A stretch of DNA of 64,000 nt from Fibrobacterota bacterium (GTDB lineage Bacteria; Fibrobacterota; Chitinivibrionia; Chitinivibrionales; FEN-1185). Shown in pieces: positions 1 to 64,000 of this stretch (position 1 is the stretch's first letter; each line of letters opens with the position of its first letter). Under the pieces are notes generated by a model that was given only the letters and a program-made list of their open reading frames with translations, searched no databases and was not told the origin of the DNA. Location: positions 1-64,000 of the forward strand of contig PLWQ01000006.1 of NCBI GenBank assembly GCA_003165595.1, given 5' to 3'. The translations under genes and the position numbers were made by a program.

Positions 1-1688
1 TACCTTCTCTTCCCCACCATAATCGCCGCCAGCAGCCCGAACCCCAACACAGCCGCGGCAACAAACCCTGCGAGCCCTATCACCGGAATATCGTGGAATT
101 TGGGCGGTATTCTCGACAGCACCACCAGCGACGAGCCTATGATGAGCGAGGCAAGAATGAGTGCGAACACGAGTCTGTCAACGAGCTGCTCATGGGTACG
201 GAGCATCGGCTCAAGGCCTCGGTGCTCAAATTCGATGCGCGTCTGTCCTGCCTTGACAATGCGCATAATTTCGCGGAGATCGTACGGCATGTCGGCCAGA
301 ATCGCGCCCAGATCCATTCCGGAGGCAAGCGCGCCGCGCAGGTGCGAAAAGGGGTTGAGCCGTTCGGCCATGAGTTTCTTCGCGTAGGGCTCCACGTGCT
401 TCACAAGAGCGAATTGCGGGTCCAGCGTGTAGCCCACGCCCTCTATGGTAACCAGTGCCTTTAAAAGAAGGTAGAAGCCGGGCATAATGCGGATCCGGTG
501 CGTTATAATGATCCGGGTGAGACGGCCGAGAAGCTCGCCCATGTTCATGTCACGCAGCGACAAATGGACGTAGTCTTCCATGAGTTCGGTAACGTCGTAT
601 TCGAGCAGAGCGGTATTGGCGATCGGTTGACCGTTTTCCTCCGCCAGGGTGCGCACGATCCGACGGGGGTCACGATTCACCACTGCGACCATAATGGAGA
701 CCAGGTATTCCTTGAGCGTGGGAGACAAGATTCCCATTATCCCGAAGTCAAGAAAACAGATCCGGCCGTCGGGCATCACAAGGATATTTCCGGCATGCGG
801 ATCGGCGTGAAAGAAACCGTGGTCAAAGATCTGCTTGAGCAGAAGCGCGGTTCCGCGCTCGGCGACAACGGCCGGATCGAGCCCTGCCGCACGGATTCCC
901 TCCACGTCGCCGGCCTTGAATCCTTTCACATACTCGGTGGTGAGCACGCGGCGCGAGGTAAGTTTCCGGAAAACGGCCGGCACACGAATCCGCTCGTCTC
1001 CTTCGAAATTCTCGGCAAACCGCTCCATGTGTGAGGCCTCGTTGAGAAAATCGAGCTCCTTTCTGAGACTGCGAACGAATTCTTCACAGATGTGAACAGG
1101 ATTCATGTACTTCGCGAACTCGACGTGTTTGTCGATAATTGAGGCCACCTGGAGCAGGATGTCGATGTCGGTTTCTACTATCTGGTCGAGCTTGGGACGC
1201 TGGATCTTGACCGCGACCTCGGTGCCGTCGGCGAGCGTGGCGCGGTGGACCTGGGCTATTGAGGCGGAGGCAAAGGGTTCGGACGCGAACTTTGCAAACA
1301 ACTCGCTCGCCTGCCTGCCGAACTCCTTTTCCAGTATGTGCGCCGATTCCTCCGCGGGAAACGGGGCAACCGAGTCCTGCAAACCCTTGAGTGCGGCAAC
1401 AATGTCCGGCGGCAGCACATCGGGCCTGTTGCTCATGAACTGGCCCAATTTGACAAACGTAGGCCCCAGTTCGGTAAACGCCAGGCGCAGCCGGTCGCCG
1501 TTAGAGAGCTGGTGTATAGCGGGATCGCGCACCTTCCCCAGGCGCCGCATGCCTCGTGGCAAATACCGTTCAAAATGCATGGATGCCACGACCCCGCCGA
1601 ATCCGTATTTGACAAATACGCCTAGTATTTCGCCATACCTTGCAATATGGCGGTACGTACGTCCTATAGTGGGGATTCTGCGGAACAT
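1..1688 (-). CDS. ubiB: ABC1/AarF/UbiB-family atypical kinase (3' end at window edge)
   Basis: UbiB-family atypical kinases/ATPases support quinone biosynthesis or lipid homeostasis at the membrane. Translating the minus strand from the ATG at 1688 gives 562 codons before the window edge, where the partial codon TA is probably the start of the stop. The family's KxGQ motif is seen (KLGQ, residues 80-83), with the invariant lysine in VAVK (161), the catalytic loop HADPHAGN (294-301) and DFG (314-316). Two hydrophobic segments sit near the C-terminus, as in typical UbiB. The length matches the family. It follows the phasin-like gene by 35 bp in a probable operon with gnd and pdxB. No clear Shine-Dalgarno precedes the ATG, so the exact start is uncertain. 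The quinone role is inference from the family. Confidence 0.9.
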   Translation of the reverse strand, partial: MFRRIPTIGRTYRHIARYGEILGVFVKYGFGGVVASMHFERYLPRGMRRLGKVRDPAIHQLSNGDRLRLAFTELGPTFVKLGQFMSNRPDVLPPDIVAALKGLQDSVAPFPAEESAHILEKEFGRQASELFAKFASEPFASASIAQVHRATLADGTEVAVKIQRPKLDQIVETDIDILLQVASIIDKHVEFAKYMNPVHICEEFVRSLRKELDFLNEASHMERFAENFEGDERIRVPAVFRKLTSRRVLTTEYVKGFKAGDVEGIRAAGLDPAVVAERGTALLLKQIFDHGFFHADPHAGNILVMPDGRICFLDFGIMGILSPTLKEYLVSIMVAVVNRDPRRIVRTLAEENGQPIANTALLEYDVTELMEDYVHLSLRDMNMGELLGRLTRIIITHRIRIMPGFYLLLKALVTIEGVGYTLDPQFALVKHVEPYAKKLMAERLNPFSHLRGALASGMDLGAILADMPYDLREIMRIVKAGQTRIEFEHRGLEPMLRTHEQLVDRLVFALILASLIIGSSLVVLSRIPPKFHDIPVIGLAGFVAAAVLGFGLLAAIMVGKRR

Positions 1689-1723
1689 CCAATTCGGGCG
1701 AACGCGCCGATGCGCGCCGGTCC

Positions 1724-2014
1724 CTACTTCTTTCCTTCCAATTCCCTGATCCGCTCTTCGAGCTTCCGCACCTCCGCGCGCGTGGGAATGTCGAGCTTCG
1801 TCACCGTGGTGTGCACAGCCGAATCCACGAGTTTTTCAACGCTTTTCCTGGCATCCTCCGATTTCTTGAGAAGTTCGTCGACGAACTTCTTACCCTCGAC
1901 CTCCGCGATTTTCGCCTCCTTCACGATCTTTTTCGCGGCTTCCTCCGCTTTTTCCTTTGTCATGAACGCGAGCCCGACGCCGGCAAGCATCGTCTTCTTG
2001 ATGAGTTCTACCAT
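1724..2014 (-). CDS. small phasin-like coiled-coil protein
   Basis: A 96-residue protein with a short hydrophobic N-terminus (about residues 4-18) followed by a highly charged Lys/Glu-rich helical region with heptad character. This is the pattern of phasin or PhaF-like polyhydroxyalkanoate granule-associated proteins. Start chosen at 2014 because AAGGAGGG precedes the ATG at good spacing. It lies directly upstream of ubiB. Such small phasin-like genes beside ubiB are, as I recall, seen in other phyla, so the two may act together at a membrane or granule surface. No PHA synthase is in the window, so a storage role is not supported here and the call rests on composition. Confidence 0.7.
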   Translation of the reverse strand: MVELIKKTMLAGVGLAFMTKEKAEEAAKKIVKEAKIAEVEGKKFVDELLKKSEDARKSVEKLVDSAVHTTVTKLDIPTRAEVRKLEERIRELEGKK

Positions 2015-2068
2015 GATACCCTCCTTGTGGTAAAGGACCCGAAAGAATTCGTATATGCCAAGAAATTA

Positions 2069-3523
2069 TTACGCGTTGTAGCTGCCCGACGCCGCCTGCC
2101 CGCCCTTGCCCGTCCAATCGGTATGGAAGAACGTGCCGCGCGGCCGGTCCACCCGCTCGTAGGTGTGCGCTCCGAAATAATCGCGCTGCGCCTGAAGCAG
2201 GTTTGCCGGAAGCCTGTCGCAGCGGTATCCATCGTAAAAGGCAAGCGCCGCGGAAATCGCCGGGACCGGGATGCCCGCGTGTGCGGCCGCGGCAACGGTC
2301 TTTCGCCAGCCATCCTGGCACTGAGCCAGCACGGTGCGAAAGTAGCCGTCCAGGAGAAGTGATTCCAGTCCCGCGTTTGCAACATACGCTTGCTTGATTC
2401 TGTCGAGGAACTTGCTGCGGATGATGCAGCCGGCGCGCCACATCAGCGCAAGGGCGCCGAGGTTGAGGTCCCATGAGTATTCCCTCGCAGCCCTGCGAAG
2501 CAGCATGAATCCCTGCGCATAGCTGATGATCTTCGAAGCGTACAGCGCGTACCGCAGGCCCGAAATGCATTCCTTTTTGTCGCCGACGACTTGCCGGTCC
2601 GGACCGGCAAGGGTCTTTGAGGCGAGCACCCGCTCGTTCCTTTCCGAGGAAAGACACCTGGAGAATACCGCCTCGGCAATGAGCGTGACCGGTACGCCCA
2701 TGTCCAGCGAACTCTCGCTTGTCCACTTGCCCGTTCCCTTTTGTCCGGACACGTCAAGAATAGTGTCGACCAGATACGAACCGCCGGAGTCCTTGTGGTC
2801 AAGGATATCCGCGGTGATCTCCACTAGGTAACTGTCGAGGTCTCCCTCGTTCCACGATCGAAACACCGTGGCGCACTGCGCAGGGTCCATACCCAGCCCG
2901 TCGCGCAGGAACTGGTACGACTCGCCAATGATCTGCAAATCGCCGTATTCAATCCCGTTGTGCGTCATCTTTACAAAGTGGCCGGCCCCGCTATCGCCCA
3001 CCCACTCGCAGCAGGGGAAGCCATCCGGAGTCCTGGCGCATATCGACTGCAATAGAGGCTTTACAACCGGCCATGCGGCAGCGCTCCCGCCCGGCATCAG
3101 CGACGGGCCGTTGCGGGCGCCATCCTCCCCGCCCGAAACGCCGCAGCCCACATACAACATGCCCGCGGCCTCCACTCGCTTCGCGCGGCGCATGGTGTCC
3201 TTGTAATGCGAATTGCCGCCGTCGATGATGCAGTCGCCGGCAGCAAGCAGTGGAAGCAGCGAATCGACAAAATCGTCAACGGGCTTGCCGGCTTTTATCA
3301 TGAGCATTATCTTGCGGGGCCGGGAAAGCCGCCCGACCATTTCTTCCAGAGAATGCGCCGCAGCAACCGACTTTCCCCGTGCAGGCCCGGAAACGAATTC
3401 GTCCGCTTTGCTCACGGTCCTGTTGTACACAACGACCGAAAATCCGTGGTCGGCCATGTTCAGGGCAAGGTTAGCGCCCATCACGGCGAGTCCGACTAGG
3501 CCGATGTCACCAGAGCCATCCAT
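2069..3523 (-). CDS. gnd: 6-phosphogluconate dehydrogenase, decarboxylating
   Basis: Oxidative pentose phosphate pathway enzyme converting 6-phosphogluconate to ribulose 5-phosphate with NADP+. The 484-residue length is typical of the long dimeric class. Visible are the N-terminal nucleotide-binding turn GLVGLAVMG (residues 8-16), the catalytic segment KMTHNGIEYGD with the family Lys and Asn, and a C-terminal all-helical dimerisation domain ending in the Gly/Ser-rich tail typical of the family. AGGAGG lies upstream of the ATG at 3523. It begins 24 bp after pdxB and is probably co-transcribed with it; both handle phosphorylated sugar acids. Confidence 0.97.
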   Translation of the reverse strand: MDGSGDIGLVGLAVMGANLALNMADHGFSVVVYNRTVSKADEFVSGPARGKSVAAAHSLEEMVGRLSRPRKIMLMIKAGKPVDDFVDSLLPLLAAGDCIIDGGNSHYKDTMRRAKRVEAAGMLYVGCGVSGGEDGARNGPSLMPGGSAAAWPVVKPLLQSICARTPDGFPCCEWVGDSGAGHFVKMTHNGIEYGDLQIIGESYQFLRDGLGMDPAQCATVFRSWNEGDLDSYLVEITADILDHKDSGGSYLVDTILDVSGQKGTGKWTSESSLDMGVPVTLIAEAVFSRCLSSERNERVLASKTLAGPDRQVVGDKKECISGLRYALYASKIISYAQGFMLLRRAAREYSWDLNLGALALMWRAGCIIRSKFLDRIKQAYVANAGLESLLLDGYFRTVLAQCQDGWRKTVAAAAHAGIPVPAISAALAFYDGYRCDRLPANLLQAQRDYFGAHTYERVDRPRGTFFHTDWTGKGGQAASGSYNA

Positions 3524-3547
3524 ACAAATAGTCCTCCTGGCGGCGGA

Positions 3548-4690
3548 CTATTCTCCGCCGCTCACCACAAACCCGAGCCCCGCAAGAAGGGTAATTGCCG
3601 AAGAAGGTACGTTCTTGCCGGCCGCAACCGTGTAATTACAGAATTCGAACCGTTTCGGGTAGTCGCTTCGCATCTCGTCAAAGAACTCCGCCCGCCGGGA
3701 GGCGTCGATCGAACAAATTTTCCGGAAAAGGGCATCGTCTTCCAGAATGGGATATGCGTGTAGCACCGCCTCGGCCACCGGATCGGACGCGCTCTTTATC
3801 ACGATCGGCCGAGGTTTTTCCCCGTCGCCCGCCACAGGCGGCCGCCATGTGCCTTCACTAAAGAAGAAGGAACAGGTCGCGTTGTATATCATTTCGGTGC
3901 CCCGGACTTTCCCATCGTAGGAATAGCCCGCGATGTGCGGCGTGGCGAGATCGCATACCGCAATAGTGCGCGGATCCGGGGCAGGCTCGTTGTTCCACAC
4001 GTCAAGCGCAACGCATCCCAGCCGCTGCCGGTATTCCCTCAGGTCATTTTCATCGAGCACGTCACCCCGGCTCGTATTAATCAGAAACGCGCCCATCTTC
4101 ATGGACGATATGAAATCGGTGTTCACCATTCGATGGGTGGCGGCGGACCCCGATGCAACGAGCGGCACATGAACCGTGACAATGTCCGATTCCGCAAGAA
4201 CAGTCTTGAGCGGAAGGTATATATCGCTGCCGGTAACTGCCCTCTTGGGCGGATCGTTGAGAAGCGACCGCATTCCCAGCACGCGGGAAAGGGTAAGCAC
4301 CCTGGCGCCGATGTTTCCTACTCCAACAATGCCCAGGGTCAGGTTTTCGATCCGGATTCCCTTCCTGCCCGCGCAATGTACAAGTGCGGAGACTACGTAT
4401 TCGGCGACCGAATTCGCATTCGATCCGGGCGCGTGCGCGAATCCGATACTGTTCTCCCGCAAGTATTTCAGGTCAACATGGTCCGTGCCGGTGGTGGCGC
4501 TCGCCACGAACTTTACCGTTGTTCCCTGGAGCAGTTCCGCCCCGACCGGCGTCACCGAACGCACCAGGAGAATGTCGATATCTTTGAGTTTTTCGCGGGT
4601 AATCTCGCGTCCGTCCGAAAGAATGACGTGGCCAAAGTGGGTGAACGCTTCCTTGACGAAAAGAATATTTGAATCTGCAAGGATTCTCAT
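3548..4690 (-). CDS. pdxB: 4-phosphoerythronate dehydrogenase
   Basis: A D-isomer-specific 2-hydroxyacid dehydrogenase of the PdxB type, which oxidises 4-phosphoerythronate in DXP-dependent pyridoxal phosphate synthesis. The 380 residues include an N-terminal substrate domain with the PdxB-like run ATTGTDHVD (66-74), a GxGxxG NAD-binding motif (GIVGVGNIG, 120-128), and the catalytic Arg (NTSRGD), Glu (WNNEPAP) and His (TPHIAGYSYDGKVRGT) segments. The extra C-terminal region matches the PdxB dimerisation domain rather than SerA. The first gene of a probable minus-strand operon pdxB-gnd-phasin-ubiB. No other pdx genes are in the window. Confidence 0.9.
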   Translation of the reverse strand: MRILADSNILFVKEAFTHFGHVILSDGREITREKLKDIDILLVRSVTPVGAELLQGTTVKFVASATTGTDHVDLKYLRENSIGFAHAPGSNANSVAEYVVSALVHCAGRKGIRIENLTLGIVGVGNIGARVLTLSRVLGMRSLLNDPPKRAVTGSDIYLPLKTVLAESDIVTVHVPLVASGSAATHRMVNTDFISSMKMGAFLINTSRGDVLDENDLREYRQRLGCVALDVWNNEPAPDPRTIAVCDLATPHIAGYSYDGKVRGTEMIYNATCSFFFSEGTWRPPVAGDGEKPRPIVIKSASDPVAEAVLHAYPILEDDALFRKICSIDASRRAEFFDEMRSDYPKRFEFCNYTVAAGKNVPSSAITLLAGLGFVVSGGE

Positions 4691-4861
4691 GATGCACCTT
4701 GGGCGGACGTGGGGCGATTGCCGTGCCTATGCAATGAAAATAAACGATTGCTTTGCCTTGGAAGCAGATTAATACTCGGCGGTAAAAGGTATATTTACCT
4801 GAGTAGCCTGGCAATCATGTCCGGCACGTACGATCCAAAATGACACGTGGAGGGCTTTCTC

Positions 4862-6583
4862 GTGTACGATCCCAGGAATCCGGCTTCGCTCGAAAAATAC
4901 TCATCCGCCATAACCCTTTCCGATATGGAAGTCTTCATTTTCCCCGAGCTCCTGTTTGCGCTCGTGCTTGCGAACATCATGTCGCCCGCGCTCTGGAAAT
5001 GGAAAGCCGATCCGTGGTTCGCCGGCATGAATGCGCTCAATCAATACCGACGGCTTCTTCGCACGAAGCAATACATTATCGACCGCTTTACTTTTAATCT
5101 GGACCTCGATACGTGGGGCCTTACCACCAAGGAAAAGGAGCTGGCCCGTTTCTCCCCGTTTGTGAGCCAGGAAGCGCTTGCGCAAAGCAATGCTCTGTTC
5201 GGCTATGAGGGAGACAAATACTATTTCGACATCGACATCCGGAAGCATTTTGGCCTTGACAAATACACCTCAAACGTTATACCGTACTGGAAAACCGAGA
5301 CCGTGGAAGCCATGGAGGCGTTCCGGCACAAGACGGGCTACGCAATCGGGGCTGGCGAATGCGTCTCCCTTTCCACGCTCTATGCGAGTGCACTGTTCGT
5401 GGTGGCCCGGGTACCGCTCGAACAGATCTATCTCATGGCCACGCCCCTTCATTCACAGAACTTTGTGGATATCAACGAAGGAATAATAACCAACAACCGC
5501 CGGATCATCACCAAGAACATGTGGTTCAACGGCACCGAGCTCAGCGAAAAGGCGCGCCGGGCGCTCCAGCACGAGCGTGTCACTGTTGTGGCGAATCACA
5601 CGGGCCACATCCACACCCTGTACGATACCGCAACCATGTCCCGGGAGTCATACGATCATTTCCAGAAGAAACTGTCGGCATTCCTTACCACCGACATCAA
5701 CTTCGAAATTCTCGCGAATTTCCTCAGACAAAACAGCAAACTGCAAAAATGTTTTCAACTCGAACACCGGTGCGGCGGCAGTCCCCGCTACATTCAGGCC
5801 GAAAAAGTCTACTCGTACGAACACAACAGCAAGTTTAAAGTAAGCGACAATACCCGATCCAAAATACTGGAGGAGATCGACGAAGACGAATTCTATCCCG
5901 AGCCGCTGCCCGGCCGCCTTATGCTCGATGAGGTGGAGCAGTACTTCAAATCCAACAGCATCTCGCTCGATCGCATCTCCTCGCTTGACGGACTGCGCAA
6001 CCACCTGCGCCACAGTTGCTTCAGCACCGACGAAGTCATCCGCGGCCTTATCGAATTCTGCCGCATCGTTCCAAAGCTGCCTCCGGAGAACAAAACCCGG
6101 GTCCAGTCGCGGCCCATAGCAATCGATAGCGGCTGGTCGCGCGAACGCATTGTTGACTATCTGGAGTCGATCCGCGGCGAGAATCCAGTCGCCGACCTTG
6201 CTTTTGCCGCGCTTCGCGACCTCCGCCGAAGCCCGTGGAAGCCTTTTCTCAAGGCCGCACTGGAGAGGAATCCCGTGAGCATCGCCGCCGCATCGAACCT
6301 GGACGTGCCCGGCGCTGCCGCAGCGCTGGACGCCTTACCCAACGAATCGATTTACGAGGGCAGCCGGATGGCACAGCCCGACGAGGTGTGGAACTACGGC
6401 CGCGGCGACGGGATGGAAAAGGCCATTTGCCTTCTTAACATCGTTCGCGCCAGGGTTCCGCAGGCGACATCGGGCATAAAAGGCGACGGAAAACAAGTTG
6501 TGGTTTTCGTTGACGGCAAGGAATTCAGGTTCGAAAGCGGCAAAGATCTCGCCATGCCTGCAGACGATGATTTCGTATGGTAA
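4862..6583 (+). CDS. orphan protein with transglutaminase-like Cys/His/Asp pattern
   Basis: About 573 residues, not recognised with certainty. The start was set at GTG 4862 because GGAGGG (4849-4854) lies 7 nt upstream; a GTG at 4847 is in frame but has no ribosome-binding site, and an in-frame TGA at 4841 blocks anything earlier. Residues near 163-205 hold GAGECVSLS followed about 30 residues later by LHSQNFVDI. This Cys-His-Asp spacing is like the papain/transglutaminase core. There is no signal peptide. The C-terminal half is charged, with no recognisable domain, and contains a short segment near 535-560 that looks like a small beta unit. It is divergent from pdxB across a 170-bp gap. Possibly a transglutaminase-like peptidase, but that is inference. 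Confidence 0.75.
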   Translation: MYDPRNPASLEKYSSAITLSDMEVFIFPELLFALVLANIMSPALWKWKADPWFAGMNALNQYRRLLRTKQYIIDRFTFNLDLDTWGLTTKEKELARFSPFVSQEALAQSNALFGYEGDKYYFDIDIRKHFGLDKYTSNVIPYWKTETVEAMEAFRHKTGYAIGAGECVSLSTLYASALFVVARVPLEQIYLMATPLHSQNFVDINEGIITNNRRIITKNMWFNGTELSEKARRALQHERVTVVANHTGHIHTLYDTATMSRESYDHFQKKLSAFLTTDINFEILANFLRQNSKLQKCFQLEHRCGGSPRYIQAEKVYSYEHNSKFKVSDNTRSKILEEIDEDEFYPEPLPGRLMLDEVEQYFKSNSISLDRISSLDGLRNHLRHSCFSTDEVIRGLIEFCRIVPKLPPENKTRVQSRPIAIDSGWSRERIVDYLESIRGENPVADLAFAALRDLRRSPWKPFLKAALERNPVSIAAASNLDVPGAAAALDALPNESIYEGSRMAQPDEVWNYGRGDGMEKAICLLNIVRARVPQATSGIKGDGKQVVVFVDGKEFRFESGKDLAMPADDDFVW

Positions 6584-6676
6584 GAAGTTGAAAAGTTGAG
6601 AAGTTTAACGGTTGAAAAGATCGTGCCGCGGGAACGGTGCCTCAGCTCATACGAAGGTGCGTTTAAGTTGATTGCA

Positions 6677-6747
6677 TGTCATTGCGAGGAGTCCGCGACG
6701 AAGCAATTTCAACCGTAGGAGATCGCCGCGCTGCGCTCGCGATGGCA
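6677..6747. repeat. CATTGCGAG-type palindromic repeat (degenerate copy)
   Basis: Begins TGTCATTGCGAGGAG and ends with a GC-rich stretch resembling the reverse complement of its start (GCGCTCGCGATGGCA). It is a diverged copy of the element at 16018-16103, sharing the same opening TGTCATTGCGAG. Similar CATTGCGAG...GAAGCAAT elements are scattered in many unrelated bacterial genomes. It lies between two convergent genes. Confidence 0.7.
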
Positions 6748-6782
6748 CCCATGCTCAGAATCAACTTGAAAGCAAATTCGTA

Positions 6783-9068
6783 TCACTTGAGCACACGCGC
6801 CAGCATATCGGCAAGGTCTTTCGGGTTTTTCACCGCGACAACTTCCCTGTTGTTGATGAGCGCCTCCACAGGTTCCCTTATTCCCAATTCCTCAACTTCC
6901 TTTTCGTGCGCGGCGAGCCGTGAGGCGCTTTTGTCAACAAGCTTCACGAACTCGTCGACATTCATGCCGAGCTTGCTGCAATCCGTGAACCAGTAGGACA
7001 TGGTCGTACGTTCGGCGAAGCGTGCCAGGTATCCCTTGTACTGACCGGGGTATTTGTCGGCTATCACCAGCCACCGGAGCGATTCCTCGTCGCGCAGGGA
7101 TTTTTCGGCCGGCGCGACCGCAGAGTCCTGTGCGCCGTACACAAGGGGCAGCACGCGAACGGCCGCGTTGGTTGCGGCTGCGTCAAGCGCGATTCGAAGG
7201 GCGTCCCGTGCGCCCGGGAATACCGGGTCAACGTACAGCACAACCGACCGCGATTGGGCCTTCCGCCGGAAAAAGTACGATGGTTTCACCATGCCCGGGC
7301 CAAAAGCAAGCTTGTCGCCCGCGGGAACCAGCGACGTTTCGAGGCTGTGATAATTCGGCGAGGCCGCTATATTCTTGTCGAACAGGAAAAACGGAAGAAA
7401 CTCGGGCCTGTACGTTGCCGCAAGTATCTTTCCGCGCGGTGACCCCAGCCGGACCGTGTCGACCGTCATGCCGGGAAACTGGTCGGCCAGGTTCGACAGC
7501 ACCGCCATTTCCGGGCGCAATAGAGCGCTGTCGGGCACAAGCACGGAGACGCCGAAGCGCACCGCATCCGTAAACTCACACGCCGCCTTTGCGCCCCTGC
7601 GGGAAACGCATGCGCCGGTCTTGCCCGGTTTCCTGCAGTCGCGGTCCGTGAGGCACTCCGGAACCGAATCGCAATACGCCGGCTTGCCCTCTACAGTGCC
7701 GCACACAAGCTTGGCGAGCCGCGGTTTGACAATATCGTCCTGAAACGTGGAGTTATTGACAAGAAGCGATGGCGATGCGTTAATGCCCATGCGCATCGAC
7801 CGGGTGTAATGCATGGCCAGCTCCGTCCTGCCTTTCTTCTTCACCCACGCGTTGAGTTTGGACAGGTCCAGGCGCATGGAGCGAATAACCGCCTCGGACT
7901 TAATCTCCGGAGAAACGGAACGCTTTGTGAGGAATTCCCGCCACCTGTCCGGATACAGGGCCGAAACAGACAGCCACAACATTTCATCGTTCATTTCTTC
8001 CGTACCGTGCAACGACGTCATGGCGCTGTCGATGGAGACCGAGCCTATAAACCAGACGTGCCATTCGACCGAAGGGAACAGCGCGACAAAAGAGACGAAT
8101 TCCCTCAGCGCTGCACATCCGAACTGGCATTGCGACATGATATACAGGTCGAACACGCTTCTCGCATTTGCTCTCGCGCCCCGCTTCGGCAGCGTGATCA
8201 GCCTCGCCGCCACCGGATCGTCCGGTATGGAGGGCCCCACGTCAAGCCACCCGTTTCGCCCGATGCCCAGCCCTTTGCTGTCCGGCAGCATTTCGGCAAA
8301 AGAAAGCGCCTTGCCCTGGAAGCCGAACTGAAGCATCACCTGACCGCGATCGTTGATGAATTCTTCGGTGGAGCTTTTCCGGTGGCCGTTCACGACGAGT
8401 CCGCACTCGGGAAACGAGTCAAGTAATTGACGGCTGGCGTCTTCCCCGAGATGTGCGAGAATGATCTGGAAGTCGGATTTTTCCCGCAGTTCTTTCCAGA
8501 TGCCACGCACCGCAGCCAGCGGCGCCTTGACGACAACCGAATCGTCCACGGGCACCAGCCGTTCCTGCGTCGTTACCCCCGTGATGCCGAAAGAGTATCC
8601 TCCGCGCCGCACAATCACGTAAGGCTCTGCGAGAAGTCGGCCATCCGGCGCGCAGCAATTTGCCGACACGAGCGGAACCCCGGCGATCCGGGCCTGAGCC
8701 ACCAGCCATTGTCCGCCGTACTGTAGATCATCGTCGCCGATGCATGCGGCGTCGTACTTCATGTATCCCATGGCGCGCAGGGCCGCCGCGGTCCGCAGAG
8801 AATCCTCGACCCTTCCGCCGGTATACGAATCGTACACACCGCCGCCGGCAAACCCTCCGGCATCCACAAGAACAAGTTCGCTCGAATCCCTGAGTCGAGC
8901 CACGAGCGTCGCGCGTTTCGCGAATCCACCGCCGGGAGCCGTCGGGCAATCGCAGGCGTCAAGTGTTGCGTGCGTCTCGCCCGAAGCGGCCACAACCACC
9001 TTCTTCTGGGCCGGCACGGCGGCGCCTGCCGCGAGCACGCCGATGAGGATGATCGGGAACAACTTCAT
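6783..9068 (-). CDS. secreted metallophosphoesterase-like protein with thioredoxin-like domains
   Basis: A 761-residue exported protein. The start at 9068 gives a clean signal peptide (MKLFPIILIGVLAAGAAVPA). Residues about 23-290 resemble the UshA/5'-nucleotidase-type calcineurin-like fold, including a CDCP...GGFAKR segment (39-52) and a late NGH motif (227-229). Then comes a thioredoxin/DsbA-like region with YIMSQCQFGC (309-318) and a cis-Pro-like ASPSLLVNN (431-439). A Cys-rich segment (456-497) follows, with the pattern C..VPEC..DRDC....GAC. Two further thioredoxin-fold-like stretches follow. A canonical metal-binding DxH at the N-terminus is not obvious, so phosphoesterase activity is doubtful. 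Possibly a periplasmic redox or respiratory maturation factor. The domain reading is by eye. Confidence 0.8.
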   Translation of the reverse strand: MKLFPIILIGVLAAGAAVPAQKKVVVAASGETHATLDACDCPTAPGGGFAKRATLVARLRDSSELVLVDAGGFAGGGVYDSYTGGRVEDSLRTAAALRAMGYMKYDAACIGDDDLQYGGQWLVAQARIAGVPLVSANCCAPDGRLLAEPYVIVRRGGYSFGITGVTTQERLVPVDDSVVVKAPLAAVRGIWKELREKSDFQIILAHLGEDASRQLLDSFPECGLVVNGHRKSSTEEFINDRGQVMLQFGFQGKALSFAEMLPDSKGLGIGRNGWLDVGPSIPDDPVAARLITLPKRGARANARSVFDLYIMSQCQFGCAALREFVSFVALFPSVEWHVWFIGSVSIDSAMTSLHGTEEMNDEMLWLSVSALYPDRWREFLTKRSVSPEIKSEAVIRSMRLDLSKLNAWVKKKGRTELAMHYTRSMRMGINASPSLLVNNSTFQDDIVKPRLAKLVCGTVEGKPAYCDSVPECLTDRDCRKPGKTGACVSRRGAKAACEFTDAVRFGVSVLVPDSALLRPEMAVLSNLADQFPGMTVDTVRLGSPRGKILAATYRPEFLPFFLFDKNIAASPNYHSLETSLVPAGDKLAFGPGMVKPSYFFRRKAQSRSVVLYVDPVFPGARDALRIALDAAATNAAVRVLPLVYGAQDSAVAPAEKSLRDEESLRWLVIADKYPGQYKGYLARFAERTTMSYWFTDCSKLGMNVDEFVKLVDKSASRLAAHEKEVEELGIREPVEALINNREVVAVKNPKDLADMLARVLK

Positions 9069-9140
9069 TTTGTACGTCTGTCTGCAAAAGTCGATGTAAA
9101 ACACTGGACGCGATAAATCCAAGAATGGCGCTTCGCTAAT

Positions 9141-9326
9141 TTGTGTGGGTCCTGCCAGGGTGCGCCCCTATCGGCCCTTGTAATGCGAAAATACACCCTG
9201 TCCACACAGGAGCTTGTTAGTGCCCCAACACCCTCCAAAAAAATCGCTTGCGCGATGTACCGCTCCTGTGTGGACAGGTCGCTACCACAAGGGCCTTTCG
9301 GGGCATCACCCTGTCACCCACACAAA
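9141..9326. repeat. 186-bp imperfect inverted repeat (long hairpin)
   Basis: The inner arms are a perfect 17-bp inverted repeat, CCTGTCCACACAGGAGC at 9197-9213 and its reverse complement at 9262-9278. The outer arms at 9141-9182 and 9287-9326 pair imperfectly (TTGTGTGGGT, AGGGTG, GCCCC and GCCCTTGT blocks all have partners). The whole stretch can fold into one long stem with a 48-nt loop. It lies between two divergent genes. It could be a MITE-like remnant or a structured RNA; no open frame spans it. Confidence 0.8.
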
Positions 9327-9434
9327 ACCTCGATGACCCCCAAAAATAACTTCCGCACCGCAGTCGCGATAGGTGCCGTTCCTCTCTTCCCACAGCATTG
9401 GATCTGCTTTTCGCGGAATCACCATCCGATACTT

Positions 9435-9462
9435 TTGACAATCCGCCCGGCGAAAGTATTTT
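9435..9462 (+). promoter_or_regulatory. putative sigma-70 promoter of trpB2
   Basis: TTGACA at 9435-9440 is followed after 16 bp by TATTTT at 9457-9462, 57 bp before the trpB ATG. The same TTGACA/TATTTT pattern occurs before other genes in this window (14842-14870 minus; TTGACT/TATTTT at 37264). Confidence 0.55.
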
Positions 9463-9519
9463 ATATTGCATCGGAATCGTCAGGCGAATTTCGTTTCACG
9501 AACCACGCAAGGAGACCTT

Positions 9520-10920
9520 ATGCCTTTCAAACTGCCTATCAAAGTTTACCTCAACGAAGACGAAATTCCGCGCCAGTGGTACAATCTGGCCGCGGATCTT
9601 CCCTCTCCCATGCTTCCGCCCCTGGGGCCGGACGGCAAGCCGCTTACCCCGGAGGCGCTGAGCGCAGTGTTTCCAATGAATCTCATCGAGCAGGAAGTGA
9701 GCCAGGAGCGATGGATCACGATACCGGAAGAGATCATTGAAATGCTTTACAGATGGAGGCCCTCTCCTCTCAAACGCGCCGTGTATCTCGAACAAGCGCT
9801 GGGCACGCCGGCAAAAATCTATTACAAGGACGAGAGCGTCTCTCCCGCGGGAAGCCACAAACCCAATACCGCTATCCCGCAGGTCTGGTACAACAAAAAA
9901 TTCGGCACAAAGACGATCACCACCGAAACCGGAGCCGGCCAATGGGGCAGCGCACTGGCGTTCTCCTGCTCGCTTATGGGGCTCGCATGCAAGATCTTTA
10001 TGGTGAGAATCAGCTTTGAACAGAAGCCATTCAGGAAGATCATGATGCAAACCTGGGGCGGCAAATGCATTGCCAGCCCAAGCACCGAAACCGAAGCGGG
10101 ACGGAGCTTCCTTAAAAAGGACCCGAACACGCCCGGAAGCCTCGGCATGGCCATCAGTGAAGCAGTAGAAGCTGCGGTTACCGACAAATCCGGCACTACA
10201 AAATACTCGCTCGGCAGCGTGCTCAATCATGTTCTGCTCCATCAGACCATTATCGGCTTGGAGGCAAAGAAGCAGCTGCAAAAGATCGGTATCAAGAAAC
10301 CGGACGTGGTGATTGCCTGCGCGGGCGGCGGCAGCAATTTCGGCGGACTCGCGTTCCCCTTTGTCGCAGACAAGATTGCAGGCGCAAACATCGAGATAAT
10401 TCCCGTGGAGCCCGCCTCCTGCCCAACCATGACCCGCGGCATTTTTACCTACGACTTCGGTGATTCCGCAGGCATGACCCCCCTGCTTCCAATGCACACG
10501 CTCGGCCACAATTTTGTGCCGGAGCCCATTCACGCCGGCGGGCTCCGCTACCACGGCATGGCGCCTCTCGTGTCGCAGACGATAGTGGAAGGCTTGGCTA
10601 CCCCTCGCGCGATTCAGCAAACCGAGTGCTTCAAGGCTGCAATACTGTGGGCCAACACCGAAGGCATGATCATTGCCCCGGAATCAAGCCATGCGGTCGC
10701 CGCAACTATCCAGGAGGCTCTCAAAGCCAAAGAAGAAGGTAAGGAAAAGGTTATCCTGTTCAACCTGAGCGGCCATGGCCACATGGACCTTGCCGGGTAT
10801 TCCAAATTCCTTGAAGGCAAACTCACGGATTGGGAATTGCCGCAAGCGAATATTGAAGCCGCAGAGCAGGATCTCAAAGACCTGCCCAAGGCAAAGATGA
10901 ACAAGACGGGAAAGTGGTAA
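9520..10920 (+). CDS. trpB: tryptophan synthase beta chain, TrpB2-type
   Basis: PLP-dependent enzyme joining indole (or a precursor) and serine to give tryptophan. 466 residues, longer than classical TrpB (about 400) and in line with the TrpB2 class. The PLP lysine lies in AGSHKPNTA, the phosphate-binding loop is AGGGSNFGG, and HGMAPLVS and a C-terminal SGHGHMD are also typical of TrpB2. The start at 9520 is supported by AAGGAG 8-9 nt upstream; upstream in-frame codons fall inside the putative -10 box. No trpA or other trp gene is adjacent, so it may salvage indole or act with a distant TrpA. It has its own promoter and terminator. Confidence 0.95.
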   Translation: MPFKLPIKVYLNEDEIPRQWYNLAADLPSPMLPPLGPDGKPLTPEALSAVFPMNLIEQEVSQERWITIPEEIIEMLYRWRPSPLKRAVYLEQALGTPAKIYYKDESVSPAGSHKPNTAIPQVWYNKKFGTKTITTETGAGQWGSALAFSCSLMGLACKIFMVRISFEQKPFRKIMMQTWGGKCIASPSTETEAGRSFLKKDPNTPGSLGMAISEAVEAAVTDKSGTTKYSLGSVLNHVLLHQTIIGLEAKKQLQKIGIKKPDVVIACAGGGSNFGGLAFPFVADKIAGANIEIIPVEPASCPTMTRGIFTYDFGDSAGMTPLLPMHTLGHNFVPEPIHAGGLRYHGMAPLVSQTIVEGLATPRAIQQTECFKAAILWANTEGMIIAPESSHAVAATIQEALKAKEEGKEKVILFNLSGHGHMDLAGYSKFLEGKLTDWELPQANIEAAEQDLKDLPKAKMNKTGKW

Positions 10921-10926
10921 TCGGGA

Positions 10927-10986
10927 AGTAAACGACCACCGCCATAAGCGGGGGTTTCTCTTGGAACCACGGCCATTGGCACGGCC
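10927..10986 (+). repeat. partial copy of the composite palindromic repeat
   Basis: Starts AGTAAACGACCACCGCC, the same opening as the fuller copies at 22313 and 13828, followed by a degenerate partner AGCGGGGG and a second small palindrome (CCACGGCCATTGGCACGG). It sits just after the trpB stop and before its terminator. Confidence 0.6.
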
Positions 10987-11032
10987 ACAAATGTCAATTC
11001 AGGGTAGCAGGTAATAGAACCGGCTTCATGCG

Positions 11033-11078
11033 GCAAGAGGCGGCGGGAGAATATCCCGGCCGCCTCTTGCTTTTTTTT
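11033..11078 (+). terminator. rho-independent terminator of trpB2
   Basis: GCAAGAGGCGGC(G) pairs with (C)GCCGCCTCTTGC, giving a stem of at least 12 bp around a short loop. Eight T residues follow at 11071-11078. It is placed 110 bp after the trpB stop and just before the end of the convergent ugd gene. Confidence 0.9.
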
Positions 11079-11109
11079 GCCACGGCGACGCTTCGCTCCC
11101 GGCGAGCGC

Positions 11110-12495
11110 TTAGTAGTGCGTTAGCGGCCGCTTTCCAACCGGGAATACGTTGAACCCCATTTCAAACAGGCGCACGTGGTCCAGAATATTGCGCCCGTCA
11201 AAAATAAAGGCCGGTTTCTCCATGCTCTTGAGTATCCGCTTGAATTCGAGGTGCTTGTATTCTTCCCATTCGGTGCACACCGCAATCGCATGGGCGCCTT
11301 TGACCGCGGCGTACGGATCGCTCGCGAATTCGAACGTACCCTTGCAGCCGGCAAGGTCGATTTTCGCATTTGCAATGGCTTTGGGATCGGTTATTATCAC
11401 GTGCGCCTGTTCTTCCAGGAGCTTCTTGGTGACGTAGATAGCCGGCGATTCGCGCGTGTCGCCGGTGTTCGCCTTGAACGCGAATCCGAGAATGGCAATG
11501 CGTTTCTTTGCAATGGTGTTGAACATGGCCTGGATCATGTTCTGCACGAAGCGGGTCATCTGATACTCATTGATGCGAATGACGTATTCCCAGTACTGCG
11601 CCACTTCCCATAATCCGTACCGCTCGCACAAGTAAACAAGATTGAGTATGTCCTTCTTGAAGCACGAGCCCCCGAATCCTACGCTTGCATGCAGAAACCG
11701 GGCGCCTATACGGTTATCCTTGCCGATGGCATAGCCCACTTCGGAAACGTCCGCCTCCGTCTTTTCGCAGAAAGCCGACATGCTGTTGATCGACGAAATA
11801 CGCTGCGCCAGGAACGCGTTGGCGGCAAGCTTGGAGAGTTCGGCGCTCCAGACGTTGCTCGTGATGATGTTCTTTCTGTCAACCCAGTGCGCATACAGGT
11901 CCACGAGATCCTTCCGGGCGGCAAGTCCCGTCTTGGTTTCCTGGGTGCCGATGAGCACGCGGTCCGGATTCAGGAGGTCTTTTACGGCGCTTCCCTCGGC
12001 AAGGAACTCCGGATTGGAGGCGACCTCGAAATGAATCCCTTTGCCGTTCGCGTTGAGGATGCGCTCCATGGCATGAGCGGTGCGAACCGGAAGCGTGCTT
12101 TTCTCGACGATGATTTTGTCCGACGCTGAGGCTTTTACGATGTTTCGGGCAGTCTTCTCCCAATACTGGAGATCTGCGGCCTTGCCGGCGCCCTCACCGA
12201 ACGTCTTGGTGGGAGTATTCACGGACACAAACAGGATATCGGCCGACCGTATGGCGGCGTCCACGTCAGTCGAGAAGAACAGATTCCGGCCCCTCGCCTT
12301 CTTTACCACATCGAGCAGCCCCGGTTCGAAAATGGGCAGGTCGTCGCTTTCCCAGGCGGCAATACGCGCCGCGTTGATATCCACAACCGTCACCTTGACA
12401 TCAGGGCATTTCGCCGCGATAACCGCCATCGTCGGCCCGCCTACATAGCCCGCGCCGATACAGGTAACGTGTTTCTTGAACGTCTGTTTCACCAT
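11110..12495 (-). CDS. ugd: UDP-glucose 6-dehydrogenase (animal-type subclass)
   Basis: Oxidises UDP-glucose to UDP-glucuronate with NAD+ for surface polysaccharides. The ATG at 12495 is preceded by GGAGGGAG; the in-frame TTG two codons upstream is less likely. About 461 residues. The N-terminal Rossmann motif is GAGYVGGPT, followed by VEKST and ASNPEFLAEGSAV, with the catalytic cysteine in GFGGSCFKKD. The wording of several motifs (FLAQRISSIN, DILNLVYLCE) is closer to animal UGDH than to the short E. coli Ugd, and a few bacterial phyla do carry this long type. The next upstream gene on the strand is a hydrolase 27 bp away. Confidence 0.95.
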   Translation of the reverse strand: MVKQTFKKHVTCIGAGYVGGPTMAVIAAKCPDVKVTVVDINAARIAAWESDDLPIFEPGLLDVVKKARGRNLFFSTDVDAAIRSADILFVSVNTPTKTFGEGAGKAADLQYWEKTARNIVKASASDKIIVEKSTLPVRTAHAMERILNANGKGIHFEVASNPEFLAEGSAVKDLLNPDRVLIGTQETKTGLAARKDLVDLYAHWVDRKNIITSNVWSAELSKLAANAFLAQRISSINSMSAFCEKTEADVSEVGYAIGKDNRIGARFLHASVGFGGSCFKKDILNLVYLCERYGLWEVAQYWEYVIRINEYQMTRFVQNMIQAMFNTIAKKRIAILGFAFKANTGDTRESPAIYVTKKLLEEQAHVIITDPKAIANAKIDLAGCKGTFEFASDPYAAVKGAHAIAVCTEWEEYKHLEFKRILKSMEKPAFIFDGRNILDHVRLFEMGFNVFPVGKRPLTHY

Positions 12496-12522
12496 GAACA
12501 AGTCTCCCTCCGTTTGGTGCCG

Positions 12523-13584
12523 TTAGCGCGGAATCTCCGAAAACACCATATCTGCAATGTCCCGTCGCACGTCGTCGATGGCCCGCGTGTCGGGCTTTCT
12601 GGACGGGAACGTGCAGTTCGAAAGCATCACCAGCGCACAATGGCGTCGCATGTCGCACATGCACACGCAGCCGGTAAATCCCGTCTTCCCGATTGTCGAT
12701 AGCGAGCAGCGGTTTCCCATGTATCGCGCCTGGTTGAGTTCCCAGCCGAGCCCCGTTTGCAAGCCAAGATGGGCCACCTGATTGGTGCACATCTGCTCGA
12801 TGCAATCTTTTGAAAAATACCTTGTGCCTCCCGTAAAACCATCATCGAGCATCATGCCGAGGAAACGCAGGATATCGGGAACCGTGGAGAACAACCCGGC
12901 CGAGCCTGCAACCATGGATTGCCGCAGCACCCACGCGCTTTCGTCGTGGACTTCTCCCACAATCGTCCGACCGCGCCAGGGATCAACCTCGGTGGGAACG
13001 ATTTCGTTCGTGGGAAAGTCCTCAGGAAAAAACGACGTTCTGGTCATGCCAAGCGGATCGAAGAATTCGCGCTGCGCGGAAACGGCCAGACATTCTTCGC
13101 GAAGGTTCTCAACAATCATGCCGAGCAGGATACTGGAGGCGTTCGAGTAAAAGAACGTAGAACCAGGCTCGGCGGCAAATTCGGTGGTTAGAATCGCATT
13201 AAGGATTCCCATTGCACCCAGGTCTTTGAGCGCCGACAGCCGAAAGCCGTACGCAACGGTCTGGGTGAGAAGGTGACGAACCAGCAGCTTGTCTTTGTAT
13301 GAATTCCGCAGTTTTGGGAGGTACTCGTTCACTCTGTCATCAAGCCGAAGTTTGCCTTCGTCCAAGCTTCGCAGCGCAAGACACGACGTGGGAATTGCTT
13401 TCGTTATGGAAGCCACGTCGAAAATTGAATTCTCGTGTAAAGGGGGCGAAGCGCGATCGTAGGTTTGTCTGCCGAACGCGAGTACGGTCTGCGGAGTTTT
13501 ACTTGACAAAAAACCGACAACACACCCGGGGAAAACGTTTTCCTCCATGGCGCGCGAAATCCTTGCCGCTATCTTCTGTTCCAT
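12523..13584 (-). CDS. beta-lactamase-fold serine hydrolase (class C/PBP4*-like)
   Basis: 353 residues of the AmpC/esterase/PBP superfamily. The nucleophile motif S-I-T-K is at 59-62, a Y-S-N motif lies near 146-148, and the third motif is K-T-G (GKTGFTG) near 300. No signal peptide is visible, which argues for a cytoplasmic esterase or peptidase rather than a secreted beta-lactamase. It is 27 bp upstream of ugd on the same strand and may be co-transcribed. The substrate cannot be told from sequence. Confidence 0.85.
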   Translation of the reverse strand: MEQKIAARISRAMEENVFPGCVVGFLSSKTPQTVLAFGRQTYDRASPPLHENSIFDVASITKAIPTSCLALRSLDEGKLRLDDRVNEYLPKLRNSYKDKLLVRHLLTQTVAYGFRLSALKDLGAMGILNAILTTEFAAEPGSTFFYSNASSILLGMIVENLREECLAVSAQREFFDPLGMTRTSFFPEDFPTNEIVPTEVDPWRGRTIVGEVHDESAWVLRQSMVAGSAGLFSTVPDILRFLGMMLDDGFTGGTRYFSKDCIEQMCTNQVAHLGLQTGLGWELNQARYMGNRCSLSTIGKTGFTGCVCMCDMRRHCALVMLSNCTFPSRKPDTRAIDDVRRDIADMVFSEIPR

Positions 13585-13747
13585 TCATTGCCCGTGCAAA
13601 AGATTAGCGGAAATCCCTTCGGGAGTTTTAGCGCTGACGCTTTTTAAGGGCAAGGTAGTGCAGTGCTTTCAGCACTGAGACACTTATGTCTTTTGCCCTT
13701 TCCGTCCGGAACCACGGCCTATGGCCGTGGGGCAATGGTAACCGTCG

Positions 13748-13828
13748 CCGCGAATACGCGGCTTTCTCTTTAGTCCACCCCTTTCAGGGGTGAAATAAAG
13801 CCACCGCCTGCGGCGATGGTTGTTTACT
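13748..13828 (-). repeat. composite palindromic repeat, near-full copy
   Basis: Read on the minus strand it runs AGTAAACAACCATCGCC, partner GGCGGTGGC, then TTTATTTCACCCC with partner GGGGTG, then CCGCG with partner CGCGG. The order and much of the wording match the plus-strand copy at 22313-22395. A further palindrome, CCACGGCC/GGCCGTGG, lies at 13712-13730. The 290-bp gap between the hydrolase and the 248-residue gene holds these hairpins and a small AGTGC/GCACT hairpin near 13660-13676, and nothing coding. Confidence 0.75.
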
Positions 13829-13877
13829 GGAGCAAGCAAAGTTCCCTAGCGATCCAACAGGCACTGGGAAATTCCGC

Positions 13878-14624
13878 TCACAATTGCGGAGTGCCCGGCA
13901 GGCCTTGCGGCTCGCTCCCACCGGTCGGCGGTTCCGCCCGGGCAACGTCTACAACCTGGGTTGCGTCGGCCGAAGTATCTTCTTCTTCCTCTTGCGCCGC
14001 TTCATCGTTGGGAGAAAGCCGAAGAGTCTCGGCAACATAGGTATCGATTTGGTTGGGTTTTCCCTTGAGATATGCAAGCAACTGCGCAGCATTTTCGGCG
14101 GTGAGAATTATTCGCAGTTGTTTTGACACCTTTGCGTTGAATCCCCATGTTTTGAGCTGCTCGGGCGTCACTTCGTACGCGTCCTGCAGGGACACAAAAT
14201 GCACCTCATCGGCCCGCAGCGCAATACAGGTGGCGGCATCTATGCATGAATACTCGCTCAAATACCGAAGATGAAGTTTCTGCACGTCAGCCGTCTTTGA
14301 AACACGAAAATAGCCGGTGACAAGCATCTTATCTTTGAAGGCATCCTTGGAGCCGGCATATTTGGTGAGGAAGAACAGATACCGGATTTTGCTTTTTGCA
14401 AATGCCCCGCGAATCTTGGTCTTGGAGCATCCGTAAAATCCGTACGTACCGGATTCGTAGTTGGGCTCCGGCACAACGGGAGAATCAAGATCTTCGGCGA
14501 TCTCACGTATCGGAATCTCGGAAACCGGATCGGATGCGTAGAACACAACCATTCCCGTATTCGCCGCACGGTAGTCCTGCCACACAATGCTGTCGGGAGA
14601 TTTCTGCATAATGCCGGTACTCAT
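13878..14624 (-). CDS. conserved-looking protein of unknown function
   Basis: 248 residues, not recognised. The first 200 residues are globular with mixed alpha/beta character and several cysteines (FYGCSK, EYSCIDAATC). The last 45 residues are acidic then Pro/Gly-rich (a run of five Glu, then SADATQ... and PPTGGSEPQG) and look disordered. No signal peptide or membrane segment. AAAGGAAG precedes the ATG at 14624. A strong promoter at 14842-14870 would give a leader of about 210 nt with two hairpins, so expression may be controlled after initiation. Confidence 0.7.
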   Translation of the reverse strand: MSTGIMQKSPDSIVWQDYRAANTGMVVFYASDPVSEIPIREIAEDLDSPVVPEPNYESGTYGFYGCSKTKIRGAFAKSKIRYLFFLTKYAGSKDAFKDKMLVTGYFRVSKTADVQKLHLRYLSEYSCIDAATCIALRADEVHFVSLQDAYEVTPEQLKTWGFNAKVSKQLRIILTAENAAQLLAYLKGKPNQIDTYVAETLRLSPNDEAAQEEEEDTSADATQVVDVARAEPPTGGSEPQGLPGTPQL

Positions 14625-14657
14625 AGTCTGCTTCCTTTCGAAATGGTCTCAACGCCG

Positions 14658-14699
14658 ACACATGCATGGCGCAAACCAGCGGGATTGCGCACCATGTGT
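14658..14699 (-). promoter_or_regulatory. two-part hairpin in the leader of the 248-residue gene
   Basis: ACACATG (14658-14664) pairs with CATGTGT (14693-14699), and inside it GCGCAA (14669-14674) pairs with TTGCGC (14685-14690), with a small internal loop. It lies 34 nt upstream of the start codon on the transcript. It could be a regulatory stem-loop or a protein-binding site. Confidence 0.5.
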
Positions 14700-14794
14700 G
14701 CCGAAAATCGATTTTGATTTGTAACCGGAAACGCGAAGGTAATTCTTACAGCGAGCGATGCACGCTTCTTTGTAATGAGCGCAGCCCAAAAATG

Positions 14795-14824
14795 AAGCCC
14801 GCAAAGCCAGGAGCGTGCGGGCTT
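14795..14824 (-). terminator. terminator-like hairpin after queA or at the 5' end of the leader
   Basis: AAGCCCGCA and TGCGGGCTT form a 9-bp stem. On the minus strand the 3' side is followed by CATTTTT. It may end queA transcription, but it also lies just downstream of the promoter at 14842-14870 and would be the first structure of the next transcript. Confidence 0.5.
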
Positions 14825-14841
14825 ATGTTGCACTATTCATA

Positions 14842-14870
14842 AAAATAGTAAGCGGAAAAATTCTTGTCAA
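14842..14870 (-). promoter_or_regulatory. putative sigma-70 promoter for the 248-residue gene
   Basis: On the minus strand TTGACA (14870-14865), a 17-bp spacer, then TATTTT (14847-14842). Perfect -35 box and spacing, and the same -10 box as the trpB and rpsT promoters. Confidence 0.6.
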
Positions 14871-14911
14871 CACTCATTACGTTTTTTCAGCCATTGCCGA
14901 AACATAGAGAT

Positions 14912-15952
14912 TTACGAAATCAGCATTGCATCTCCATAACTGAAGAAGCGATACCTTTGCCGCACGGCGTGATCGTACGCGCCAAGGACCCGGTCGCGGC
15001 CGGCAAAGGCGCTCACGAGCATGAGGAGGGTCGATTTGGGCACATGGAAGTTCGTTACCATTGCGTCAACCACCTTGAAATCGTATCCGGGCAGAATCTT
15101 GAGGCGGGTTCTGCCTCGTGACGGCCGCAGAACCCCGTCTTCTCCACTGCAGTGTTCCAGCACTCGAACCACCGTCGTTCCCACCGCAACAATTTTCCCG
15201 CCGCGTTTCTTTGTGCTTTCAATCTCGCCCGCAGTCTCTTCTGTCAATTCGTATGTTTCTTCGTGCATCACATGCTCGCCGGGGTCGTCGACCGTCACCG
15301 GCCGGAACGTTCCGATGCCTACGTGCAGCGTTACCCGCGACGTGTCTAGGCCTTTCGCAGCAAGCGTTTCCAGAAGGCGGGGCGTAAAGTGGAGTCCCGC
15401 CGTGGGCGACGCGATAGCGCCCTCGCGCTGAGCAAACACGGTTTGATATGCCGTGCTGTCTTCGGGACCAGCCGGCCGCTTGATGTAATGAGGAAGCGCC
15501 ATGACGCCATACCTGGAAACCGCTTCCGAAAGATCCTTGACAGCAGCGTTCCGCACAAGCGAGACTTCGCGCGTTCCATCTTGATGAACCGCAACAACTT
15601 CGACAAGAACGTCTTCCGCGGCCCGTATGTAGATTCGTGTGCCCGCAGCCAGTCCGCGTCCCGGACGAACCAATGCCTTCCATGAGCCTGCTGATGCGGG
15701 TTCCGTCAGAAGAAGCTCAACTTTCCCGCCCGTATCTTTTTTACAGAACAATCGCGCGGGAATCACCTTGGTGTTGTTGAAAACAAGTCTGTCGCCGGGC
15801 GAGAGAAGACCGGGAAGATCCCTGAAACAATAGTCGGATACAGTTCCGGCCTTGCGCGACAGATGGAGCAGTCTGCATGCATCGCGTTCCTCGCAAGGAT
15901 ACTGCGCGATGAGTTCGGGGGGAAGGGCGTAATTGAAATCCGCTGTCTTCAT
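14912..15952 (-). CDS. queA: S-adenosylmethionine:tRNA ribosyltransferase-isomerase
   Basis: Makes epoxyqueuosine in the wobble position of tRNAs with GUN anticodons by transferring the ribosyl part of SAM. 346 residues, the usual length. Family segments seen: the N-terminal FNYALPPELIAQYP, LVFNNTKVIPARL, IASPTAGLHF, TLHVGIGTFRPV and NFHVPKSTLLMLV. The start at 15952 encodes MKTADFNY, the standard beginning. No other queuosine gene lies nearby. Confidence 0.97.
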   Translation of the reverse strand: MKTADFNYALPPELIAQYPCEERDACRLLHLSRKAGTVSDYCFRDLPGLLSPGDRLVFNNTKVIPARLFCKKDTGGKVELLLTEPASAGSWKALVRPGRGLAAGTRIYIRAAEDVLVEVVAVHQDGTREVSLVRNAAVKDLSEAVSRYGVMALPHYIKRPAGPEDSTAYQTVFAQREGAIASPTAGLHFTPRLLETLAAKGLDTSRVTLHVGIGTFRPVTVDDPGEHVMHEETYELTEETAGEIESTKKRGGKIVAVGTTVVRVLEHCSGEDGVLRPSRGRTRLKILPGYDFKVVDAMVTNFHVPKSTLLMLVSAFAGRDRVLGAYDHAVRQRYRFFSYGDAMLIS

Positions 15953-16017
15953 TTTATATTTCGTAGTGGAAGAACAATCTATATTAAGTGAACCTCCACA
16001 TATTCAAAAACGCGTTT

Positions 16018-16103
16018 TGTCATTGCGAGCAAAGCGAAGCAATCTCGCGTTTTTGCAAAGAACTAGGGGAGATTGCCACGTCGCTACGCTCCTCGCAATG
16101 ACA
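16018..16103. repeat. CATTGCGAG-type element with terminal inverted repeats
   Basis: An 86-bp element whose ends are a perfect 12-bp inverted repeat, TGTCATTGCGAG at 16018-16029 and CTCGCAATGACA at 16092-16103. Inside, GCAATCTC pairs with GAGATTGC. Elements of this wording are dispersed in many bacterial genomes, and a degenerate copy sits at 6677-6747. It ends 35 bp before the PHP gene. Confidence 0.85.
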
Positions 16104-16138
16104 TCGGGCTATTTATAGAGGTTACCTTAAAATACAGT

Positions 16139-17752
16139 ATGCTTCAATTCGCCGCGCCTTTAAGCCCCGTCTTTCTATACGCGGAGACCCACTTCCGGTT
16201 CTTCCAGGGGTTCCCGAGTCTGCTTTTCAAAAGGGAACCTGAGATCGTATTCGATCTTCCGGGCCGATGCGCCCCCGGCAGGAACCTGCCTGTCTTTCTT
16301 ATCGTAAATGACGTGCACCGTTTCAGCGCCGAGGTGACGGGAGTCATGCTGACCGTGTCTCAAAAGGGAATACGGCCGCTCGTTTTCGAATTCTCTTCCC
16401 CGCAAGCAGCTCTAGTTGACCACCCGTTGCAGATGCAGGCCAAGGCGTATGTCTTCTCGATCCCGCGAACCGAACTTCCAAACGGCCAGGTCTATGTCAA
16501 TTGCAAGGCCAGCGTTGCGAACGGCAAACGCTCCTGGGATGTACTAAACGATAACTTCTTTTCCTCGTCAAAGCTTCCGTTTGGGTGCTACCTGGCAGAT
16601 GAAGACCTGCCCGGGTCGGACAGGTGTTCCTACGGTGATCTTCACGTGCATTCCCAATACTCCCAGAGCCACGTTGAATTCGGGCCTCCTGTTTCCGTAA
16701 TCAATTTGGTTGCAGATACTTGCGGACTTGACTTTTTAGCGATTACCGACCATTCCTATGACCTGTGCTGCGACATGAACGACTACCTTGAGACCGATAG
16801 CAGCTTATCAAGGTGGCAATCGCTGGTCTCTGAAACAGGGCGCAAAGATAATTCAAAGCCTATCATGATCTTAGGGGAAGAGATTTCCACCCTCAATTGC
16901 CGAAGCAAGGCTGTTCATCTATGCGCGATTGGAATTAAGAGTTTTGTGCCGGGTTCAATTGACGGCGCCAGAACTAACAAGCTCCCAACCCTTCAGTTGA
17001 AACAGGTGATCGATGAGGTTCATTCGCAGGGAGGCCTCGCAGTGGCCGCACATCCCGGTTCAAGGTTCGGGCTACTACAGCAGATTCTTCTTCACCGGGG
17101 AAATTGGGCCAAAGACGACTTTGCAAACAATCTTGACGCAGTTCAGGCCGTAAACAATGGCTTCGGAAAATCCTGGCAAATTGCCAAGCGACTATGGATA
17201 AATGAGTTACTAAGAGGAAGGCGGCTACCCCTTGTCGGAGGCAATGATTCTCACGGTGATTTCAACAGGTACAGGTATATCAGCGTACCTTTTTTGGCCA
17301 TTTCCGAGAATTTCAGTCGTCATCTATCCTCTGTTAGGACAGGTATTTACAGGAAGGCAAAGTCAATTGATGATGTGATCTCGTCAATCAGGCAGGGCGA
17401 AGCATTCGTGACAAGCGGTCCATATCTCTCCATAACACCAACGAAATCAGGTCGAAACAGGGATCTCCCCTTGCAGACCATCCCTATTGGTTGCAGCTCT
17501 GTAACTGTCAGAGTCATAGGAAATTGCGAGTTCGGAGGCGTGAAGAATCTGCGAGTATTCGCAGGCCGGGTAGGCGAAAAGGCAGAATCTTTACTATTTT
17601 CAGATAATTACAACTGCGAGAATCAAATCATCCAAGAGATAGCGCTATCGGGCAAGCCGCCCCAAGGATACCTCCGCGCCGAAGCAACATGTCTAAAGAA
17701 TGGTGGGGCAACGACTTTTGCGGCAACGAGCCCTGTTTATTTCGGTACCTAA
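16139..17752 (+). CDS. PHP-domain metal-dependent phosphoesterase (CehA/McbA-like)
   Basis: 537 residues from the ATG at 16139; in-frame codons further up lie inside a repeat and are not believed. The first 180 residues form a beta-rich region without signal peptide. The PHP domain follows with GDLHVHSQYS, DFLAITDHSYD, an E in LGEEIS, AAHPGS and GGNDSHGD, which supply the metal ligands expected for this superfamily. The last 100 residues look like a beta-sandwich. The substrate is unknown. Codon use appears slightly more AT-rich than the neighbours. It faces the flagellar operon with a shared terminator between them. Confidence 0.85.
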   Translation: MLQFAAPLSPVFLYAETHFRFFQGFPSLLFKREPEIVFDLPGRCAPGRNLPVFLIVNDVHRFSAEVTGVMLTVSQKGIRPLVFEFSSPQAALVDHPLQMQAKAYVFSIPRTELPNGQVYVNCKASVANGKRSWDVLNDNFFSSSKLPFGCYLADEDLPGSDRCSYGDLHVHSQYSQSHVEFGPPVSVINLVADTCGLDFLAITDHSYDLCCDMNDYLETDSSLSRWQSLVSETGRKDNSKPIMILGEEISTLNCRSKAVHLCAIGIKSFVPGSIDGARTNKLPTLQLKQVIDEVHSQGGLAVAAHPGSRFGLLQQILLHRGNWAKDDFANNLDAVQAVNNGFGKSWQIAKRLWINELLRGRRLPLVGGNDSHGDFNRYRYISVPFLAISENFSRHLSSVRTGIYRKAKSIDDVISSIRQGEAFVTSGPYLSITPTKSGRNRDLPLQTIPIGCSSVTVRVIGNCEFGGVKNLRVFAGRVGEKAESLLFSDNYNCENQIIQEIALSGKPPQGYLRAEATCLKNGGATTFAATSPVYFGT

Positions 17753-17756
17753 TGGA

Positions 17757-17782
17757 AAAGGCGCCACATGGTTGGCGCCTTT
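17757..17782. terminator. bidirectional terminator between PHP gene and flgI
   Basis: AAAGGCGCCA and TGGCGCCTTT make a perfect 10-bp stem with a 6-nt loop. A-rich and T-rich flanks on the two sides serve both convergent genes. Confidence 0.8.
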
Positions 17783-17806
17783 GAAATGTGGAATTCGTTC
17801 AACTGC

Positions 17807-18955
17807 CTACAATATAATGAGTTGTCCCTGCAAAGCACCAGCCTCTTTGATAGCCTGAAAAATCGAGATGATGTCACGCGGGCTTACACCAAGCGAGTTG
17901 AGCGTTTGGGCAAGTTCAGAAACAGTGGTATTTCCCTTGAGAACAACCATTTCCGGGTTCTTCTCCTCCACGGTCATGTCCGGGCTTGTCACGGTGCTGG
18001 TTTGCGAATTGGTATAAGGTACCGGTTGAACAACTTCAGGCGTGTTAACCACTTCCACTTTTATGCCACCATGAGTCACGGCAACCTCGAGAATCCGGAC
18101 ATCGCCGCCTGCCACAATGGTTCCGGTTCTTTCGTTGACAACCACTCGGGCCTGCGAGGAAACCGCAAAAGTGACGTTTTCGATTTTCGAGATGAACTCC
18201 GTAAGGCTCAGCTGATTGCGGAGGGAATCGCGGGTAAAAGCCTCGTAATTGAGCTTGACCGTTGCCGCATCCAGCGCCTTGGCAACCGGCAGATTCGTGG
18301 TCTTGAAGGTCTCATTGATGGCGTTGGCCATGGACACGGCCGAGGTGAAATCCGGTGACGTGAGCGACAGAGAAATATCGCGGCCGTCAAGCACGTTGAA
18401 GACGTATTCCCGCTGCACGATCGCGCCGTCCGGGATCCTGCCGACCATGACATGGTTCTTCTTGACATAAGAAGTAGTCTTGTAGTGTGCATCGAAACCG
18501 CCCGTTGCCAGGGGCCCCTGGGCGGAGGCGAAAAGCGTGGCGTCGGATGACTGCAAGGGCGTAAGCAGAAGCGTTCCGCCTTCAAGGCTGGTTGCATCCC
18601 CGATCGACGAGACCGTGACGTCGAACCGCGTCCCTTTGCGCTTGAACGGCTTGAGATTGCCCGTAACCATAACCGCCGCAACATTCCTCACCAGCATTTG
18701 CTTGTCCGGCAGCTCCACCCCCAGATTCTTGAGCATGTTGTGGATTGTTTGATTGGTGAACAGGGTCTGGTATCTGTCGCCGGTACCGTCGAGACCTACC
18801 ACCAGTCCATAGCCATACAATTGCATATCCTCGAGCCCGCTGATGCACGCGACGTCCTTTATACGCACGCCGCCCTGGCAGAACGACCGCTCGGGCAAGA
18901 ACAACAGAAAAGCAAGCACTGCGACAACCGGGAAAAAAGTCCTTGTGCTCATCAT
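17807..18955 (-). CDS. flgI: flagellar P-ring protein FlgI
   Basis: Forms the periplasmic P ring around the flagellar rod. About 382 residues; the ATG at 18955 is preceded by AAGGACG and gives a signal peptide (TFFPVVAVLAFLLFLPERSFCQ), while the earlier TTG at 18991 would overlap the flgH stop. Typical FlgI wording: GVRIKDVACISG, LYGYGLVVGLDGTGD, MLKNLGV, VRNVAAVMVTGNL and the C-terminal LNSLGVSPRDIISIFQAIKEAGALQGQLIIL. Last gene of the flgF-G-A-H-I operon. Confidence 0.97.
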   Translation of the reverse strand: MMSTRTFFPVVAVLAFLLFLPERSFCQGGVRIKDVACISGLEDMQLYGYGLVVGLDGTGDRYQTLFTNQTIHNMLKNLGVELPDKQMLVRNVAAVMVTGNLKPFKRKGTRFDVTVSSIGDATSLEGGTLLLTPLQSSDATLFASAQGPLATGGFDAHYKTTSYVKKNHVMVGRIPDGAIVQREYVFNVLDGRDISLSLTSPDFTSAVSMANAINETFKTTNLPVAKALDAATVKLNYEAFTRDSLRNQLSLTEFISKIENVTFAVSSQARVVVNERTGTIVAGGDVRILEVAVTHGGIKVEVVNTPEVVQPVPYTNSQTSTVTSPDMTVEEKNPEMVVLKGNTTVSELAQTLNSLGVSPRDIISIFQAIKEAGALQGQLIIL

Positions 18956-18987
18956 ACGCGCCGTCCTTGTTGAGAAAGTTACTTCAA

Positions 18988-19563
18988 TCAAAAAATCCAG
19001 TTGAGAATCCTTGCCACAAGCCCGGGCCGCTGCCCGGTGTTTGCAACGCCTTTGCCGGAATAGGTGATCTGGGCGTCCGCCACGCTTGAGGAGAGAATCG
19101 TGTTGTCGGCCCCTATGTCCTGCGGTCTCACAATGCCGCTGATCTTGATGATCTCCTTTTCGTCATTGATTTCCACGACCTTACTGCCGTCAATGACAAG
19201 GTTGCCGTTGTCCAGTACCTGCACGACTCGTGCGGATATTTTTGCATCCAAACTGCCTTGCCGGGTCGTTGCCGCTTTCCCGTCGTAATCGACTTTGCTG
19301 CCGGCAGAAGCGCCGAAACTCGGAATAAACTTGAGCGCACCCGATCCACCCGCTCCCTGGAGAGTCATGTCGTTCTGTTTTGCAGTGTTTGTTCCGCTCT
19401 GGCTGCTCGCATTGGCCGATTCCGTAATCACGACCGTGAGAATATCATCAGCCCTATATGCCTTCTTGTCGTTATACAGGCTGTACATCGAAGCTGCTGA
19501 GCATACCGAGTAAAGAATTGCAAAAACTAACGTTACAGATGACAACCTTATGTCGCTTCTCAT
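18988..19563 (-). CDS. flgH: flagellar L-ring protein FlgH
   Basis: Outer-membrane ring component of the basal body. 191 residues with an N-terminal hydrophobic export signal and family segments RADDILTVVITESANASS, SLDAKISARVV and GIVRPQDIGADNTILSSSVADAQITYSGKG. The signal region contains one cysteine (YSVCSA), but the residues before it do not form a good lipobox, although FlgH is usually a lipoprotein. It overlaps flgA by 4 bp, so translation is probably coupled. Confidence 0.95.
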   Translation of the reverse strand: MRSDIRLSSVTLVFAILYSVCSAASMYSLYNDKKAYRADDILTVVITESANASSQSGTNTAKQNDMTLQGAGGSGALKFIPSFGASAGSKVDYDGKAATTRQGSLDAKISARVVQVLDNGNLVIDGSKVVEINDEKEIIKISGIVRPQDIGADNTILSSSVADAQITYSGKGVANTGQRPGLVARILNWIF

Positions 19564-20540
19564 ATGCTATTGCCTCCTTCCATGATGGTAACTGCGTCTT
19601 TTCCGATTATCTTGGTTTTGAAGAGTCTGTGGCTCGTTTCATTTTCCACCCGGATCTTGTCTCCCAAGGCTCCTGCTTCCCGGGCCCGCATGGCAATGGA
19701 GACTTTCACCCTGCCTCGCTCGACCACCACAAACACCTGATCGTCCTTCAGAACGAGCGGGGGACGAGAAACCATTTTGCAGTGAACAATCGTTTCGTTG
19801 GGAATGGTCCGCAAGGCAAGCATGCCGTGAATATCGGAAAGCGAGCTGACCGGCTCGTACCCGAATCGCGTAATATCTCTCCTGCAAAGCGAGCAGTTTG
19901 ACTCATCAAGCTGCGTTCCCCTTGCAATCGGCTTACTCGCGACAACAACCGTGGTGGTGACTGTCACCATGCAGACAATCGGCACAAGGCACGTCCTGGT
20001 TCCCTGCTTGACGGTGAGCATCAGGTTAACAATTCCCCGCGGATGCCTCGATGTCATTCCGGACACAGCCGCGACAATCGGCTTATTGAGGCATCTGAAC
20101 TTCTCGCCGGCGTTGCGAACTGCCATAGTGTAATCGCCGGGTTTCCACGCAACCGAATCCCGAAAATATTGACTGATGAGTTTCTCGTATTCCCCTATGC
20201 TCTTCTCCAGAAAACTTGTGGAAACTCGAACTGATTTCTTGGGAATCTTCGTAAATTCGAAGTTCGGGAACTTTGCCTTTAGAACATAAGTAGAGACCTC
20301 GTCGGTACTCACTCGCCGGCAAAAACCTGCAGGGGCAGATTCCCCGACATTCGCCTGGAGAATCTTGTTTAGATCGCAACTACAAGAAGTTGATTCCACA
20401 CTCGCTATGTCACCAAGCTTTATTACGGAATCATTGACGGCTGTGGAATCGAGAAATTGCAGCGTAACCCAGGGCTTGGGCGCAGCCGTTGCAAGGTTGG
20501 CGGCGATGATCGCTGGAAAAACAAATTGAAGAAGACTCAT
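19560..20540 (-). CDS. flgA: flagellar P-ring assembly chaperone FlgA
   Basis: Periplasmic chaperone for FlgI assembly. 326 residues, at the long end for FlgA, with a signal peptide (LLQFVFPAIIAANLATA), an N-terminal extension and the C-terminal SAF-like domain: VVVASKPIARGTQLDESN, GMLALRTIPNETIV, VFVVVERGRVKVSIAMRAREAGALGDKIRVEN. An N-terminal region with SCSCD and CRR cysteines is unusual. It lies 8 bp after flgG and overlaps flgH by 4 bp. Confidence 0.92.
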   Translation of the reverse strand: MSLLQFVFPAIIAANLATAAPKPWVTLQFLDSTAVNDSVIKLGDIASVESTSCSCDLNKILQANVGESAPAGFCRRVSTDEVSTYVLKAKFPNFEFTKIPKKSVRVSTSFLEKSIGEYEKLISQYFRDSVAWKPGDYTMAVRNAGEKFRCLNKPIVAAVSGMTSRHPRGIVNLMLTVKQGTRTCLVPIVCMVTVTTTVVVASKPIARGTQLDESNCSLCRRDITRFGYEPVSSLSDIHGMLALRTIPNETIVHCKMVSRPPLVLKDDQVFVVVERGRVKVSIAMRAREAGALGDKIRVENETSHRLFKTKIIGKDAVTIMEGGNSI

Positions 20541-20548
20541 GATTTTGT

Positions 20549-21346
20549 TTATCGCTTGAGATTATTTGCTATTTGCATCATGTCTTCGGAGACTTGAATC
20601 GATTTCGAAACAATTTCGTACGCTCGTTCCGCGCTGATCATGTTAACCATTTCATCCACGACTTGAACGTTGGATGCTTCCAGATACTGTTGTTGAAGCG
20701 TAGTGTCCTTGAAGCCGTCTTCCCCGGGCGTGCCGACAATGGGTTGGCCCGAAGCCTCGGTTTCCAGCAATAAATTGTTGCCCACCGATTTGAGACCAGC
20801 AGGATTGACAAAACGCGCAAGTTCAATCTGACCTATCTGGGTTGAAGTCGTCTCGCCGGACATTACCGCGGTCACGTTTCCGGTCGACGAGTCGATACCA
20901 AGCTGTTGTGCGCCATTGGGTACGGTTATCTGAGGTGAAACAGGGTAACCGCTCGAAGTCACGATTGTTCCGTCGGATGTGAGCTTGAAAGCGCCGTCAC
21001 GCGAATAGGCCATGGTGCCGTCCGGCAAAGACACCTGGAAAAAGCCGTCCCCCTGAATGGCGACGTCCATGTTGTTTCCCGTCTGCGTGAGGGATCCCTG
21101 TTCGAAATCCTTCTGCGTAGCGCCGGGCTTTACTCCCAGCCCCACTTCGATTCCTACGGGCGCAACGCCGCCTTCCTGGTTTGTGGTGCCGGGAGACTTG
21201 AGGTTTTCGTAGATGAGATCCTGAAATTCCACCCTGGCGCGTTTGTATCCGTTTGTATTGACATTCGCAAGATTGTTGGAAATGGTGTCCATAAACAACT
21301 GTTGGGCTTCCATTCCCGTTGCCGCGGTATACAGTGATCGAATCAT
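20549..21346 (-). CDS. flgG: flagellar distal rod protein FlgG
   Basis: Rod subunit. 265 residues, standard length, with the N-terminal signature MIRSLYTAATGMEAQQ and ISNNLANVNTNGYK and the C-terminal QYLEASNVQVVDEMV...ERAYEIVSKSIQ. AAGGGAAGG lies before the ATG. Directly follows the flgF-like gene. Confidence 0.97.
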   Translation of the reverse strand: MIRSLYTAATGMEAQQLFMDTISNNLANVNTNGYKRARVEFQDLIYENLKSPGTTNQEGGVAPVGIEVGLGVKPGATQKDFEQGSLTQTGNNMDVAIQGDGFFQVSLPDGTMAYSRDGAFKLTSDGTIVTSSGYPVSPQITVPNGAQQLGIDSSTGNVTAVMSGETTSTQIGQIELARFVNPAGLKSVGNNLLLETEASGQPIVGTPGEDGFKDTTLQQQYLEASNVQVVDEMVNMISAERAYEIVSKSIQVSEDMMQIANNLKR

Positions 21347-21377
21347 GTGCCTTCCCTTCCGATGAGTTAACCGGGAA

Positions 21378-22121
21378 TTATCCTACTTTGCCGACATCGT
21401 TCACGGCCTTGTCGAGGGTATCGTCCTGCGCGTACAGCGCCTTCTGGTCGGCCTCGAAATCCCTGTACGCGGATATCATATTGGCCATATTGCTTATGAC
21501 ATTAACGTTCGAACTCTCAAGATAACCCTGTTTCACGGCAAACGACGTTGATTCTCCAACCGGGCTGTCCAGAGAAACCGGTTTGAAATATCCGTTCCCT
21601 TCCCGCAGCAGTTTGTAGGGCTTATTAAACTCGGAGATCCGGAGAGATCCCCGGTTGATGCCGTCCTGAAGCACCTCTCCGCCGTCGGTAATTTCCACCG
21701 GCGAGCCATCGTTCTTGTCAATTTTGATGTACCCATTCTTGCCCATTACCTTTGCGCCGTCGCCGGTAACAAGAAAGCCGTTGGTGTCCAGCGAAAGATT
21801 CCCATTCCTCGTATAGCGGATGCCGCTTGGCGTCATCGCCGTGAGGAACCCGCTTCCCTGGACATAGACGTCGAGCGGAGCGTCGGTCTTGATCGCCGTT
21901 CCCGGCGAATAGTCGACGTAGACCTCGTCGGTATTTATCTGGTTGTTAACAAAAGGCTGTTGCTGGTCATTGGCAAGATATTTCTGAAAAGTCTTTACAA
22001 AAGTGCCGCTCTGTTTGTAACCCGTGGTCTGAATATTGGCGAGATTGTTGGCGATCTGGTCTTGCTTGTCCATGAGCGGCGTCATGCCCATCGAAGCAAT
22101 GTATAGGCCCTCGACCATCAT
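21378..22121 (-). CDS. flgF: flagellar proximal rod/hook-basal body protein, FlgF-type
   Basis: About 247 residues. Start taken at 22121 (ATG ATG GTC), preceded by GGGAGG; the frame extends further but without a site. It shares IASMGMTPLMDKQDQIANNLANIQTTGYK and the C-terminal QGYLESSNVNVISNMANMISAYRDFEADQKAL with flagellar rod proteins. Its place before flgG supports FlgF, though FlgF and FlgG paralogues are hard to tell apart by sequence. First gene of the flgFGAHI operon; a perfect TATAAT lies upstream on the minus strand near 22190-22195. Confidence 0.9.
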   Translation of the reverse strand: MMVEGLYIASMGMTPLMDKQDQIANNLANIQTTGYKQSGTFVKTFQKYLANDQQQPFVNNQINTDEVYVDYSPGTAIKTDAPLDVYVQGSGFLTAMTPSGIRYTRNGNLSLDTNGFLVTGDGAKVMGKNGYIKIDKNDGSPVEITDGGEVLQDGINRGSLRISEFNKPYKLLREGNGYFKPVSLDSPVGESTSFAVKQGYLESSNVNVISNMANMISAYRDFEADQKALYAQDDTLDKAVNDVGKVG

Positions 22122-22312
22122 TCCTCCCTTGTGATAGAACGACTTGGCATTACTAGCAAGCACAATTCATGCCCAAGCCATCATTATTCTATTATATAAA
22201 GGATCAAGTAGTTACAATCCAGCGGAGGATGGCTGGTATTGCGTCTGCAGGGCCATTTGTTCCGCAAGGGGGCATTTTTTTCCCGGACCGGCAACTTGCA
22301 TTGGTTGCCGCG

Positions 22313-22395
22313 AGTAAACGACCACGGCCATAGGCCGTGGCTTTGTTTCACCCCTGAAAGGGGTGGAACAAAAAGAAAAGCCGCGTTTTCGCGGG
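22313..22395 (+). repeat. composite palindromic repeat, best-preserved copy
   Basis: AGTAAACGACCACGGCC with partner GGCCGTGG, then CTTTGTTTCACCCC with partner GGGGTGG, then AAAAGCCGCG with partner CGCGG. Three hairpins in about 83 bp, the same order as at 13748-13828 on the other strand. The 458-bp gap between flgF and the dihydrouridine synthase gene holds this repeat and the flagellar promoter region; nothing else was seen. Confidence 0.8.
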
Positions 22396-22579
22396 CAATG
22401 AATTGCGTTAAGAGGCGGGTATTGCAAAGAGCCGATCGATCACCAATCGTTTGACACAAGGCCGCAAACTATCTATTTTTTTGCAATCGTATCCGGATCA
22501 GCAAAGACGCATTCTTGCTGTACGCTTCATCCAAACCGTGCTCCGGGATGCGTTCACCTCCACTGATCCCGAACGATTC

Positions 22580-23539
22580 ATGAAACTCATCCTGGCTCCC
22601 CTCCGCGGTCACACGGATTTCGTCTTTCGAAATACCCTCCTGAGACATTTTTCCGGGCTTGACGCCTGCTGCGCGCCCTTTATCACTACCGTGAAGGGAA
22701 AGACCGTTCGGGATTCGCATATCCGTGACGTTCTCCCCAAGTACAACAAGGTGCGATGCGTGATTCCGCAGATCATAAGCAAAGACCCGGATGAATTCAT
22801 CGTGCTTGCAAACCGGCTGCATGCTCTGGGATATGGAACGGTGAACTGGAATCTCGGGTGCCCGTATCCCATGGTGGTGAGCAAAAAACGCGGCGCGGGA
22901 ATGCTTCCGCATCCCGAGATAATATCCGATTTTCTGGCAGCGGTGATTCCGAACGTCACGTGTGCAATCGATGTAAAAATGCGGCTTGGCAAAGATGATC
23001 CGGTCGAGTCGGCAGGCGTGCTTGCCGTACTCAACGACTTCCCGATTCAAAACGTGATTATCCATCCTCGTACGGCAAAACAAATGTACGAAGGAACTGT
23101 CGACCTGGATTCTTTTGAGCGTTGCCTGCCGATTTCCAGGCATCCCGTCGTTTACAATGGCGATATAACGGACGTTAAATCGTTTAAAATAATAGCTAAT
23201 CGGTTCCGCACCATCGACACATTCATGATTGGAAGAGGTGTGTTGATGAACCCTTCACTTGCCGAGCAAGTCAAGGGAATAACTCCAAGCTCCTCAAAGA
23301 AATACAGCGAGCGTCTCTACCGATTTCACGAGGACTTGGTTCGAGGATACCAGGAATTTGGAAGCGACGAAGAGCCGCTGCTGGGCCGGCTCAAACAACT
23401 CTGGTGCTTCTTGTCTTTCTCCCTCCTGCGACCGGAGGAGACCCTGAGGAAAATTCAGAGGGCAAACACGCTGGACGACTATTGGGCGGAAGTGGAATCG
23501 GCGTTTGAGACGCTTGACGGAAAAACGGCACATCGGTGA
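22580..23539 (+). CDS. tRNA-dihydrouridine synthase family protein
   Basis: FMN-dependent reductase of uridines in tRNA. 319 residues from ATG 22580, the position that aligns with the family start (LILAPLRGHTD). It has NWNLGCPYPMVVSKKRGAGML, with the catalytic cysteine region, DVKMRLG, the conserved HPRTAKQMYEG and YNGDI. Wording is nearest to the DusC/short bacterial Dus group. A longer in-frame extension upstream has no ribosome-binding site and no family similarity. The subfamily and target position are not certain. Confidence 0.92.
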   Translation: MKLILAPLRGHTDFVFRNTLLRHFSGLDACCAPFITTVKGKTVRDSHIRDVLPKYNKVRCVIPQIISKDPDEFIVLANRLHALGYGTVNWNLGCPYPMVVSKKRGAGMLPHPEIISDFLAAVIPNVTCAIDVKMRLGKDDPVESAGVLAVLNDFPIQNVIIHPRTAKQMYEGTVDLDSFERCLPISRHPVVYNGDITDVKSFKIIANRFRTIDTFMIGRGVLMNPSLAEQVKGITPSSSKKYSERLYRFHEDLVRGYQEFGSDEEPLLGRLKQLWCFLSFSLLRPEETLRKIQRANTLDDYWAEVESAFETLDGKTAHR

Positions 23540-23543
23540 CTGC

Positions 23544-23687
23544 TTACCGTTGCTGTCCATGATGAGTGTTTGGATGCGGGTGAAAGACGCGATTGGCCCT
23601 AAACATTCTTGCAAATAGGAGTATCGCAATTACTCCAGCAACAAGAATAAGGCGTGCTGTTTGCAAGACCTTTGAAGGCTTCTTCAT
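23544..23687 (-). CDS. possible small single-span membrane protein
   Basis: 47 residues starting MKKPSKVLQTARL with one hydrophobic span (LILVAGVIAILLFARMF) and a His-rich tail. AGGAGAGAGG lies 9 nt before the ATG at 23687. It follows the antiporter gene by about 100 bp on the same strand. Small size makes it uncertain. Confidence 0.4.
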   Translation of the reverse strand: MKKPSKVLQTARLILVAGVIAILLFARMFRANRVFHPHPNTHHGQQR

Positions 23688-23788
23688 CGGATCGAGCCTC
23701 TCTCCTGCCGTTTCAAGCCATCTGTGCCGACACCTTGGAAGCAGAGCGTATACAAGGTGCACGCCGGAGAATCTTTGCATGCGCAAGA

Positions 23789-25786
23789 TCAGCGTTGCTG
23801 GGTGAGGGCTTCCGCGAACCTTACGTTGTCGGCCGGCTTTCCAAGGAAAACGAGAATGTCACCGGCGCACAGCGCAAGTTCACTGCCCGGATTCGAGATA
23901 ACCTCGGTTTCCCGGCGCACCGCCAGCAAAGTAATTCCATATAGTCGTCGCACATTCATTTCCGCGATTGTCTTTCCCGCCGCGAACGAACCCTCGCCTA
24001 CCCACACCATGTTGACTTCAACGTCGGGGAGAGCAAACTTGAGATCCGAAAATGAAGTCTTTTCGCCCGAAGGGCTGCGAAGCATCTGGTAGCTATCCGA
24101 CCTCACCTCTGCTATGAATTGTTCTATCCGGTCGCGCGGCACCAGATATTTCACCAGAACGCGCGTGAATATCTCCACCGATGTCTCGAATTCCTCGGGG
24201 ATCACGTCGCTTGCGCCAAGATCGTAGAGCGCTTTGGCCTCCTGAAAAAAGCGCGTGCGGGCAATGATATGCACGGACGGATTCAGCTTTCGCACGATTT
24301 CCACCGCCCTGCGCGTCGCGATGGGATCGGGGATTCCCACCACAACGACGCGCGCCTGTCGGACCTTCACATGAGAGAGCACTGCCTCCTGCGTGGCATC
24401 TCCATAGTAAATGGGTTCGCCTGCGGCCTTTTCGTTCCGCACCGTTTCGGGATTCATCTCGGTGATTACATAGGGAATTCCCGCGGCTTTCGCCGCGCGG
24501 GCCACGTTGCGGCCGTTAATGCCGAACCCGACGATTATCAGATGATCCCTCACATGCAGCAGGCGGTCGAAAACTTCTTTGCGTTCTGCGATCTTGAGGC
24601 CGGAGCGGATGCGCCCGGGCAGCGGCAGCAGCAGCAGCCAGTCGGCAACCCGATTGCCCTGCGCCATGACAAATGGCGTTGCCGCCATGGTCAAGATGGA
24701 AACGCCGAGAAAAATCTGATAGGTATCCCTGTCGAGCAGGTGAAAATCGAGACCGGTGCGCGAAAGGATAAACGAGAACTCTCCTACCTGGCCAAGCGAA
24801 AGCCCGACAAGCGCCATGGTGCGCAGCGGAAACCCTAGAATCGCCGGGATAAAGAACGCAATGATCACTTTGCCCGCAAGCACCATCGACGCGAGCAGCA
24901 CAATCACCAGAGGATGACGCAGGAAGAAATCGATATTAAACAGCATCCCGATTGAAATGAAGAAGACGCTCGTAAATACGTCTCGGAATGGAAGGATGGA
25001 GCCAAGAGCCTGGTAGCCGTATTCCGATTCCGACAAGATGAGCCCGGCCAGAAACGCCCCCAGCGCCAGCGACAAGCCCGCGCTTGAGGTGAGCCAGGCA
25101 ATCGAGAAACACGTGACGATGATGGCGAGCAGAAAAAGTTCCCTGCTCCTTGTTTTCGCGACCCAGTACAGGATCTTGGGAACAACCCATTTGGTGAGAA
25201 CGACAACACACACCGCGATCAGGGCGATCTTGACCAACAGCAGAGCAACCGATGATGCGATGTCGGATGACGCTCCCGACATGATGGGAATAAGCAGCAT
25301 CATGGGTACCACGGCAAGATCCTGGAAAATAAGTATTCCCAGACTGGTTTTTCCGTGAGGGCTCTCGACCTCGCCCTTTTCCTGAAACCACTTGAGGACT
25401 ATTGCGGTGCTGCTAAGCGACAGGAGAAACCCCATGAAAACGGACTGGGCGGCAGTACGGCCGAGGAAAAGAGATGCGACGGTGACCGCGCCGATGGTAA
25501 GGAGTACCTGAAGCGATCCTCCGAACAGCACCGTTTTTCTCATCTGCAGGAGATTTTGCATGGAAAATTCTATGCCGATGCTAAACAGAAGAATCACCAC
25601 GCCGATTTGTGCAAGAGTCTCGACCTCTTTCTCATTTGTTACAAGCCCCAACCCCGCCGGACCGGCAAGCACGCCGGTAAGCAGAAATCCCACGATAGTC
25701 GGGATCTTGAGCCGGTAGCAAACCAGCAGTACAAGGATTGAGAGTCCGAAAACAATGACGGTGGTGCTGAGAAATGAGATTTCCAT
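23789..25786 (-). CDS. CPA2-family cation:proton antiporter with RCK domain (KefB/KefC-like)
   Basis: Membrane antiporter, probably K+/H+ or Na+/H+. 665 residues from ATG 25786 (MEISFLSTTV). Residues 1-385 hold about 12-13 hydrophobic spans, including PTIVGFLLTGVLAGP and the FQDLAVVPMML segment typical of CPA2. Then a TrkA-N/RCK domain starts at LIIVGFGINGRNVARAAK, with a nucleotide-binding GxGxxG and a downstream acidic residue, then a TrkA-C-like domain (VWVGEGSFAAGKTIAEM). The RCK domain implies gating by nucleotide or a ligand. Confidence 0.93.
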   Translation of the reverse strand: MEISFLSTTVIVFGLSILVLLVCYRLKIPTIVGFLLTGVLAGPAGLGLVTNEKEVETLAQIGVVILLFSIGIEFSMQNLLQMRKTVLFGGSLQVLLTIGAVTVASLFLGRTAAQSVFMGFLLSLSSTAIVLKWFQEKGEVESPHGKTSLGILIFQDLAVVPMMLLIPIMSGASSDIASSVALLLVKIALIAVCVVVLTKWVVPKILYWVAKTRSRELFLLAIIVTCFSIAWLTSSAGLSLALGAFLAGLILSESEYGYQALGSILPFRDVFTSVFFISIGMLFNIDFFLRHPLVIVLLASMVLAGKVIIAFFIPAILGFPLRTMALVGLSLGQVGEFSFILSRTGLDFHLLDRDTYQIFLGVSILTMAATPFVMAQGNRVADWLLLLPLPGRIRSGLKIAERKEVFDRLLHVRDHLIIVGFGINGRNVARAAKAAGIPYVITEMNPETVRNEKAAGEPIYYGDATQEAVLSHVKVRQARVVVVGIPDPIATRRAVEIVRKLNPSVHIIARTRFFQEAKALYDLGASDVIPEEFETSVEIFTRVLVKYLVPRDRIEQFIAEVRSDSYQMLRSPSGEKTSFSDLKFALPDVEVNMVWVGEGSFAAGKTIAEMNVRRLYGITLLAVRRETEVISNPGSELALCAGDILVFLGKPADNVRFAEALTQQR

Positions 25787-25882
25787 GCGGAAACTAGCGC
25801 CTCGCACTTATCGCGGAAACCAGCATAGCCTCGCGCGCCGACATCCGGGCATTGTCGTTAAGACGGCCTGCGTGCGGCGGTT

Positions 25883-26410
25883 TTACACTTTATAAAGCCT
25901 GTTCTCGGAACGACAGAGCTCCATGGAAGACACGGGCTTGAAATCAAGCCCGAATATCTTGACCTGGATATTCTTGTCCTGGATGTCGAGAAGGCCGAAC
26001 GTTGGAGAAAAATTCTTGTCCTTGGGGCCCTTGAGGTGGCCTGGATTCATGCACAGCAGACCGTCTTCGAGCGTGATGCTGCAATGATGCGAATGTCCGT
26101 GAAGGATGATGTCGGCGGTCATCCTGTCGTCCGGGGTCACGTCTTTTTCCATGGAATGAACGAGCAGAATTCGGATGCCCAGAACGTTTTCCATTATCTT
26201 CTTGGGAAGAGAACCGTCGGTGTACCGTTGGTCGTACAATCCGGGCACCTGAACGATATCGATGTACTTGTCTGCAAGCGCCTTTACATCATCGTAATCG
26301 TCGCCCAGGTGATAGAGCATTGCTATCTTGTGGCGTGTGGAAAGCCAATCAACTGCTTCAATGAGGAATTCCACGTTTCGATGCGTGTCACTTACAACGC
26401 CGATTCTCAT
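25883..26410 (-). CDS. YfcE/MJ0936-type metallophosphodiesterase
   Basis: Calcineurin-like phosphodiesterase of 175 residues. Metal ligands appear in VSDTHRN (residues 6-12), HLGDDYDD, a late LHGHSHH, and NPGHLKG. The family expects D-x-H, G-D, N/H and GHxH; here the usual GNCD is VPGLYDQ, so one ligand position is changed. GGAGG precedes the ATG at 26410. No clear operon partner. Confidence 0.9.
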   Translation of the reverse strand: MRIGVVSDTHRNVEFLIEAVDWLSTRHKIAMLYHLGDDYDDVKALADKYIDIVQVPGLYDQRYTDGSLPKKIMENVLGIRILLVHSMEKDVTPDDRMTADIILHGHSHHCSITLEDGLLCMNPGHLKGPKDKNFSPTFGLLDIQDKNIQVKIFGLDFKPVSSMELCRSENRLYKV

Positions 26411-26522
26411 ACAGGCACCTCCGTGGTATTGCAGCCGTAAAGGTCACACGCAGGGCGCTCCGATGCGCCCGACATTTGGGCATTGCTTCTTCAAAAGCAA
26501 GCACGCACAACGCTGCCTACCG

Positions 26523-28613
26523 TCACCGGCGAGCCAGCACGGCGGCGAGCTTCTTCACGAATTCCTCGTGGTAGCCGAGAAAAGACTCTATTCTCTGGAG
26601 CACGGCCGTCAGCGTAAAACCGAATTTCTCTTCGAGCACCGGAAATGGCGCGGACGCGCCGAATCGTTCGAGACCGTACACCATCCCGAACACCCCGGCA
26701 ACGTCTTTGAGCGCCTGAGGCAAGCCCGAGGTGAGCCCGAACACCGGAACCCCGAACGGAATAACGCTTTCGCGGTAACGGGCCGGCTGTTCTCGAAACA
26801 ATCCTTCGGAGATTACCGAAACGACACGCACCGAAATTCCTTTTGATTCGGATATCTTCCTTGCGGCGTTAACAAGGGTTATCACTTCGGCCCCATTTGC
26901 AATGCACACAAGCCGGGGATCGTTGCCGCTTTCAAAAACCGTGTACGCCCCGTGCCTGGCATTGCAGGCTTCGTCGTACCGGGTTGCACCGGGCACGCGC
27001 GCCGGAACGTCGGGCATGGTCTGACGAGAAAGCAAAAGCGCGGAGGGCGTTCGCGTGTTCTCCATTGCCATTTGCCAGGCCACGGATGTCTCCGCAGCGT
27101 CAGCGGGCCGCAGGACGAGGATGCTTCTCTTGCCGTCAAGGTTATTCATTTTTTCCAGAAGCCTTAGCTGCGTCTCGTGTTCCACAGGCTGATGTGTGGG
27201 CCCATCTTCGCCCACTCGAAAGGAATCATGCGTCCACAAGTACTTCACCGGCACTCCCATGAGCGCTGCAAGCCGGACCGCAGGTTTCATGAAATCGGAA
27301 AAAACGAAAAACGTTCCGCACACCGGGACGATACCCCCGTGCAGGGCAATACCGTTCATGACGCCGGCCATGGTAAGCTCCGCCACGCCGGACTGCAAGA
27401 AACCGCCGCCGAAATCGCCCTTGGTGAGGATTCGTGATCCGCCCTTGAGGAACCCCTCGGTGTTATCGCTGTTGCACAGGTCGGCCGACGAGACGATCAT
27501 GTTCTCAACATGGGCGGCAAATGCCGACAGCACCTTGCCCGAAGCAACGCGGGTCGCCGCATTGGGCTTATGGTCCAGAGCGGCGTAATCGATGACCGGA
27601 ATCTCGCCCGACCAGAACCGCCAGAATTTTGCGGCAAGAAGGGGATTCTCCTTTTCCCACTGTGCCTGCACGTATCGTTTCGACCGCGCCTCGTCGGTTT
27701 TGCGTCTCTTGAGACCGTCGAAGTATTCTTTAACATCAGGGAAAATTGCGAACGGGTCTTTGGGGTCGCCTCCGCAATTCGAAATCGTCTTCTCTATGGA
27801 CGCGCCGGCCTTGGACAGCGGCATTCCGTGCGTCTCCACGCGGCCCTCAAAGCTTTGGCCTTTGTCGTCGAGAGCCCCTTTCCCCATGGTTGTCTTGCCT
27901 ATAATGAGGGAGGGCCGGGCAGTCTCGGCATGTGCACGAGCAAGCGCCTCCCGGATGCTCACAATAGTATTTCCCTTTATTGTTTCCACGCGCCATCCCC
28001 ACGCTTCGTATTTTTTTGCCGTGTCTTCGCTTGTAACCTGACTCGTTGGCGTGGACAGCTGTACCGAATTCGAATCGTAAAACATGATGAAATTAGAAAG
28101 GCCCAGGTGCCCGGCCAGGCGGCCCACCCCTTGGGAAACCTCTTCCTGAACGCCGCCGTCGGAAATGTACGCATAGGTCTTGTGCGAAAGCCATTCCCCG
28201 AACCTGGCGGCCAGAAACCGCTCCGCAATTGCCGCTCCGAGCGCCATCGCATGTCCCTGACCAAGAGGCCCCGACGTGTTTTCCACCCCTCGCGTGACAT
28301 CGAGTTCCGGATGACCGGGCGTAACGCTTCCCCACTGGCGGAAGTTACGGATATCGTCCAACGAATACTGTCCCAGAAGAAAGAGCATCGAATACAGCAT
28401 GGGAGACATGTGGCCTGGATCAAGGAAGAACCTGTCTCGGTTGTGCCACTTCATGTCACCGGGGTCACAGCAAAGGAATTCAGAGTATAAAACAGCTATG
28501 AAATCGGCGCCCCCCATTGGACCGCCAGGGTGACCGGAATTCGCCTTCTCCACCATAGCTGCCGACAGCACGCGAATGTTGTTGGCGACCCGGTCCAGAA
28601 TTTCCTGCCCCAT
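26523..28613 (-). CDS. tkt: transketolase
   Basis: Thiamine-diphosphate enzyme moving two-carbon units between sugar phosphates. 696 residues from ATG 28613, which has AAAGGAG upstream. Family motifs: KANSGHPGGPMGGAD (N-terminal), GPLGQGHAMALGAA, ISDGGVQEEVSQG in place of the more usual GDGxxxEG, THDSFRVGEDGPTHQPVEHE and LLSRQTMP. The pyrophosphate-domain motif has a Ser-Asp-Gly-Gly rather than Gly-Asp-Gly start, a mild deviation. Works with Gnd (2069-3523) in the pentose phosphate pathway, though the genes are far apart. Confidence 0.95.
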   Translation of the reverse strand: MGQEILDRVANNIRVLSAAMVEKANSGHPGGPMGGADFIAVLYSEFLCCDPGDMKWHNRDRFFLDPGHMSPMLYSMLFLLGQYSLDDIRNFRQWGSVTPGHPELDVTRGVENTSGPLGQGHAMALGAAIAERFLAARFGEWLSHKTYAYISDGGVQEEVSQGVGRLAGHLGLSNFIMFYDSNSVQLSTPTSQVTSEDTAKKYEAWGWRVETIKGNTIVSIREALARAHAETARPSLIIGKTTMGKGALDDKGQSFEGRVETHGMPLSKAGASIEKTISNCGGDPKDPFAIFPDVKEYFDGLKRRKTDEARSKRYVQAQWEKENPLLAAKFWRFWSGEIPVIDYAALDHKPNAATRVASGKVLSAFAAHVENMIVSSADLCNSDNTEGFLKGGSRILTKGDFGGGFLQSGVAELTMAGVMNGIALHGGIVPVCGTFFVFSDFMKPAVRLAALMGVPVKYLWTHDSFRVGEDGPTHQPVEHETQLRLLEKMNNLDGKRSILVLRPADAAETSVAWQMAMENTRTPSALLLSRQTMPDVPARVPGATRYDEACNARHGAYTVFESGNDPRLVCIANGAEVITLVNAARKISESKGISVRVVSVISEGLFREQPARYRESVIPFGVPVFGLTSGLPQALKDVAGVFGMVYGLERFGASAPFPVLEEKFGFTLTAVLQRIESFLGYHEEFVKKLAAVLARR

Positions 28614-28782
28614 TCTCGCTCCTTTACTTTCCGCATATTCCGAAATACACACCGGACAAATAATTTTTCAAAATAATTTATAGCTTGCAGCGGTACTTCA
28701 ACTAAATGGGCCGGCAGGCGACGCGCAAGCGCTCCGACGCAAAAACACCATTATTGGAATCCGTGACCGGCAAACATATTTT

Positions 28783-29982
28783 ATGAAAATGGCTGGTACT
28801 TCGCTCTCCGTTCTTCTCATTGAGGACAATCCTCTGGACGCACGACTGATCCGCGAAATCATGAAGGTTTCGCGAACGCTCGCATGTACCATAGAATCTG
28901 CCGGCAGCCTGTCGAGCGGACTTGCCCTCCTCAAAGCCGGCACCTACGACGCTGCATTGCTCGACCTCACGCTGCCGGATTCCGAGGGAATCAACACCTA
29001 CCTCGAAATTCACAAGGCGGCCCCCGGAATGCCCGTGATTATTCTCACCGGAGTCGACGATGAGTCTCTTGCCCTGGAGGCGATGCAGCAGGGCGCCCAG
29101 GACTACCTTGTAAAAGGCCAGTTGAGCCGCAACCATCTCGAACGCTCGCTCAGTTACGCGTTGGAACGCCACAAGATTCTGGATGAGCTCAGCCGTTCAC
29201 GGCAGTCGCTGCAGGCGACCACCTTCAAACTCGAAATGGCCCTTCGCAGCATCAACGAAGAGTTGCAAACCGCGAAACTGGTCCAGAAAGCTCTTTTGCC
29301 GCAGGACATTTCCACGCTTCCCGGCGTGGCGGTCGGCGCGATATACGTTCCGTGCGGAACGGTCGGCGGCGACCTGTACGACGTTATACCTATTGACGAC
29401 ATGAAAACAGCTTTCCTGCTGCTGGACGTCGCCGGTCACGGCGTGCCCGCAGCGCTCATCGCCGCAATGGCAAAGCTTTCGTTTGCAAGGAACATCAAGA
29501 AGGGGCTGTCGCCGCGGAACATTTTCGAACGGGTAAATGCGGAGCTTATCCACTACCTCCCGCCCGAGCGGTTCGTTACCGCTATCCTCGCCATTTTCGA
29601 TGCACAGACCAGGTCGTTTTCCCTGGCGCGTGCGGGGAACCCGCCCGCCATGTTTCTGAAGGCCGCCTCAACAACGGTGGAGCATTTGTCTACCACGGGC
29701 ACCTTTATCGGGGTGTTCCCTGAAGGAAAGTTCGGGCAGACGGACATCGTACTCAATCCCGGCGACAAGGTTCTCCTCTATACCGACGGTCTCACGGAAT
29801 GCATCAATACGGAGGAAAAACAGCTCGGCAGGCCGCAACTTGCGGAAATGTTTCTCAAAACGAGGGCTTCGCCACCCGACGAAACAGCGGTTCGGCTACT
29901 CAAACTCGCCCAGGCGTTCGTCGGCAGCGCACAACAGCGCGACGACATTACGCTCCTGGTTCTCACGGGAGCGCCTTTATGA
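28783..29982 (+). CDS. response regulator with RsbU-type PP2C phosphatase output
   Basis: 399 residues. Residues 5-125 form a receiver domain: DDN-like LLIEDNP, phospho-acceptor Asp in ALLDLTLPD, Thr in ILTGVD and the Lys in YLVKGQ. A coiled-coil linker (about 135-175) leads to a PPM/RsbU phosphatase: VGGDLYDV, LDVAGHGVPAAL, YTDGLTE and QRDDIT supply metal-binding aspartates. Such proteins usually dephosphorylate an anti-sigma-factor antagonist. No partner STAS or kinase gene is adjacent, but an HPt gene lies 0.9 kb away in the divergent-facing set. Confidence 0.95.
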   Translation: MKMAGTSLSVLLIEDNPLDARLIREIMKVSRTLACTIESAGSLSSGLALLKAGTYDAALLDLTLPDSEGINTYLEIHKAAPGMPVIILTGVDDESLALEAMQQGAQDYLVKGQLSRNHLERSLSYALERHKILDELSRSRQSLQATTFKLEMALRSINEELQTAKLVQKALLPQDISTLPGVAVGAIYVPCGTVGGDLYDVIPIDDMKTAFLLLDVAGHGVPAALIAAMAKLSFARNIKKGLSPRNIFERVNAELIHYLPPERFVTAILAIFDAQTRSFSLARAGNPPAMFLKAASTTVEHLSTTGTFIGVFPEGKFGQTDIVLNPGDKVLLYTDGLTECINTEEKQLGRPQLAEMFLKTRASPPDETAVRLLKLAQAFVGSAQQRDDITLLVLTGAPL

Positions 29983-30825
29983 GTTCCATTTTGCAATAGC
30001 CGAGTCCACCTCCGCATTTACCACCGCGGCTATTTGCTTCTGATCTACTCCCAATTGCTTGAGGTCAAGCAGCTTTTCGGAATCGTCATAATGTATCTCG
30101 CCGCTGTTTCCGACGCCTTCCATGGTGCAGATCCGGTTCGCGGTGGCAATGATGCGAACAATGTCGGCGTACTGGATCGATTGCTGCGGTATGCAGGCAA
30201 CCGTATGATGATACCGTATGGTTGCAACAAACGAATCTGGTATGTTAAGGCGTTCGGCAAGCCAGGCGCCTGCTTCGGCGTGGTCGAAACCGATCACCGT
30301 CCTCTCGCTCGCGAGCAGCGAACAATTATGGGCAATGGCATGGGCGCAGGCCTTGGCAAACTTGTCGTGCAAATACTGGTCGAGCACAAGGCGTCCCATG
30401 TCATGGAGGAGCCCCCCGATAAAGCACTCGTCCGGAAAGGAATAATTGACCAGGTGAGCGACCTTCTGCGACAACAGCCCGCACCCGAAGGAATGCCGCC
30501 ACAGCAGGTTCGGATCGAAATGCGTGCTTTTGCCGTTCTTGAAAAGTTTTATAACCGTGAGACCGAGCATCAAATTGTACACTGCCCGTAGCCCCACGAT
30601 CACCACCGCCTGCGTGATGGACATCACGCGGTTGCGCAAACCGTAGAAGGCCGAATTGACAAGCCGGATGATCCGGACCGTGAGCGCGGTATCGGTCATG
30701 ATAACGTCTGCAATCTTCTTCATGTCGGTCTCGTTGGTCTCGATAAGCGCGCTCACCTGGCGAAGCACCATCGGCAGCGTCGGCAGGTCCTTCACGTTTC
30801 CGAGATCCCGTTCGATAATTTCCAT
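29977..30825 (-). CDS. HDOD-domain signalling protein (first copy)
   Basis: 282 residues with an HDOD fold: LPTLPMVLRQV start, VIMTDTALTVRIIRLVNSAFYG, VGLRAVYNLMLGL and GLLHDMGRLVLDQYLHD, then DHAEAGAWLAERLNIPD and RYHH. The His-Asp pair of an HD phosphohydrolase is kept, though HDOD proteins are mostly thought to act as scaffolds. It lies 12 bp after the HPt gene and its last codons overlap the end of the PP2C gene by 6 bp on the opposite strand. Confidence 0.93.
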   Translation of the reverse strand: MEIIERDLGNVKDLPTLPMVLRQVSALIETNETDMKKIADVIMTDTALTVRIIRLVNSAFYGLRNRVMSITQAVVIVGLRAVYNLMLGLTVIKLFKNGKSTHFDPNLLWRHSFGCGLLSQKVAHLVNYSFPDECFIGGLLHDMGRLVLDQYLHDKFAKACAHAIAHNCSLLASERTVIGFDHAEAGAWLAERLNIPDSFVATIRYHHTVACIPQQSIQYADIVRIIATANRICTMEGVGNSGEIHYDDSEKLLDLKQLGVDQKQIAAVVNAEVDSAIAKWNS

Positions 30826-30837
30826 GAGAGCACCCCT

Positions 30838-31149
30838 TTACAGTTGTGATATTTGCCTGGTGAGATCCTGGATTCGTTCGGCGATTACCGCCGGGTCTCT
30901 GCCTTCGATGGCAGCGCGTTCCACATCCCGCGCAGATTCGAAAACGCCGGCCACGCCGAGGTTGCCAGCCATGCCCTTTATCGAATGCGCTATCTTTCCC
31001 GCCCTTGCCCAATCGCACTGCGCGGTTGCCTCCCCGATGAGTACCGCATTTTCTCTTGCAAGCGCAAGAAAATCGGCGTACAGATCATCGTAAACTTCCG
31101 GCGTGATGCCGAGCCGTTTCAAGGCTTCTTCCTTCCCGGGTCCCGTCAT
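30838..31149 (-). CDS. HPt-domain phosphotransfer protein
   Basis: 103 residues from ATG 31149, supported by AAAGGAG. A four-helix HPt fold is suggested, with the phosphorylatable His in ARAGKIAHSIKGMAGNLG (His55) and family residues K and G following. It sits upstream of the HDOD gene on one transcript. Likely partner: a hybrid histidine kinase elsewhere and possibly the receiver-PP2C protein on the other strand. Confidence 0.9.
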   Translation of the reverse strand: MTGPGKEEALKRLGITPEVYDDLYADFLALARENAVLIGEATAQCDWARAGKIAHSIKGMAGNLGVAGVFESARDVERAAIEGRDPAVIAERIQDLTRQISQL

Positions 31150-31565
31150 GCAAGCTCCTTTCCCGTTCCGAACGCCAAACACACCGGCAGTGGAGACCCA
31201 CGCCAACGATGCGGGCCGATAGGAGCGACAGGACTGCCATCACGATTGGCGGCCTTCCATTTGCAAACGCGTGGAAAAAAAGACTGCGCGGCCGATTCGC
31301 CCAAGCGCCGGCGCTCCAAGAAAATTGTACCATGTCAAAGCCGGCATTTCAATAGGCTGGCGGTCCAAATGGTGCGGAGGTGCAGCAGTTACAAAAAACC
31401 GGATGCCCGCGAGCACCAATGGTGTTTCGGGCGCTCCCGCAACGGTTCCGGCATGCGGGCACAGGACTCTCTGTGAGCGCTTCCGGCATGAACGGCTAGG
31501 CAATGGCCCGTGCCTTGTTGATCCGGGTTAGCCGCACGAACCAAACGGATGCCGCCCGCGGGGCT
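31150..31565. other. gap between HPt and second HDOD gene: nothing coding seen
   Basis: About 415 bp. Open frames here have no ribosome-binding sites and no family similarity. It probably carries the promoter of the HPt-HDOD pair, which I could not place with confidence. Confidence 0.5.
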
Positions 31566-32456
31566 TCAGATGCGCCGAAGTTGTCCGTCGCCGGCTACGC
31601 TCATTGCCCCGACAAGATCGGACATATCCACTTGCGCCTCCGCGGCGGCGAAGAGGTCCGCTTCCACATCAGCAGAAATCCCAAAGAAATCTGTTACCTC
31701 TTTGTCAATCCTCTGGATGGTGCCTTCAAATGATCCGAGTGCGCAGTTACAGAGAATATATTCTGAAACGCGCGTCGCGCCGGCGATAACGCGATGAAGT
31801 TCGGGAGCCTTCTCCCATCCTTGATGATGAAACCGAACGCCCGAAATCACCTGCACGTCGATCTTCCAGATTTCGAGCAGGGCCGCGCCTACCGTCGGGT
31901 GCGTTTCTTTTCCCGCGATAGAGGTTTCGGCGGCAAGAAACGACTTCTCGCCCTGAATTGCGTGCGAAATGATTCCTTCGAATTCCTTGTGGAAGAACTG
32001 ATCGTACACAAGAATGCCGACGTCGTGCAACAAACCTGCTATGAAGCAGTGCTGCAGCTGCTCGGGCGAAATTGCCGGACGCGCTCGCCCCGCAATTTTT
32101 TGGTTGAGATACGCGGCCGTGAGAGAATGCCGCCAAAAGACTTTGTAGTCGAGAAGATTCGAATTCCTGGAGAATTGTTTGATGAGCGACATGGCCGTCA
32201 CGATATTCCGCACTTCGTTGAAACCGATGCGCGCGAGAGCCAGCCGGAGCGACGATATCCGCTGGTTAACGCTCCCGAAATAGGAGGAATTCGCCACTTT
32301 GAGAATCTTTGCGGTGAGCGAGGGGTCCTGTTCTATGATCCGCGCCAATGTTGCGGCGCTTCCCTCTTCGGAATTGACAAGCGCCTGGACCCGGAGCATT
32401 ATTTCCGGCAAAGCAGGCAGCTCGCGTATTTGATTGATCCGTTGGAGGATGTTCAT
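31566..32456 (-). CDS. HDOD-domain signalling protein (second copy)
   Basis: 296 residues. Same fold as the copy at 29977: ELPALPEIMLRVQALV, IIEQDPSLTAKILKVANSSYFG, LRLALARIGFNEVRNIVTAM, GLLHDVGILVYDQFFHKEF, HPTVGAALLEIWKI and RFHHQ. Overall wording differs from the first copy by much more than half, so this is an old paralogue rather than a recent duplication. Confidence 0.93.
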   Translation of the reverse strand: MNILQRINQIRELPALPEIMLRVQALVNSEEGSAATLARIIEQDPSLTAKILKVANSSYFGSVNQRISSLRLALARIGFNEVRNIVTAMSLIKQFSRNSNLLDYKVFWRHSLTAAYLNQKIAGRARPAISPEQLQHCFIAGLLHDVGILVYDQFFHKEFEGIISHAIQGEKSFLAAETSIAGKETHPTVGAALLEIWKIDVQVISGVRFHHQGWEKAPELHRVIAGATRVSEYILCNCALGSFEGTIQRIDKEVTDFFGISADVEADLFAAAEAQVDMSDLVGAMSVAGDGQLRRI

Positions 32457-32593
32457 GTAAGCCAGCCTTTTCCCATATCGCTATGCAAAACAATCGCCGT
32501 AAGAACGAAGCGCGTGGTTCTTTACTTGGTGCGACTTCGATTATACCATGCGCAAGAAAGGCAGTCAATAACGCCGTCGCCGATCTGAGCCGC

Positions 32594-33754
32594 TTACCGG
32601 AGCAAACGCACCACTTTCAACAGCAGCAGCGGACGTTTGTAAAAGGCCTTGACGAATATCGACAAAATGCTCATCTTCCTGGCGCAATTTTTTGTTGCCG
32701 ACCGGGCCACGTCGTCGAGAAACACATCCGGAAATCCAACCATCACTTCTTTGATAGCGTGCGACCGGTCTTGTTGCTTTCCGTAAAAGGATGCCCACTG
32801 ATCCTGGTAGGAACCAAGCATCTCGGGCCGGCATTTTCCGTTCACAAAAGACTGTGCGGCGACCGTGCCCGCAATCTTCCCGGAATACAACGCGTAGGCG
32901 ATGCCCGCGCCGCTTACGCAATTCATCATGTGAGCCGCGTCGCCCGCCAGCATCACGCCGCCCCGTACGAGCGGCCGGATCCATCGCCCCATCGGCACGC
33001 CGCCGCAATGCAGATCGGAAACCCGGGCGCCCGGAAATTTCTCGCGGATAAAGTCTTCCAGCAAGGTGCGGGGCATTCCTTTTTGGCAACTTTCTCCGAG
33101 AACGCCAAGCCCTACGTTGGCCGTGTTTCCTCCACGGTGAAACACCCATACGTATCCGCCCGGGGCGCGCTTGACGCCCAGATAGAACACGCAGGTGCCC
33201 GGCTCGACGCCGTCGTGCGCAATTCGTGCAAACGCGCAGGAATGTATGTCGCGCAGGCTCAGTGACGTTGACCACCCCAGATTCCTGGCAAGCCTGGATT
33301 CCACGCCCTCGGCGAGAATAACACATTGAGCGTGAATAACGGAGTCGCGGCTTCGGCATTCGTAACCGTCACCGTTGCGGGATGACACCGACACGATTGA
33401 GGTATCCGCGATGAATTCGGCGCCTCGCGCCACGGCGTCGGTGGTAAGATCCTTTTCCATTCTTTCCCGGTCGACGACGTACCCCTCATAGCTATTGGGC
33501 ACGGTGACCGTGATTCCCGAAGGCGAAACCAGTTTCATGTACGATATCTTGCTTTGTATCCATTCGGGCTTGAGTTCGACCGTGGAGGCAAACCCCTTGA
33601 GGCCGATTGCTTCACCGCACCGGACAGGATGACCGGGAGATGGCTTGCGGTCAATGAGGCATACTTTTCGGCCGCCTCCGGCGGCATATGTCGCCGCAAC
33701 GATTCCGCAAGGCCCGCCACCGATAACCGCGATGTCGAATTGCCGTGCCGCCAT
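32594..33754 (-). CDS. geranylgeranyl reductase-family FAD oxidoreductase
   Basis: 386 residues from ATG 33754 (AAGGAATAGGAAC upstream). N-terminal FAD motif AVIGGGPCGIVAATYAAGGG, then VRCGEAIGLKGF, a mid-protein VILAEGVES, and the second FAD motif GGVMLAGDAAHMMNCVSGAGIAYALYSG, all in the order of the GGR family. Members saturate double bonds of geranylgeranyl chains in lipids, quinones or chlorophyll. The gene sits 4 bp after a ferredoxin, a likely electron donor, and two genes from a UbiA prenyltransferase, which together suggest saturation of a prenyl side chain. The substrate is inference. Confidence 0.88.
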   Translation of the reverse strand: MAARQFDIAVIGGGPCGIVAATYAAGGGRKVCLIDRKPSPGHPVRCGEAIGLKGFASTVELKPEWIQSKISYMKLVSPSGITVTVPNSYEGYVVDRERMEKDLTTDAVARGAEFIADTSIVSVSSRNGDGYECRSRDSVIHAQCVILAEGVESRLARNLGWSTSLSLRDIHSCAFARIAHDGVEPGTCVFYLGVKRAPGGYVWVFHRGGNTANVGLGVLGESCQKGMPRTLLEDFIREKFPGARVSDLHCGGVPMGRWIRPLVRGGVMLAGDAAHMMNCVSGAGIAYALYSGKIAGTVAAQSFVNGKCRPEMLGSYQDQWASFYGKQQDRSHAIKEVMVGFPDVFLDDVARSATKNCARKMSILSIFVKAFYKRPLLLLKVVRLLR

Positions 33755-33758
33755 GTTC

Positions 33759-33956
33759 CTATTCCTTTCCAGCGCCCGCGGGTTGTCCGCAGACTTCGGA
33801 AAGCGCCCCGAACGGGCACACGCGGGCACACCTCCCGCACCCGATACATTTCCCGGAATCAATGGTGAGTCGTTCATCAAGTAAAATTGCATCCACGGGA
33901 CACACGGCAACACACGTTGCGCATTGGTCGCACGATTGCTTGTCCACAACGATCAT
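33759..33956 (-). CDS. 2x[4Fe-4S] ferredoxin
   Basis: 65 residues from ATG 33956 with AGAGGAA upstream. Two clusters of the form CxxCxxCxxxCP are seen (CDQCATCVAVCP and CIGCGRCARVCP), so two 4Fe-4S clusters are expected. Short and soluble. Directly upstream of the geranylgeranyl reductase gene with 4 bp between them, so it probably supplies electrons to it. Confidence 0.95.
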   Translation of the reverse strand: MIVVDKQSCDQCATCVAVCPVDAILLDERLTIDSGKCIGCGRCARVCPFGALSEVCGQPAGAGKE

Positions 33957-33970
33957 AATGTTCCTCTTTG

Positions 33971-35023
33971 TCATTTTGCGTCGGGCATTTTCGCCAGGAG
34001 TCTCTCGGTGTCATCGCACAGCTGCCTGCAAAACGGATTACAGTCCCCGGCTTTGCGATCGAGCAGCGTCGAACATTCCTTCCGAGCCCCGGCAAAATTG
34101 CCCGCAGAAAAATACATGTGTGCAGCCTTGTTTCGCGTGAGAAAGGAGTTTCTGCGTGCACGCGGTATTGAATCATACGCGTCGGCCAGATTCCTGTAAT
34201 AATCGCCGGCAGGACCCCATAACCCGGCCGACTCGGCGCGCTTCGCACATGTCCACTTCACGAGGCGGCTGCCGGGATACAAGCGCGAAAAGTCCGCGGT
34301 GACGGAATCGGATTCGGCAAATCGATGTTCACGGTAATACACTTCCCCCAGCGCAAGCGACGCCGCGCGACGGCAGAACTGTGCGTTCCGGGCGCACCCG
34401 CGCATACTCCGAATGCCATCCTCCCTGTCGCCCGGATACCAGAAAAAGGCCCACCAGAAGGTTTTCTTGAGTTCGGCCCGCGCGTAGGTATACAGCCCCA
34501 GAAAGAAATCGACGTCGGTATTCGAGTTGTCGAGCTTCTTTGCCTCCTGGAGCCTGGCAAGCGCGTCGAGCCCAAGATCAAGCCCGGCAAAGTACTTCTT
34601 TCTCCACAAATCATAGGCCGCCGCTGTCGCCCGGACAAACCCCTTGACGGTAAGAGAATATGACGAAACGCCGTGGAGCCGTTCGTATTCAATGATGACC
34701 TCCGAACCCTTCTTGAACACTCCGTCGAAATTGAGGGAATCGGTGGCGCTGTCGAGATCCAGGTCATGGAGACCTATGGCCGCCAGGGAAAGCATCCACC
34801 CGAGCGGATCCGCGGCGTCCGCCCGGGTGATCGAATCGCAGAGGCGCAGCGCTCCGTCGTAGTCGCTCGCGATCATTTTCTCGATTGCGGCGTTTGCGGC
34901 CCCGCGTTTGTCCGGGGAAAGGGTCAGGCCCATGCAGGGCAGAACCCACGTGCACAATGCGACGGCAAGCAACGTTCGCTTAACGTTCCGGACTTGCAGG
35001 CACAAGCGAGGGATACCAGACAT
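33971..35023 (-). CDS. secreted TPR-like protein of unknown function
   Basis: 350 residues. GAGGTTTC lies before the ATG at 35023, and the start overlaps the end of the UbiA gene by 44 bp. An N-terminal signal (RTLLAVALCTWVLPCMG) is followed by helical repeats with TPR-like spacing (for example DYDGALRLCDSITRADAADPLGWMLSLA and ALGEVYYREHRFAESDSVTADFSRLYPGSRL). Several cysteine-rich stretches occur near the C-terminus (CSTLLDRKAGDCNPFCRQLC). Role in the isoprenoid operon is unknown. Confidence 0.8.
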   Translation of the reverse strand: MSGIPRLCLQVRNVKRTLLAVALCTWVLPCMGLTLSPDKRGAANAAIEKMIASDYDGALRLCDSITRADAADPLGWMLSLAAIGLHDLDLDSATDSLNFDGVFKKGSEVIIEYERLHGVSSYSLTVKGFVRATAAAYDLWRKKYFAGLDLGLDALARLQEAKKLDNSNTDVDFFLGLYTYARAELKKTFWWAFFWYPGDREDGIRSMRGCARNAQFCRRAASLALGEVYYREHRFAESDSVTADFSRLYPGSRLVKWTCAKRAESAGLWGPAGDYYRNLADAYDSIPRARRNSFLTRNKAAHMYFSAGNFAGARKECSTLLDRKAGDCNPFCRQLCDDTERLLAKMPDAK

Positions 35024-35990
35024 GAAACCTCATGCGAAAATAGCCAACGGTTCCGGCGAGGCACAAAAGAGACACCGGAACAAGAAGAGGGAATAGAAAA
35101 GCGGCGGCCAGCATCAGTATCACGCCGCCGACCTTGTATGTAGACTCCATGGTTCGCACCGAATTTCGGATAAGAAATGCCACGTAAAAGGGAACGGCAA
35201 CACCGGCGCAAACCGCTGCGGCCCAGTCTCGTGCCAGAAGAGCGGAAACGAGGCCCGCTGCGATAAACACGCAGGCTATCACGTGAGCCGGCCTCACGCC
35301 TATCCAGACTGCGGTGGTGTTCTTGCCGAACTTGCGGTCCCCTTCGTAATCCGGCAACGTCGAGCTGATTGAGCCGGCGCACATCAGAAAGAAATACGGC
35401 ATGCTCGCAACCAGGAACCGGGCGCCCAACGTCGCACCCGACAAATGCCAACCCGCGCCAAACGCAATGATCCCGAATCCGGTCGCATTGGCGACAAAAT
35501 CCCCTATGGGCCGCCCGGAAAGTTGAATAGGCTTGGCGCTGTACACAAATCCAACCGCAAGGGCCAAGCAGGAGTAGATCGCAAGAATGGGACGAAACAC
35601 CAGGGGAATAAGCACCGACGAGAGTCCCAGGACGACAAAAGTGCCCCACGCCAGCCGGATTGGAATCTTCCCTTTTGCCAAAATCGGGAAACCCGCGTTC
35701 GCCGCATCAACGTCACAATCGGCAATCTGATTCAACACGTAGATTGCGGCCACCGACAGAGAGAAAACAATCATCCATCCGAATATCGAAAGCGGAGCGT
35801 TCCAGCAAACGGCAAAAGGCGACCGTGCGATCCACCGCGATCCGGCGACATATCCAAAGGCGCAATATCCCCACACCGGTATCAACAGGAGCGGCCGCGA
35901 AAGAAAAAGGGCATCGGCGCAGCGAACGAGGAACTTATGCCTCATGCTCCCCGCTTCACGCCGCATGCCGGACTGCTCGCCGGGGATCAT
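34980..35990 (-). CDS. UbiA-family prenyltransferase
   Basis: Integral-membrane prenyltransferase, 336 residues from ATG 35990, which overlaps the upstream stop as ATGA; later ATGs at 35969 or 35948 are also possible. Two Asp-rich motifs are present: NQIADCDVDAANAGFP (first) and DYEGDRKFGKNT (second), which bind the prenyl diphosphate with Mg2+. About eight or nine hydrophobic spans. The second motif's wording resembles the chlorophyll-synthase/digeranylgeranylglyceryl-phosphate-synthase side of the family. The prenyl acceptor is unknown. Confidence 0.9.
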   Translation of the reverse strand: MIPGEQSGMRREAGSMRHKFLVRCADALFLSRPLLLIPVWGYCAFGYVAGSRWIARSPFAVCWNAPLSIFGWMIVFSLSVAAIYVLNQIADCDVDAANAGFPILAKGKIPIRLAWGTFVVLGLSSVLIPLVFRPILAIYSCLALAVGFVYSAKPIQLSGRPIGDFVANATGFGIIAFGAGWHLSGATLGARFLVASMPYFFLMCAGSISSTLPDYEGDRKFGKNTTAVWIGVRPAHVIACVFIAAGLVSALLARDWAAAVCAGVAVPFYVAFLIRNSVRTMESTYKVGGVILMLAAAFLFPLLVPVSLLCLAGTVGYFRMRFHVWYPSLVPASPER

Positions 35991-37051
35991 AGCGGATACC
36001 GTCCCACGGGGAACGGATTCGAATATATCCAGGCATATTTTCCTTTGAACACCTCTATTCTGTAAATTCCTTCGGAGGTAATGGGAAATTCGGCCTGGCG
36101 GCCGATGCACACCGCGCATCGCTGGCCGTTTCGAATGAGCCTCACCTCCGACTTGTCCGGAACGCTCACGCATAACCGCGCCGGCAGTTCCGGAACCGTT
36201 GCGCACAGGCCCGGTGAAAATGCCCGGCCCTGCTTGTCGAGCAGAAATATCAGCGTTCCTTTTGCGTCGCCTCTCCGGAAATTGCTCACGAACCCGTTCC
36301 CGTTCTTGAGCGCGGAAAGCAGCATGGCTTTCGCGCCCGGCGCATCCGCTGGGGGCAACTGGCGATCCACGTACACGTGAGTTCGAATTCCCTTGAGTTC
36401 AACTTTAATTGGGAAAATAGTGAGACCGAAGGGTCCGAGCTTCATCTTCATGGTGTGCGCGTCAACACCACCGATTCCGCTTACAAACCGAGTTCTGTTG
36501 AGCGCATCCCAATGCTCCAGCAGCTCCCGCTTTACCTCCAGAAGGAACCGACGCGGGTAAAACAGCTTGACAAAATGAAGCGGGCTCTTCAGGTTCTCCA
36601 GCCAGTCGGACATCTGATTCCACAATTCCACGCCGTCGAATCCGGATACGTTCCAGTCCTTCCACGGGTACGGAGGATACTTCGCGAAGTAGTGCCGCAC
36701 TTCTATCGGATGCGCGATAAACCCGATACCGCCTTGCGCCTTTATCCTGTCGACATATCCCTGAGGCGTATCGTGGAATGTTACAACCGTGTCGCATCCA
36801 AGCGCAAGGTAATGGTTGAGGTTCGCGGCATCGTTGTGTTCGTACCCCACGCACACAAGAAGGTCGCCAAAAAACCCTTCGTATCCCGCTTCTCTTCCTG
36901 CAAGGGACGCATGGTCGGTCACCACGATGTAATCGAGACCCACTTGCCGCGCCGCCTCGATGAGAACGGGATAGGTGACTCCACCGTCCGAAAACGTCGT
37001 GTGCAGGTGAATGGCCCCGCACAATTCAGTGTGGTCGAATGAACTGTTCAT
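35987..37051 (-). CDS. PHP-domain phosphoesterase-like protein
   Basis: 354 residues from ATG 37051. PHP motifs: CGAIHLHTTFSDG, DYIVVTDHASL, VGYEHND, GFIAHPIEV and GGVDAHT, so most metal ligands are kept. The last 100 residues form a beta-rich domain. It is the first gene of the PHP-UbiA-TPR-ferredoxin-GGR minus-strand set. A second PHP protein lies at 16139; the two are not close. Confidence 0.85.
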   Translation of the reverse strand: MNSSFDHTELCGAIHLHTTFSDGGVTYPVLIEAARQVGLDYIVVTDHASLAGREAGYEGFFGDLLVCVGYEHNDAANLNHYLALGCDTVVTFHDTPQGYVDRIKAQGGIGFIAHPIEVRHYFAKYPPYPWKDWNVSGFDGVELWNQMSDWLENLKSPLHFVKLFYPRRFLLEVKRELLEHWDALNRTRFVSGIGGVDAHTMKMKLGPFGLTIFPIKVELKGIRTHVYVDRQLPPADAPGAKAMLLSALKNGNGFVSNFRRGDAKGTLIFLLDKQGRAFSPGLCATVPELPARLCVSVPDKSEVRLIRNGQRCAVCIGRQAEFPITSEGIYRIEVFKGKYAWIYSNPFPVGRYPL

Positions 37052-37104
37052 GATGCTGCCGCCGTTTCTTGCACAATGTCGCGGGATCACGCCAATCGTT
37101 CGCT

Positions 37105-37155
37105 GTAAACAACCACAGTGACGGAAGAACCCCGCAGCTTGCTGCGGGGTTCTTC
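37105..37155. repeat. hairpin repeat related to the composite palindromes
   Basis: TGTAAACAACCACAG, an opening shared with the repeats at 13828 and 22313, followed by a perfect 15-bp inverted repeat: GAAGAACCCCGCAGC at 37124-37138 and its reverse complement at 37141-37155. It can act as a terminator in either direction, though no long T run follows. Confidence 0.7.
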
Positions 37156-37263
37156 ACTCGAGTGCGAAATCCCCCGTATGGGAAAATAACTTTGGCCTGG
37201 GCCCGCGGGATTCCTTCAAAATATATGCCCGTGCCCGCAAAGGGGAAATCGCCGTAACACTAT

Positions 37264-37293
37264 TTGACTATTGTCCCAGGATAAATGTATTTT
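37264..37293 (+). promoter_or_regulatory. putative promoter of rpsT
   Basis: TTGACT at 37264-37269 and TATTTT at 37288-37293 with an 18-bp spacer, 66 bp before the S20 start codon. The stretch from 37052 to 37359 holds this and the hairpin repeat only. Confidence 0.5.
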
Positions 37294-37359
37294 AAGAAAT
37301 TTCAATTTGTTCGCTCCAGCACCGTTCACGCAATACAAGGACCACAAGGAGTAGTTTCA

Positions 37360-37620
37360 ATGCCCCAACACAAAGCATGTGAAAAGCATGTCCGGAAAAG
37401 TAAGAAAGCCAACATCAAAAACCGGAGCGACTGGTCGAAACTTCGAACCGTCATTCGCCAGGTCCTCGACTCAAAAGAGAAGAAAGCCGCGCAGGACCGC
37501 TTAAAGGCTGCGGTGTCGTTCATCGACAAATGCGCCGGCAGCGGGCTCATCCACAAGAACAATGCCGCCAACAAGAAATCGCGGCTCTTCATTCATGTGA
37601 ACAGGCTGCAGGAAAAGTAG
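37360..37620 (+). CDS. rpsT: 30S ribosomal protein S20
   Basis: 86 residues. Lys-rich helical protein with the family patterns HVRKSKKANIKNRSDWSKLRT and LIHKNNAANKKSRL. Starts at ATG 37360 with AAGGAG 8 nt upstream; the frame extends further up but that part is not conserved. Binds 16S rRNA in 30S assembly. Confidence 0.96.
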   Translation: MPQHKACEKHVRKSKKANIKNRSDWSKLRTVIRQVLDSKEKKAAQDRLKAAVSFIDKCAGSGLIHKNNAANKKSRLFIHVNRLQEK

Positions 37621-37669
37621 TTTCCATTCCCGTTCTTTTCGGCCGCATACCGTGCATCAAGGATGAATA

Positions 37670-38911
37670 ATGAACAATTTTCATCTCGTGGGTGAAGAAT
37701 TGTGGTGTGAGAACGTCGCACTCCCGTCCATAGCGCGCGACGTCGGCACCCCGGCGTATATCTACAGCAAAGCGAGCATTGTCAACAACCTCGAGTTGCT
37801 GATGGGCGCGTTTGAATCGCTCAACGTTCAAATATGCTTTTCGGTCAAGTCAAATTCGAACCTCTCCATTCTCCGCTTGATGGCCGACAGGGGAATCGGC
37901 GCGGACATCGTCTCCGGGGGCGAGCTGTTCCGTGCGCTCAAGGCCGGCATTGACCCTAAGAAGATCGTATACTCGGGCGTCGGTAAAACCGCACCCGAAA
38001 TACACTACGCGCTCAAGAGCGGCATCGGCATCTTCAATGTCGAATCGGAAGCGGAACTCCACGCGATTTCCGATATCGCAAAGGCGATGGATACCATCGC
38101 CTCGATTTCCCTGCGTGTCAATCCCGATATCGACGCCAAGACGCATGCCTTTACGACAACGGCGAAAAAGGAGAACAAGTTCGGCCTTCCCCTTTGTGCC
38201 GCGGCCGACCTGTACGCAGCTGCCCATTCCCTGCCGCATATCAGCCCCGTGGGCATAGATGTGCACCTGGGATCACCCATCCTCTCGCTGGATCCCTACC
38301 GGCGCGCTCTCGAACTTCTGAGCGACCTGTACGGCCGGCTTCACGCAATGGGCATTAAAGTCCACACCATCGACATCGGCGGCGGGTTCGGTATAGTTTA
38401 CAAAGACGAAACTCCGTTCACCCCCATCCAGTTCGCCGCCATCCTTGCGCCCTATGCCGAAAGGCTCAAATGCAATTTTGTCGTTGAGCCCGGTCGGTTC
38501 GTGGTCGGCAACGCCGGCGTCCTGCTGACGACGGTGACGTATGTCAAGAAAACGCCCTCCAAGTTGTTCTATATCTGCGACGCGGGCATGAATGACCTTA
38601 TTCGTCCTCCCTTGTACGACGCCTATCATGCCGTTGTGCCGGTGATGCAACGGAAAGCCGCAGATCAGACAATCGCCGACATCGTGGGCCCGGTGTGCGA
38701 GTCATCGGATTTCTTCGGCAAGCACCGCACCATCGACCGCGTCGCACAAGGAGAATTGCTGGCCGTTCGGAGCGCGGGCGCCTATGGGTTCTCAATGGCG
38801 TCCAATTACAATTCGAGGCCGCGCCCCTGCGAAATCCTCGTTGACGGTTCTTCCTATTCGGTCATTCGAAAACGGGAATCGTACGACGATCTGATCCGCG
38901 GCGAAGCATAG
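37670..38911 (+). CDS. lysA: diaminopimelate decarboxylase
   Basis: PLP enzyme making lysine from meso-diaminopimelate. 413 residues, the usual length. The PLP lysine is in CFSVKSNSN, followed by GADIVSGGEL, the glycine-rich DIGGGFG, EPGRFVVGNAGVL, CDAGMNDLIRPPLYDAYH and GPVCESSDFFG with the substrate-binding cysteine. AAGGATG is upstream of the ATG. It follows rpsT by 49 bp and may be read from the same promoter. Confidence 0.97.
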   Translation: MNNFHLVGEELWCENVALPSIARDVGTPAYIYSKASIVNNLELLMGAFESLNVQICFSVKSNSNLSILRLMADRGIGADIVSGGELFRALKAGIDPKKIVYSGVGKTAPEIHYALKSGIGIFNVESEAELHAISDIAKAMDTIASISLRVNPDIDAKTHAFTTTAKKENKFGLPLCAAADLYAAAHSLPHISPVGIDVHLGSPILSLDPYRRALELLSDLYGRLHAMGIKVHTIDIGGGFGIVYKDETPFTPIQFAAILAPYAERLKCNFVVEPGRFVVGNAGVLLTTVTYVKKTPSKLFYICDAGMNDLIRPPLYDAYHAVVPVMQRKAADQTIADIVGPVCESSDFFGKHRTIDRVAQGELLAVRSAGAYGFSMASNYNSRPRPCEILVDGSSYSVIRKRESYDDLIRGEA

Positions 38912-39138
38912 CGTTCTCCAGATTTCCGGCGTTTTCGCCATGCCTGTCGCGCAGTTGTATATTCTCCTTGGGAACCGTCGGACCCTGGAGATCCTATGTT
39001 TCCCGGTCCCCAATAATTATTGCCTTTGCCTTTTTGCGTGCTGCCTATGTACAATTTAGATGCCCCGGTGGCGCGCAGACGCGCCCACCCGCGCAATCGC
39101 GCTCGGCAGCGCACCCCGGAACAAGAACCAGACGGCTC

Positions 39139-41286
39139 ATGACGCAAACAAGAAACTCGCTGCGAATTCGTTCGAGACGCCCCAGCCGGTATGCCATACC
39201 TATTTCTCTATGGCTGAGCATCTTCTGGTTGTTCCCGTCTTCGGTTGCCTCCTTTCCCCTTTTCTGGGAGCAGGAAATAAGCTCCGCTTTAGATTCAAGA
39301 GACAGCAGCTATCGCGAGGCCGGAGTGGACACCGCCCTATTTGGACGGTTGCAGACAGCGGGCGATCGACTGAGCGCTCTTCCGATGGACACCGCTTCCC
39401 CGTGGCATTCTTTTCTCACAGGAATGGCCCTTGCAAAGGATAGCGGCACCGCGGCCGCGGCCAGCTTTGCACGCGCGATTTCCCTTTCGGAGAAAGATCC
39501 CGGGCGTCTCTGGGTTCTTTCGGTCGAATTCTACCGCTGCGACATGCAGGCCTGGGAAGAAAAATGCCTCAAGAAACTCGAAATTCTTTTCCTTGCCTCC
39601 GGCGCCCGTAGCGCGCCGGTGATAGTCCAGCAGCTGCTGTTTCGATTGTCAAATGCAAATGCGCACGGGAACACACGGGATTCTGAATTCTACGGCGGGT
39701 GGGCCCAAAGATTCGACAGACGGTGCTTGTGGCCGTCCATTCTCGCCATCGGATCAACCGACTTCACGAATTTCCCCAGAGCCGCCGCCCAAATACGCGA
39801 CGTTTTTGCGTCTTTGTCCGCGTCGTGGGAATCGCAGCTTACCTTTGCCCGGGCCGCATCAAAGTGGCTCTTCTGGGTATTGCAAACGCTGATCGCGGGC
39901 GCCTTGATCGGACTCGTCGCCAAGTACCTTTCCCCCGCGCTCCATATTTCGTCTGAGCGCTTCCCCGACATTTTCAGCTCCAGGGGGAAGCTGCTGCTGG
40001 CGCTGGCGGCATTTTTTTCGGTTGCGTTTCTCGGCGCCATCCCTTTTATCTGGGTCATTTTCTTCGTTATATGGCGGCGACTCGTTCCGCGAGACAAGCG
40101 CCTGGCGGTTTGCGCGCTCATGCTGTTCCTGCTCACGCCGCTTGGCGTCAGGCTAAGCGACATGTTCGATTCTGCGCTGTCGGAAAGCAGTTCGGTGCAA
40201 CTCTACAGGAAGGCAATTGACGAAGGATACTACCCGGCGCTCGACTCAACCATCGCCTCGCACGCGCTGCGCAGCGGCAAAGACTACCTTGCTCATACCG
40301 CCGCGGCACTGTACGCGTGCAAGAAGGGAACTCCGCTTTCCGCCTTTTCTCATCTGAAAATGGCCCAGATGATTGCAAAAGACGACCCCGTCGTTATTGT
40401 AACGGCCGGAAATGCCCTGTACTATGCCGGTGATTTCCAGGGCGCCCGGAATGCCTACCAGCAATGCGTTCGCCTCTATCCAAAGTTCGAGCCCGCCTAT
40501 TTCAACCTCGGGCAATACTATTTCGGCGCCATGGAGACGGCCAAAGGCATGGAATACACGACGCAAGCCGCGCGGCTCGACCCGGAATACGTTAACGCGT
40601 TCATCAAGAAGAACGACGAATGCTTTTCGAAGGACTGGCCACCTCTCCGTCAACTTGTGTGGCCCGATTTTGCCCCAAGTTACTTCTGGCGCGATGTCTT
40701 TCCCTCGTATTGCGGAACCTGGAATTCGGCCTCGCCACGCTTTGGCCCGCACTTTTTTGGCCTTCCGCTGACGTGGTATCTTGCCCTGTCGGCCTTCCTG
40801 GCGATCCTGCTTTTTACGCTTGATGTTTCGATCTGGTCGAAAGATGTTGTCAAGCGAGTATCGTCGTGCAAACTGTGCCAGACCCCCGTTTGCCGCAAAT
40901 GCAAACGTGGAAGCATTTGCAGAGATTGCTTTAGTGCAACCCAACATATTCGCAACGAACAAATACGGCAGCGAATAATGGGCAAGATCCAGGTGCGATC
41001 GTTGCGTTTTCGGGCAATGACGGCAATCGTGCTCGACCTGATTTACCCGGGAGCGGGCCTTGTCTACCGCGGCGCTCCACTGTATCAATCCGGCCCTTTG
41101 CTCGCGGTAACGTCGGTGGTGTATGCTTCCTTCGCGTTTTTGATCCAGGCAACATTTGAATATCCCACGTGGATACTCGGAAGGCTCTCAACGCCGCTGA
41201 TCTGTGTTTTCGCCGCGTACTGGGCAATCTTTGTTGTGCGAGCCGCCATCAAGAGCGTTGCCGTACTCACCAGGCAGGAGGAATAG
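39139..41286 (+). CDS. TPR membrane protein with Cys-rich zinc-ribbon-like segment
   Basis: About 715 residues from ATG 39139. One N-terminal hydrophobic segment, a helical-repeat region, two or three spans near 255-340, then TPR-like units (for example DDPVVIVTAGNALYYAGDFQGARNAYQQCVRLYP, and FEPAYFNLGQYYFGAMETAKGMEYTTQAARLDP). A further span is followed by CKLCQTPVCRKCKRGSICRDC (about 577-597), with six cysteines in zinc-ribbon-like spacing. The C-terminus has two more spans. It ends 1 bp before the DUF4388 gene, so the two are translationally linked. Function unknown; probably the membrane anchor of this cluster. Confidence 0.8.
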   Translation: MTQTRNSLRIRSRRPSRYAIPISLWLSIFWLFPSSVASFPLFWEQEISSALDSRDSSYREAGVDTALFGRLQTAGDRLSALPMDTASPWHSFLTGMALAKDSGTAAAASFARAISLSEKDPGRLWVLSVEFYRCDMQAWEEKCLKKLEILFLASGARSAPVIVQQLLFRLSNANAHGNTRDSEFYGGWAQRFDRRCLWPSILAIGSTDFTNFPRAAAQIRDVFASLSASWESQLTFARAASKWLFWVLQTLIAGALIGLVAKYLSPALHISSERFPDIFSSRGKLLLALAAFFSVAFLGAIPFIWVIFFVIWRRLVPRDKRLAVCALMLFLLTPLGVRLSDMFDSALSESSSVQLYRKAIDEGYYPALDSTIASHALRSGKDYLAHTAAALYACKKGTPLSAFSHLKMAQMIAKDDPVVIVTAGNALYYAGDFQGARNAYQQCVRLYPKFEPAYFNLGQYYFGAMETAKGMEYTTQAARLDPEYVNAFIKKNDECFSKDWPPLRQLVWPDFAPSYFWRDVFPSYCGTWNSASPRFGPHFFGLPLTWYLALSAFLAILLFTLDVSIWSKDVVKRVSSCKLCQTPVCRKCKRGSICRDCFSATQHIRNEQIRQRIMGKIQVRSLRFRAMTAIVLDLIYPGAGLVYRGAPLYQSGPLLAVTSVVYASFAFLIQATFEYPTWILGRLSTPLICVFAAYWAIFVVRAAIKSVAVLTRQEE

Positions 41287-41287
41287 C

Positions 41288-42358
41288 ATGGCGCTCAGGG
41301 GCAGTCTCCACGAATTCGAGCTTGCGGAAATCTTCCAACTTATTTCCCGCGACGCAAAAACCGGACAACTGGTCCTCTCCCACCAGGACAATGAAGCGTT
41401 TGTTATCTTTTCGCAAGGGGCGGTCGTCGCCGCCGGCACCGGCGAACAAAACCTGCAGACAATCCTGTTCCGGTATCTCATGTCGGTAAAACGCTACTCG
41501 GAAGAGGAACTCAACGAGCTGCTGTACATATGCCAGGGTGAAATGCGACAGTTCTCCCAGGAACTGACAAAGAGAAACTACCTTTCCGGCAATGAGCTTG
41601 CGACGCTGGTTCACATGACCATAGAAGATCTGGCGTGCAGTCTGTTCTTATGGGACGAAGGAAACTACCGCTTCGATTCACTCGAAGGAATGGATGAGTA
41701 CCTTGTTGGCGGCGTCACGTTTCCCGTGGACGCCATCACCATGGAGGCAATGCGGCGAAGCGACGAATGGAAGAGGATCCGGCAGCACATTTCTGGCGGA
41801 ACGGTATTCTCCGTTGTCCAGCAACCGCCTGCTCCTCAAGCACCGGCGTCGCCCCTGTCAAATCCCTCGGGGTACGTTCTTTCCCTTATTGACGGTTTAA
41901 CCACGGTTGATGGACTGTGCGAAAAGTCGCTCCTGCTTCCCTATCGAGTGTACGAGATCCTGTTTGGCCTGTGGCAGAACTCCGCCATCTCACCGCTCGC
42001 GGTCAAACGGCAGCAGGTCAAGCCGCGCCCGGCACCTTCCGGAAGGCCCGCGTCAGAAGTCGTTGCCGCGGCGCTGTCCATTACCGCCGTTGCGGTTTGG
42101 GCAGCCGCGCTTTTCTGCTTTTCGCACATAGCCGGGGACAATTTTCTTCATCAGACCACAATTGACAGCCGCATGGCGCGTGCTACCGTGGAGTTCCAAC
42201 GCAATGTTCGGAAAACTGCAATTGCCGCGCTGCAGTTCAGATCGCTCAGAGGATATTCGGCTGCAAACGCGAAATCGCTTGTGCTTGACCATCTTATTGG
42301 TCACAATGATGTCCCGCTGCAGGTACCTATTGCGACGCCCGGCAACAGCATAAGGTAA
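41288..42358 (+). CDS. DUF4388/PATAN-domain protein with C-terminal membrane segment
   Basis: 356 residues from ATG 41288, with AGGAGG upstream. The opening MALRGSLHEFELAEIFQLI...KTGQLVLS and EAFVIFSQGAVVAAG is the standard DUF4388 (PATAN) start. A second globular half (about 185-260) with SYVLSLIDG-like wording follows, then a Pro-rich linker, one membrane span (about 265-290) and an extracytoplasmic tail. DUF4388 proteins are common beside MglA-type GTPases. It precedes mglA by 249 bp, with a separate promoter in between. Confidence 0.88.
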   Translation: MALRGSLHEFELAEIFQLISRDAKTGQLVLSHQDNEAFVIFSQGAVVAAGTGEQNLQTILFRYLMSVKRYSEEELNELLYICQGEMRQFSQELTKRNYLSGNELATLVHMTIEDLACSLFLWDEGNYRFDSLEGMDEYLVGGVTFPVDAITMEAMRRSDEWKRIRQHISGGTVFSVVQQPPAPQAPASPLSNPSGYVLSLIDGLTTVDGLCEKSLLLPYRVYEILFGLWQNSAISPLAVKRQQVKPRPAPSGRPASEVVAAALSITAVAVWAAALFCFSHIAGDNFLHQTTIDSRMARATVEFQRNVRKTAIAALQFRSLRGYSAANAKSLVLDHLIGHNDVPLQVPIATPGNSIR

Positions 42359-42484
42359 ATTGTTTTTTGGGCAGAGCGCCAAGCCGATACCGGCGGTATT
42401 TGCCGCAAAGAAAACAGCCGAACCCGTCATTTAAGCGTTAGAAAATACGGGGAGATTAATTTGAGGATGCGTCCCTATCTTTGC

Positions 42485-42513
42485 TTGCATATTGTTTCCT
42501 ACAGAACTATATT
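42485..42513 (+). promoter_or_regulatory. putative promoter of mglAB
   Basis: TTGCAT at 42485-42490, a 17-bp spacer and TATATT at 42508-42513. It lies 95 bp before the mglA ATG in a 249-bp gap that holds nothing else coding. Confidence 0.5.
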
Positions 42514-42607
42514 TCATGAAGTAACTTGGGCTTGATGTTGGTTGATCGAAGCGTACAAACGCGAAAGCCTCGTTCCTTTGCCATGTGCCTAAGAGAGGGA
42601 TAATTCA

Positions 42608-43978
42608 ATGGCTTCAATCAATTATGCAATCAGGGAAATAAGCGTAAAAATCGTGTTCTACGGGCCCGGCCTCAGCGGAAAGACCACTAACCTCCAGGTA
42701 ATTCACAGAAAAATCCCCATCGATTACCGAAGCGACATGGTGTCCCTCGCAACGGAAACGGACAGAACCCTGTTCTTCGACTTCCTGCCTTTGGATCTGG
42801 GAAAAATCAAGGGATTTTCCACCAAGTTCCAGCTTTACACCGTTCCCGGCCAGGTGTACTACAATGCAACGAGAAAACTTGTGCTGCGAGGCGTTGACGG
42901 AGTGGTATTTGTCGCCGATTCCGCTCAAGACAAGATGCAGGAAAATCTGGAAAGTTTCCAGAATCTGCACGACAATCTCGCAGAGTATGGCATTAAGCAA
43001 GGCAGTATCCCGATAGTCATTCAATACAACAAGCGCGACCTCCCCAATGCGCTTCCGGTTGAAACCATAGACAAAACAATCAACAAATTCGGCTACCCGT
43101 GGAACGAAGCGGTCGCCAATCAGGGCAAGGGAGTCTTCGAGTCCCTCAAAATCATCGGAAAAATCGTTATCGACAGTCTCAATAGGAAATATTCAAGGCC
43201 GTCATTGGGTCAATCGCAGGAACCCCTTCACAGGCCTTTGGCCCAGGTCTCTCAACCGCAGCCGGCGCAGCAAAGACGCCCTCAGGCCGAACCGACGTAC
43301 GCTGCGCCTCCAGTCCGGCCGCAGCAGCCTGCGGCGCAGGTATTGCCACAGCGGCCCGACCCTTCGACTCAGCGCCATCAGGAGGACATTTTTCAGTCCT
43401 CTCAGCAGCAGGCCCGACCACAGCAGCCGCCTCGGCCCATAGCACCGCCGGCTGCTCCCAAACCGCAACCGGCTCGCGACGATTACTACGACTACGGTTC
43501 AATAAATCTCGAACCGATGGCCCAGCCCGCCGCCGCGCCCCAGGCGCCGCAACAGCAGGAGTCGGGCGTTGACAAAACAGAGCTTGATCTGGAAATAGAA
43601 AAATACCAGAAGGAAATAGAAGACAAGCAGCGCAGGCTTCGATCACTCCAGTCGACGTCCCCGGCGCCGCAGCAGCAGGAGTCCCCTGCGCCGCTCCGGC
43701 CGCAGCCGGTGCAGACCCAGAACGGGTTCGCCGGTCCGCAGAAAGCAAACTACGACGTCTACAATCTTCCGGAAACCGACGATCAGATTCCGCAATTCCC
43801 GCCGCGGCAGTCCGAAGACTCTCAGGAGCCTCCCGCTTCGCCAGACGAGGAGCAGCCGCTGTATTTTACGTCGGTCAACACCGGCCAGCGAAAAAAGATA
43901 AAGCGTCCCGTCAACCCGAAAACAAAACAGCAGGGTAGTTTTCTTTCGAAATTTTTCAACAAAGAAAAACCTCAATGA
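42608..43978 (+). CDS. mglA: MglA-type small GTPase with long Pro/Gln-rich tail
   Basis: 456 residues. Residues 1-197 are an MglA-like Ras-fold GTPase: P-loop GPGLSGKTT (19-27), the PGQ of the MglA class (80-82, [10 protein letters not shown]), and NKRD (141-144). The usual MglA is about 195 residues. Here a 260-residue extension follows: very rich in Pro and Gln with a short charged coiled-coil (about 320-350, [19 protein letters not shown]) and ends in LYFTSVN...[12 protein letters not shown] (418-456). This end matches the end of the next gene. GAGAGGG is upstream of the ATG. It overlaps mglB by 4 bp. Likely role: polarity or motility switch. Confidence 0.93.
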
Positions 43979-44847
43979 GCGATGTAATTCTTTACAAAGA
44001 AGACATCGATAGGCTCAATTCAATCCTGCAGGCACTCGTAAGCGAGACAAAGATTCTGTCGGCGCTTCTCATCAACAAGGATACGCGCCTGCTCGCCCAC
44101 CAGGGTTCGCTCGCGATGTTCGACATGTCGGCTCTTGCCGCTCTTATTGTGGGAAGTTTTGCTTCCACGCAGGCCATCGCCGGGCTCATCGGCGAACATG
44201 AATTTGCCACCATGTCCCATTCCGGGAAATCGAAGAACCTGCTGATCTCTCTTGTTGACGACAATACGATTATCGCTACGGTCTTCGACCGCTCCATACA
44301 GATGCCCACGGTATCGGCGTGCATCGAAAAACACATTGGCCTTTTCCAGCAGGCACTTGCCGCAATAGGCCGCAACATGGAAACGCTGTTCCAGGGTCCC
44401 GTTGCCATGCCGTCACTGTCTCAGGACGACGTCGAACAGGGGTTCGATTCGTTCTTCGACCAGCCTCAGGGTGCACACGGGTTTGAAGAAACCAGCGGCG
44501 AGCCTGCGCTCACCGCAGGACCAAGGAATCGCGTGCAGGAACCGCCGCGTACCATTCCTCCCCCGCCGGAAACGAAGCACCTGGAATATGCGTCCGCGCA
44601 GCGCAGTGAAGAGCCAGTAGCCCAGACCCGGGGAGACCGTGAGAATCATCCCGACCCTGCTCATTCTCGTACGCTGTCGGCCGCCGCAATGAGGAAGATA
44701 CCTCCGCCAAGCAACACGGAATACCTTTACTTCACGTCGATGAACTACCTCAAGAACAAGGCAAAGGAAGGAGCCTCCTTCCAGAAGCATAAGAACGAGA
44801 ACGGCATCTTTTCCCGTTTTTTTAACCGTTCAAAACATCAATCGTGA
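43975..44847 (+). CDS. mglB: MglB-type roadblock/LC7 protein with Pro-rich tail
   Basis: 290 residues. Residues 8-125 match the roadblock/LC7 fold of MglB, the GTPase-activating partner of Mgl[37 protein letters not shown] and [18 protein letters not shown]. Canonical MglB is about 150 residues; the remaining 160 are Pro/Gln/Glu-rich and disordered-looking. Residues 251-290 (LYFTSMN...[13 protein letters not shown]) resemble the MglA tail, and an earlier [12 protein letters not shown] segment repeats part of the motif. The ATG overlaps the mglA stop as ATGA. Confidence 0.88.
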
Positions 44848-44905
44848 ACGGCCGGTTCGTCGCAAGCCTGTCGGGTAACGCTCTCTTCTTTCGTCGCTGA
44901 TCTTC

Positions 44906-45772
44906 ATGATAGCACTGTCGATCGCTCTCCTTTTGCTTCTTGTCCCGCTTGCCGTGGGAAGCGCGGCCCTTGTTTGTTTCGGGGCGACCGGGAAACCCAA
45001 ACACGGTCCGGTGGGGCTTCTGCTTCACACGCTTACGGAGAAGAGCCAGCCGCATTGTTCATACTACTCGCCTGTCAAGTTTGCGGATCTCCTGGCAGAG
45101 CTTTCCGCAAGAAACGCCCGGTTCTCCACCGTACATGATGCTTCCCTGCTGTCGCCGGAATCGGACCATTCCATGTCCGTCGTGATGACATTCGACGACG
45201 GGTTTGAGAGTTTTTACACGAGCGCGCTTCCGCGTCTCCAGAAGTACGGCTTCAAGACTACCGTTTTCCCCGTTGCAGGCTACCTTGGTCAACGCTCAAC
45301 GTGGGACACGCTGCCCCCGCAGGTGCATTTGACGAAAGAGCAGGTCCGGGAAATTGCAGCGCTTGGTCACGAGATCGGCAGCCATACCGTCACCCACGCC
45401 AATTTGACCCTCCTGAATGATGCCGACCTGAGCAACGAACTCTCTCGCTCCAAGAGCATTCTCGAAGATATAACGGGAAAATCCGTAACAAGCCTGTCGT
45501 TCCCCTTTGGCCGATGGAACCAACGGGTGTGGCAGGCGGCGCGCGCGGCCGGGTATACCGCCGCGACATCATACGCCGGCGGCGTCGGCTACCAGCAGGG
45601 AATCGTACGCTTGTGGGGGATCTATTCGTTCGATTCCGTGGACGACGTGCTCGAACGGGCGGTACAGAGGCCGCGGCTGTCGAATTCGGTGACCCGCGGT
45701 CACGTGATGCCGCACTTTGCCAAGGGAACTCCCCTGTGGAAATTCAGGAGAAATTACGAGGTCATGAGATAA
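44906..45772 (+). CDS. membrane-anchored polysaccharide deacetylase (NodB homology)
   Basis: 288 residues with an N-terminal membrane anchor or signal (ALSIALLLLLVPLAVGSAALVC). NodB motifs: TFDDGFE (metal and catalytic Asp), GSHTVTHANL (metal His), and FPFGRWN. Carbohydrate esterase family 4 enzymes remove acetyl groups from peptidoglycan or other polysaccharides. Follows mglB by 58 bp, so it may be co-transcribed with the GTPase pair. Confidence 0.92.
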   Translation: MIALSIALLLLLVPLAVGSAALVCFGATGKPKHGPVGLLLHTLTEKSQPHCSYYSPVKFADLLAELSARNARFSTVHDASLLSPESDHSMSVVMTFDDGFESFYTSALPRLQKYGFKTTVFPVAGYLGQRSTWDTLPPQVHLTKEQVREIAALGHEIGSHTVTHANLTLLNDADLSNELSRSKSILEDITGKSVTSLSFPFGRWNQRVWQAARAAGYTAATSYAGGVGYQQGIVRLWGIYSFDSVDDVLERAVQRPRLSNSVTRGHVMPHFAKGTPLWKFRRNYEVMR

Positions 45773-45820
45773 GGTGCGCCGCCACGCCGCATCGGTTTAC
45801 GTATCGGAATAATGGGGTCG

Positions 45821-46033
45821 CTAGTCTTGGTCGCGCGAGGTAACGTTCTTTGCGGCCGGTCCCTTCCTGGTTTGCGCTACTTCGAACATCACTCGTTGAC
45901 CTTCATACAGGATCTTGAAGCCTTCCGCTGCGATGTCCGAGCACGCCACGCCTATTTCCACGGCGCTTCCGTCCGGCGTAATCATGCCCCGTCCCCGACC
46001 CTCGCTGTACCACGCAACCGTACCGGTTTGCAC
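45821..46033 (-). CDS. degenerate cold-shock-domain protein
   Basis: 70 residues from a GTG at 46033 with GGGG upstream overlapping the mtnA stop. It keeps the CspA framework (TGTV.WY, ITPDGS, EGFKILYEGQRV.FEV, KGPAAKNV) but the nucleic-acid-binding motifs are altered: RNP1, normally KGFGFI, is RGRGMI, and RNP2, normally VFVHF, is EIGVAC. The aromatic stacking residues are therefore gone. It lies 4 bp after mtnA. Confidence 0.8.
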   Translation of the reverse strand: MQTGTVAWYSEGRGRGMITPDGSAVEIGVACSDIAAEGFKILYEGQRVMFEVAQTRKGPAAKNVTSRDQD

Positions 46034-46037
46034 GAGG

Positions 46038-47081
46038 TCACCCCAGCGCCTTCGCTATTGTCTCGGAATACGGGGGCCGAAGGACGCCCGCCTCCGTGAC
46101 AATCGCCGTAATAAGCGGGTGCGGCGTCACGTCGAACGCCGGGTTGAACACTGGCACGTTGGCGGGCGCAGTTTCGGTGCCGAAACCGCATATAATCTCC
46201 CGCGCGGGCCGTTCCTCTATGGGTATGCTTCTGCCGTTTGCAAGTGACAAGTCGAAGGTGGAAGACGGCGCCAGGACGTAGAATGGAATGCCGTGCGCTT
46301 TTGCCAGCAGCGCAACGCCGTAGGTACCGATCTTGTTGGCGGTGTCGCCGTTGGACGCTATTCTGTCCGCGCCGACCACCACCGCGTCAACCATTCCCCG
46401 CGCCATCACCGTTGCGGCCATATTGTCGCAAATCAAGGTAACCGGGATGCCCGCGGCCATGAGCTCGAACGACGTGATGCGCGCGCCCTGCAACAGCGGT
46501 CTTGTCTCGTCCGCGTACACGTGGATCACCGTCCCCTTTTCATGCGCGACATACACCGGCGCGAGGGCCGTTCCGTATTCGGTGGTTGCAAGTCCCCCGG
46601 CGTTGCAGTGCGTGAGTACCGCCTTGCAGTCTTTGACAAGCTCGAATCCGAATTCGCCTATAGCGCGGCACATCCGCCGGTCTTCTTCCATTATTTTTTG
46701 CGCTTCGGCAAGAAGCAACATCTTCTTCTCGCCCGTGCCCGCGTCGTTTGCGGATTCGGCCAGCCGCACCATTCTGCGCACAGCCCAGGGCAAATTAACC
46801 GCCGTGGGCCGCGAGGAAACAAGGTAGTCGGCCTGTCTCCTGAGTTCGGTTTCGAAAATCGCGGCCGAAGCGGTGTTCGGGACGGTACGAATCCCGAGAT
46901 ACAGGCCGAACGCGGCCGCAACCCCGATCGCCGGCGCTCCCCGAACCCGCAGGGATTTTATCGCCTCGTACATTTCTTCCGACGTGCGAATGTCCTTGTA
47001 CGCGAGTTCGCGGGGCAGCAGCGTCTGATCCACGATCCTCGCGCAGTCATTTGTCCATTGAATGGTCTTGAGGCGGGCCAT
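46038..47081 (-). CDS. mtnA: S-methyl-5-thioribose-1-phosphate isomerase
   Basis: Methionine salvage enzyme interconverting MTR-1-phosphate and methylthioribulose-1-phosphate. 347 residues, the usual length. Family segments: SLRVRGAPAIGVAAAFG, LTHCNAGGLATTEYGTALAPVY, ADETRPLLQGARITSFEL, ICDNMAA, VVGADRIASNGDTANKIGTYG and FNPAFDVTPHPLITAIVTE. The catalytic Cys (HCNAG) and Asp (VGADRI) are present. Other methionine-salvage genes are not nearby. Confidence 0.96.
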   Translation of the reverse strand: MARLKTIQWTNDCARIVDQTLLPRELAYKDIRTSEEMYEAIKSLRVRGAPAIGVAAAFGLYLGIRTVPNTASAAIFETELRRQADYLVSSRPTAVNLPWAVRRMVRLAESANDAGTGEKKMLLLAEAQKIMEEDRRMCRAIGEFGFELVKDCKAVLTHCNAGGLATTEYGTALAPVYVAHEKGTVIHVYADETRPLLQGARITSFELMAAGIPVTLICDNMAATVMARGMVDAVVVGADRIASNGDTANKIGTYGVALLAKAHGIPFYVLAPSSTFDLSLANGRSIPIEERPAREIICGFGTETAPANVPVFNPAFDVTPHPLITAIVTEAGVLRPPYSETIAKALG

Positions 47082-47153
47082 ACCGTCCGTTCTTTCTACC
47101 TTGGCGGGAATTCTGCTTCTGCAAGGCGCACTAGTGACGCAATCGTCTAAAAT

Positions 47154-47182
47154 GCAAGGGGCGATCCGCCATCGCCCCTTGC
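47154..47182 (-). terminator. terminator-like hairpin downstream of the EF-G-like gene
   Basis: GCAAGGGGCGAT and ATCGCCCCTTGC form a perfect 12-bp stem with a 5-nt loop, 30 bp after the EF-G-like stop. On the minus strand it is followed by ATTTTAG, a short T run. Confidence 0.75.
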
Positions 47183-47211
47183 GCCGCTTTGCGTTTCGGC
47201 CGCGAAATCCG

Positions 47212-49302
47212 CTATTCCTTGACTTCCTGCACCGTCTGCCTGGAGGCCTCGATGATTTTCTTCGCTACTTCGGTGGGAACCGGTTCATAATGGGAAAACG
47301 ACTTGGAAAAGTAGCCGCGTCCCTGCGAAAGCGCGCGCAGCGCCTGTGAATAGTTCTGCACCTCGGCTTCCGGCACCTTCGCGACAATGGTTTGAAATTT
47401 TCCTTCCGGCTCCATGCCGCCTATCTTGCCGCGCCGCGACGAGAGGTCTCCCATCACGTCGCCGGTGTAGTCGTCGGGAACCGTGATTCTCATGTCGGTA
47501 ATGGGCTCCAGCAGGATGGGGCCGGCCTGTTCGAAGGCGATCTTGAACACCTCACGTCCCGCAATCTGGAACGCGATGTCTTTGGAGTCGACAGGATGCG
47601 TCTTGCCGTCTACCAGGTACACCCGTACGTCCACAATTGGATACCCGGCCACAATACCTTCTTCGAGCTTGGCATGCACGCCTTTGTCAACGCTGGGCCT
47701 GAATGACTGATCGATGACGCCGCCGACGATCTTGTCGACGAACTCATACCCGGAACCCCTGGGCTGCGGTTCCAGATCGATTGCCACCTTGGCATACTGG
47801 CCGGCGCCGCCCGATTGCTTCTTGTGCGCATATTCGACGTACCTGACGGTCTTGGTGATAGTCTCACGGTACGAAATCTTCGGTATTTTCTTTTCGACTT
47901 CCACCTTGAAGCGGCTCTTGAGGCTGCTCAGGACGATGTCGATGTGGATATCACCCATAGCCGAGAGGATCGACTGGCGGATATCGGCATGGTACTTGTA
48001 CGTAAAAGTCGGGTCTTCCTCGTGGAGCTTGGCGAATCCCATGCCGATCTTGTCTTCGTCGCCTTTGTTCTTCGAGGTGATGGCCACGTTGACCAGAGGC
48101 TCGGTGAACTTGATAGAGGGGAAAACGTACGGCACACCCTTGTCGGCCAGTGTGTCGCACGTATGCGTGTCTTTCATTTTGAGCATGGCGCCTATGTCGC
48201 CGAAACCGATTTCCGCCGTGTCGACCCGCTCGTGCCCGCGCATGAAATACATGTTGCTGATCCGCTCCGGCGAGTTCCGCGTTAGATTCTGGACGTCTTT
48301 GCCGGCAATGAGTCTGCCGGTAAAAACCCGGACGCAGTTGAAGTCGCCGATGTGCTCTTCCGAAATGGTCTTGAACACGAAGGCGGAAACGGGCATGGAT
48401 TCCGATACCTGAATGGTCTTCCGTTCGTCGCCTGCCAGCACCTCCACTTCTTTGCGCGACAGAGGGGACGGACAAAGGCTCACAATCATGTTGAGCAGAA
48501 CGTCCGTCCCCATGTTGAGCAGAGCGCTGCCGCTGAGCAGCGGTGCAATGACGCCCCCTAGAATCCCTTTTGCAAGGCCCTGTTTGAGTTCGTCAAGCGT
48601 TAACTCGCCGTTTTCAAAATATTTGTTCATGAGCGCCTCGTCGGTCTCGGCAACCGATTCCATCAGAGACGAGCGCAGGGCATCCACCGTGGAGGAGAGT
48701 TCGGACGGGATGTCCACCTTCTTCCCGACCCCGTTTCCATCGCGCACATACTCGAAGGCTTCCTTATTGACAAGATCGACCACGCCGGTAAACGACGCGC
48801 CTGTCCCCATGGGAATCGCCAGGGGCACAAGCGAAGTGCCGTACGTTTCCTTGAGGTTTGCCAGCGTCTTCTCGAAATCGACGTTGTCCTTGTCCATGCC
48901 GTTGACAAAGAACACCTTCGGCATCTTCGCCTCTTCCACAAACCGCGACATGAGCTCGGTTCCCACCTGGACGCCGTCGACCGCGCTCACCAGAATCACG
49001 GACGATTCCACCACGCGCAGGGCGGCCTTTGCGTCACCCTGCAGGTCGAGAAACCCCGGGGTATCGAGGAAGTTGATTTTTGCATCGTTCCACTCGCAGA
49101 ACCCGAGCTTCATGGTGATGGTCATCTTGCGATCTTTCTCGTCGGGCCGCGAGTCGAAAATACTGGTGCCGTTGTTGACCTTATTCAGCTTGGCGGTGCC
49201 TTTGGACGTAAAACAGGCCGCCTCAAGAAGGGACGTTTTTCCCACGCCGCCGTGTGAAAGCAGGCAGACATTCCGAATCGAGTTCGCTTCGTACTTCTTC
49301 AT
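47212..49302 (-). CDS. elongation factor G-like GTPase
   Basis: 696 residues from ATG 49302 (GGAGG upstream). The G domain has HGGVGKTS (17-24) in place of the canonical HIDAGKTT, and DTPG (80-83). The fourth G motif is NGMD (134-137) where NKMD is expected. The domain IV-V wording follows EF-G: YAHKKQSGGAGQYAKV, GRGYF. This is the EF-G-like/FusA2 paralogue type found beside the housekeeping EF-G in many phyla. Its role may be in stress translation or ribosome recycling. A standard fusA is not in the window. Confidence 0.9.
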   Translation of the reverse strand: MKKYEANSIRNVCLLSHGGVGKTSLLEAACFTSKGTAKLNKVNNGTSIFDSRPDEKDRKMTITMKLGFCEWNDAKINFLDTPGFLDLQGDAKAALRVVESSVILVSAVDGVQVGTELMSRFVEEAKMPKVFFVNGMDKDNVDFEKTLANLKETYGTSLVPLAIPMGTGASFTGVVDLVNKEAFEYVRDGNGVGKKVDIPSELSSTVDALRSSLMESVAETDEALMNKYFENGELTLDELKQGLAKGILGGVIAPLLSGSALLNMGTDVLLNMIVSLCPSPLSRKEVEVLAGDERKTIQVSESMPVSAFVFKTISEEHIGDFNCVRVFTGRLIAGKDVQNLTRNSPERISNMYFMRGHERVDTAEIGFGDIGAMLKMKDTHTCDTLADKGVPYVFPSIKFTEPLVNVAITSKNKGDEDKIGMGFAKLHEEDPTFTYKYHADIRQSILSAMGDIHIDIVLSSLKSRFKVEVEKKIPKISYRETITKTVRYVEYAHKKQSGGAGQYAKVAIDLEPQPRGSGYEFVDKIVGGVIDQSFRPSVDKGVHAKLEEGIVAGYPIVDVRVYLVDGKTHPVDSKDIAFQIAGREVFKIAFEQAGPILLEPITDMRITVPDDYTGDVMGDLSSRRGKIGGMEPEGKFQTIVAKVPEAEVQNYSQALRALSQGRGYFSKSFSHYEPVPTEVAKKIIEASRQTVQEVKE

Positions 49303-49449
49303 GCATCCTCCGGTGTGAGACACGGTGAGCAAAGGGCCGTTGTCTGGTAACAAGAAAGATCGCGCTGTTGCCAGGTTGGGACAAGAGTTTCAAATATAAA
49401 AGAGTTCTTTATTATGAGGCAATAAAAATGCGGGAAATGGCCTGGTTTT

Positions 49450-49812
49450 CTAGGGTTTGAGCCACCACTTCCCGTCGGCCGGCGACCAGCTTCCGATGCG
49501 AAAGAAGGTAAACGTAGTGGTCCATTGCCCGTCGCGGGAACCGTTGGACCCGTCCGGGAAAATTCCCCTGAAGTACCCTTCGGGAGCGATGATGTATGCA
49601 AAATCCCATTGAAAGTGATCGTAAATGCGAATTCCGAATCCCAGATGTGTTTCGTACTTCCGGTCCGCAACGTCCAGAAGACATTTCCCTACTCCTACTT
49701 GTCGGCTTGGAACCCGGCCATCGGACGCTCGGCCCTGCGGACAAGACCTTGGTCCAGCCGTTATTGACAAAATAGTTTGCGCGCCGATTGAACACTTGTG
49801 GCGCGTATGCAC
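49450..49812 (-). pseudogene. decayed 3' end of a beta-strand-rich protein
   Basis: On the minus strand the first part reads sensibly in one frame (FNRRANYFVNNGWTKVL) and the last part in another (SRQVGVGKCLLDVADRKYETHLGFGIRIY, then QWDFAYIIAPEGY and WTTTFTFFRIGSW), with no single frame giving both. The alternation and aromatic content look like outer-membrane beta strands. The 5' part seems lost, so this is probably a frameshifted remnant. Not recognised as a family. Confidence 0.35.
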
Positions 49813-49813
49813 T

Positions 49814-50122
49814 TCAATGATCGCGGCTGGTGGTTTTCAACTTCTGAAACTTGACGTGCGGTTTTGCACCAAGCGCTCTGCCGACCCGACGCAGAAACGA
49901 CAGACTCAGGTTCCGGTAGCTCCCCGATTCCAAGCGGGCGATTGCCGGTTGTGAAGTATGAACCTTTCCGGCAAGCTCTTTCTGTGTCATGCCGGCCCCT
50001 ATCCGCAAGCGGATGACTTCTTGGGCGACATCAAATTCTTCTTTCAGATCTTCATATTCTGCGCGAAACTCGGGGTTCTTGAGCTGTTCTTTCAGCATGT
50101 CGTCAAATCTGTGCATTTTCAT
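49814..50122 (-). CDS. higA: HigA-type XRE-family antitoxin
   Basis: 102 residues. A charged N-terminal helix, then an HTH of the Xre/Cro type: IRLRIGAGMTQKELAGKVHTSQPAIARLESGSYRNLSLSFLRRVGRALG. Overlaps the upstream toxin gene by 4 bp (ATGA). The toxin-first order is that of higBA systems. It would neutralise HigB and repress its own promoter. Confidence 0.92.
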   Translation of the reverse strand: MKMHRFDDMLKEQLKNPEFRAEYEDLKEEFDVAQEVIRLRIGAGMTQKELAGKVHTSQPAIARLESGSYRNLSLSFLRRVGRALGAKPHVKFQKLKTTSRDH

Positions 50123-50457
50123 GAACTTTGCTCCTTGAAGAAATCATTTCGTATTCTCAGTGCGCGCTGTATTTCTTGCTCGTCTGTTCTATCTGCTTTC
50201 TTGATGTATCCTGATGTGGCGACATACAATCTTTCCCTGTAATGGAAATAAAAGATTCTGCAAATATTGGTCGCCAGCTTTATGCGAAGTTCCTTAAGCC
50301 CTTCTGTGTTTTTCAATGTTTTCGCATGCGGCTCGCCAAGCCGGTAGCCGAAGAGTTTGAGAAGTTCAATGCCTCGATACACCTTAGCCCGCATCTTTTC
50401 AGGCAGGCCATTAATAAATTCATACGCCGGAGGCAGAACAATCACTTCAAAGTCCAT
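50119..50457 (-). CDS. higB: HigB/RelE-superfamily toxin (Gp49-like)
   Basis: About 112 residues from ATG 50457 (MDFEVIVLPPAYEF). Conserved wording: GLPEKMRAKVYRGIELL, GEPHAKTLKNTEGLKELRI, and CRIFYFHYRERLYVATSGYIKKADRTDEQEIQRA. This is the mRNA-interferase fold of the Gp49/HigB branch, cleaving mRNA at the ribosome. Translationally coupled to the HigA antitoxin. Adjacent to a second toxin pair on the other strand. Confidence 0.9.
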   Translation of the reverse strand: MDFEVIVLPPAYEFINGLPEKMRAKVYRGIELLKLFGYRLGEPHAKTLKNTEGLKELRIKLATNICRIFYFHYRERLYVATSGYIKKADRTDEQEIQRALRIRNDFFKEQSS

Positions 50458-50469
50458 GATTAAATATAC

Positions 50470-50488
50470 CAATATTGATATAATATTG
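50470..50488 (-). promoter_or_regulatory. likely HigA operator over the higBA promoter
   Basis: CAATATT (50470-50476) and AATATTG (50482-50488) form a perfect 7-bp inverted repeat with a 5-bp centre, 12 bp before the toxin ATG in AT-rich DNA. This is where a self-repressing Xre antitoxin would bind. The 248-bp gap to mazE holds nothing coding. Confidence 0.55.
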
Positions 50489-50705
50489 CAAGCTATTTCA
50501 TTACCATAGTCCGCATTAATTCTTGTTTTTTTGCCCGAAGGGTTTGTATTCCATCCCTTTAAGAACGGGAGTGACCATCTTCCGCATCACCGATTCTTCT
50601 TCAATACTACGACTATGTCCGCATCCACAAATATATTGCCATTCTAGGCGTAATTACTTATAATTATATTTGGATAGCCATATATTACCTCTTCCGGAGT
50701 CCACT

Positions 50706-50960
50706 ATGGTTGAACAAATCAAAATTTCAATAGTACAGATCGGCAGTTCGAGGGGTGTAAGAATTCCGAAGAAGGTTCTCACTCGCCTTGGCCTGAAAGA
50801 TTCGGCGATAGCAACTATTACCGATGATTCGATCACTTTGAAGGCATCGGTAACACCAAGGGAAGGATGGGAGGCGGATTTCAAGCGATGTCACGAGCTT
50901 GGTGATGACGCCCTGCTTATCCCCGATGATCTCGATGCGGATCAATGGAAGGATTTGTAA
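50706..50960 (+). CDS. mazE: MazE/AbrB-type antitoxin
   Basis: 84 residues from ATG 50706. SpoVT/AbrB-like swapped-hairpin start (ISIVQIGSSRGVRIPKKVLTRLGLKD, ITDDSITLKAS) and a less structured C-terminus rich in acids (LGDDALLIPDDLDADQWKDL), which typically binds the toxin. The stop overlaps the mazF ATG by one base (TAATG). Confidence 0.9.
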   Translation: MVEQIKISIVQIGSSRGVRIPKKVLTRLGLKDSAIATITDDSITLKASVTPREGWEADFKRCHELGDDALLIPDDLDADQWKDL

Positions 50961-51283
50961 TGCACATTACCCAATATGAACTATGCATTGTCGATTTGAA
51001 TCCTACCAAGGGATCGGAGATGCAGAAGATTCGCCCATGTGTCGTCCTGTCACCCACAGAAGCGAACAAGTATCTCAATACGGTTATCGTGGCTCCAGTC
51101 ACGTCAAAGATCCATCGGTTCAAATTCCGGGTACAAGTGAGTGCTGGAAAAGTAACCGGAGAAATTGCTTTAGATCAAATCAGAACAATTGACAAGTCAA
51201 GAATCACCAAAACCGTCGGCATTCTTGATGCACAGACTATAGCCATTTTGAAGAGCACAATAAAGGAATTTCTTGTTGATTAA
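50960..51283 (+). CDS. mazF: MazF/PemK-type endoribonuclease toxin
   Basis: 107 residues from ATG 50960, with AAGGA upstream. Family pattern: YELCIVDLNPTKGSEMQKIRPCVVLSP, NTVIVAPVTSK, and IALDQIRTIDKSRI, which holds the conserved DQIRTID of MazF. Cleaves mRNA at short sequence sites. Forms a standard antitoxin-first operon with mazE. Confidence 0.93.
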   Translation: MHITQYELCIVDLNPTKGSEMQKIRPCVVLSPTEANKYLNTVIVAPVTSKIHRFKFRVQVSAGKVTGEIALDQIRTIDKSRITKTVGILDAQTIAILKSTIKEFLVD

Positions 51284-51893
51284 GAATAATAGTTCTCGGC
51301 ATCGACGTTGTGATATTCCGGCGGCGGCGGTTGCCTGATTTGTTGTTGGAATCTTGTTAAGACGCTTCGGATTAAGATAATAGATCACCGGCAGCAGATA
51401 TCATAATACCCTGATTTTGATGTTATTATTGCACGTCTGAACGCCTCCTGAGGATCAGCCCAATACTCTCGCGTTTAAACCCATGAAAAATGAGAAGAAT
51501 TGCCCTACCCCAGCTGCAATCTCTTGCCTGCCATAATGCTTTGCCGGTGCCGGGTGGCATTTTCCGTGTATTTCCAGTACGTTATTGCTTTAATGGCGGA
51601 TAAAATCCGACCGTCTCACCTACGTTGCAATTCCTTATCTTGGAATAGGTTGCCGGCTGTTTGAAGTCTTGACTAAGCTGTAAATTAAACGAAGAATTGC
51701 CCGATTTCCGGGCGCGCAGGAACGCGGCAAAATTATTGTGGGCCGCTAACTCCCTTATTCTAACCAAGATAGCGACTCCCCAACCTGTGGGGTACATTTA
51801 GTGCTTGACACACAAGCTGTTGTTGGTTATAATTGAAAGGCAATCTGCAGGGCATTCCGTGATGGTTGACATTTCCTTAACCGGGAGAACCAA
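51284..51893. other. 610-bp stretch without recognisable genes
   Basis: AT-richer than the surroundings, with no frame that has both a ribosome-binding site and family similarity. Probably decayed accessory DNA after the toxin-antitoxin genes. Confidence 0.5.
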
Positions 51894-52127
51894 ATGCAGC
51901 TTTTCAAAATCACCTGTTCTCAGTGCCCGCATTACGACTCTTGTTCTCAGAAGACAAGGATGTTTGTCAATTACTGCGGATCAAGGATCAACAACGTTCA
52001 GGAAAACGTCCGCGCCGCCATAACGGAGTGCAGATCAAAACACGGCTACATGCTTCAAAGTGTGATTTTCCCGGCCTCAACCCCGCTCCACAAGAGCATT
52101 AGGCCTGTCGCGTTATCCGGAATCTAG
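51894..52127 (+). CDS. small Cys-rich protein of unknown function
   Basis: 77 residues. GGGAGAACCAA precedes the ATG at 51894. The first half has five or six cysteines in a CxxC.....C spacing (ITCSQCPHYDSCSQKTRMFVNYC), then an ITECRSK. It may bind metal. No close relative recognised; the good start context and dense cysteines favour a real gene. Confidence 0.5.
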   Translation: MQLFKITCSQCPHYDSCSQKTRMFVNYCGSRINNVQENVRAAITECRSKHGYMLQSVIFPASTPLHKSIRPVALSGI

Positions 52128-52134
52128 CCCTCGC

Positions 52135-52318
52135 AGTAAAGAACCACGGCCATAGGCGGTGGCTTTGATGAGGGGGTAAAAGGGCATGCTTTACAATGGA
52201 TGGTGCGAAGCACCGCTTCCAGCCCCTTACGAAACGAAAGTGAGAAACCCCCGAAATCAAAGAAAGCACGTCAGAGTGCTTTTTCGTAACATTGTGCACC
52301 ACGCCCGTAGGGCGTGGT
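52135..52318 (+). repeat. partial composite palindrome and neighbouring hairpins
   Basis: AGTAAAGAACCACGGCC with partner GGCGGTGGC at 52135-52163 is a diverged copy of the repeat seen at 22313. AAAGCAC/GTGCTTT at 52263-52282 followed by TTTT looks like a terminator. CCACGCCC/GGGCGTGG at 52299-52317 is a third hairpin. The gap from 52128 to 52469 contains these and no gene. Confidence 0.6.
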
Positions 52319-52469
52319 CTGTTTTCGAAAAAAACGCCACCGGCTTCTCTCTGATGCTTGTTCGCGCTGCACAAAATCAATCTAAATCCAATCATTGACT
52401 CCCATTTCAAAAGATGGGATAATAAGTGCAATCTTCCCTTTGTACGAATTTGGGGCACAAGGATATGTC

Positions 52470-53429
52470 ATGGCTATTGACGTTGTAGAAGTAAGGCGGC
52501 GGCTGCTTTCCCTGCTCACGGATCCTAATCTCGTCAACGATTATCTCCGGCAATACGGGCCCAACCTTGATATCAAGCACATAAAGGCGCTCAAAGAGGC
52601 CCGCGCCAAGGCGTCGGAGCTTGCCGAGGAAGGCGCAGGACACGACCCGATTTACGAAATAATAGTCTCGTGCCCCGTGTGCGGCATCGAAGACATCACC
52701 TGCTACGAACTTCGCGCCAAGAGCCAACAGATCACCAAGAACAAATTTCTCGTCCCCCTGTTCCAGGGAGCGTCCGGATTCAGGACCGTGGACTACGCGC
52801 TTGTGGCGGTTACCGTGTGCCCGCGCTGCCTTTTCGCGTCTCCCGACAAGAAAGATTGGATGCGAACCGACGAGAAGACGCAAATACCCGCCAACGTGAT
52901 CATGACCCTGCAGGAGAAAATCGGCGAGCGCAAGGCCATCATGCGCGCAGTCTCCGAAGTAAGAGGATATTTTTCGCGTCCCCGCACCGCGGACGCCGCC
53001 ATAGCGAGCTATCAGCTTTCCATGGCGCGTGCCCGCGTTGAGGCCTGGTACGAACAACCCTACGCGCTGTATAAACTCGGCGCATATTCCCTGCGAATTG
53101 CCAAGATCGTCAAAGACACGGGCGGCGACAACCGCGACGCGCTTCGCGAGGCGCTCGGTTTTTTTGAGGAATCGTTCAGAACGTCCAACAGTCCGTCTGA
53201 AGAAATAGAAATGCAGGTGATTTACACCATTGTCGCCCTCAACCTGAAACTCGGGGACCATAAGAAAGCCAACTCCTACATCGGCGTTTTCACCAATCTG
53301 CACAACAGCAGAGCGATGGAAATGAAGGAAGACCCCAAGCTGCAGACCATTCTTATTGACAGATGGTCCGACAAATCGAAAATGCTCTGGGAGGACCGCG
53401 ACAGAGAGGATTTGTTCAAAGACGAGTAG
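52470..53429 (+). CDS. DUF2225-family protein
   Basis: 319 residues from ATG 52470 (AAGGA upstream). Two CxxC pairs are seen: SCPVCGIEDITCYELRAKS and VTVCPRCLFAS, in the DUF2225 arrangement, so a zinc-bound unit is likely. The rest is helical with TPR-like character (YEQPYALYKLGAYSLRIAKIVKD...ALREALGFFEESF). Function unknown. Confidence 0.85.
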   Translation: MAIDVVEVRRRLLSLLTDPNLVNDYLRQYGPNLDIKHIKALKEARAKASELAEEGAGHDPIYEIIVSCPVCGIEDITCYELRAKSQQITKNKFLVPLFQGASGFRTVDYALVAVTVCPRCLFASPDKKDWMRTDEKTQIPANVIMTLQEKIGERKAIMRAVSEVRGYFSRPRTADAAIASYQLSMARARVEAWYEQPYALYKLGAYSLRIAKIVKDTGGDNRDALREALGFFEESFRTSNSPSEEIEMQVIYTIVALNLKLGDHKKANSYIGVFTNLHNSRAMEMKEDPKLQTILIDRWSDKSKMLWEDRDREDLFKDE

Positions 53430-53581
53430 ACGCTATCCTCCGTTCTCTTGTCGTCCCCGCTTCAATGGCTTTGTTTGACCCCGCCATGCCTTTTTGTCCC
53501 TTCCTGTGATGTATTTTTTATGGGGCCGACGCATCCGGTTCATGCGCGCCGGCCGGGCAAACCCTTATCCCGGGATATCGG

Positions 53582-54508
53582 ATGGACTCAATCACTATTG
53601 ACAATGTCGAAATCACCCTTTCCCACCCCGTGGACGTTGTCGCCGAGTGGATCGGTCAGGAGGAGCCGCTGCGCCAGCTGCTCGCCTGCTGGCTCACCGT
53701 GGCAAACGACGACCTGCCGCTCACGCCGCGGCTTATCGGCGTGCCCGGTATCGGCAAAACCACGCTGGCGATCACGGCCGCACGCAAACGGGGCCAGCCC
53801 GCATACGTGATGCAATGCACCGCGGACACCCGGCCCGAAGACCTGCTCGTGACCCCGGTCCTGTCGGACAAGGGTAAAATCGCCTACCACGCGAGTCCGC
53901 TGCTCTCCGCCGCGCTCACCGGCGGCATTGCCGTGCTCGACGAGGGCAACCGCATGTCCGAGAAATCGTGGGCGTCGCTGGCCGGGCTGTTTGACAACAG
54001 GAGAACCGCCGAATCGGTTGTCGCCGGCGTGGTGGTAAAAGCCCACAAGGAATTCCGGGCCGTGGTCACCATGAACGAAGATTCGTCGACCTTCGAGATT
54101 CCCGATTACATCATGTCGCGTTTGCAACCCGGGATCGAAATCGGTTTTCCCGACCGGCCCGACGAACTTGCCATTCTTTCGTATAACCTGCCCTTTTGCC
54201 CGGAGGAGGTTCTGGACATATGCGTCGACTTCCTGCAGCGGGCGCATGGACTCGACCTTCCCTATTCGGTGCGCGACGGCATCAACGCCATACGCTACAC
54301 GCTCAAAAAGAAGCAGGCCGATCCGTCGGGCGAAACCGGAGCCCTTTTCGAAGGATCGATCAGCCAGATTCTCGGGCGCGAGGCGCTCGACCTCGACGCT
54401 CTGGCCGCCAAACGCAAACAGTCCGGAGCGCATTTGCCGACCATGAGCCTGGGCGACTACTTCTTTCCCGAGGATGACGACTTGAATCCCGACGCAAAAA
54501 CCGACTAA
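53582..54508 (+). CDS. MoxR-type AAA+ ATPase
   Basis: 308 residues. Walker A GVPGIGKTTL (about 57-66), Walker B AVLDEGNRM, and a sensor-1-like VVTMNEDSST fit the MoxR/dynein-related clade of AAA+ proteins, which remodel partner proteins and usually pair with a VWA-domain protein. Here the following two genes carry no MIDAS-like DxSxS motif. It precedes the 615-residue protein by 10 bp. Confidence 0.9.
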   Translation: MDSITIDNVEITLSHPVDVVAEWIGQEEPLRQLLACWLTVANDDLPLTPRLIGVPGIGKTTLAITAARKRGQPAYVMQCTADTRPEDLLVTPVLSDKGKIAYHASPLLSAALTGGIAVLDEGNRMSEKSWASLAGLFDNRRTAESVVAGVVVKAHKEFRAVVTMNEDSSTFEIPDYIMSRLQPGIEIGFPDRPDELAILSYNLPFCPEEVLDICVDFLQRAHGLDLPYSVRDGINAIRYTLKKKQADPSGETGALFEGSISQILGREALDLDALAAKRKQSGAHLPTMSLGDYFFPEDDDLNPDAKTD

Positions 54509-54518
54509 GGCAGCGGTC

Positions 54519-56366
54519 ATGATGCCGGCAGATTCGATTACGCTTGTTCCCTATGTGCACGGAAGCATTGCATTTGCACAGCACGTGCGCGACCTGTGCC
54601 TTAAGACCAAATTCGATTGCATTGCCGTTGACCTTCCCTGCTGCCTGCAGGAGCACCTTTTCGACGCCATCGGCGACCTCCCGTATATTTCGGCGGTTGT
54701 CGCGCGCGACGCCGGCGACACCGTGTTCTTTGCCGCGGCAGACCCTTGCGATGCCGCCATCGAGGCGATGCGCCAGAGCCGCCAGAATCACATTGCGTGC
54801 AGCTGCATCGGCGGCCCCGTACTGTTCGCGCCGAGGCCGCTCCCCCCTTTGCCCGACGGCTATGCACTATCGCGCCTGGGATTCGATGCCTATGCGTCGC
54901 TGTGCCTCCGTGTTGTTCAAGAGCATTTCACCTCCGGGGAAACTCTCGCCGGAGGCATCATGCAGGAACACGAGACATCGTGCCAGTATGCCGCACACGA
55001 GCTGCTGGCGCTTGCGGGACGGTTCAAACGCATTCTCGCGCTTGTCCATCTGGGCAGGTTTGCCCTCACCGCGGATCACCTTCGGCAGGAGCGGACGTTC
55101 AACCTTTCGTTCGGCAAGCCGCCTTCGTATCAAATAGGCCGTGAATTTGTCAATCCGGATCACCTGTACTTCGCGCTCGGTGAATTACCGTTCGTTACAG
55201 GCAAGTTTGAGCGCGAGCGATACGATCCTTTTGCGCAGCGCATGGACGTTGTCGACTGTGTCAAGAGCCTGTTCACCGAAACGCGCGACGAGCACAGGAA
55301 CGAAGCTGCCGGTGAGGTGACGCTCTCGCCCGGCCGCATTCAGCGCGGACTCACGTTTCTGCGCAACCTTGCGGTGCAGGACGGTAGGTTTGTCCCGACC
55401 CTGCCCGACATCGTCGCCGCGGCCAAGGGCGTGGGCGGGAATTCCTATGCGCTGCACGTTCTTGCGAACGCGCGGTATTACCCGTACCTGCCGTTCGAAC
55501 TCGATGCGCCGCTTATGTCGCTGGGCATCGACAAGATCCAGCTGCCCCACGAAACCTTTGCGCGGCCGGCCGTGAATCTCCTGCGCGACGTTACCCTCGT
55601 CTGGCGCACGCTGTCGCTCCGGCCCGACCCGTCTAAATTTACAAAACAGAAGTACCGGTTTGCGTGGAACCCGCTGGGCGCGTGTTCGCACGTGCCCGAA
55701 GACCGGCGGATAGAGCAGTTCAACGTGCATCTGCGCTCCAAGGCCCGCAGGATGCTCTGCGAAGACCGGGCGGTGTCGGAAAAATTCACCGTATCGGTAA
55801 AGGACGGCATCGATATCCGCGAAACAATGCGCAACTGGTTCACCTCCGACATTTACGTGCGAGAGGTGCCGCCGTCCCGGGGGAAGGTGGATACGGTAAT
55901 CATAATATTCGATGCGGACCACGACGAGAAATATCCCCACTGCGCAACCTGGTACGCCGAGCACAACGAGGAATCGACGCTCACGTTTTTCGCCACCGAT
56001 CCTTTTGCCGACCTCATCGGGCCGGGCATTGCGCGCTCCTCCTATGGCGGCCTGACGCTCCTTTACCCGCCGAGGATGGTGCCCGACGTGTTTTCCATGG
56101 CCAACCTGCCCGACTTGAGAACCCGCACCGAGTACCTGGTGTACGGCGGGCTTCTTTTTTCGCAGGAGAGAATCGTTGTCTACGTAGCGGCACGGAAGCC
56201 GGGCGTTCGGCTCACGCGGCTCGCGGCCCAATGCAAAAAACGGCTTGTGTGGATCCCGCTTTCCACCTTTAGCCTGGAGACGCTGCGGCGGCTCAGGCAA
56301 TTCCACATCCTCAACGGCAAAACCGTGCGCAGCTGGGCCGCGCGCTTCATTGGAGAACAGCCATGA
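54519..56366 (+). CDS. large partner protein of the MoxR ATPase, unknown function
   Basis: 615 residues (a second ATG lies one codon in). No signal peptide or membrane segment. The N-terminal part (ITLVPYVHGSIAFAQHVRDLC, then DCIAVDLP) loosely resembles the opening of EreA/TraB-like proteins (as in DUF5682), which begin with a His-containing motif and a V-L-I-E-G-P-like strand. A glycine-poor middle and an Asp/Asn-rich IIIFDADHDEKYPHCATW segment follow near 460-480. The ATP-ase before it and the overlap of its stop with the next gene show that the three genes are made together. Not assigned. Confidence 0.8.
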   Translation: MMPADSITLVPYVHGSIAFAQHVRDLCLKTKFDCIAVDLPCCLQEHLFDAIGDLPYISAVVARDAGDTVFFAAADPCDAAIEAMRQSRQNHIACSCIGGPVLFAPRPLPPLPDGYALSRLGFDAYASLCLRVVQEHFTSGETLAGGIMQEHETSCQYAAHELLALAGRFKRILALVHLGRFALTADHLRQERTFNLSFGKPPSYQIGREFVNPDHLYFALGELPFVTGKFERERYDPFAQRMDVVDCVKSLFTETRDEHRNEAAGEVTLSPGRIQRGLTFLRNLAVQDGRFVPTLPDIVAAAKGVGGNSYALHVLANARYYPYLPFELDAPLMSLGIDKIQLPHETFARPAVNLLRDVTLVWRTLSLRPDPSKFTKQKYRFAWNPLGACSHVPEDRRIEQFNVHLRSKARRMLCEDRAVSEKFTVSVKDGIDIRETMRNWFTSDIYVREVPPSRGKVDTVIIIFDADHDEKYPHCATWYAEHNEESTLTFFATDPFADLIGPGIARSSYGGLTLLYPPRMVPDVFSMANLPDLRTRTEYLVYGGLLFSQERIVVYVAARKPGVRLTRLAAQCKKRLVWIPLSTFSLETLRRLRQFHILNGKTVRSWAARFIGEQP

Positions 56367-57250
56367 CCGTCCGTGCATTGTCCGGATGCTTCGCCGTTGC
56401 GTTGTGTGCGCTGTGCGCACACGCCACCGATGAGGTTCGCGAAGCCGCGTTCTACGACAGCGTGGTCGCCGTATACATGCACGAGTACCGGGAATGTACG
56501 GGAAGCATGGGGTCCATCGACCGCGCAATGCTGCTCGAATGGAAGACCAAAATGGACAAGCTCTCCCAGACGCAGGCCTATGTCGAACTGGTTCGAGAAT
56601 ACAGGGCGGCAGTTGACAGCGTGCGCAAGCCGCCGCCGTGCAGGGTCCTTGCCTGGAACGAAGAACGAAAGAAGGCGCAGATGCAATCGGAGAGCGCCAT
56701 GGTCCAAACCCTGCTCGCGCAGGACGAAGCCAACGACGCTCGACGCGACCTCGACACGCTTGCCAAGTCGCCGTACGATTTCGGAATCTTTCCGTTCGGC
56801 GTGTCGAAGAAGCTGTTTCTGTACACCTACAAGAAGACCCGGAACGTGGATCCGGTCGTGATGGACAGCATCGCATACGTCAACGATGTCCAGTGGGGAG
56901 AACGGCCCTTTCTCACCGCATTCCATTTCGACAAGAACGGAAGGCTTTTCAAATACGAAATCGAATCGCCGGGGCTTGCGTCCGACAAGCTCAACGCCGT
57001 TGTGCGGCCGGACGCGGAATACCTGTCGCAGGTATTTACGAGGAAGTTCGGGGAACCTGCCCGCAGATACACCTTCGGCTTCTTCGATATCAAGAACGGC
57101 GTGCTGTCGCCCTATAAAACGTGGGACATCAAGGGATATTCGGTGTACGTTGGAATTTCGGTGGACAATTACCGGTATTACGCCAAGGCCGTGGTGGCAA
57201 GAATCCCGGCCCGCGCGGCGCGCGCCGACGACCCCGCGGCTTCCAAATAG
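56363..57250 (+). CDS. exported protein of unknown function
   Basis: 295 residues with a signal peptide (LSGCFAVALCALCAHA). A helical charged region (70-150) is followed by a beta-rich domain (YDFGIFPFGVSKKLFLYTY, then FDKNGRLFKYEIES). It overlaps the previous gene by 4 bp (ATGA), so the large cytoplasmic partner and this exported protein are made in step. Function unknown. Confidence 0.7.
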   Translation: MTVRALSGCFAVALCALCAHATDEVREAAFYDSVVAVYMHEYRECTGSMGSIDRAMLLEWKTKMDKLSQTQAYVELVREYRAAVDSVRKPPPCRVLAWNEERKKAQMQSESAMVQTLLAQDEANDARRDLDTLAKSPYDFGIFPFGVSKKLFLYTYKKTRNVDPVVMDSIAYVNDVQWGERPFLTAFHFDKNGRLFKYEIESPGLASDKLNAVVRPDAEYLSQVFTRKFGEPARRYTFGFFDIKNGVLSPYKTWDIKGYSVYVGISVDNYRYYAKAVVARIPARAARADDPAASK

Positions 57251-57300
57251 CACCGCCGCGCCGGACCGCACCTTCGATGTACGGCAACGGAACAAAAACG

Positions 57301-57681
57301 ATGACATACCGGACGCTTCACCCGTTCTCGTACCTCGACGGCCTCGTCATTATCTCGTGCGTCGCGGGCGCGCTGGCGTTCTGGCCCCTGGTGCAATCGC
57401 ACAGGCCCGCTACCGTTGCGGTGTTCCGGGACGACACGAAAATCGCCGAATATCCTTTGTCGACTCCCCGGGTCGTTACGCTGCGCGGCAGGCACGGAGA
57501 TATCACACTGTCGGTACGCGACAACGGCGTGTGCGTCGTCTCCGCCGACTGCCCCAGGCAGGTGTGCGTGCGCGCGGGCACCATCCGGCAAAACGGCCAG
57601 CAAATCGTGTGCGCCCCGAACCATATCCTCATTGAGCTCCAGGCCTCTTCCGGAAACACGGTCGATGCAGTTACAAAGTAG
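57301..57681 (+). CDS. NusG domain II-containing membrane-anchored protein
   Basis: 126 residues from ATG 57301 (an ATG at 57277 is possible). One N-terminal span, then the NusG_II wording SVRDNGVCVVSADCPRQVCVRAG and QIVCAPNHILIEL with its conserved cysteines. In other bacteria this family sits next to Gx transporter genes, as here. Overlaps the next gene by 17 bp. Confidence 0.88.
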   Translation: MTYRTLHPFSYLDGLVIISCVAGALAFWPLVQSHRPATVAVFRDDTKIAEYPLSTPRVVTLRGRHGDITLSVRDNGVCVVSADCPRQVCVRAGTIRQNGQQIVCAPNHILIELQASSGNTVDAVTK

Positions 57682-58837
57682 CGACAGCCAATCGCAAGTG
57701 GTAAAAAAAACGGCATGGCTGCTGTGCGCCGTTGCAATCAATGCGCTTGAATTCTTTATCCCGCGCCTTCCGTTTTTTCCCTGGCTCAAGCCCGGCCTTG
57801 CAAACGTCATCACCATTCTCTGGATCGTTGAATTCGGGGCAATGGACGCGCTGCTCTATTCCCTGCTCCGCACGTGGATCGTGGGCTTCTTCTTCGGGTT
57901 CTCTTTTCTCACAATGGCGCTCGCCTTGAGCGGCGGGGTGCTGTCGACAGTGACGATGGGCCTGGCATGGAAATTGACAGGAAAGAACCGGCTCCTGGGT
58001 ACCGTGGGCCTCGGCATCATCGGCGCGCTGTTCCACAATCTTGGGCAGCTCCTTGCCGTGTATTTCCTGATGTCGGCAAACCTGCGCCTGTTCTACCAGC
58101 TGCCCATCATGCTCGCGGCGGCCATCGTGTTCGGCGGCATCGTGGGCGGACTGGCGCCCGTTGCCTACCGTGTTTTCGAGCGCGCAGCAGGGCCTCCCCC
58201 CGCCGCCGGGTTCGACCGGTTTGCCGGTTTTGCTTCGGCGCCGCGCGACCGTTTTTTCTCGCTGCTGCTCCTTGCGGGCTGCACGGCTATCGTGTTTACA
58301 GACTCCACACTTGCGCTGGGCGCAAGCGCGCTGGGCGCCTCTCTCATCGCCCAGGCGGCATCCAAAGGCTCGCTTTCGGCGTTTCTCAAACCGCTCACCC
58401 GCTTCTGGGTGCTCTTCGCCTTTGTCGCCTGCGTCAATATCTTCTTTTCGTACGGCGCCCGCATCGAAGGCGTGCCGTTTCTCACCCGGGAAGGTCTCGA
58501 CCTCACGATTTGGCAATGGCTGCGGCTGTGGACATGGTTGCAGGTCTCCGCCATCTTGTCCCATTTCAACTTCCACGCCGTGATGCTGGAGGTGCTGAGC
58601 AAGGTGTTTCCAGGCCATCGGGAGACGCTGTTTGCCGGCGTGCTGGCGCTGGAGTATTTCCCCGGAATCGCGGAAGACGGCAAGGCATATGTGCGGAAGA
58701 GATTCGCGGCGACGTTACCCGGGAAGAAACCGGACAAAGTGAACGTCATTGGACATGGAGGAGCCGAACAATGGGCTGCCGCGCTGTATGATTTAGTGCT
58801 GGTGCGGATGGGACAAAGAACTCCGGGCCAATTGTAG
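57665..58837 (+). CDS. Gx transporter-like S component fused to an EcfT-like domain
   Basis: 390 residues from ATG 57665. Residues 1-180 are hydrophobic with the pattern of Gx transporters (also called heptaprenyl diphosphate synthase component I): FIPRLPFFPWLKPGLANVITILWI. Residues 195-390 resemble an EcfT/CbiQ membrane subunit: FTDSTLALGASALG, EGVPFLTREGLDLTIWQWLRLWTWLQVSAIL, and a C-terminal soluble tail. A single polypeptide with both parts is unusual. Substrate unknown; no ECF ATPase gene is adjacent. Confidence 0.8.
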   Translation: MQLQSSDSQSQVVKKTAWLLCAVAINALEFFIPRLPFFPWLKPGLANVITILWIVEFGAMDALLYSLLRTWIVGFFFGFSFLTMALALSGGVLSTVTMGLAWKLTGKNRLLGTVGLGIIGALFHNLGQLLAVYFLMSANLRLFYQLPIMLAAAIVFGGIVGGLAPVAYRVFERAAGPPPAAGFDRFAGFASAPRDRFFSLLLLAGCTAIVFTDSTLALGASALGASLIAQAASKGSLSAFLKPLTRFWVLFAFVACVNIFFSYGARIEGVPFLTREGLDLTIWQWLRLWTWLQVSAILSHFNFHAVMLEVLSKVFPGHRETLFAGVLALEYFPGIAEDGKAYVRKRFAATLPGKKPDKVNVIGHGGAEQWAAALYDLVLVRMGQRTPGQL

Positions 58838-58908
58838 CGGCGTTAATTGTCTTTGAATCTTGCGCCGGTTCTCGCCTGAGCCAAGGATGGGCGAAGGCGA
58901 TAAAAAAA

Positions 58909-59313
58909 TCATGATTTCGGAAGGTCTTTTTCTATAAGAGTTCTCAACGTATTGACAAAAGAAATGGCGTCCTCAACCCATGGCCTTGCCTCGGCCTCGT
59001 TAAAGATGAAGAAGTCCTCGTAATCACCTTCCTGTCTGCGTTCAAAAAGGTCATTATATATTCGCGCCGACTCTATGGAAACAATCCCTGTCTTCACAAA
59101 ATGAAGATTAAAAAAAGATCGGATGCCAGCATGTTTTTTAGATTTCATTTGATGCAGAACAAGCAAAGCAGAAACCGCATAGAAACATGCATAGTAGAGC
59201 CTGTTTACGCACGCGTTCCAATGAGATGAATTCCCAAGAACCTGCGCTTCCGAGAGTGATTCAAGCGCTCTTGATACTCTGTATTTTACCAGGTCAAGAA
59301 TGCTCTCGCTCAT
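58909..59313 (-). CDS. hepT: HEPN-domain toxin (intact pair)
   Basis: 134 residues. Helical HEPN protein with the catalytic Rx4-6H motif in IRSFFNLHF (Arg65, His71). The upstream MNT gene overlaps by 4 bp, giving the HepT/MntA order. In this system the nucleotidyltransferase AMPylates and silences the HEPN ribonuclease. Confidence 0.88.
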   Translation of the reverse strand: MSESILDLVKYRVSRALESLSEAQVLGNSSHWNACVNRLYYACFYAVSALLVLHQMKSKKHAGIRSFFNLHFVKTGIVSIESARIYNDLFERRQEGDYEDFFIFNEAEARPWVEDAISFVNTLRTLIEKDLPKS

Positions 59314-59621
59314 ATTGTTATTCCTTCACGGTCAACATTTTCATGCAATGGAATGATACGGAATTTCGGACTTTGCCATTCCTGACGACTCTTAATAATA
59401 GAACTCAAAACTTCATTTGCTTCCAATTCAACATCGTAAATGGCATGTCGAACTCGGTCTGTCCGAACGGCATCAACCTCGCCGTCTACAAGAATCAGGA
59501 AATCCCAGTCGGAACCTTCGTGAAAATCCTCCCGCGCACGGGAACCATAGAGAATGATTTCGGCGGAAGGCTCGATTTGCCTTACGGCGGTTTTTACTTT
59601 GTCCAACAATAGGGATTTCAT
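59310..59621 (-). CDS. mntA: MNT-domain nucleotidyltransferase antitoxin (intact pair)
   Basis: 103 residues. The minimal nucleotidyltransferase motif GSRAREDFHEGSDWDFLIL provides G-S-x10-D-x-D. The ATGA overlap links it to the HEPN gene downstream. Confidence 0.9.
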   Translation of the reverse strand: MKSLLLDKVKTAVRQIEPSAEIILYGSRAREDFHEGSDWDFLILVDGEVDAVRTDRVRHAIYDVELEANEVLSSIIKSRQEWQSPKFRIIPLHENVDREGITI

Positions 59622-59958
59622 TTTATCCTCCAGGTCTTCATCAATTCAGCAAAACGTCTATGGCAATAATTAAAAATACATCATCCGGAATCAAAATTAT
59701 GGAAATCATATCAAGCCTGTCCCTAACGTCGTTAACCCATCAACCTTGCCATTACGATTAACAAGCAGAATGCGTAATCCCGGCCGCTGATCATTGGCGC
59801 GGCCCTTCTGATGCGTGTTGAAACACCGTTGAAAATCTTCGGCTATCCCGGAATGGCAATAATTCTATTTTTTGCTGCATGTATAAGCGCCAGAGAGAAG
59901 CCTGTGGCGTGTTATGCTGTTCTCAAAGGAAACCATCGAGAGGAAGAACACAGGAATC
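59622..59958. other. 337-bp gap, nothing coding seen
   Basis: AT-rich between the intact HEPN/MNT pair and the DUF2442 gene. No frame has a start site and a family match. Confidence 0.5.
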
Positions 59959-60222
59959 TTAAGCAGCAGAAGAGGAATGTGCCAAAGTGCTGCCAATTTC
60001 GTAAAGGAAATCAGGCGAAAAATCAGCTCCATTTTCCCATTCAATTGTGTCGGTATCGCGATTCAGTTTGACTTTACTAAATTCAGCCTTATTTCTCAAA
60101 TCCCTTAAGATTCCATTGTTCAAATGGTTCTCCAAGTCCGCCACCTTGACATTTCCATTTTCAAATTCAAGGAGTATTTCATAATCCTTTTTATATTCAG
60201 CGGCCTTAATCCAATGCATAAA
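59959..60222 (-). CDS. DUF2442-family protein
   Basis: 87 residues from ATG 60222: MHWIKAAEYKKDYEILLEF, NGNVKVADLENHL, and the end DTIEWENGADFSPDFLYEIG. The beta-rich DUF2442 fold is recognised from the ENG...VADL and the W-x-N-G-x-D-x-x-P-x-x-L-Y ending. Such proteins often accompany toxin-antitoxin genes. Its start lies inside the end of the truncated HEPN gene. Confidence 0.82.
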   Translation of the reverse strand, partial: FMHWIKAAEYKKDYEILLEFENGNVKVADLENHLNNGILRDLRNKAEFSKVKLNRDTDTIEWENGADFSPDFLYEIGSTLAHSSSAA

Positions 60223-60374
60223 ATGGCCGCCCGGGCGGCATGAAGAACCGCATAGTATGACCTGGAAATAGCGTCCTCCATCAATCCTGCCTGAAACAAT
60301 TTCTCGGACGCAGCAAGAGATTTTTCGCCGCGCTGGATCTCTTTGCATATTTCCTGTAAGTGGTCCGTCGTCAT
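60120..60374 (-). pseudogene. truncated HEPN protein (second pair)
   Basis: 84 residues, of which only about the first 58 (IQRGEKSLAASEKLFQAGLMEDAISRSYYAVLHAARAAILCIGLRP) look like a HEPN domain. After that the frame runs through the DUF2442 gene and stops. The catalytic Arg...His motif found at residues 65-71 in the intact copy is lost, so it should have no RNase activity. Its ATG overlaps the MNT stop by 4 bp. Confidence 0.8.
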
Positions 60375-60697
60375 ACTTGCACGGCATCCTTTTCGATATT
60401 GGATGCGAATTCAAATCCGTTTGTTTTGAGCATTGCAAAATGCTCTTTGGATATGACTTGAATAGACAAACGTGCTCCGATGCTCCAATCCATTTCATAC
60501 CCGAATGTCCGAATTTGGTCTGCTTTCCGCCAATCATCAAATTCCGTCACAACCAGAATGTCGATATCCGAATCGGGATTGTCATCTCCCCGTGCTTTCG
60601 AACCGTACATTAGGACCGTTACTATGTCACCGGGAAACAGCCTCTTGATTTTTTCACTGAATTGCCCGATGATCAGCTTTTCATTTCCAGTCAGCAT
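60371..60697 (-). CDS. MNT-domain nucleotidyltransferase (second pair)
   Basis: 108 residues from ATG 60697, with AAGGAG 9 nt upstream. GSKARGDDNPDSDIDILVV holds the G-S-x10-D-x-D motif. The active-site residues look intact although its HEPN partner is truncated. Confidence 0.88.
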   Translation of the reverse strand: MLTGNEKLIIGQFSEKIKRLFPGDIVTVLMYGSKARGDDNPDSDIDILVVTEFDDWRKADQIRTFGYEMDWSIGARLSIQVISKEHFAMLKTNGFEFASNIEKDAVQV

Positions 60698-60753
60698 AAA
60701 ACACATCTCCTTCGTAAACATAAATATACCATAAACAAGCCTTCGACAATAAG

Positions 60754-60897
60754 GTGCAACTTTCTTCCTACTTTCCCATCCATAATTTCCCGTCCAGGCT
60801 CCTAATCACCGTGGGGCTGGTGTTTGCGGCGCTGATCGCGGTCTTGCTCGCCCCTACTTCGCGGTCTCCTATCGGAGAAGGGGAGCCGCAATCATAA
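60754..60897 (+). CDS. possible small membrane-span ORF or remnant
   Basis: From a GTG at 60754 the frame encodes about 47 residues with one hydrophobic span (LLITVGLVFAALIAVLLAP). No ribosome-binding site is seen. The rest of the 60698-61050 gap holds nothing recognisable. Low support. Confidence 0.2.
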   Translation: MQLSSYFPIHNFPSRLLITVGLVFAALIAVLLAPTSRSPIGEGEPQS

Positions 60898-61050
60898 AAT
60901 GTACGCACCCTTGAGGTGTTCTTTTTGAAAAAGGCCGAAGTACTATAACGGAGCACCTGAAAAGCATCTTTGAAACCGGTGAATTAACAGAAACCACCCA
61001 TAACCCGTTTTTGTGGTACTTGAGAAAGGGATAAGGCCATCGTGCCATGT

Positions 61051-62142
61051 TTATGTTATTCCGCCATTGACCAGGCGGGCGTAATGACAGAGCATGAGTT
61101 CACCCGTCTTCTCATTACGCAAGTGCAATCCGTTGCCCAGGCACCACCGGTACGCCTTGCAAGAAACGCAGGGCCCGGTTTTTGTCCACGACCTGTTTCG
61201 CATGACACGGAACCTGCCGTTCCAAACTTCCCAGAAATCGTCTTTGTAAATATTCCCCTGGATATAATCGGCCCGAAGACTTGGACAGGCTGAAATCGAA
61301 CCGTCGACCAACACCGATCCCACCGAGACGCCCGCGGCGCATTGGAAATAGTTGTCGCGCGCCATTCCCTCGTAGCTTCCGAGAAAGCCTTCGCACCCGT
61401 AATTCGGCCGTACCTTCCCCAGTTTTTTCGTGCCGACGATAAAGTCCAAGAGATCCACAAACTGCCGGTCCGAAATCTGCAATTCCGCGTTTGCAGCCGC
61501 TCTTCCCTTCGGAAACACGGTGAGCAGCCGCCAGTTCTTTACGCCCCTGTCGTTGAGCAGGTCCTTGATTTTTGGGAGCTCGTCGAAATTCCGGCGGTCC
61601 ACGCACGTTGCGACATCAAAGATGATGTTGTCGGTGGCTGCCGCGAGTTCAACTGCGGTAACCGCGCGGTCGAACGACCCCGCTTTATTGCGAAGCCAAT
61701 CGTGCGACGCCCTCAGGCCGTCAAGACTGATGGTAAGGGAGCGCAACCCCGCGTCCAGGAGACGGCCGTACCTGTCCCGCGTCAGGGCATATCCGTTGGT
61801 GACGAATCCCCAGGGAAAACCGCGCTTGTACAGCTCGAGGCCGCATTGTTCAAGGTCATCGCGCAACAGCGGCTCGCCCCCCGTGAGGGCAATGGTCGTC
61901 TTATGAGGATCAACCCGTTCTTTTATGGAATCGATGACGCGCAAAAAATCCCGCAGCGGCATATCGGGAAGCGATGCGTCGCGCAGGCAGTCGCTGCCGC
62001 AATGGAGACACGAAAGATTGCACCGGAGTGTGCATTCCCAGAAAAGGTAGCGCAAATCGTGGACGGCCGCGTCGATGCCTTTTTTTATGCCGAACAGGTC
62101 GAGCGCAATGCGTTTACGCAGGGGTATTTTGAGGCCGTTCAT
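61051..62142 (-). CDS. radical SAM/SPASM-domain enzyme
   Basis: 363 residues from ATG 62142, which overlaps the stop of the surface-protein gene as ATGA. The [4Fe-4S] motif CNLSCLHC (Cys41, Cys45, Cys48) follows LRYLFWECTLR, a lead-in very like a family of Bacteroidales radical SAM/SPASM enzymes. GGEPLLRDD and SLDGLRASHDWLR are also typical. The C-terminal SPASM region has cysteines in GCEGF, CAAGVSVGSVLVDGSISACPSL and CVSCKAYRWCLGNG. Such enzymes modify peptides or proteins. The likely substrate is the adjacent surface protein or an unseen small peptide; inference. Confidence 0.92.
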   Translation of the reverse strand: MNGLKIPLRKRIALDLFGIKKGIDAAVHDLRYLFWECTLRCNLSCLHCGSDCLRDASLPDMPLRDFLRVIDSIKERVDPHKTTIALTGGEPLLRDDLEQCGLELYKRGFPWGFVTNGYALTRDRYGRLLDAGLRSLTISLDGLRASHDWLRNKAGSFDRAVTAVELAAATDNIIFDVATCVDRRNFDELPKIKDLLNDRGVKNWRLLTVFPKGRAAANAELQISDRQFVDLLDFIVGTKKLGKVRPNYGCEGFLGSYEGMARDNYFQCAAGVSVGSVLVDGSISACPSLRADYIQGNIYKDDFWEVWNGRFRVMRNRSWTKTGPCVSCKAYRWCLGNGLHLRNEKTGELMLCHYARLVNGGIT

Positions 62143-62960
62143 CGCTCGATTGAGATCCTGGTTATGGCCGCGTGCGTACCGGTCTGCAGCTTGAGGAAAT
62201 AAATCCCGGCCGAAAGCCCGGACGTTTCCAGGCGCGCCTCGTGCTCCCCGGCCGATTGGGACCCGTCGAAAATCTCCTTGATCAGCCTGCCGGTCGCGTC
62301 GTATAATGCCATGCGTGCCTGCGCCCCGGCCGGAAGCGCGTACCGCATTTCGATTGTTCCATTTGCGGAGCGCCATGCCCGCATCGACATGGCCGCCGGG
62401 GAAGCGCCGGGCCCGGCGGGGTTTACTGCCTGGGAGAGCTTCTGCAGATACAATTCGATAGTTACCGTGTCCGCCAAGCCGCCCATGGCGGGAATGAAAA
62501 TCAGAGTGTCTTTGTTTTGGAACGATCCGTTTTGCGCGCCATCGATATCCTGCGCTTCAAAAATCCAGGTGTTGAACACCGGCGATTGGAAGAACGTCAT
62601 GGAGAACGATCCGTCGGCCGCGGTCAAGGCGGAATCAACGACCTGCTTGGTCGTCGTGTCCTTCAGGAAGACTTTTACATTTTCGATTGCTGCATCGTCG
62701 GCCTGGGACCTGATTGTCCCTTTGACCGAGAACTGCGCGGAGGAAGGCCCGTACCAAACGATAATACCGTACAATGGAGCGATGCCATAGTCAGGAACGA
62801 CTATCGTTGAATCAGCTTTTGTAAGACCTTTGCTCGTCGTCTGTATAATCTGCCCGGAGGCATACACAAAAAACGTGAAAAGGAACGTCACTGCTGCACC
62901 GGCAAGCCTGAGCAGCATCATCGACATGCGGCCGGGAAGCCTGATGATTTTTTTTGCCAT
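62139..62960 (-). CDS. surface protein with carboxypeptidase-regulatory-like domain, linked to the radical SAM enzyme
   Basis: 273 residues from ATG 62960 (GGAGGG upstream). An N-terminal export signal or membrane anchor (LLRLAGAAVTFLFTFFVYASG) leads to SSAQFSVKGTIRSQADDAAIENVKVFLKD, a carboxypeptidase-regulatory/Ig-like domain of the kind found in radical-SAM-associated putative lipoproteins of Bacteroidetes. Then a C-terminal domain of secretion-tail or FlgD-Ig type (ARMALYDATGRLIKEIF, then GLSAGIYFLKLQTG). The cell-surface location is inference from these parts. Confidence 0.82.
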   Translation of the reverse strand: MAKKIIRLPGRMSMMLLRLAGAAVTFLFTFFVYASGQIIQTTSKGLTKADSTIVVPDYGIAPLYGIIVWYGPSSAQFSVKGTIRSQADDAAIENVKVFLKDTTTKQVVDSALTAADGSFSMTFFQSPVFNTWIFEAQDIDGAQNGSFQNKDTLIFIPAMGGLADTVTIELYLQKLSQAVNPAGPGASPAAMSMRAWRSANGTIEMRYALPAGAQARMALYDATGRLIKEIFDGSQSAGEHEARLETSGLSAGIYFLKLQTGTHAAITRISIER

Positions 62961-63168
62961 GATACCCTCCGTTTGCATCGGCAGGCGCTCCAAACCAGCG
63001 TGCTCTGAGGATTTTTGAGGGGAGCGCATTAACAGGCGGAAACCATTTTCGGTCCAACCCATATAATATAGTCGCGGAAAAATGGAAAATGTTCATTCCT
63101 TTGTTGCCATACCCATTATCGCGAACAGCGAAGGCATTTCTCGCCCCTTGCTTTCTGCCTTCTCTCCT

Positions 63169-64000
63169 TCATCCCTCAACCACCGGACTCACGATCTTCC
63201 CCATAAACACCACTGTCCCGGTCGCATTGTCCTTGATGAGAAAGATAAAGGGCCTGTTGGCGGTGAACGGCACGGGCGGCGGGAACGCCAGCGACGACGT
63301 GCCGACCATGACCGCGGTGGCCGCGGCCGCCTCTGTTCCCCTTTCGTCAACAGAGACGAACGCCTTATGGATTGCGTCCTGGATAAACAGGTCTCGAAAC
63401 CCGTCGATGCCGGAAAAATCGGCGGTATCCGAAAACGCAACAGCCATGCCCAGGGCGGATAGCATGTTCTTGAGACTGATTGACGCGGTGCCGAACTTGA
63501 ATTTCGGAATGCCGACCCACACCGCCCTGCTCTGAAGCGCGCCTTCCAGCGCGGACAGGAAATCGGACGAAAGCGCGGATTCAACCGCAGCCATCTTTCC
63601 GGGATTCGGGAGGATAATCAGCATGGAAATCTCGCTCCCCTTGTACTGCATCTCAAGCGCGCTGCAGTCTGCGCCGGAATCGTACTTGCATGTTCCCTCC
63701 CGGTGCATGAAGACGGCGGCAACGGAATCGCTTTCCCCGTAGAACGCCTGGCTGTACGAATCCTCTTTGCGAAAGGTATCGGCCCACTGCGCGTTGAAAT
63801 ATATTGCATTTGTCAAAACCAGCACCGTTCCGGCCGTAATTGCTCCCTGCGGAATAAGGTCCTGTATTCTGGATTGCGTCCGGTCGCTCACCCAGGAGTT
63901 GATGGTGACCCGGGAGGCGTCGGGATTGTTGAGAAAATCCAGCAACCGCAAAGACGCGCCGTAGCTGACGCTCTCCGTCTTGAGGAAGTCCGGCAGAAAA
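63169..64000 (-). CDS. serpin, C-terminal part (N-terminus beyond window)
   Basis: About 276 residues are visible; the frame runs off the window end without a start. NSWVSDRTQSRIQDLIP, VLVLTNAIYFNAQW and the signature RPFIFLIKDNATGTVVFMGKIVSP are serpin hallmarks. The reactive-loop hinge reads GTEAAAATAVMV, small residues as in inhibitory serpins, so it probably traps a serine or cysteine protease. Secreted or periplasmic location cannot be checked because the N-terminus is missing. Confidence 0.93.
   Translation of the reverse strand, partial: FLPDFLKTESVSYGASLRLLDFLNNPDASRVTINSWVSDRTQSRIQDLIPQGAITAGTVLVLTNAIYFNAQWADTFRKEDSYSQAFYGESDSVAAVFMHREGTCKYDSGADCSALEMQYKGSEISMLIILPNPGKMAAVESALSSDFLSALEGALQSRAVWVGIPKFKFGTASISLKNMLSALGMAVAFSDTADFSGIDGFRDLFIQDAIHKAFVSVDERGTEAAAATAVMVGTSSLAFPPPVPFTANRPFIFLIKDNATGTVVFMGKIVSPVVEG

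Follow-up and report, generated by a model that had tools for sequence, protein, structure and literature searches.

The window analysed here, a 64,000-nucleotide stretch of a Fibrobacterota genome, encodes a radical SAM/SPASM enzyme and an adjoining exported partner, and we consider it likely that the two form a protein-modification unit in which the X-Tyr-Gly sites of the partner are spliced. The two proteins belong to TIGR04133 and TIGR04134, families whose models state no function, and no paper naming either one was found in the literature searched. The same X-Tyr-Gly motif was found in partners built on unrelated scaffolds beside TIGR04133 enzymes, and also beside enzymes of the PlpX family.

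The enzyme and its partner in the window

The features of the pair and of the gene upstream are as follows (all on the minus strand).

63169..64000: serpin gene, continuing beyond the window (PF00079, 354.9 bits); 208 bp upstream of the partner, same strand
62139..62960: partner protein, 273 aa, candidate substrate; TIGR04134 core and T9SS tail, zero cysteines
62850..62960: N-terminal signal-peptide region (aa 1–37), candidate leader; best-conserved section of the T9SS-tailed partners
62739..62795: X-Tyr-Gly block PDYGIAPLYGIIVWYGPSS (Y58, Y64, Y70), candidate modification sites, placed by codon coordinates
62499..62759: TIGR04134/CarboxypepD_reg-like beta-sandwich core (aa 68–154), from profile match, alignment and model
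62148..62336: T9SS type A sorting domain (aa 209–271), from TIGR04183 and Pfam PF18962
62139..62142: ATGA stop/start overlap, partner to enzyme, from the sequence
61051..62142: radical SAM/SPASM enzyme, 363 aa, from TIGR04133 and Pfam PF04055 and PF13186; putative splicease-type modifying enzyme
61999..62022: CX3CX2C radical SAM cluster motif (C41, C45, C48); the next residues are GS, a feature also of PlpX-type enzymes
61087..61341: SPASM-like auxiliary cluster region (C268-x12-G-x4-C286, C325-x2-C328-x5-C334, C352)

In the profile search, the enzyme passed the TIGR04133 cut-off of 425 bits with 538.9 bits. Its CX3CX2C motif was unchanged in an alignment of 22 relatives, and C250, slightly upstream of the SPASM-like region, was likewise invariant, while the final Cys of the canonical CX2CX5CX3C pattern is missing from the sequence. 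The AlphaFold model (pLDDT 85.9) resembled most closely the solved folds of BlsE, SuiB, SkfB, PqqE and anSME.

The partner matched TIGR04134 at 46.5 bits against a cut-off of 39.8 (aa 68–154), and its match to Pfam CarboxypepD_reg was sub-threshold (24.7 against 32.3). Both sorting-domain profiles exceeded their cut-offs in the C-terminal tail (TIGR04183, 32 bits against 23; PF18962, 31.6 against 27), and the T9SS translocon SprA/Sov is encoded in the same genome (contig C33, 515.6 bits combined). The pair thus shares with the TIGR04133/TIGR04134 system two adjacent, translationally coupled proteins above the curated cut-offs and a YG motif immediately before the beta-sandwich core. It differs from that system, whose TIGR04134 member is described as a putative lipoprotein, in that the partner ends in a T9SS sorting tail and is without a lipobox Cys. 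A preliminary description made from the sequence alone had noted the ATGA coupling, suggested these two families and pointed to a secretion-tail-like C-terminus, all of which our searches bore out; a lipoprotein reading of the partner had to be abandoned, because a protein without any cysteine is better read as a sorted surface protein.

Among 12 partners, mean pairwise identity was 0.51 in alignment columns 1–40, whereas the domain and the tail reached 0.30 and 0.32, respectively. As conservation peaks in these N-terminal columns, we propose the signal-peptide region as the leader, and the sequences suggest that in T9SS-tailed partners this region serves both functions. The structural model of the window partner was of low confidence (pLDDT 61.5) and placed a helix at residues 10–34, followed by a low-confidence linker (residues 36–70) that is predicted to be disordered. 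A sequence search of solved structures with the partner returned no match. A T9SS tail was present in 11 of the 12 T9SS-class partners of the window's order and a TIGR04134 match in the window partner alone, which indicates that the family model misses this class.

Three X-Tyr-Gly sites occur in the window partner, D57-Y58-G59 (DYG), L63-Y64-G65 (LYG) and W69-Y70-G71 (WYG), and the block containing them lies mostly inside the low-confidence linker. In the lipoprotein partners YG is invariant, and Y70-G71 aligned to it. Proline is not at its canonical place in these motifs, which read YGIAP, YGIIV and YGPSS. The other 11 T9SS-tailed partners from the window's order carry their YG block in a domain loop instead, so that the block moves and the motif stays. 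A short precursor peptide near the pair, for which the preliminary description had proposed a search, was rejected as a candidate: near the pair, the window held no open reading frame that combined YGxP and a signal peptide. Since the partner itself bears the candidate core motif, no separate short precursor is required.

X-Tyr-Gly motifs in the partners of related enzymes

We gathered the partners beside TIGR04133 enzymes irrespective of any motif and compared about a hundred relatives. In the first set, YG was present in 44 of 49 non-redundant partner calls and YGxP in 27 of 49; the 40 YGxP sites compared with a shuffle mean of 1.3 and a maximum of 6. As the motif had been noticed in this set, we put it to the test with a second sample, 28 Bacteroidales loci, of which a few are possibly close to loci of the first set. 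There, YG was found in 25 of 27 partners and YGxP in 23 of 27 (shuffle mean 0.5, maximum 4 in 2000). Overall, a YGxP open reading frame lay within 1.5 kb of the enzyme at 97 of 117 loci, and most of the remaining loci, including those of the window's own order, had YG without Pro at the YGxP position. Among 41 control loci, YGxP frames were confined to nine loci with PlpX-like enzymes and two others.

The partner scaffolds are mutually unrelated, comprising beta-sandwich (CarboxypepD-like) lipoproteins, Ser-rich lipoproteins, lipopeptides, T9SS-tailed proteins and a zinc-ribbon protein. A signal peptide, a cysteine and YGxP make up nearly the whole of the lipopeptides of 51–64 aa, and one lipoprotein contains three tandem KYGVITPP(K/S)-type repeats; tandem KYGVITPPKDSVA repeats count among the scaffolds. 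As far as the sequences go, X-Tyr-Gly, usually in the form YGxP, is the sole feature common to these otherwise unrelated partners. For several loci that at first looked like exceptions, a YG partner turned up at another place in the locus: a zinc-ribbon protein with YGPP downstream in one Fibrobacter clade (seen in L092–L096), a CYGMPP lipoprotein downstream (L115) or YG partners somewhat further upstream (L065 and L169). Beyond close relatives, the only gene families recurring across loci were the enzyme and the partner set, with no third family among the open reading frames of at least 100 aa that were compared, a size limit at which a PlpY-sized gene could be missed.

The refuting outcome named in the preliminary description, an enzyme in an unrelated SPASM clade with a partner not conserved beside it, did not occur; the partner is kept beside the enzyme in other genomes. 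The suggestion in that description that the enzyme may modify the partner has gained a specific candidate site, the X-Tyr-Gly motif.

In Alistipes and other Bacteroidales (L050, L057, L058 and L060), lipopeptide genes occur in tandem, some encoding just 51–64 aa, each with a signal peptide, Cys and YGxP. These minimal precursors are suited to a bench test. In a divergent TIGR04133-like clade from Fibrobacter (L092–L096), the overlapping downstream gene encodes a cytosolic zinc-ribbon protein with YGPP, a possible non-secreted substrate.

Comparison with PlpXY spliceases

We take TIGR04103 (nif11-class peptide maturase 3) to be the PlpX family, for which a review gives IPR026482; the distribution of spliceases was reportedly covered by Scott et al. 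in 2022. The PlpXY splicease cuts tyramine out at X-Tyr-Gly, with MYG and LYG as natural sites (PMC10533398, PMC11002830, PMC10373908), and engineered tags such as GPIRPLYGLPI have been derived from natural sites (PMC10533398, PMC11002830). Spliceotides have been described as protease inhibitors (PMC11117315, PMC10373908).

As in PlpXY, a radical SAM/SPASM enzyme adjoins an X-Tyr-Gly precursor in the window pair, and the alignment showed (H)CGS, G(Y/F)(Y/L)GxYE, CxAG and (D)GxIxxC...GNI to be common to TIGR04133 and the PlpX clade. On a Nostoc plasmid, a TIGR04103 enzyme (853 bits) adjoins a Nif11 precursor ending in GSIALYGLPPELF (ALYGLPP), and the flanking pattern of the window partner is like that of this precursor. 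TIGR04103 was the second-best family of the window enzyme, at 124.8 bits, far below its cut-off of 725. By analogy, we regard the enzyme as probably working like the PlpX splicease family and not as a member of it. TIGR04103 does not hold as the unique second-best match of the TIGR04133 family, several members of which scored equally or higher against AhbD, NirJ2 or TIGR04053. A tree separated TIGR04133, PlpX-like and outgroup enzymes with weak rooting. We rejected TIGR04133 as a proven sister of PlpX, as a three-group tree carries no rooting information and a larger tree joined long branches.

The pair also differs from PlpXY in several respects. No PlpY/RRE-like open reading frame was found next to it. 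The PlpX SPASM pattern is CX9-15GX4C...CX2CX5CX3C...C, whereas the window enzyme is without the Cys after CX2CX5C and has the additional C250, as well as an extra N-terminal helix. The leader is a Nif11 domain in PlpX precursors and, as the candidate here, a signal peptide, and the product in the window would be a surface protein.

Other enzymes in this neighbourhood adjoin X-Tyr-Gly proteins of their own. During the assembly of the outgroup we met Fibrobacter loci (L122–L130) in which TIGR04103-like enzymes lie directly beside proteins with 8–16 tandem KYGYPCGV-type repeats (e.g., AALKYGYPCGV). These repeat proteins look like a multi-site splicease substrate, and the N-terminal domain of one of them (L123) gave a sub-threshold match to chagasin (I42; 15.9 of 27.2 bits). 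The Fibrobacter loci share with the window their phylum, an X-Tyr-Gly-x-Pro motif and the juxtaposition of enzyme and candidate substrate; they differ in that their enzymes are nearer to PlpX and their substrates carry the 8–16 repeats, possibly on a chagasin-like N-terminus. The GDL motif system (TIGR03913/DUF1843) likewise has related enzymes, and its DUF1843 precursors often have LYG or PYG near the N-terminus (L135 and L136); its family may share the same chemistry. In contrast to the window partner, these precursors are short, cytosolic and helical, and the window enzyme scored 116.8 bits against TIGR03913, below its cut-off of 591.75.

Proposed mechanism and alternatives

We infer the following course of events. 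The TIGR04133 enzyme would meet its freshly synthesised partner in the cytoplasm, probably recognise the partner's conserved signal-peptide region, and modify the X-Tyr-Gly sites in the flexible linker (Y58, Y64 and Y70). A backbone piece, tyramine, may be excised there as by known spliceases, leaving a reactive ketoamide. The partner would then be exported by Sec and, via its C-terminal tail, be displayed on the cell surface by the T9SS; the ketoamide could serve there as an inhibitor of serine or cysteine proteases or as another electrophile. A surface-displayed ketoamide inhibitor is our preferred role for the window partner. More broadly, and more tentatively, TIGR04133 may represent a second large lineage of backbone spliceases that acts on full exported substrates with the signal peptide as leader; the Fibrobacterota T9SS would in that case display alpha-ketoamide proteins, probably protease inhibitors.

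Splicing is the best inference because the motif is identical to that of the spliceases and sequence features are common with the PlpX clade, and the YG motif is also compatible with other chemistry at Tyr. The motif statistics indicate a site and not a reaction. SPASM maturases carry out many reactions, the folds near to that of the window enzyme include SuiB (Lys-Trp crosslink), SkfB (thioether) and PqqE, and the auxiliary-cluster cysteines are unlike those of PlpX. The enzyme might thus alter the same Tyr-Gly sites by other radical chemistry, such as a three-residue cyclophane or a C–C, ether or thioether crosslink at Tyr. We consider this rather unlikely, given that the invariant Gly after Tyr and the flanks (ALYGLP, KYGYP, PLYG) agree with those of splicease substrates and of the proteins beside PlpX-family enzymes; thioethers are excluded in the window partner, which has zero Cys.

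Two further alternatives place the substrate outside the partner. Some loci encode several YG proteins, very short lipopeptides included, as would be expected if the enzyme modified another peptide or protein and the partner merely presented, carried or protected the product. That arrangement is very unlikely in our estimation, since the partner set is the only family recurring beside the enzyme, the common motif sits in the partner itself, and no other signal-peptide-bearing YGxP frame was found around the window pair. The similar scores of TIGR04133 members against AhbD, NirJ2 and TIGR04053 would also fit an enzyme whose product is a small molecule or cofactor (heme- or PQQ-like), with the partner motif conserved on other grounds, for example as a binding loop. 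However, AhbD-like and AhbC-like genes are found separately in the genome (contig C17), and a binding loop would be unexpected in five unrelated scaffolds or in tandem repeats; we regard a cofactor role as extremely improbable.

Distribution and significance

TIGR04133 was found above its cut-off in 89 of 168 Fibrobacterota genomes, 60 of 295 Bacteroidales genomes and 3 of 395 genomes sampled across Bacteroidota. It also occurs on a plasmid of Treponema saccharophilum with its own lipoprotein partner (SCYGMP), and such enzyme–partner pairs were found repeatedly, in three phyla. The preliminary description had seen in the window a possible extension of the system to a different phylum. Fibrobacterota, which also include Fibrobacter with loci of its own, do carry the system, but this is unsurprising, as it is commoner there than in the sampled Bacteroidales.

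A second, divergent pair is present in the window's genome on contig C28 (locus L002, 1064–2547), where the enzyme scored 324 bits, below the cut-off, and the lipoprotein reads ...AACYGTPYNYAFVG. In this lipoprotein the lipobox Cys is the X of Cys-Tyr-Gly (ACYGTP), as it also is at L110, L113, L115 and the Treponema locus (L132). Splicing of such partners would put the modification right beside the lipidated N-terminus and change the lipidated residue.

The enzyme and partner families were already known, and so, probably, is the chemistry. What is new is the substrate class, a T9SS-sorted surface protein, along with the proposal of a site and a reaction for two hypothetical families. The TIGR04133/TIGR04134 pair, to which no function is assigned, is carried by about half of the Fibrobacterota genomes and about a fifth of the sampled Bacteroidales, gut genera included. 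If the X-Tyr-Gly reading is true, a testable reaction and its site can be assigned to the family, together with a product class, namely backbone-edited surface proteins with reactive ketoamides. Splicease chemistry would then extend beyond short peptides to proteins that are secreted or displayed by the T9SS, and the family would offer new enzymes for site-specific protein labelling.

Neighbouring genes

The N-terminus encoded by the serpin gene upstream of the partner resembles a lipoprotein signal. A second genome (G023) also has serpins no more than a few kb from the pair. Serpins are frequent in this order, and a functional link between the serpin and the pair is only suggestive. On the other side of the pair, two successive HEPN/nucleotidyltransferase (MNT) gene pairs (58909–59621 and 60120–60721, minus strand; Pfam HEPN and NTP_transf_2) are possible toxin–antitoxin modules.
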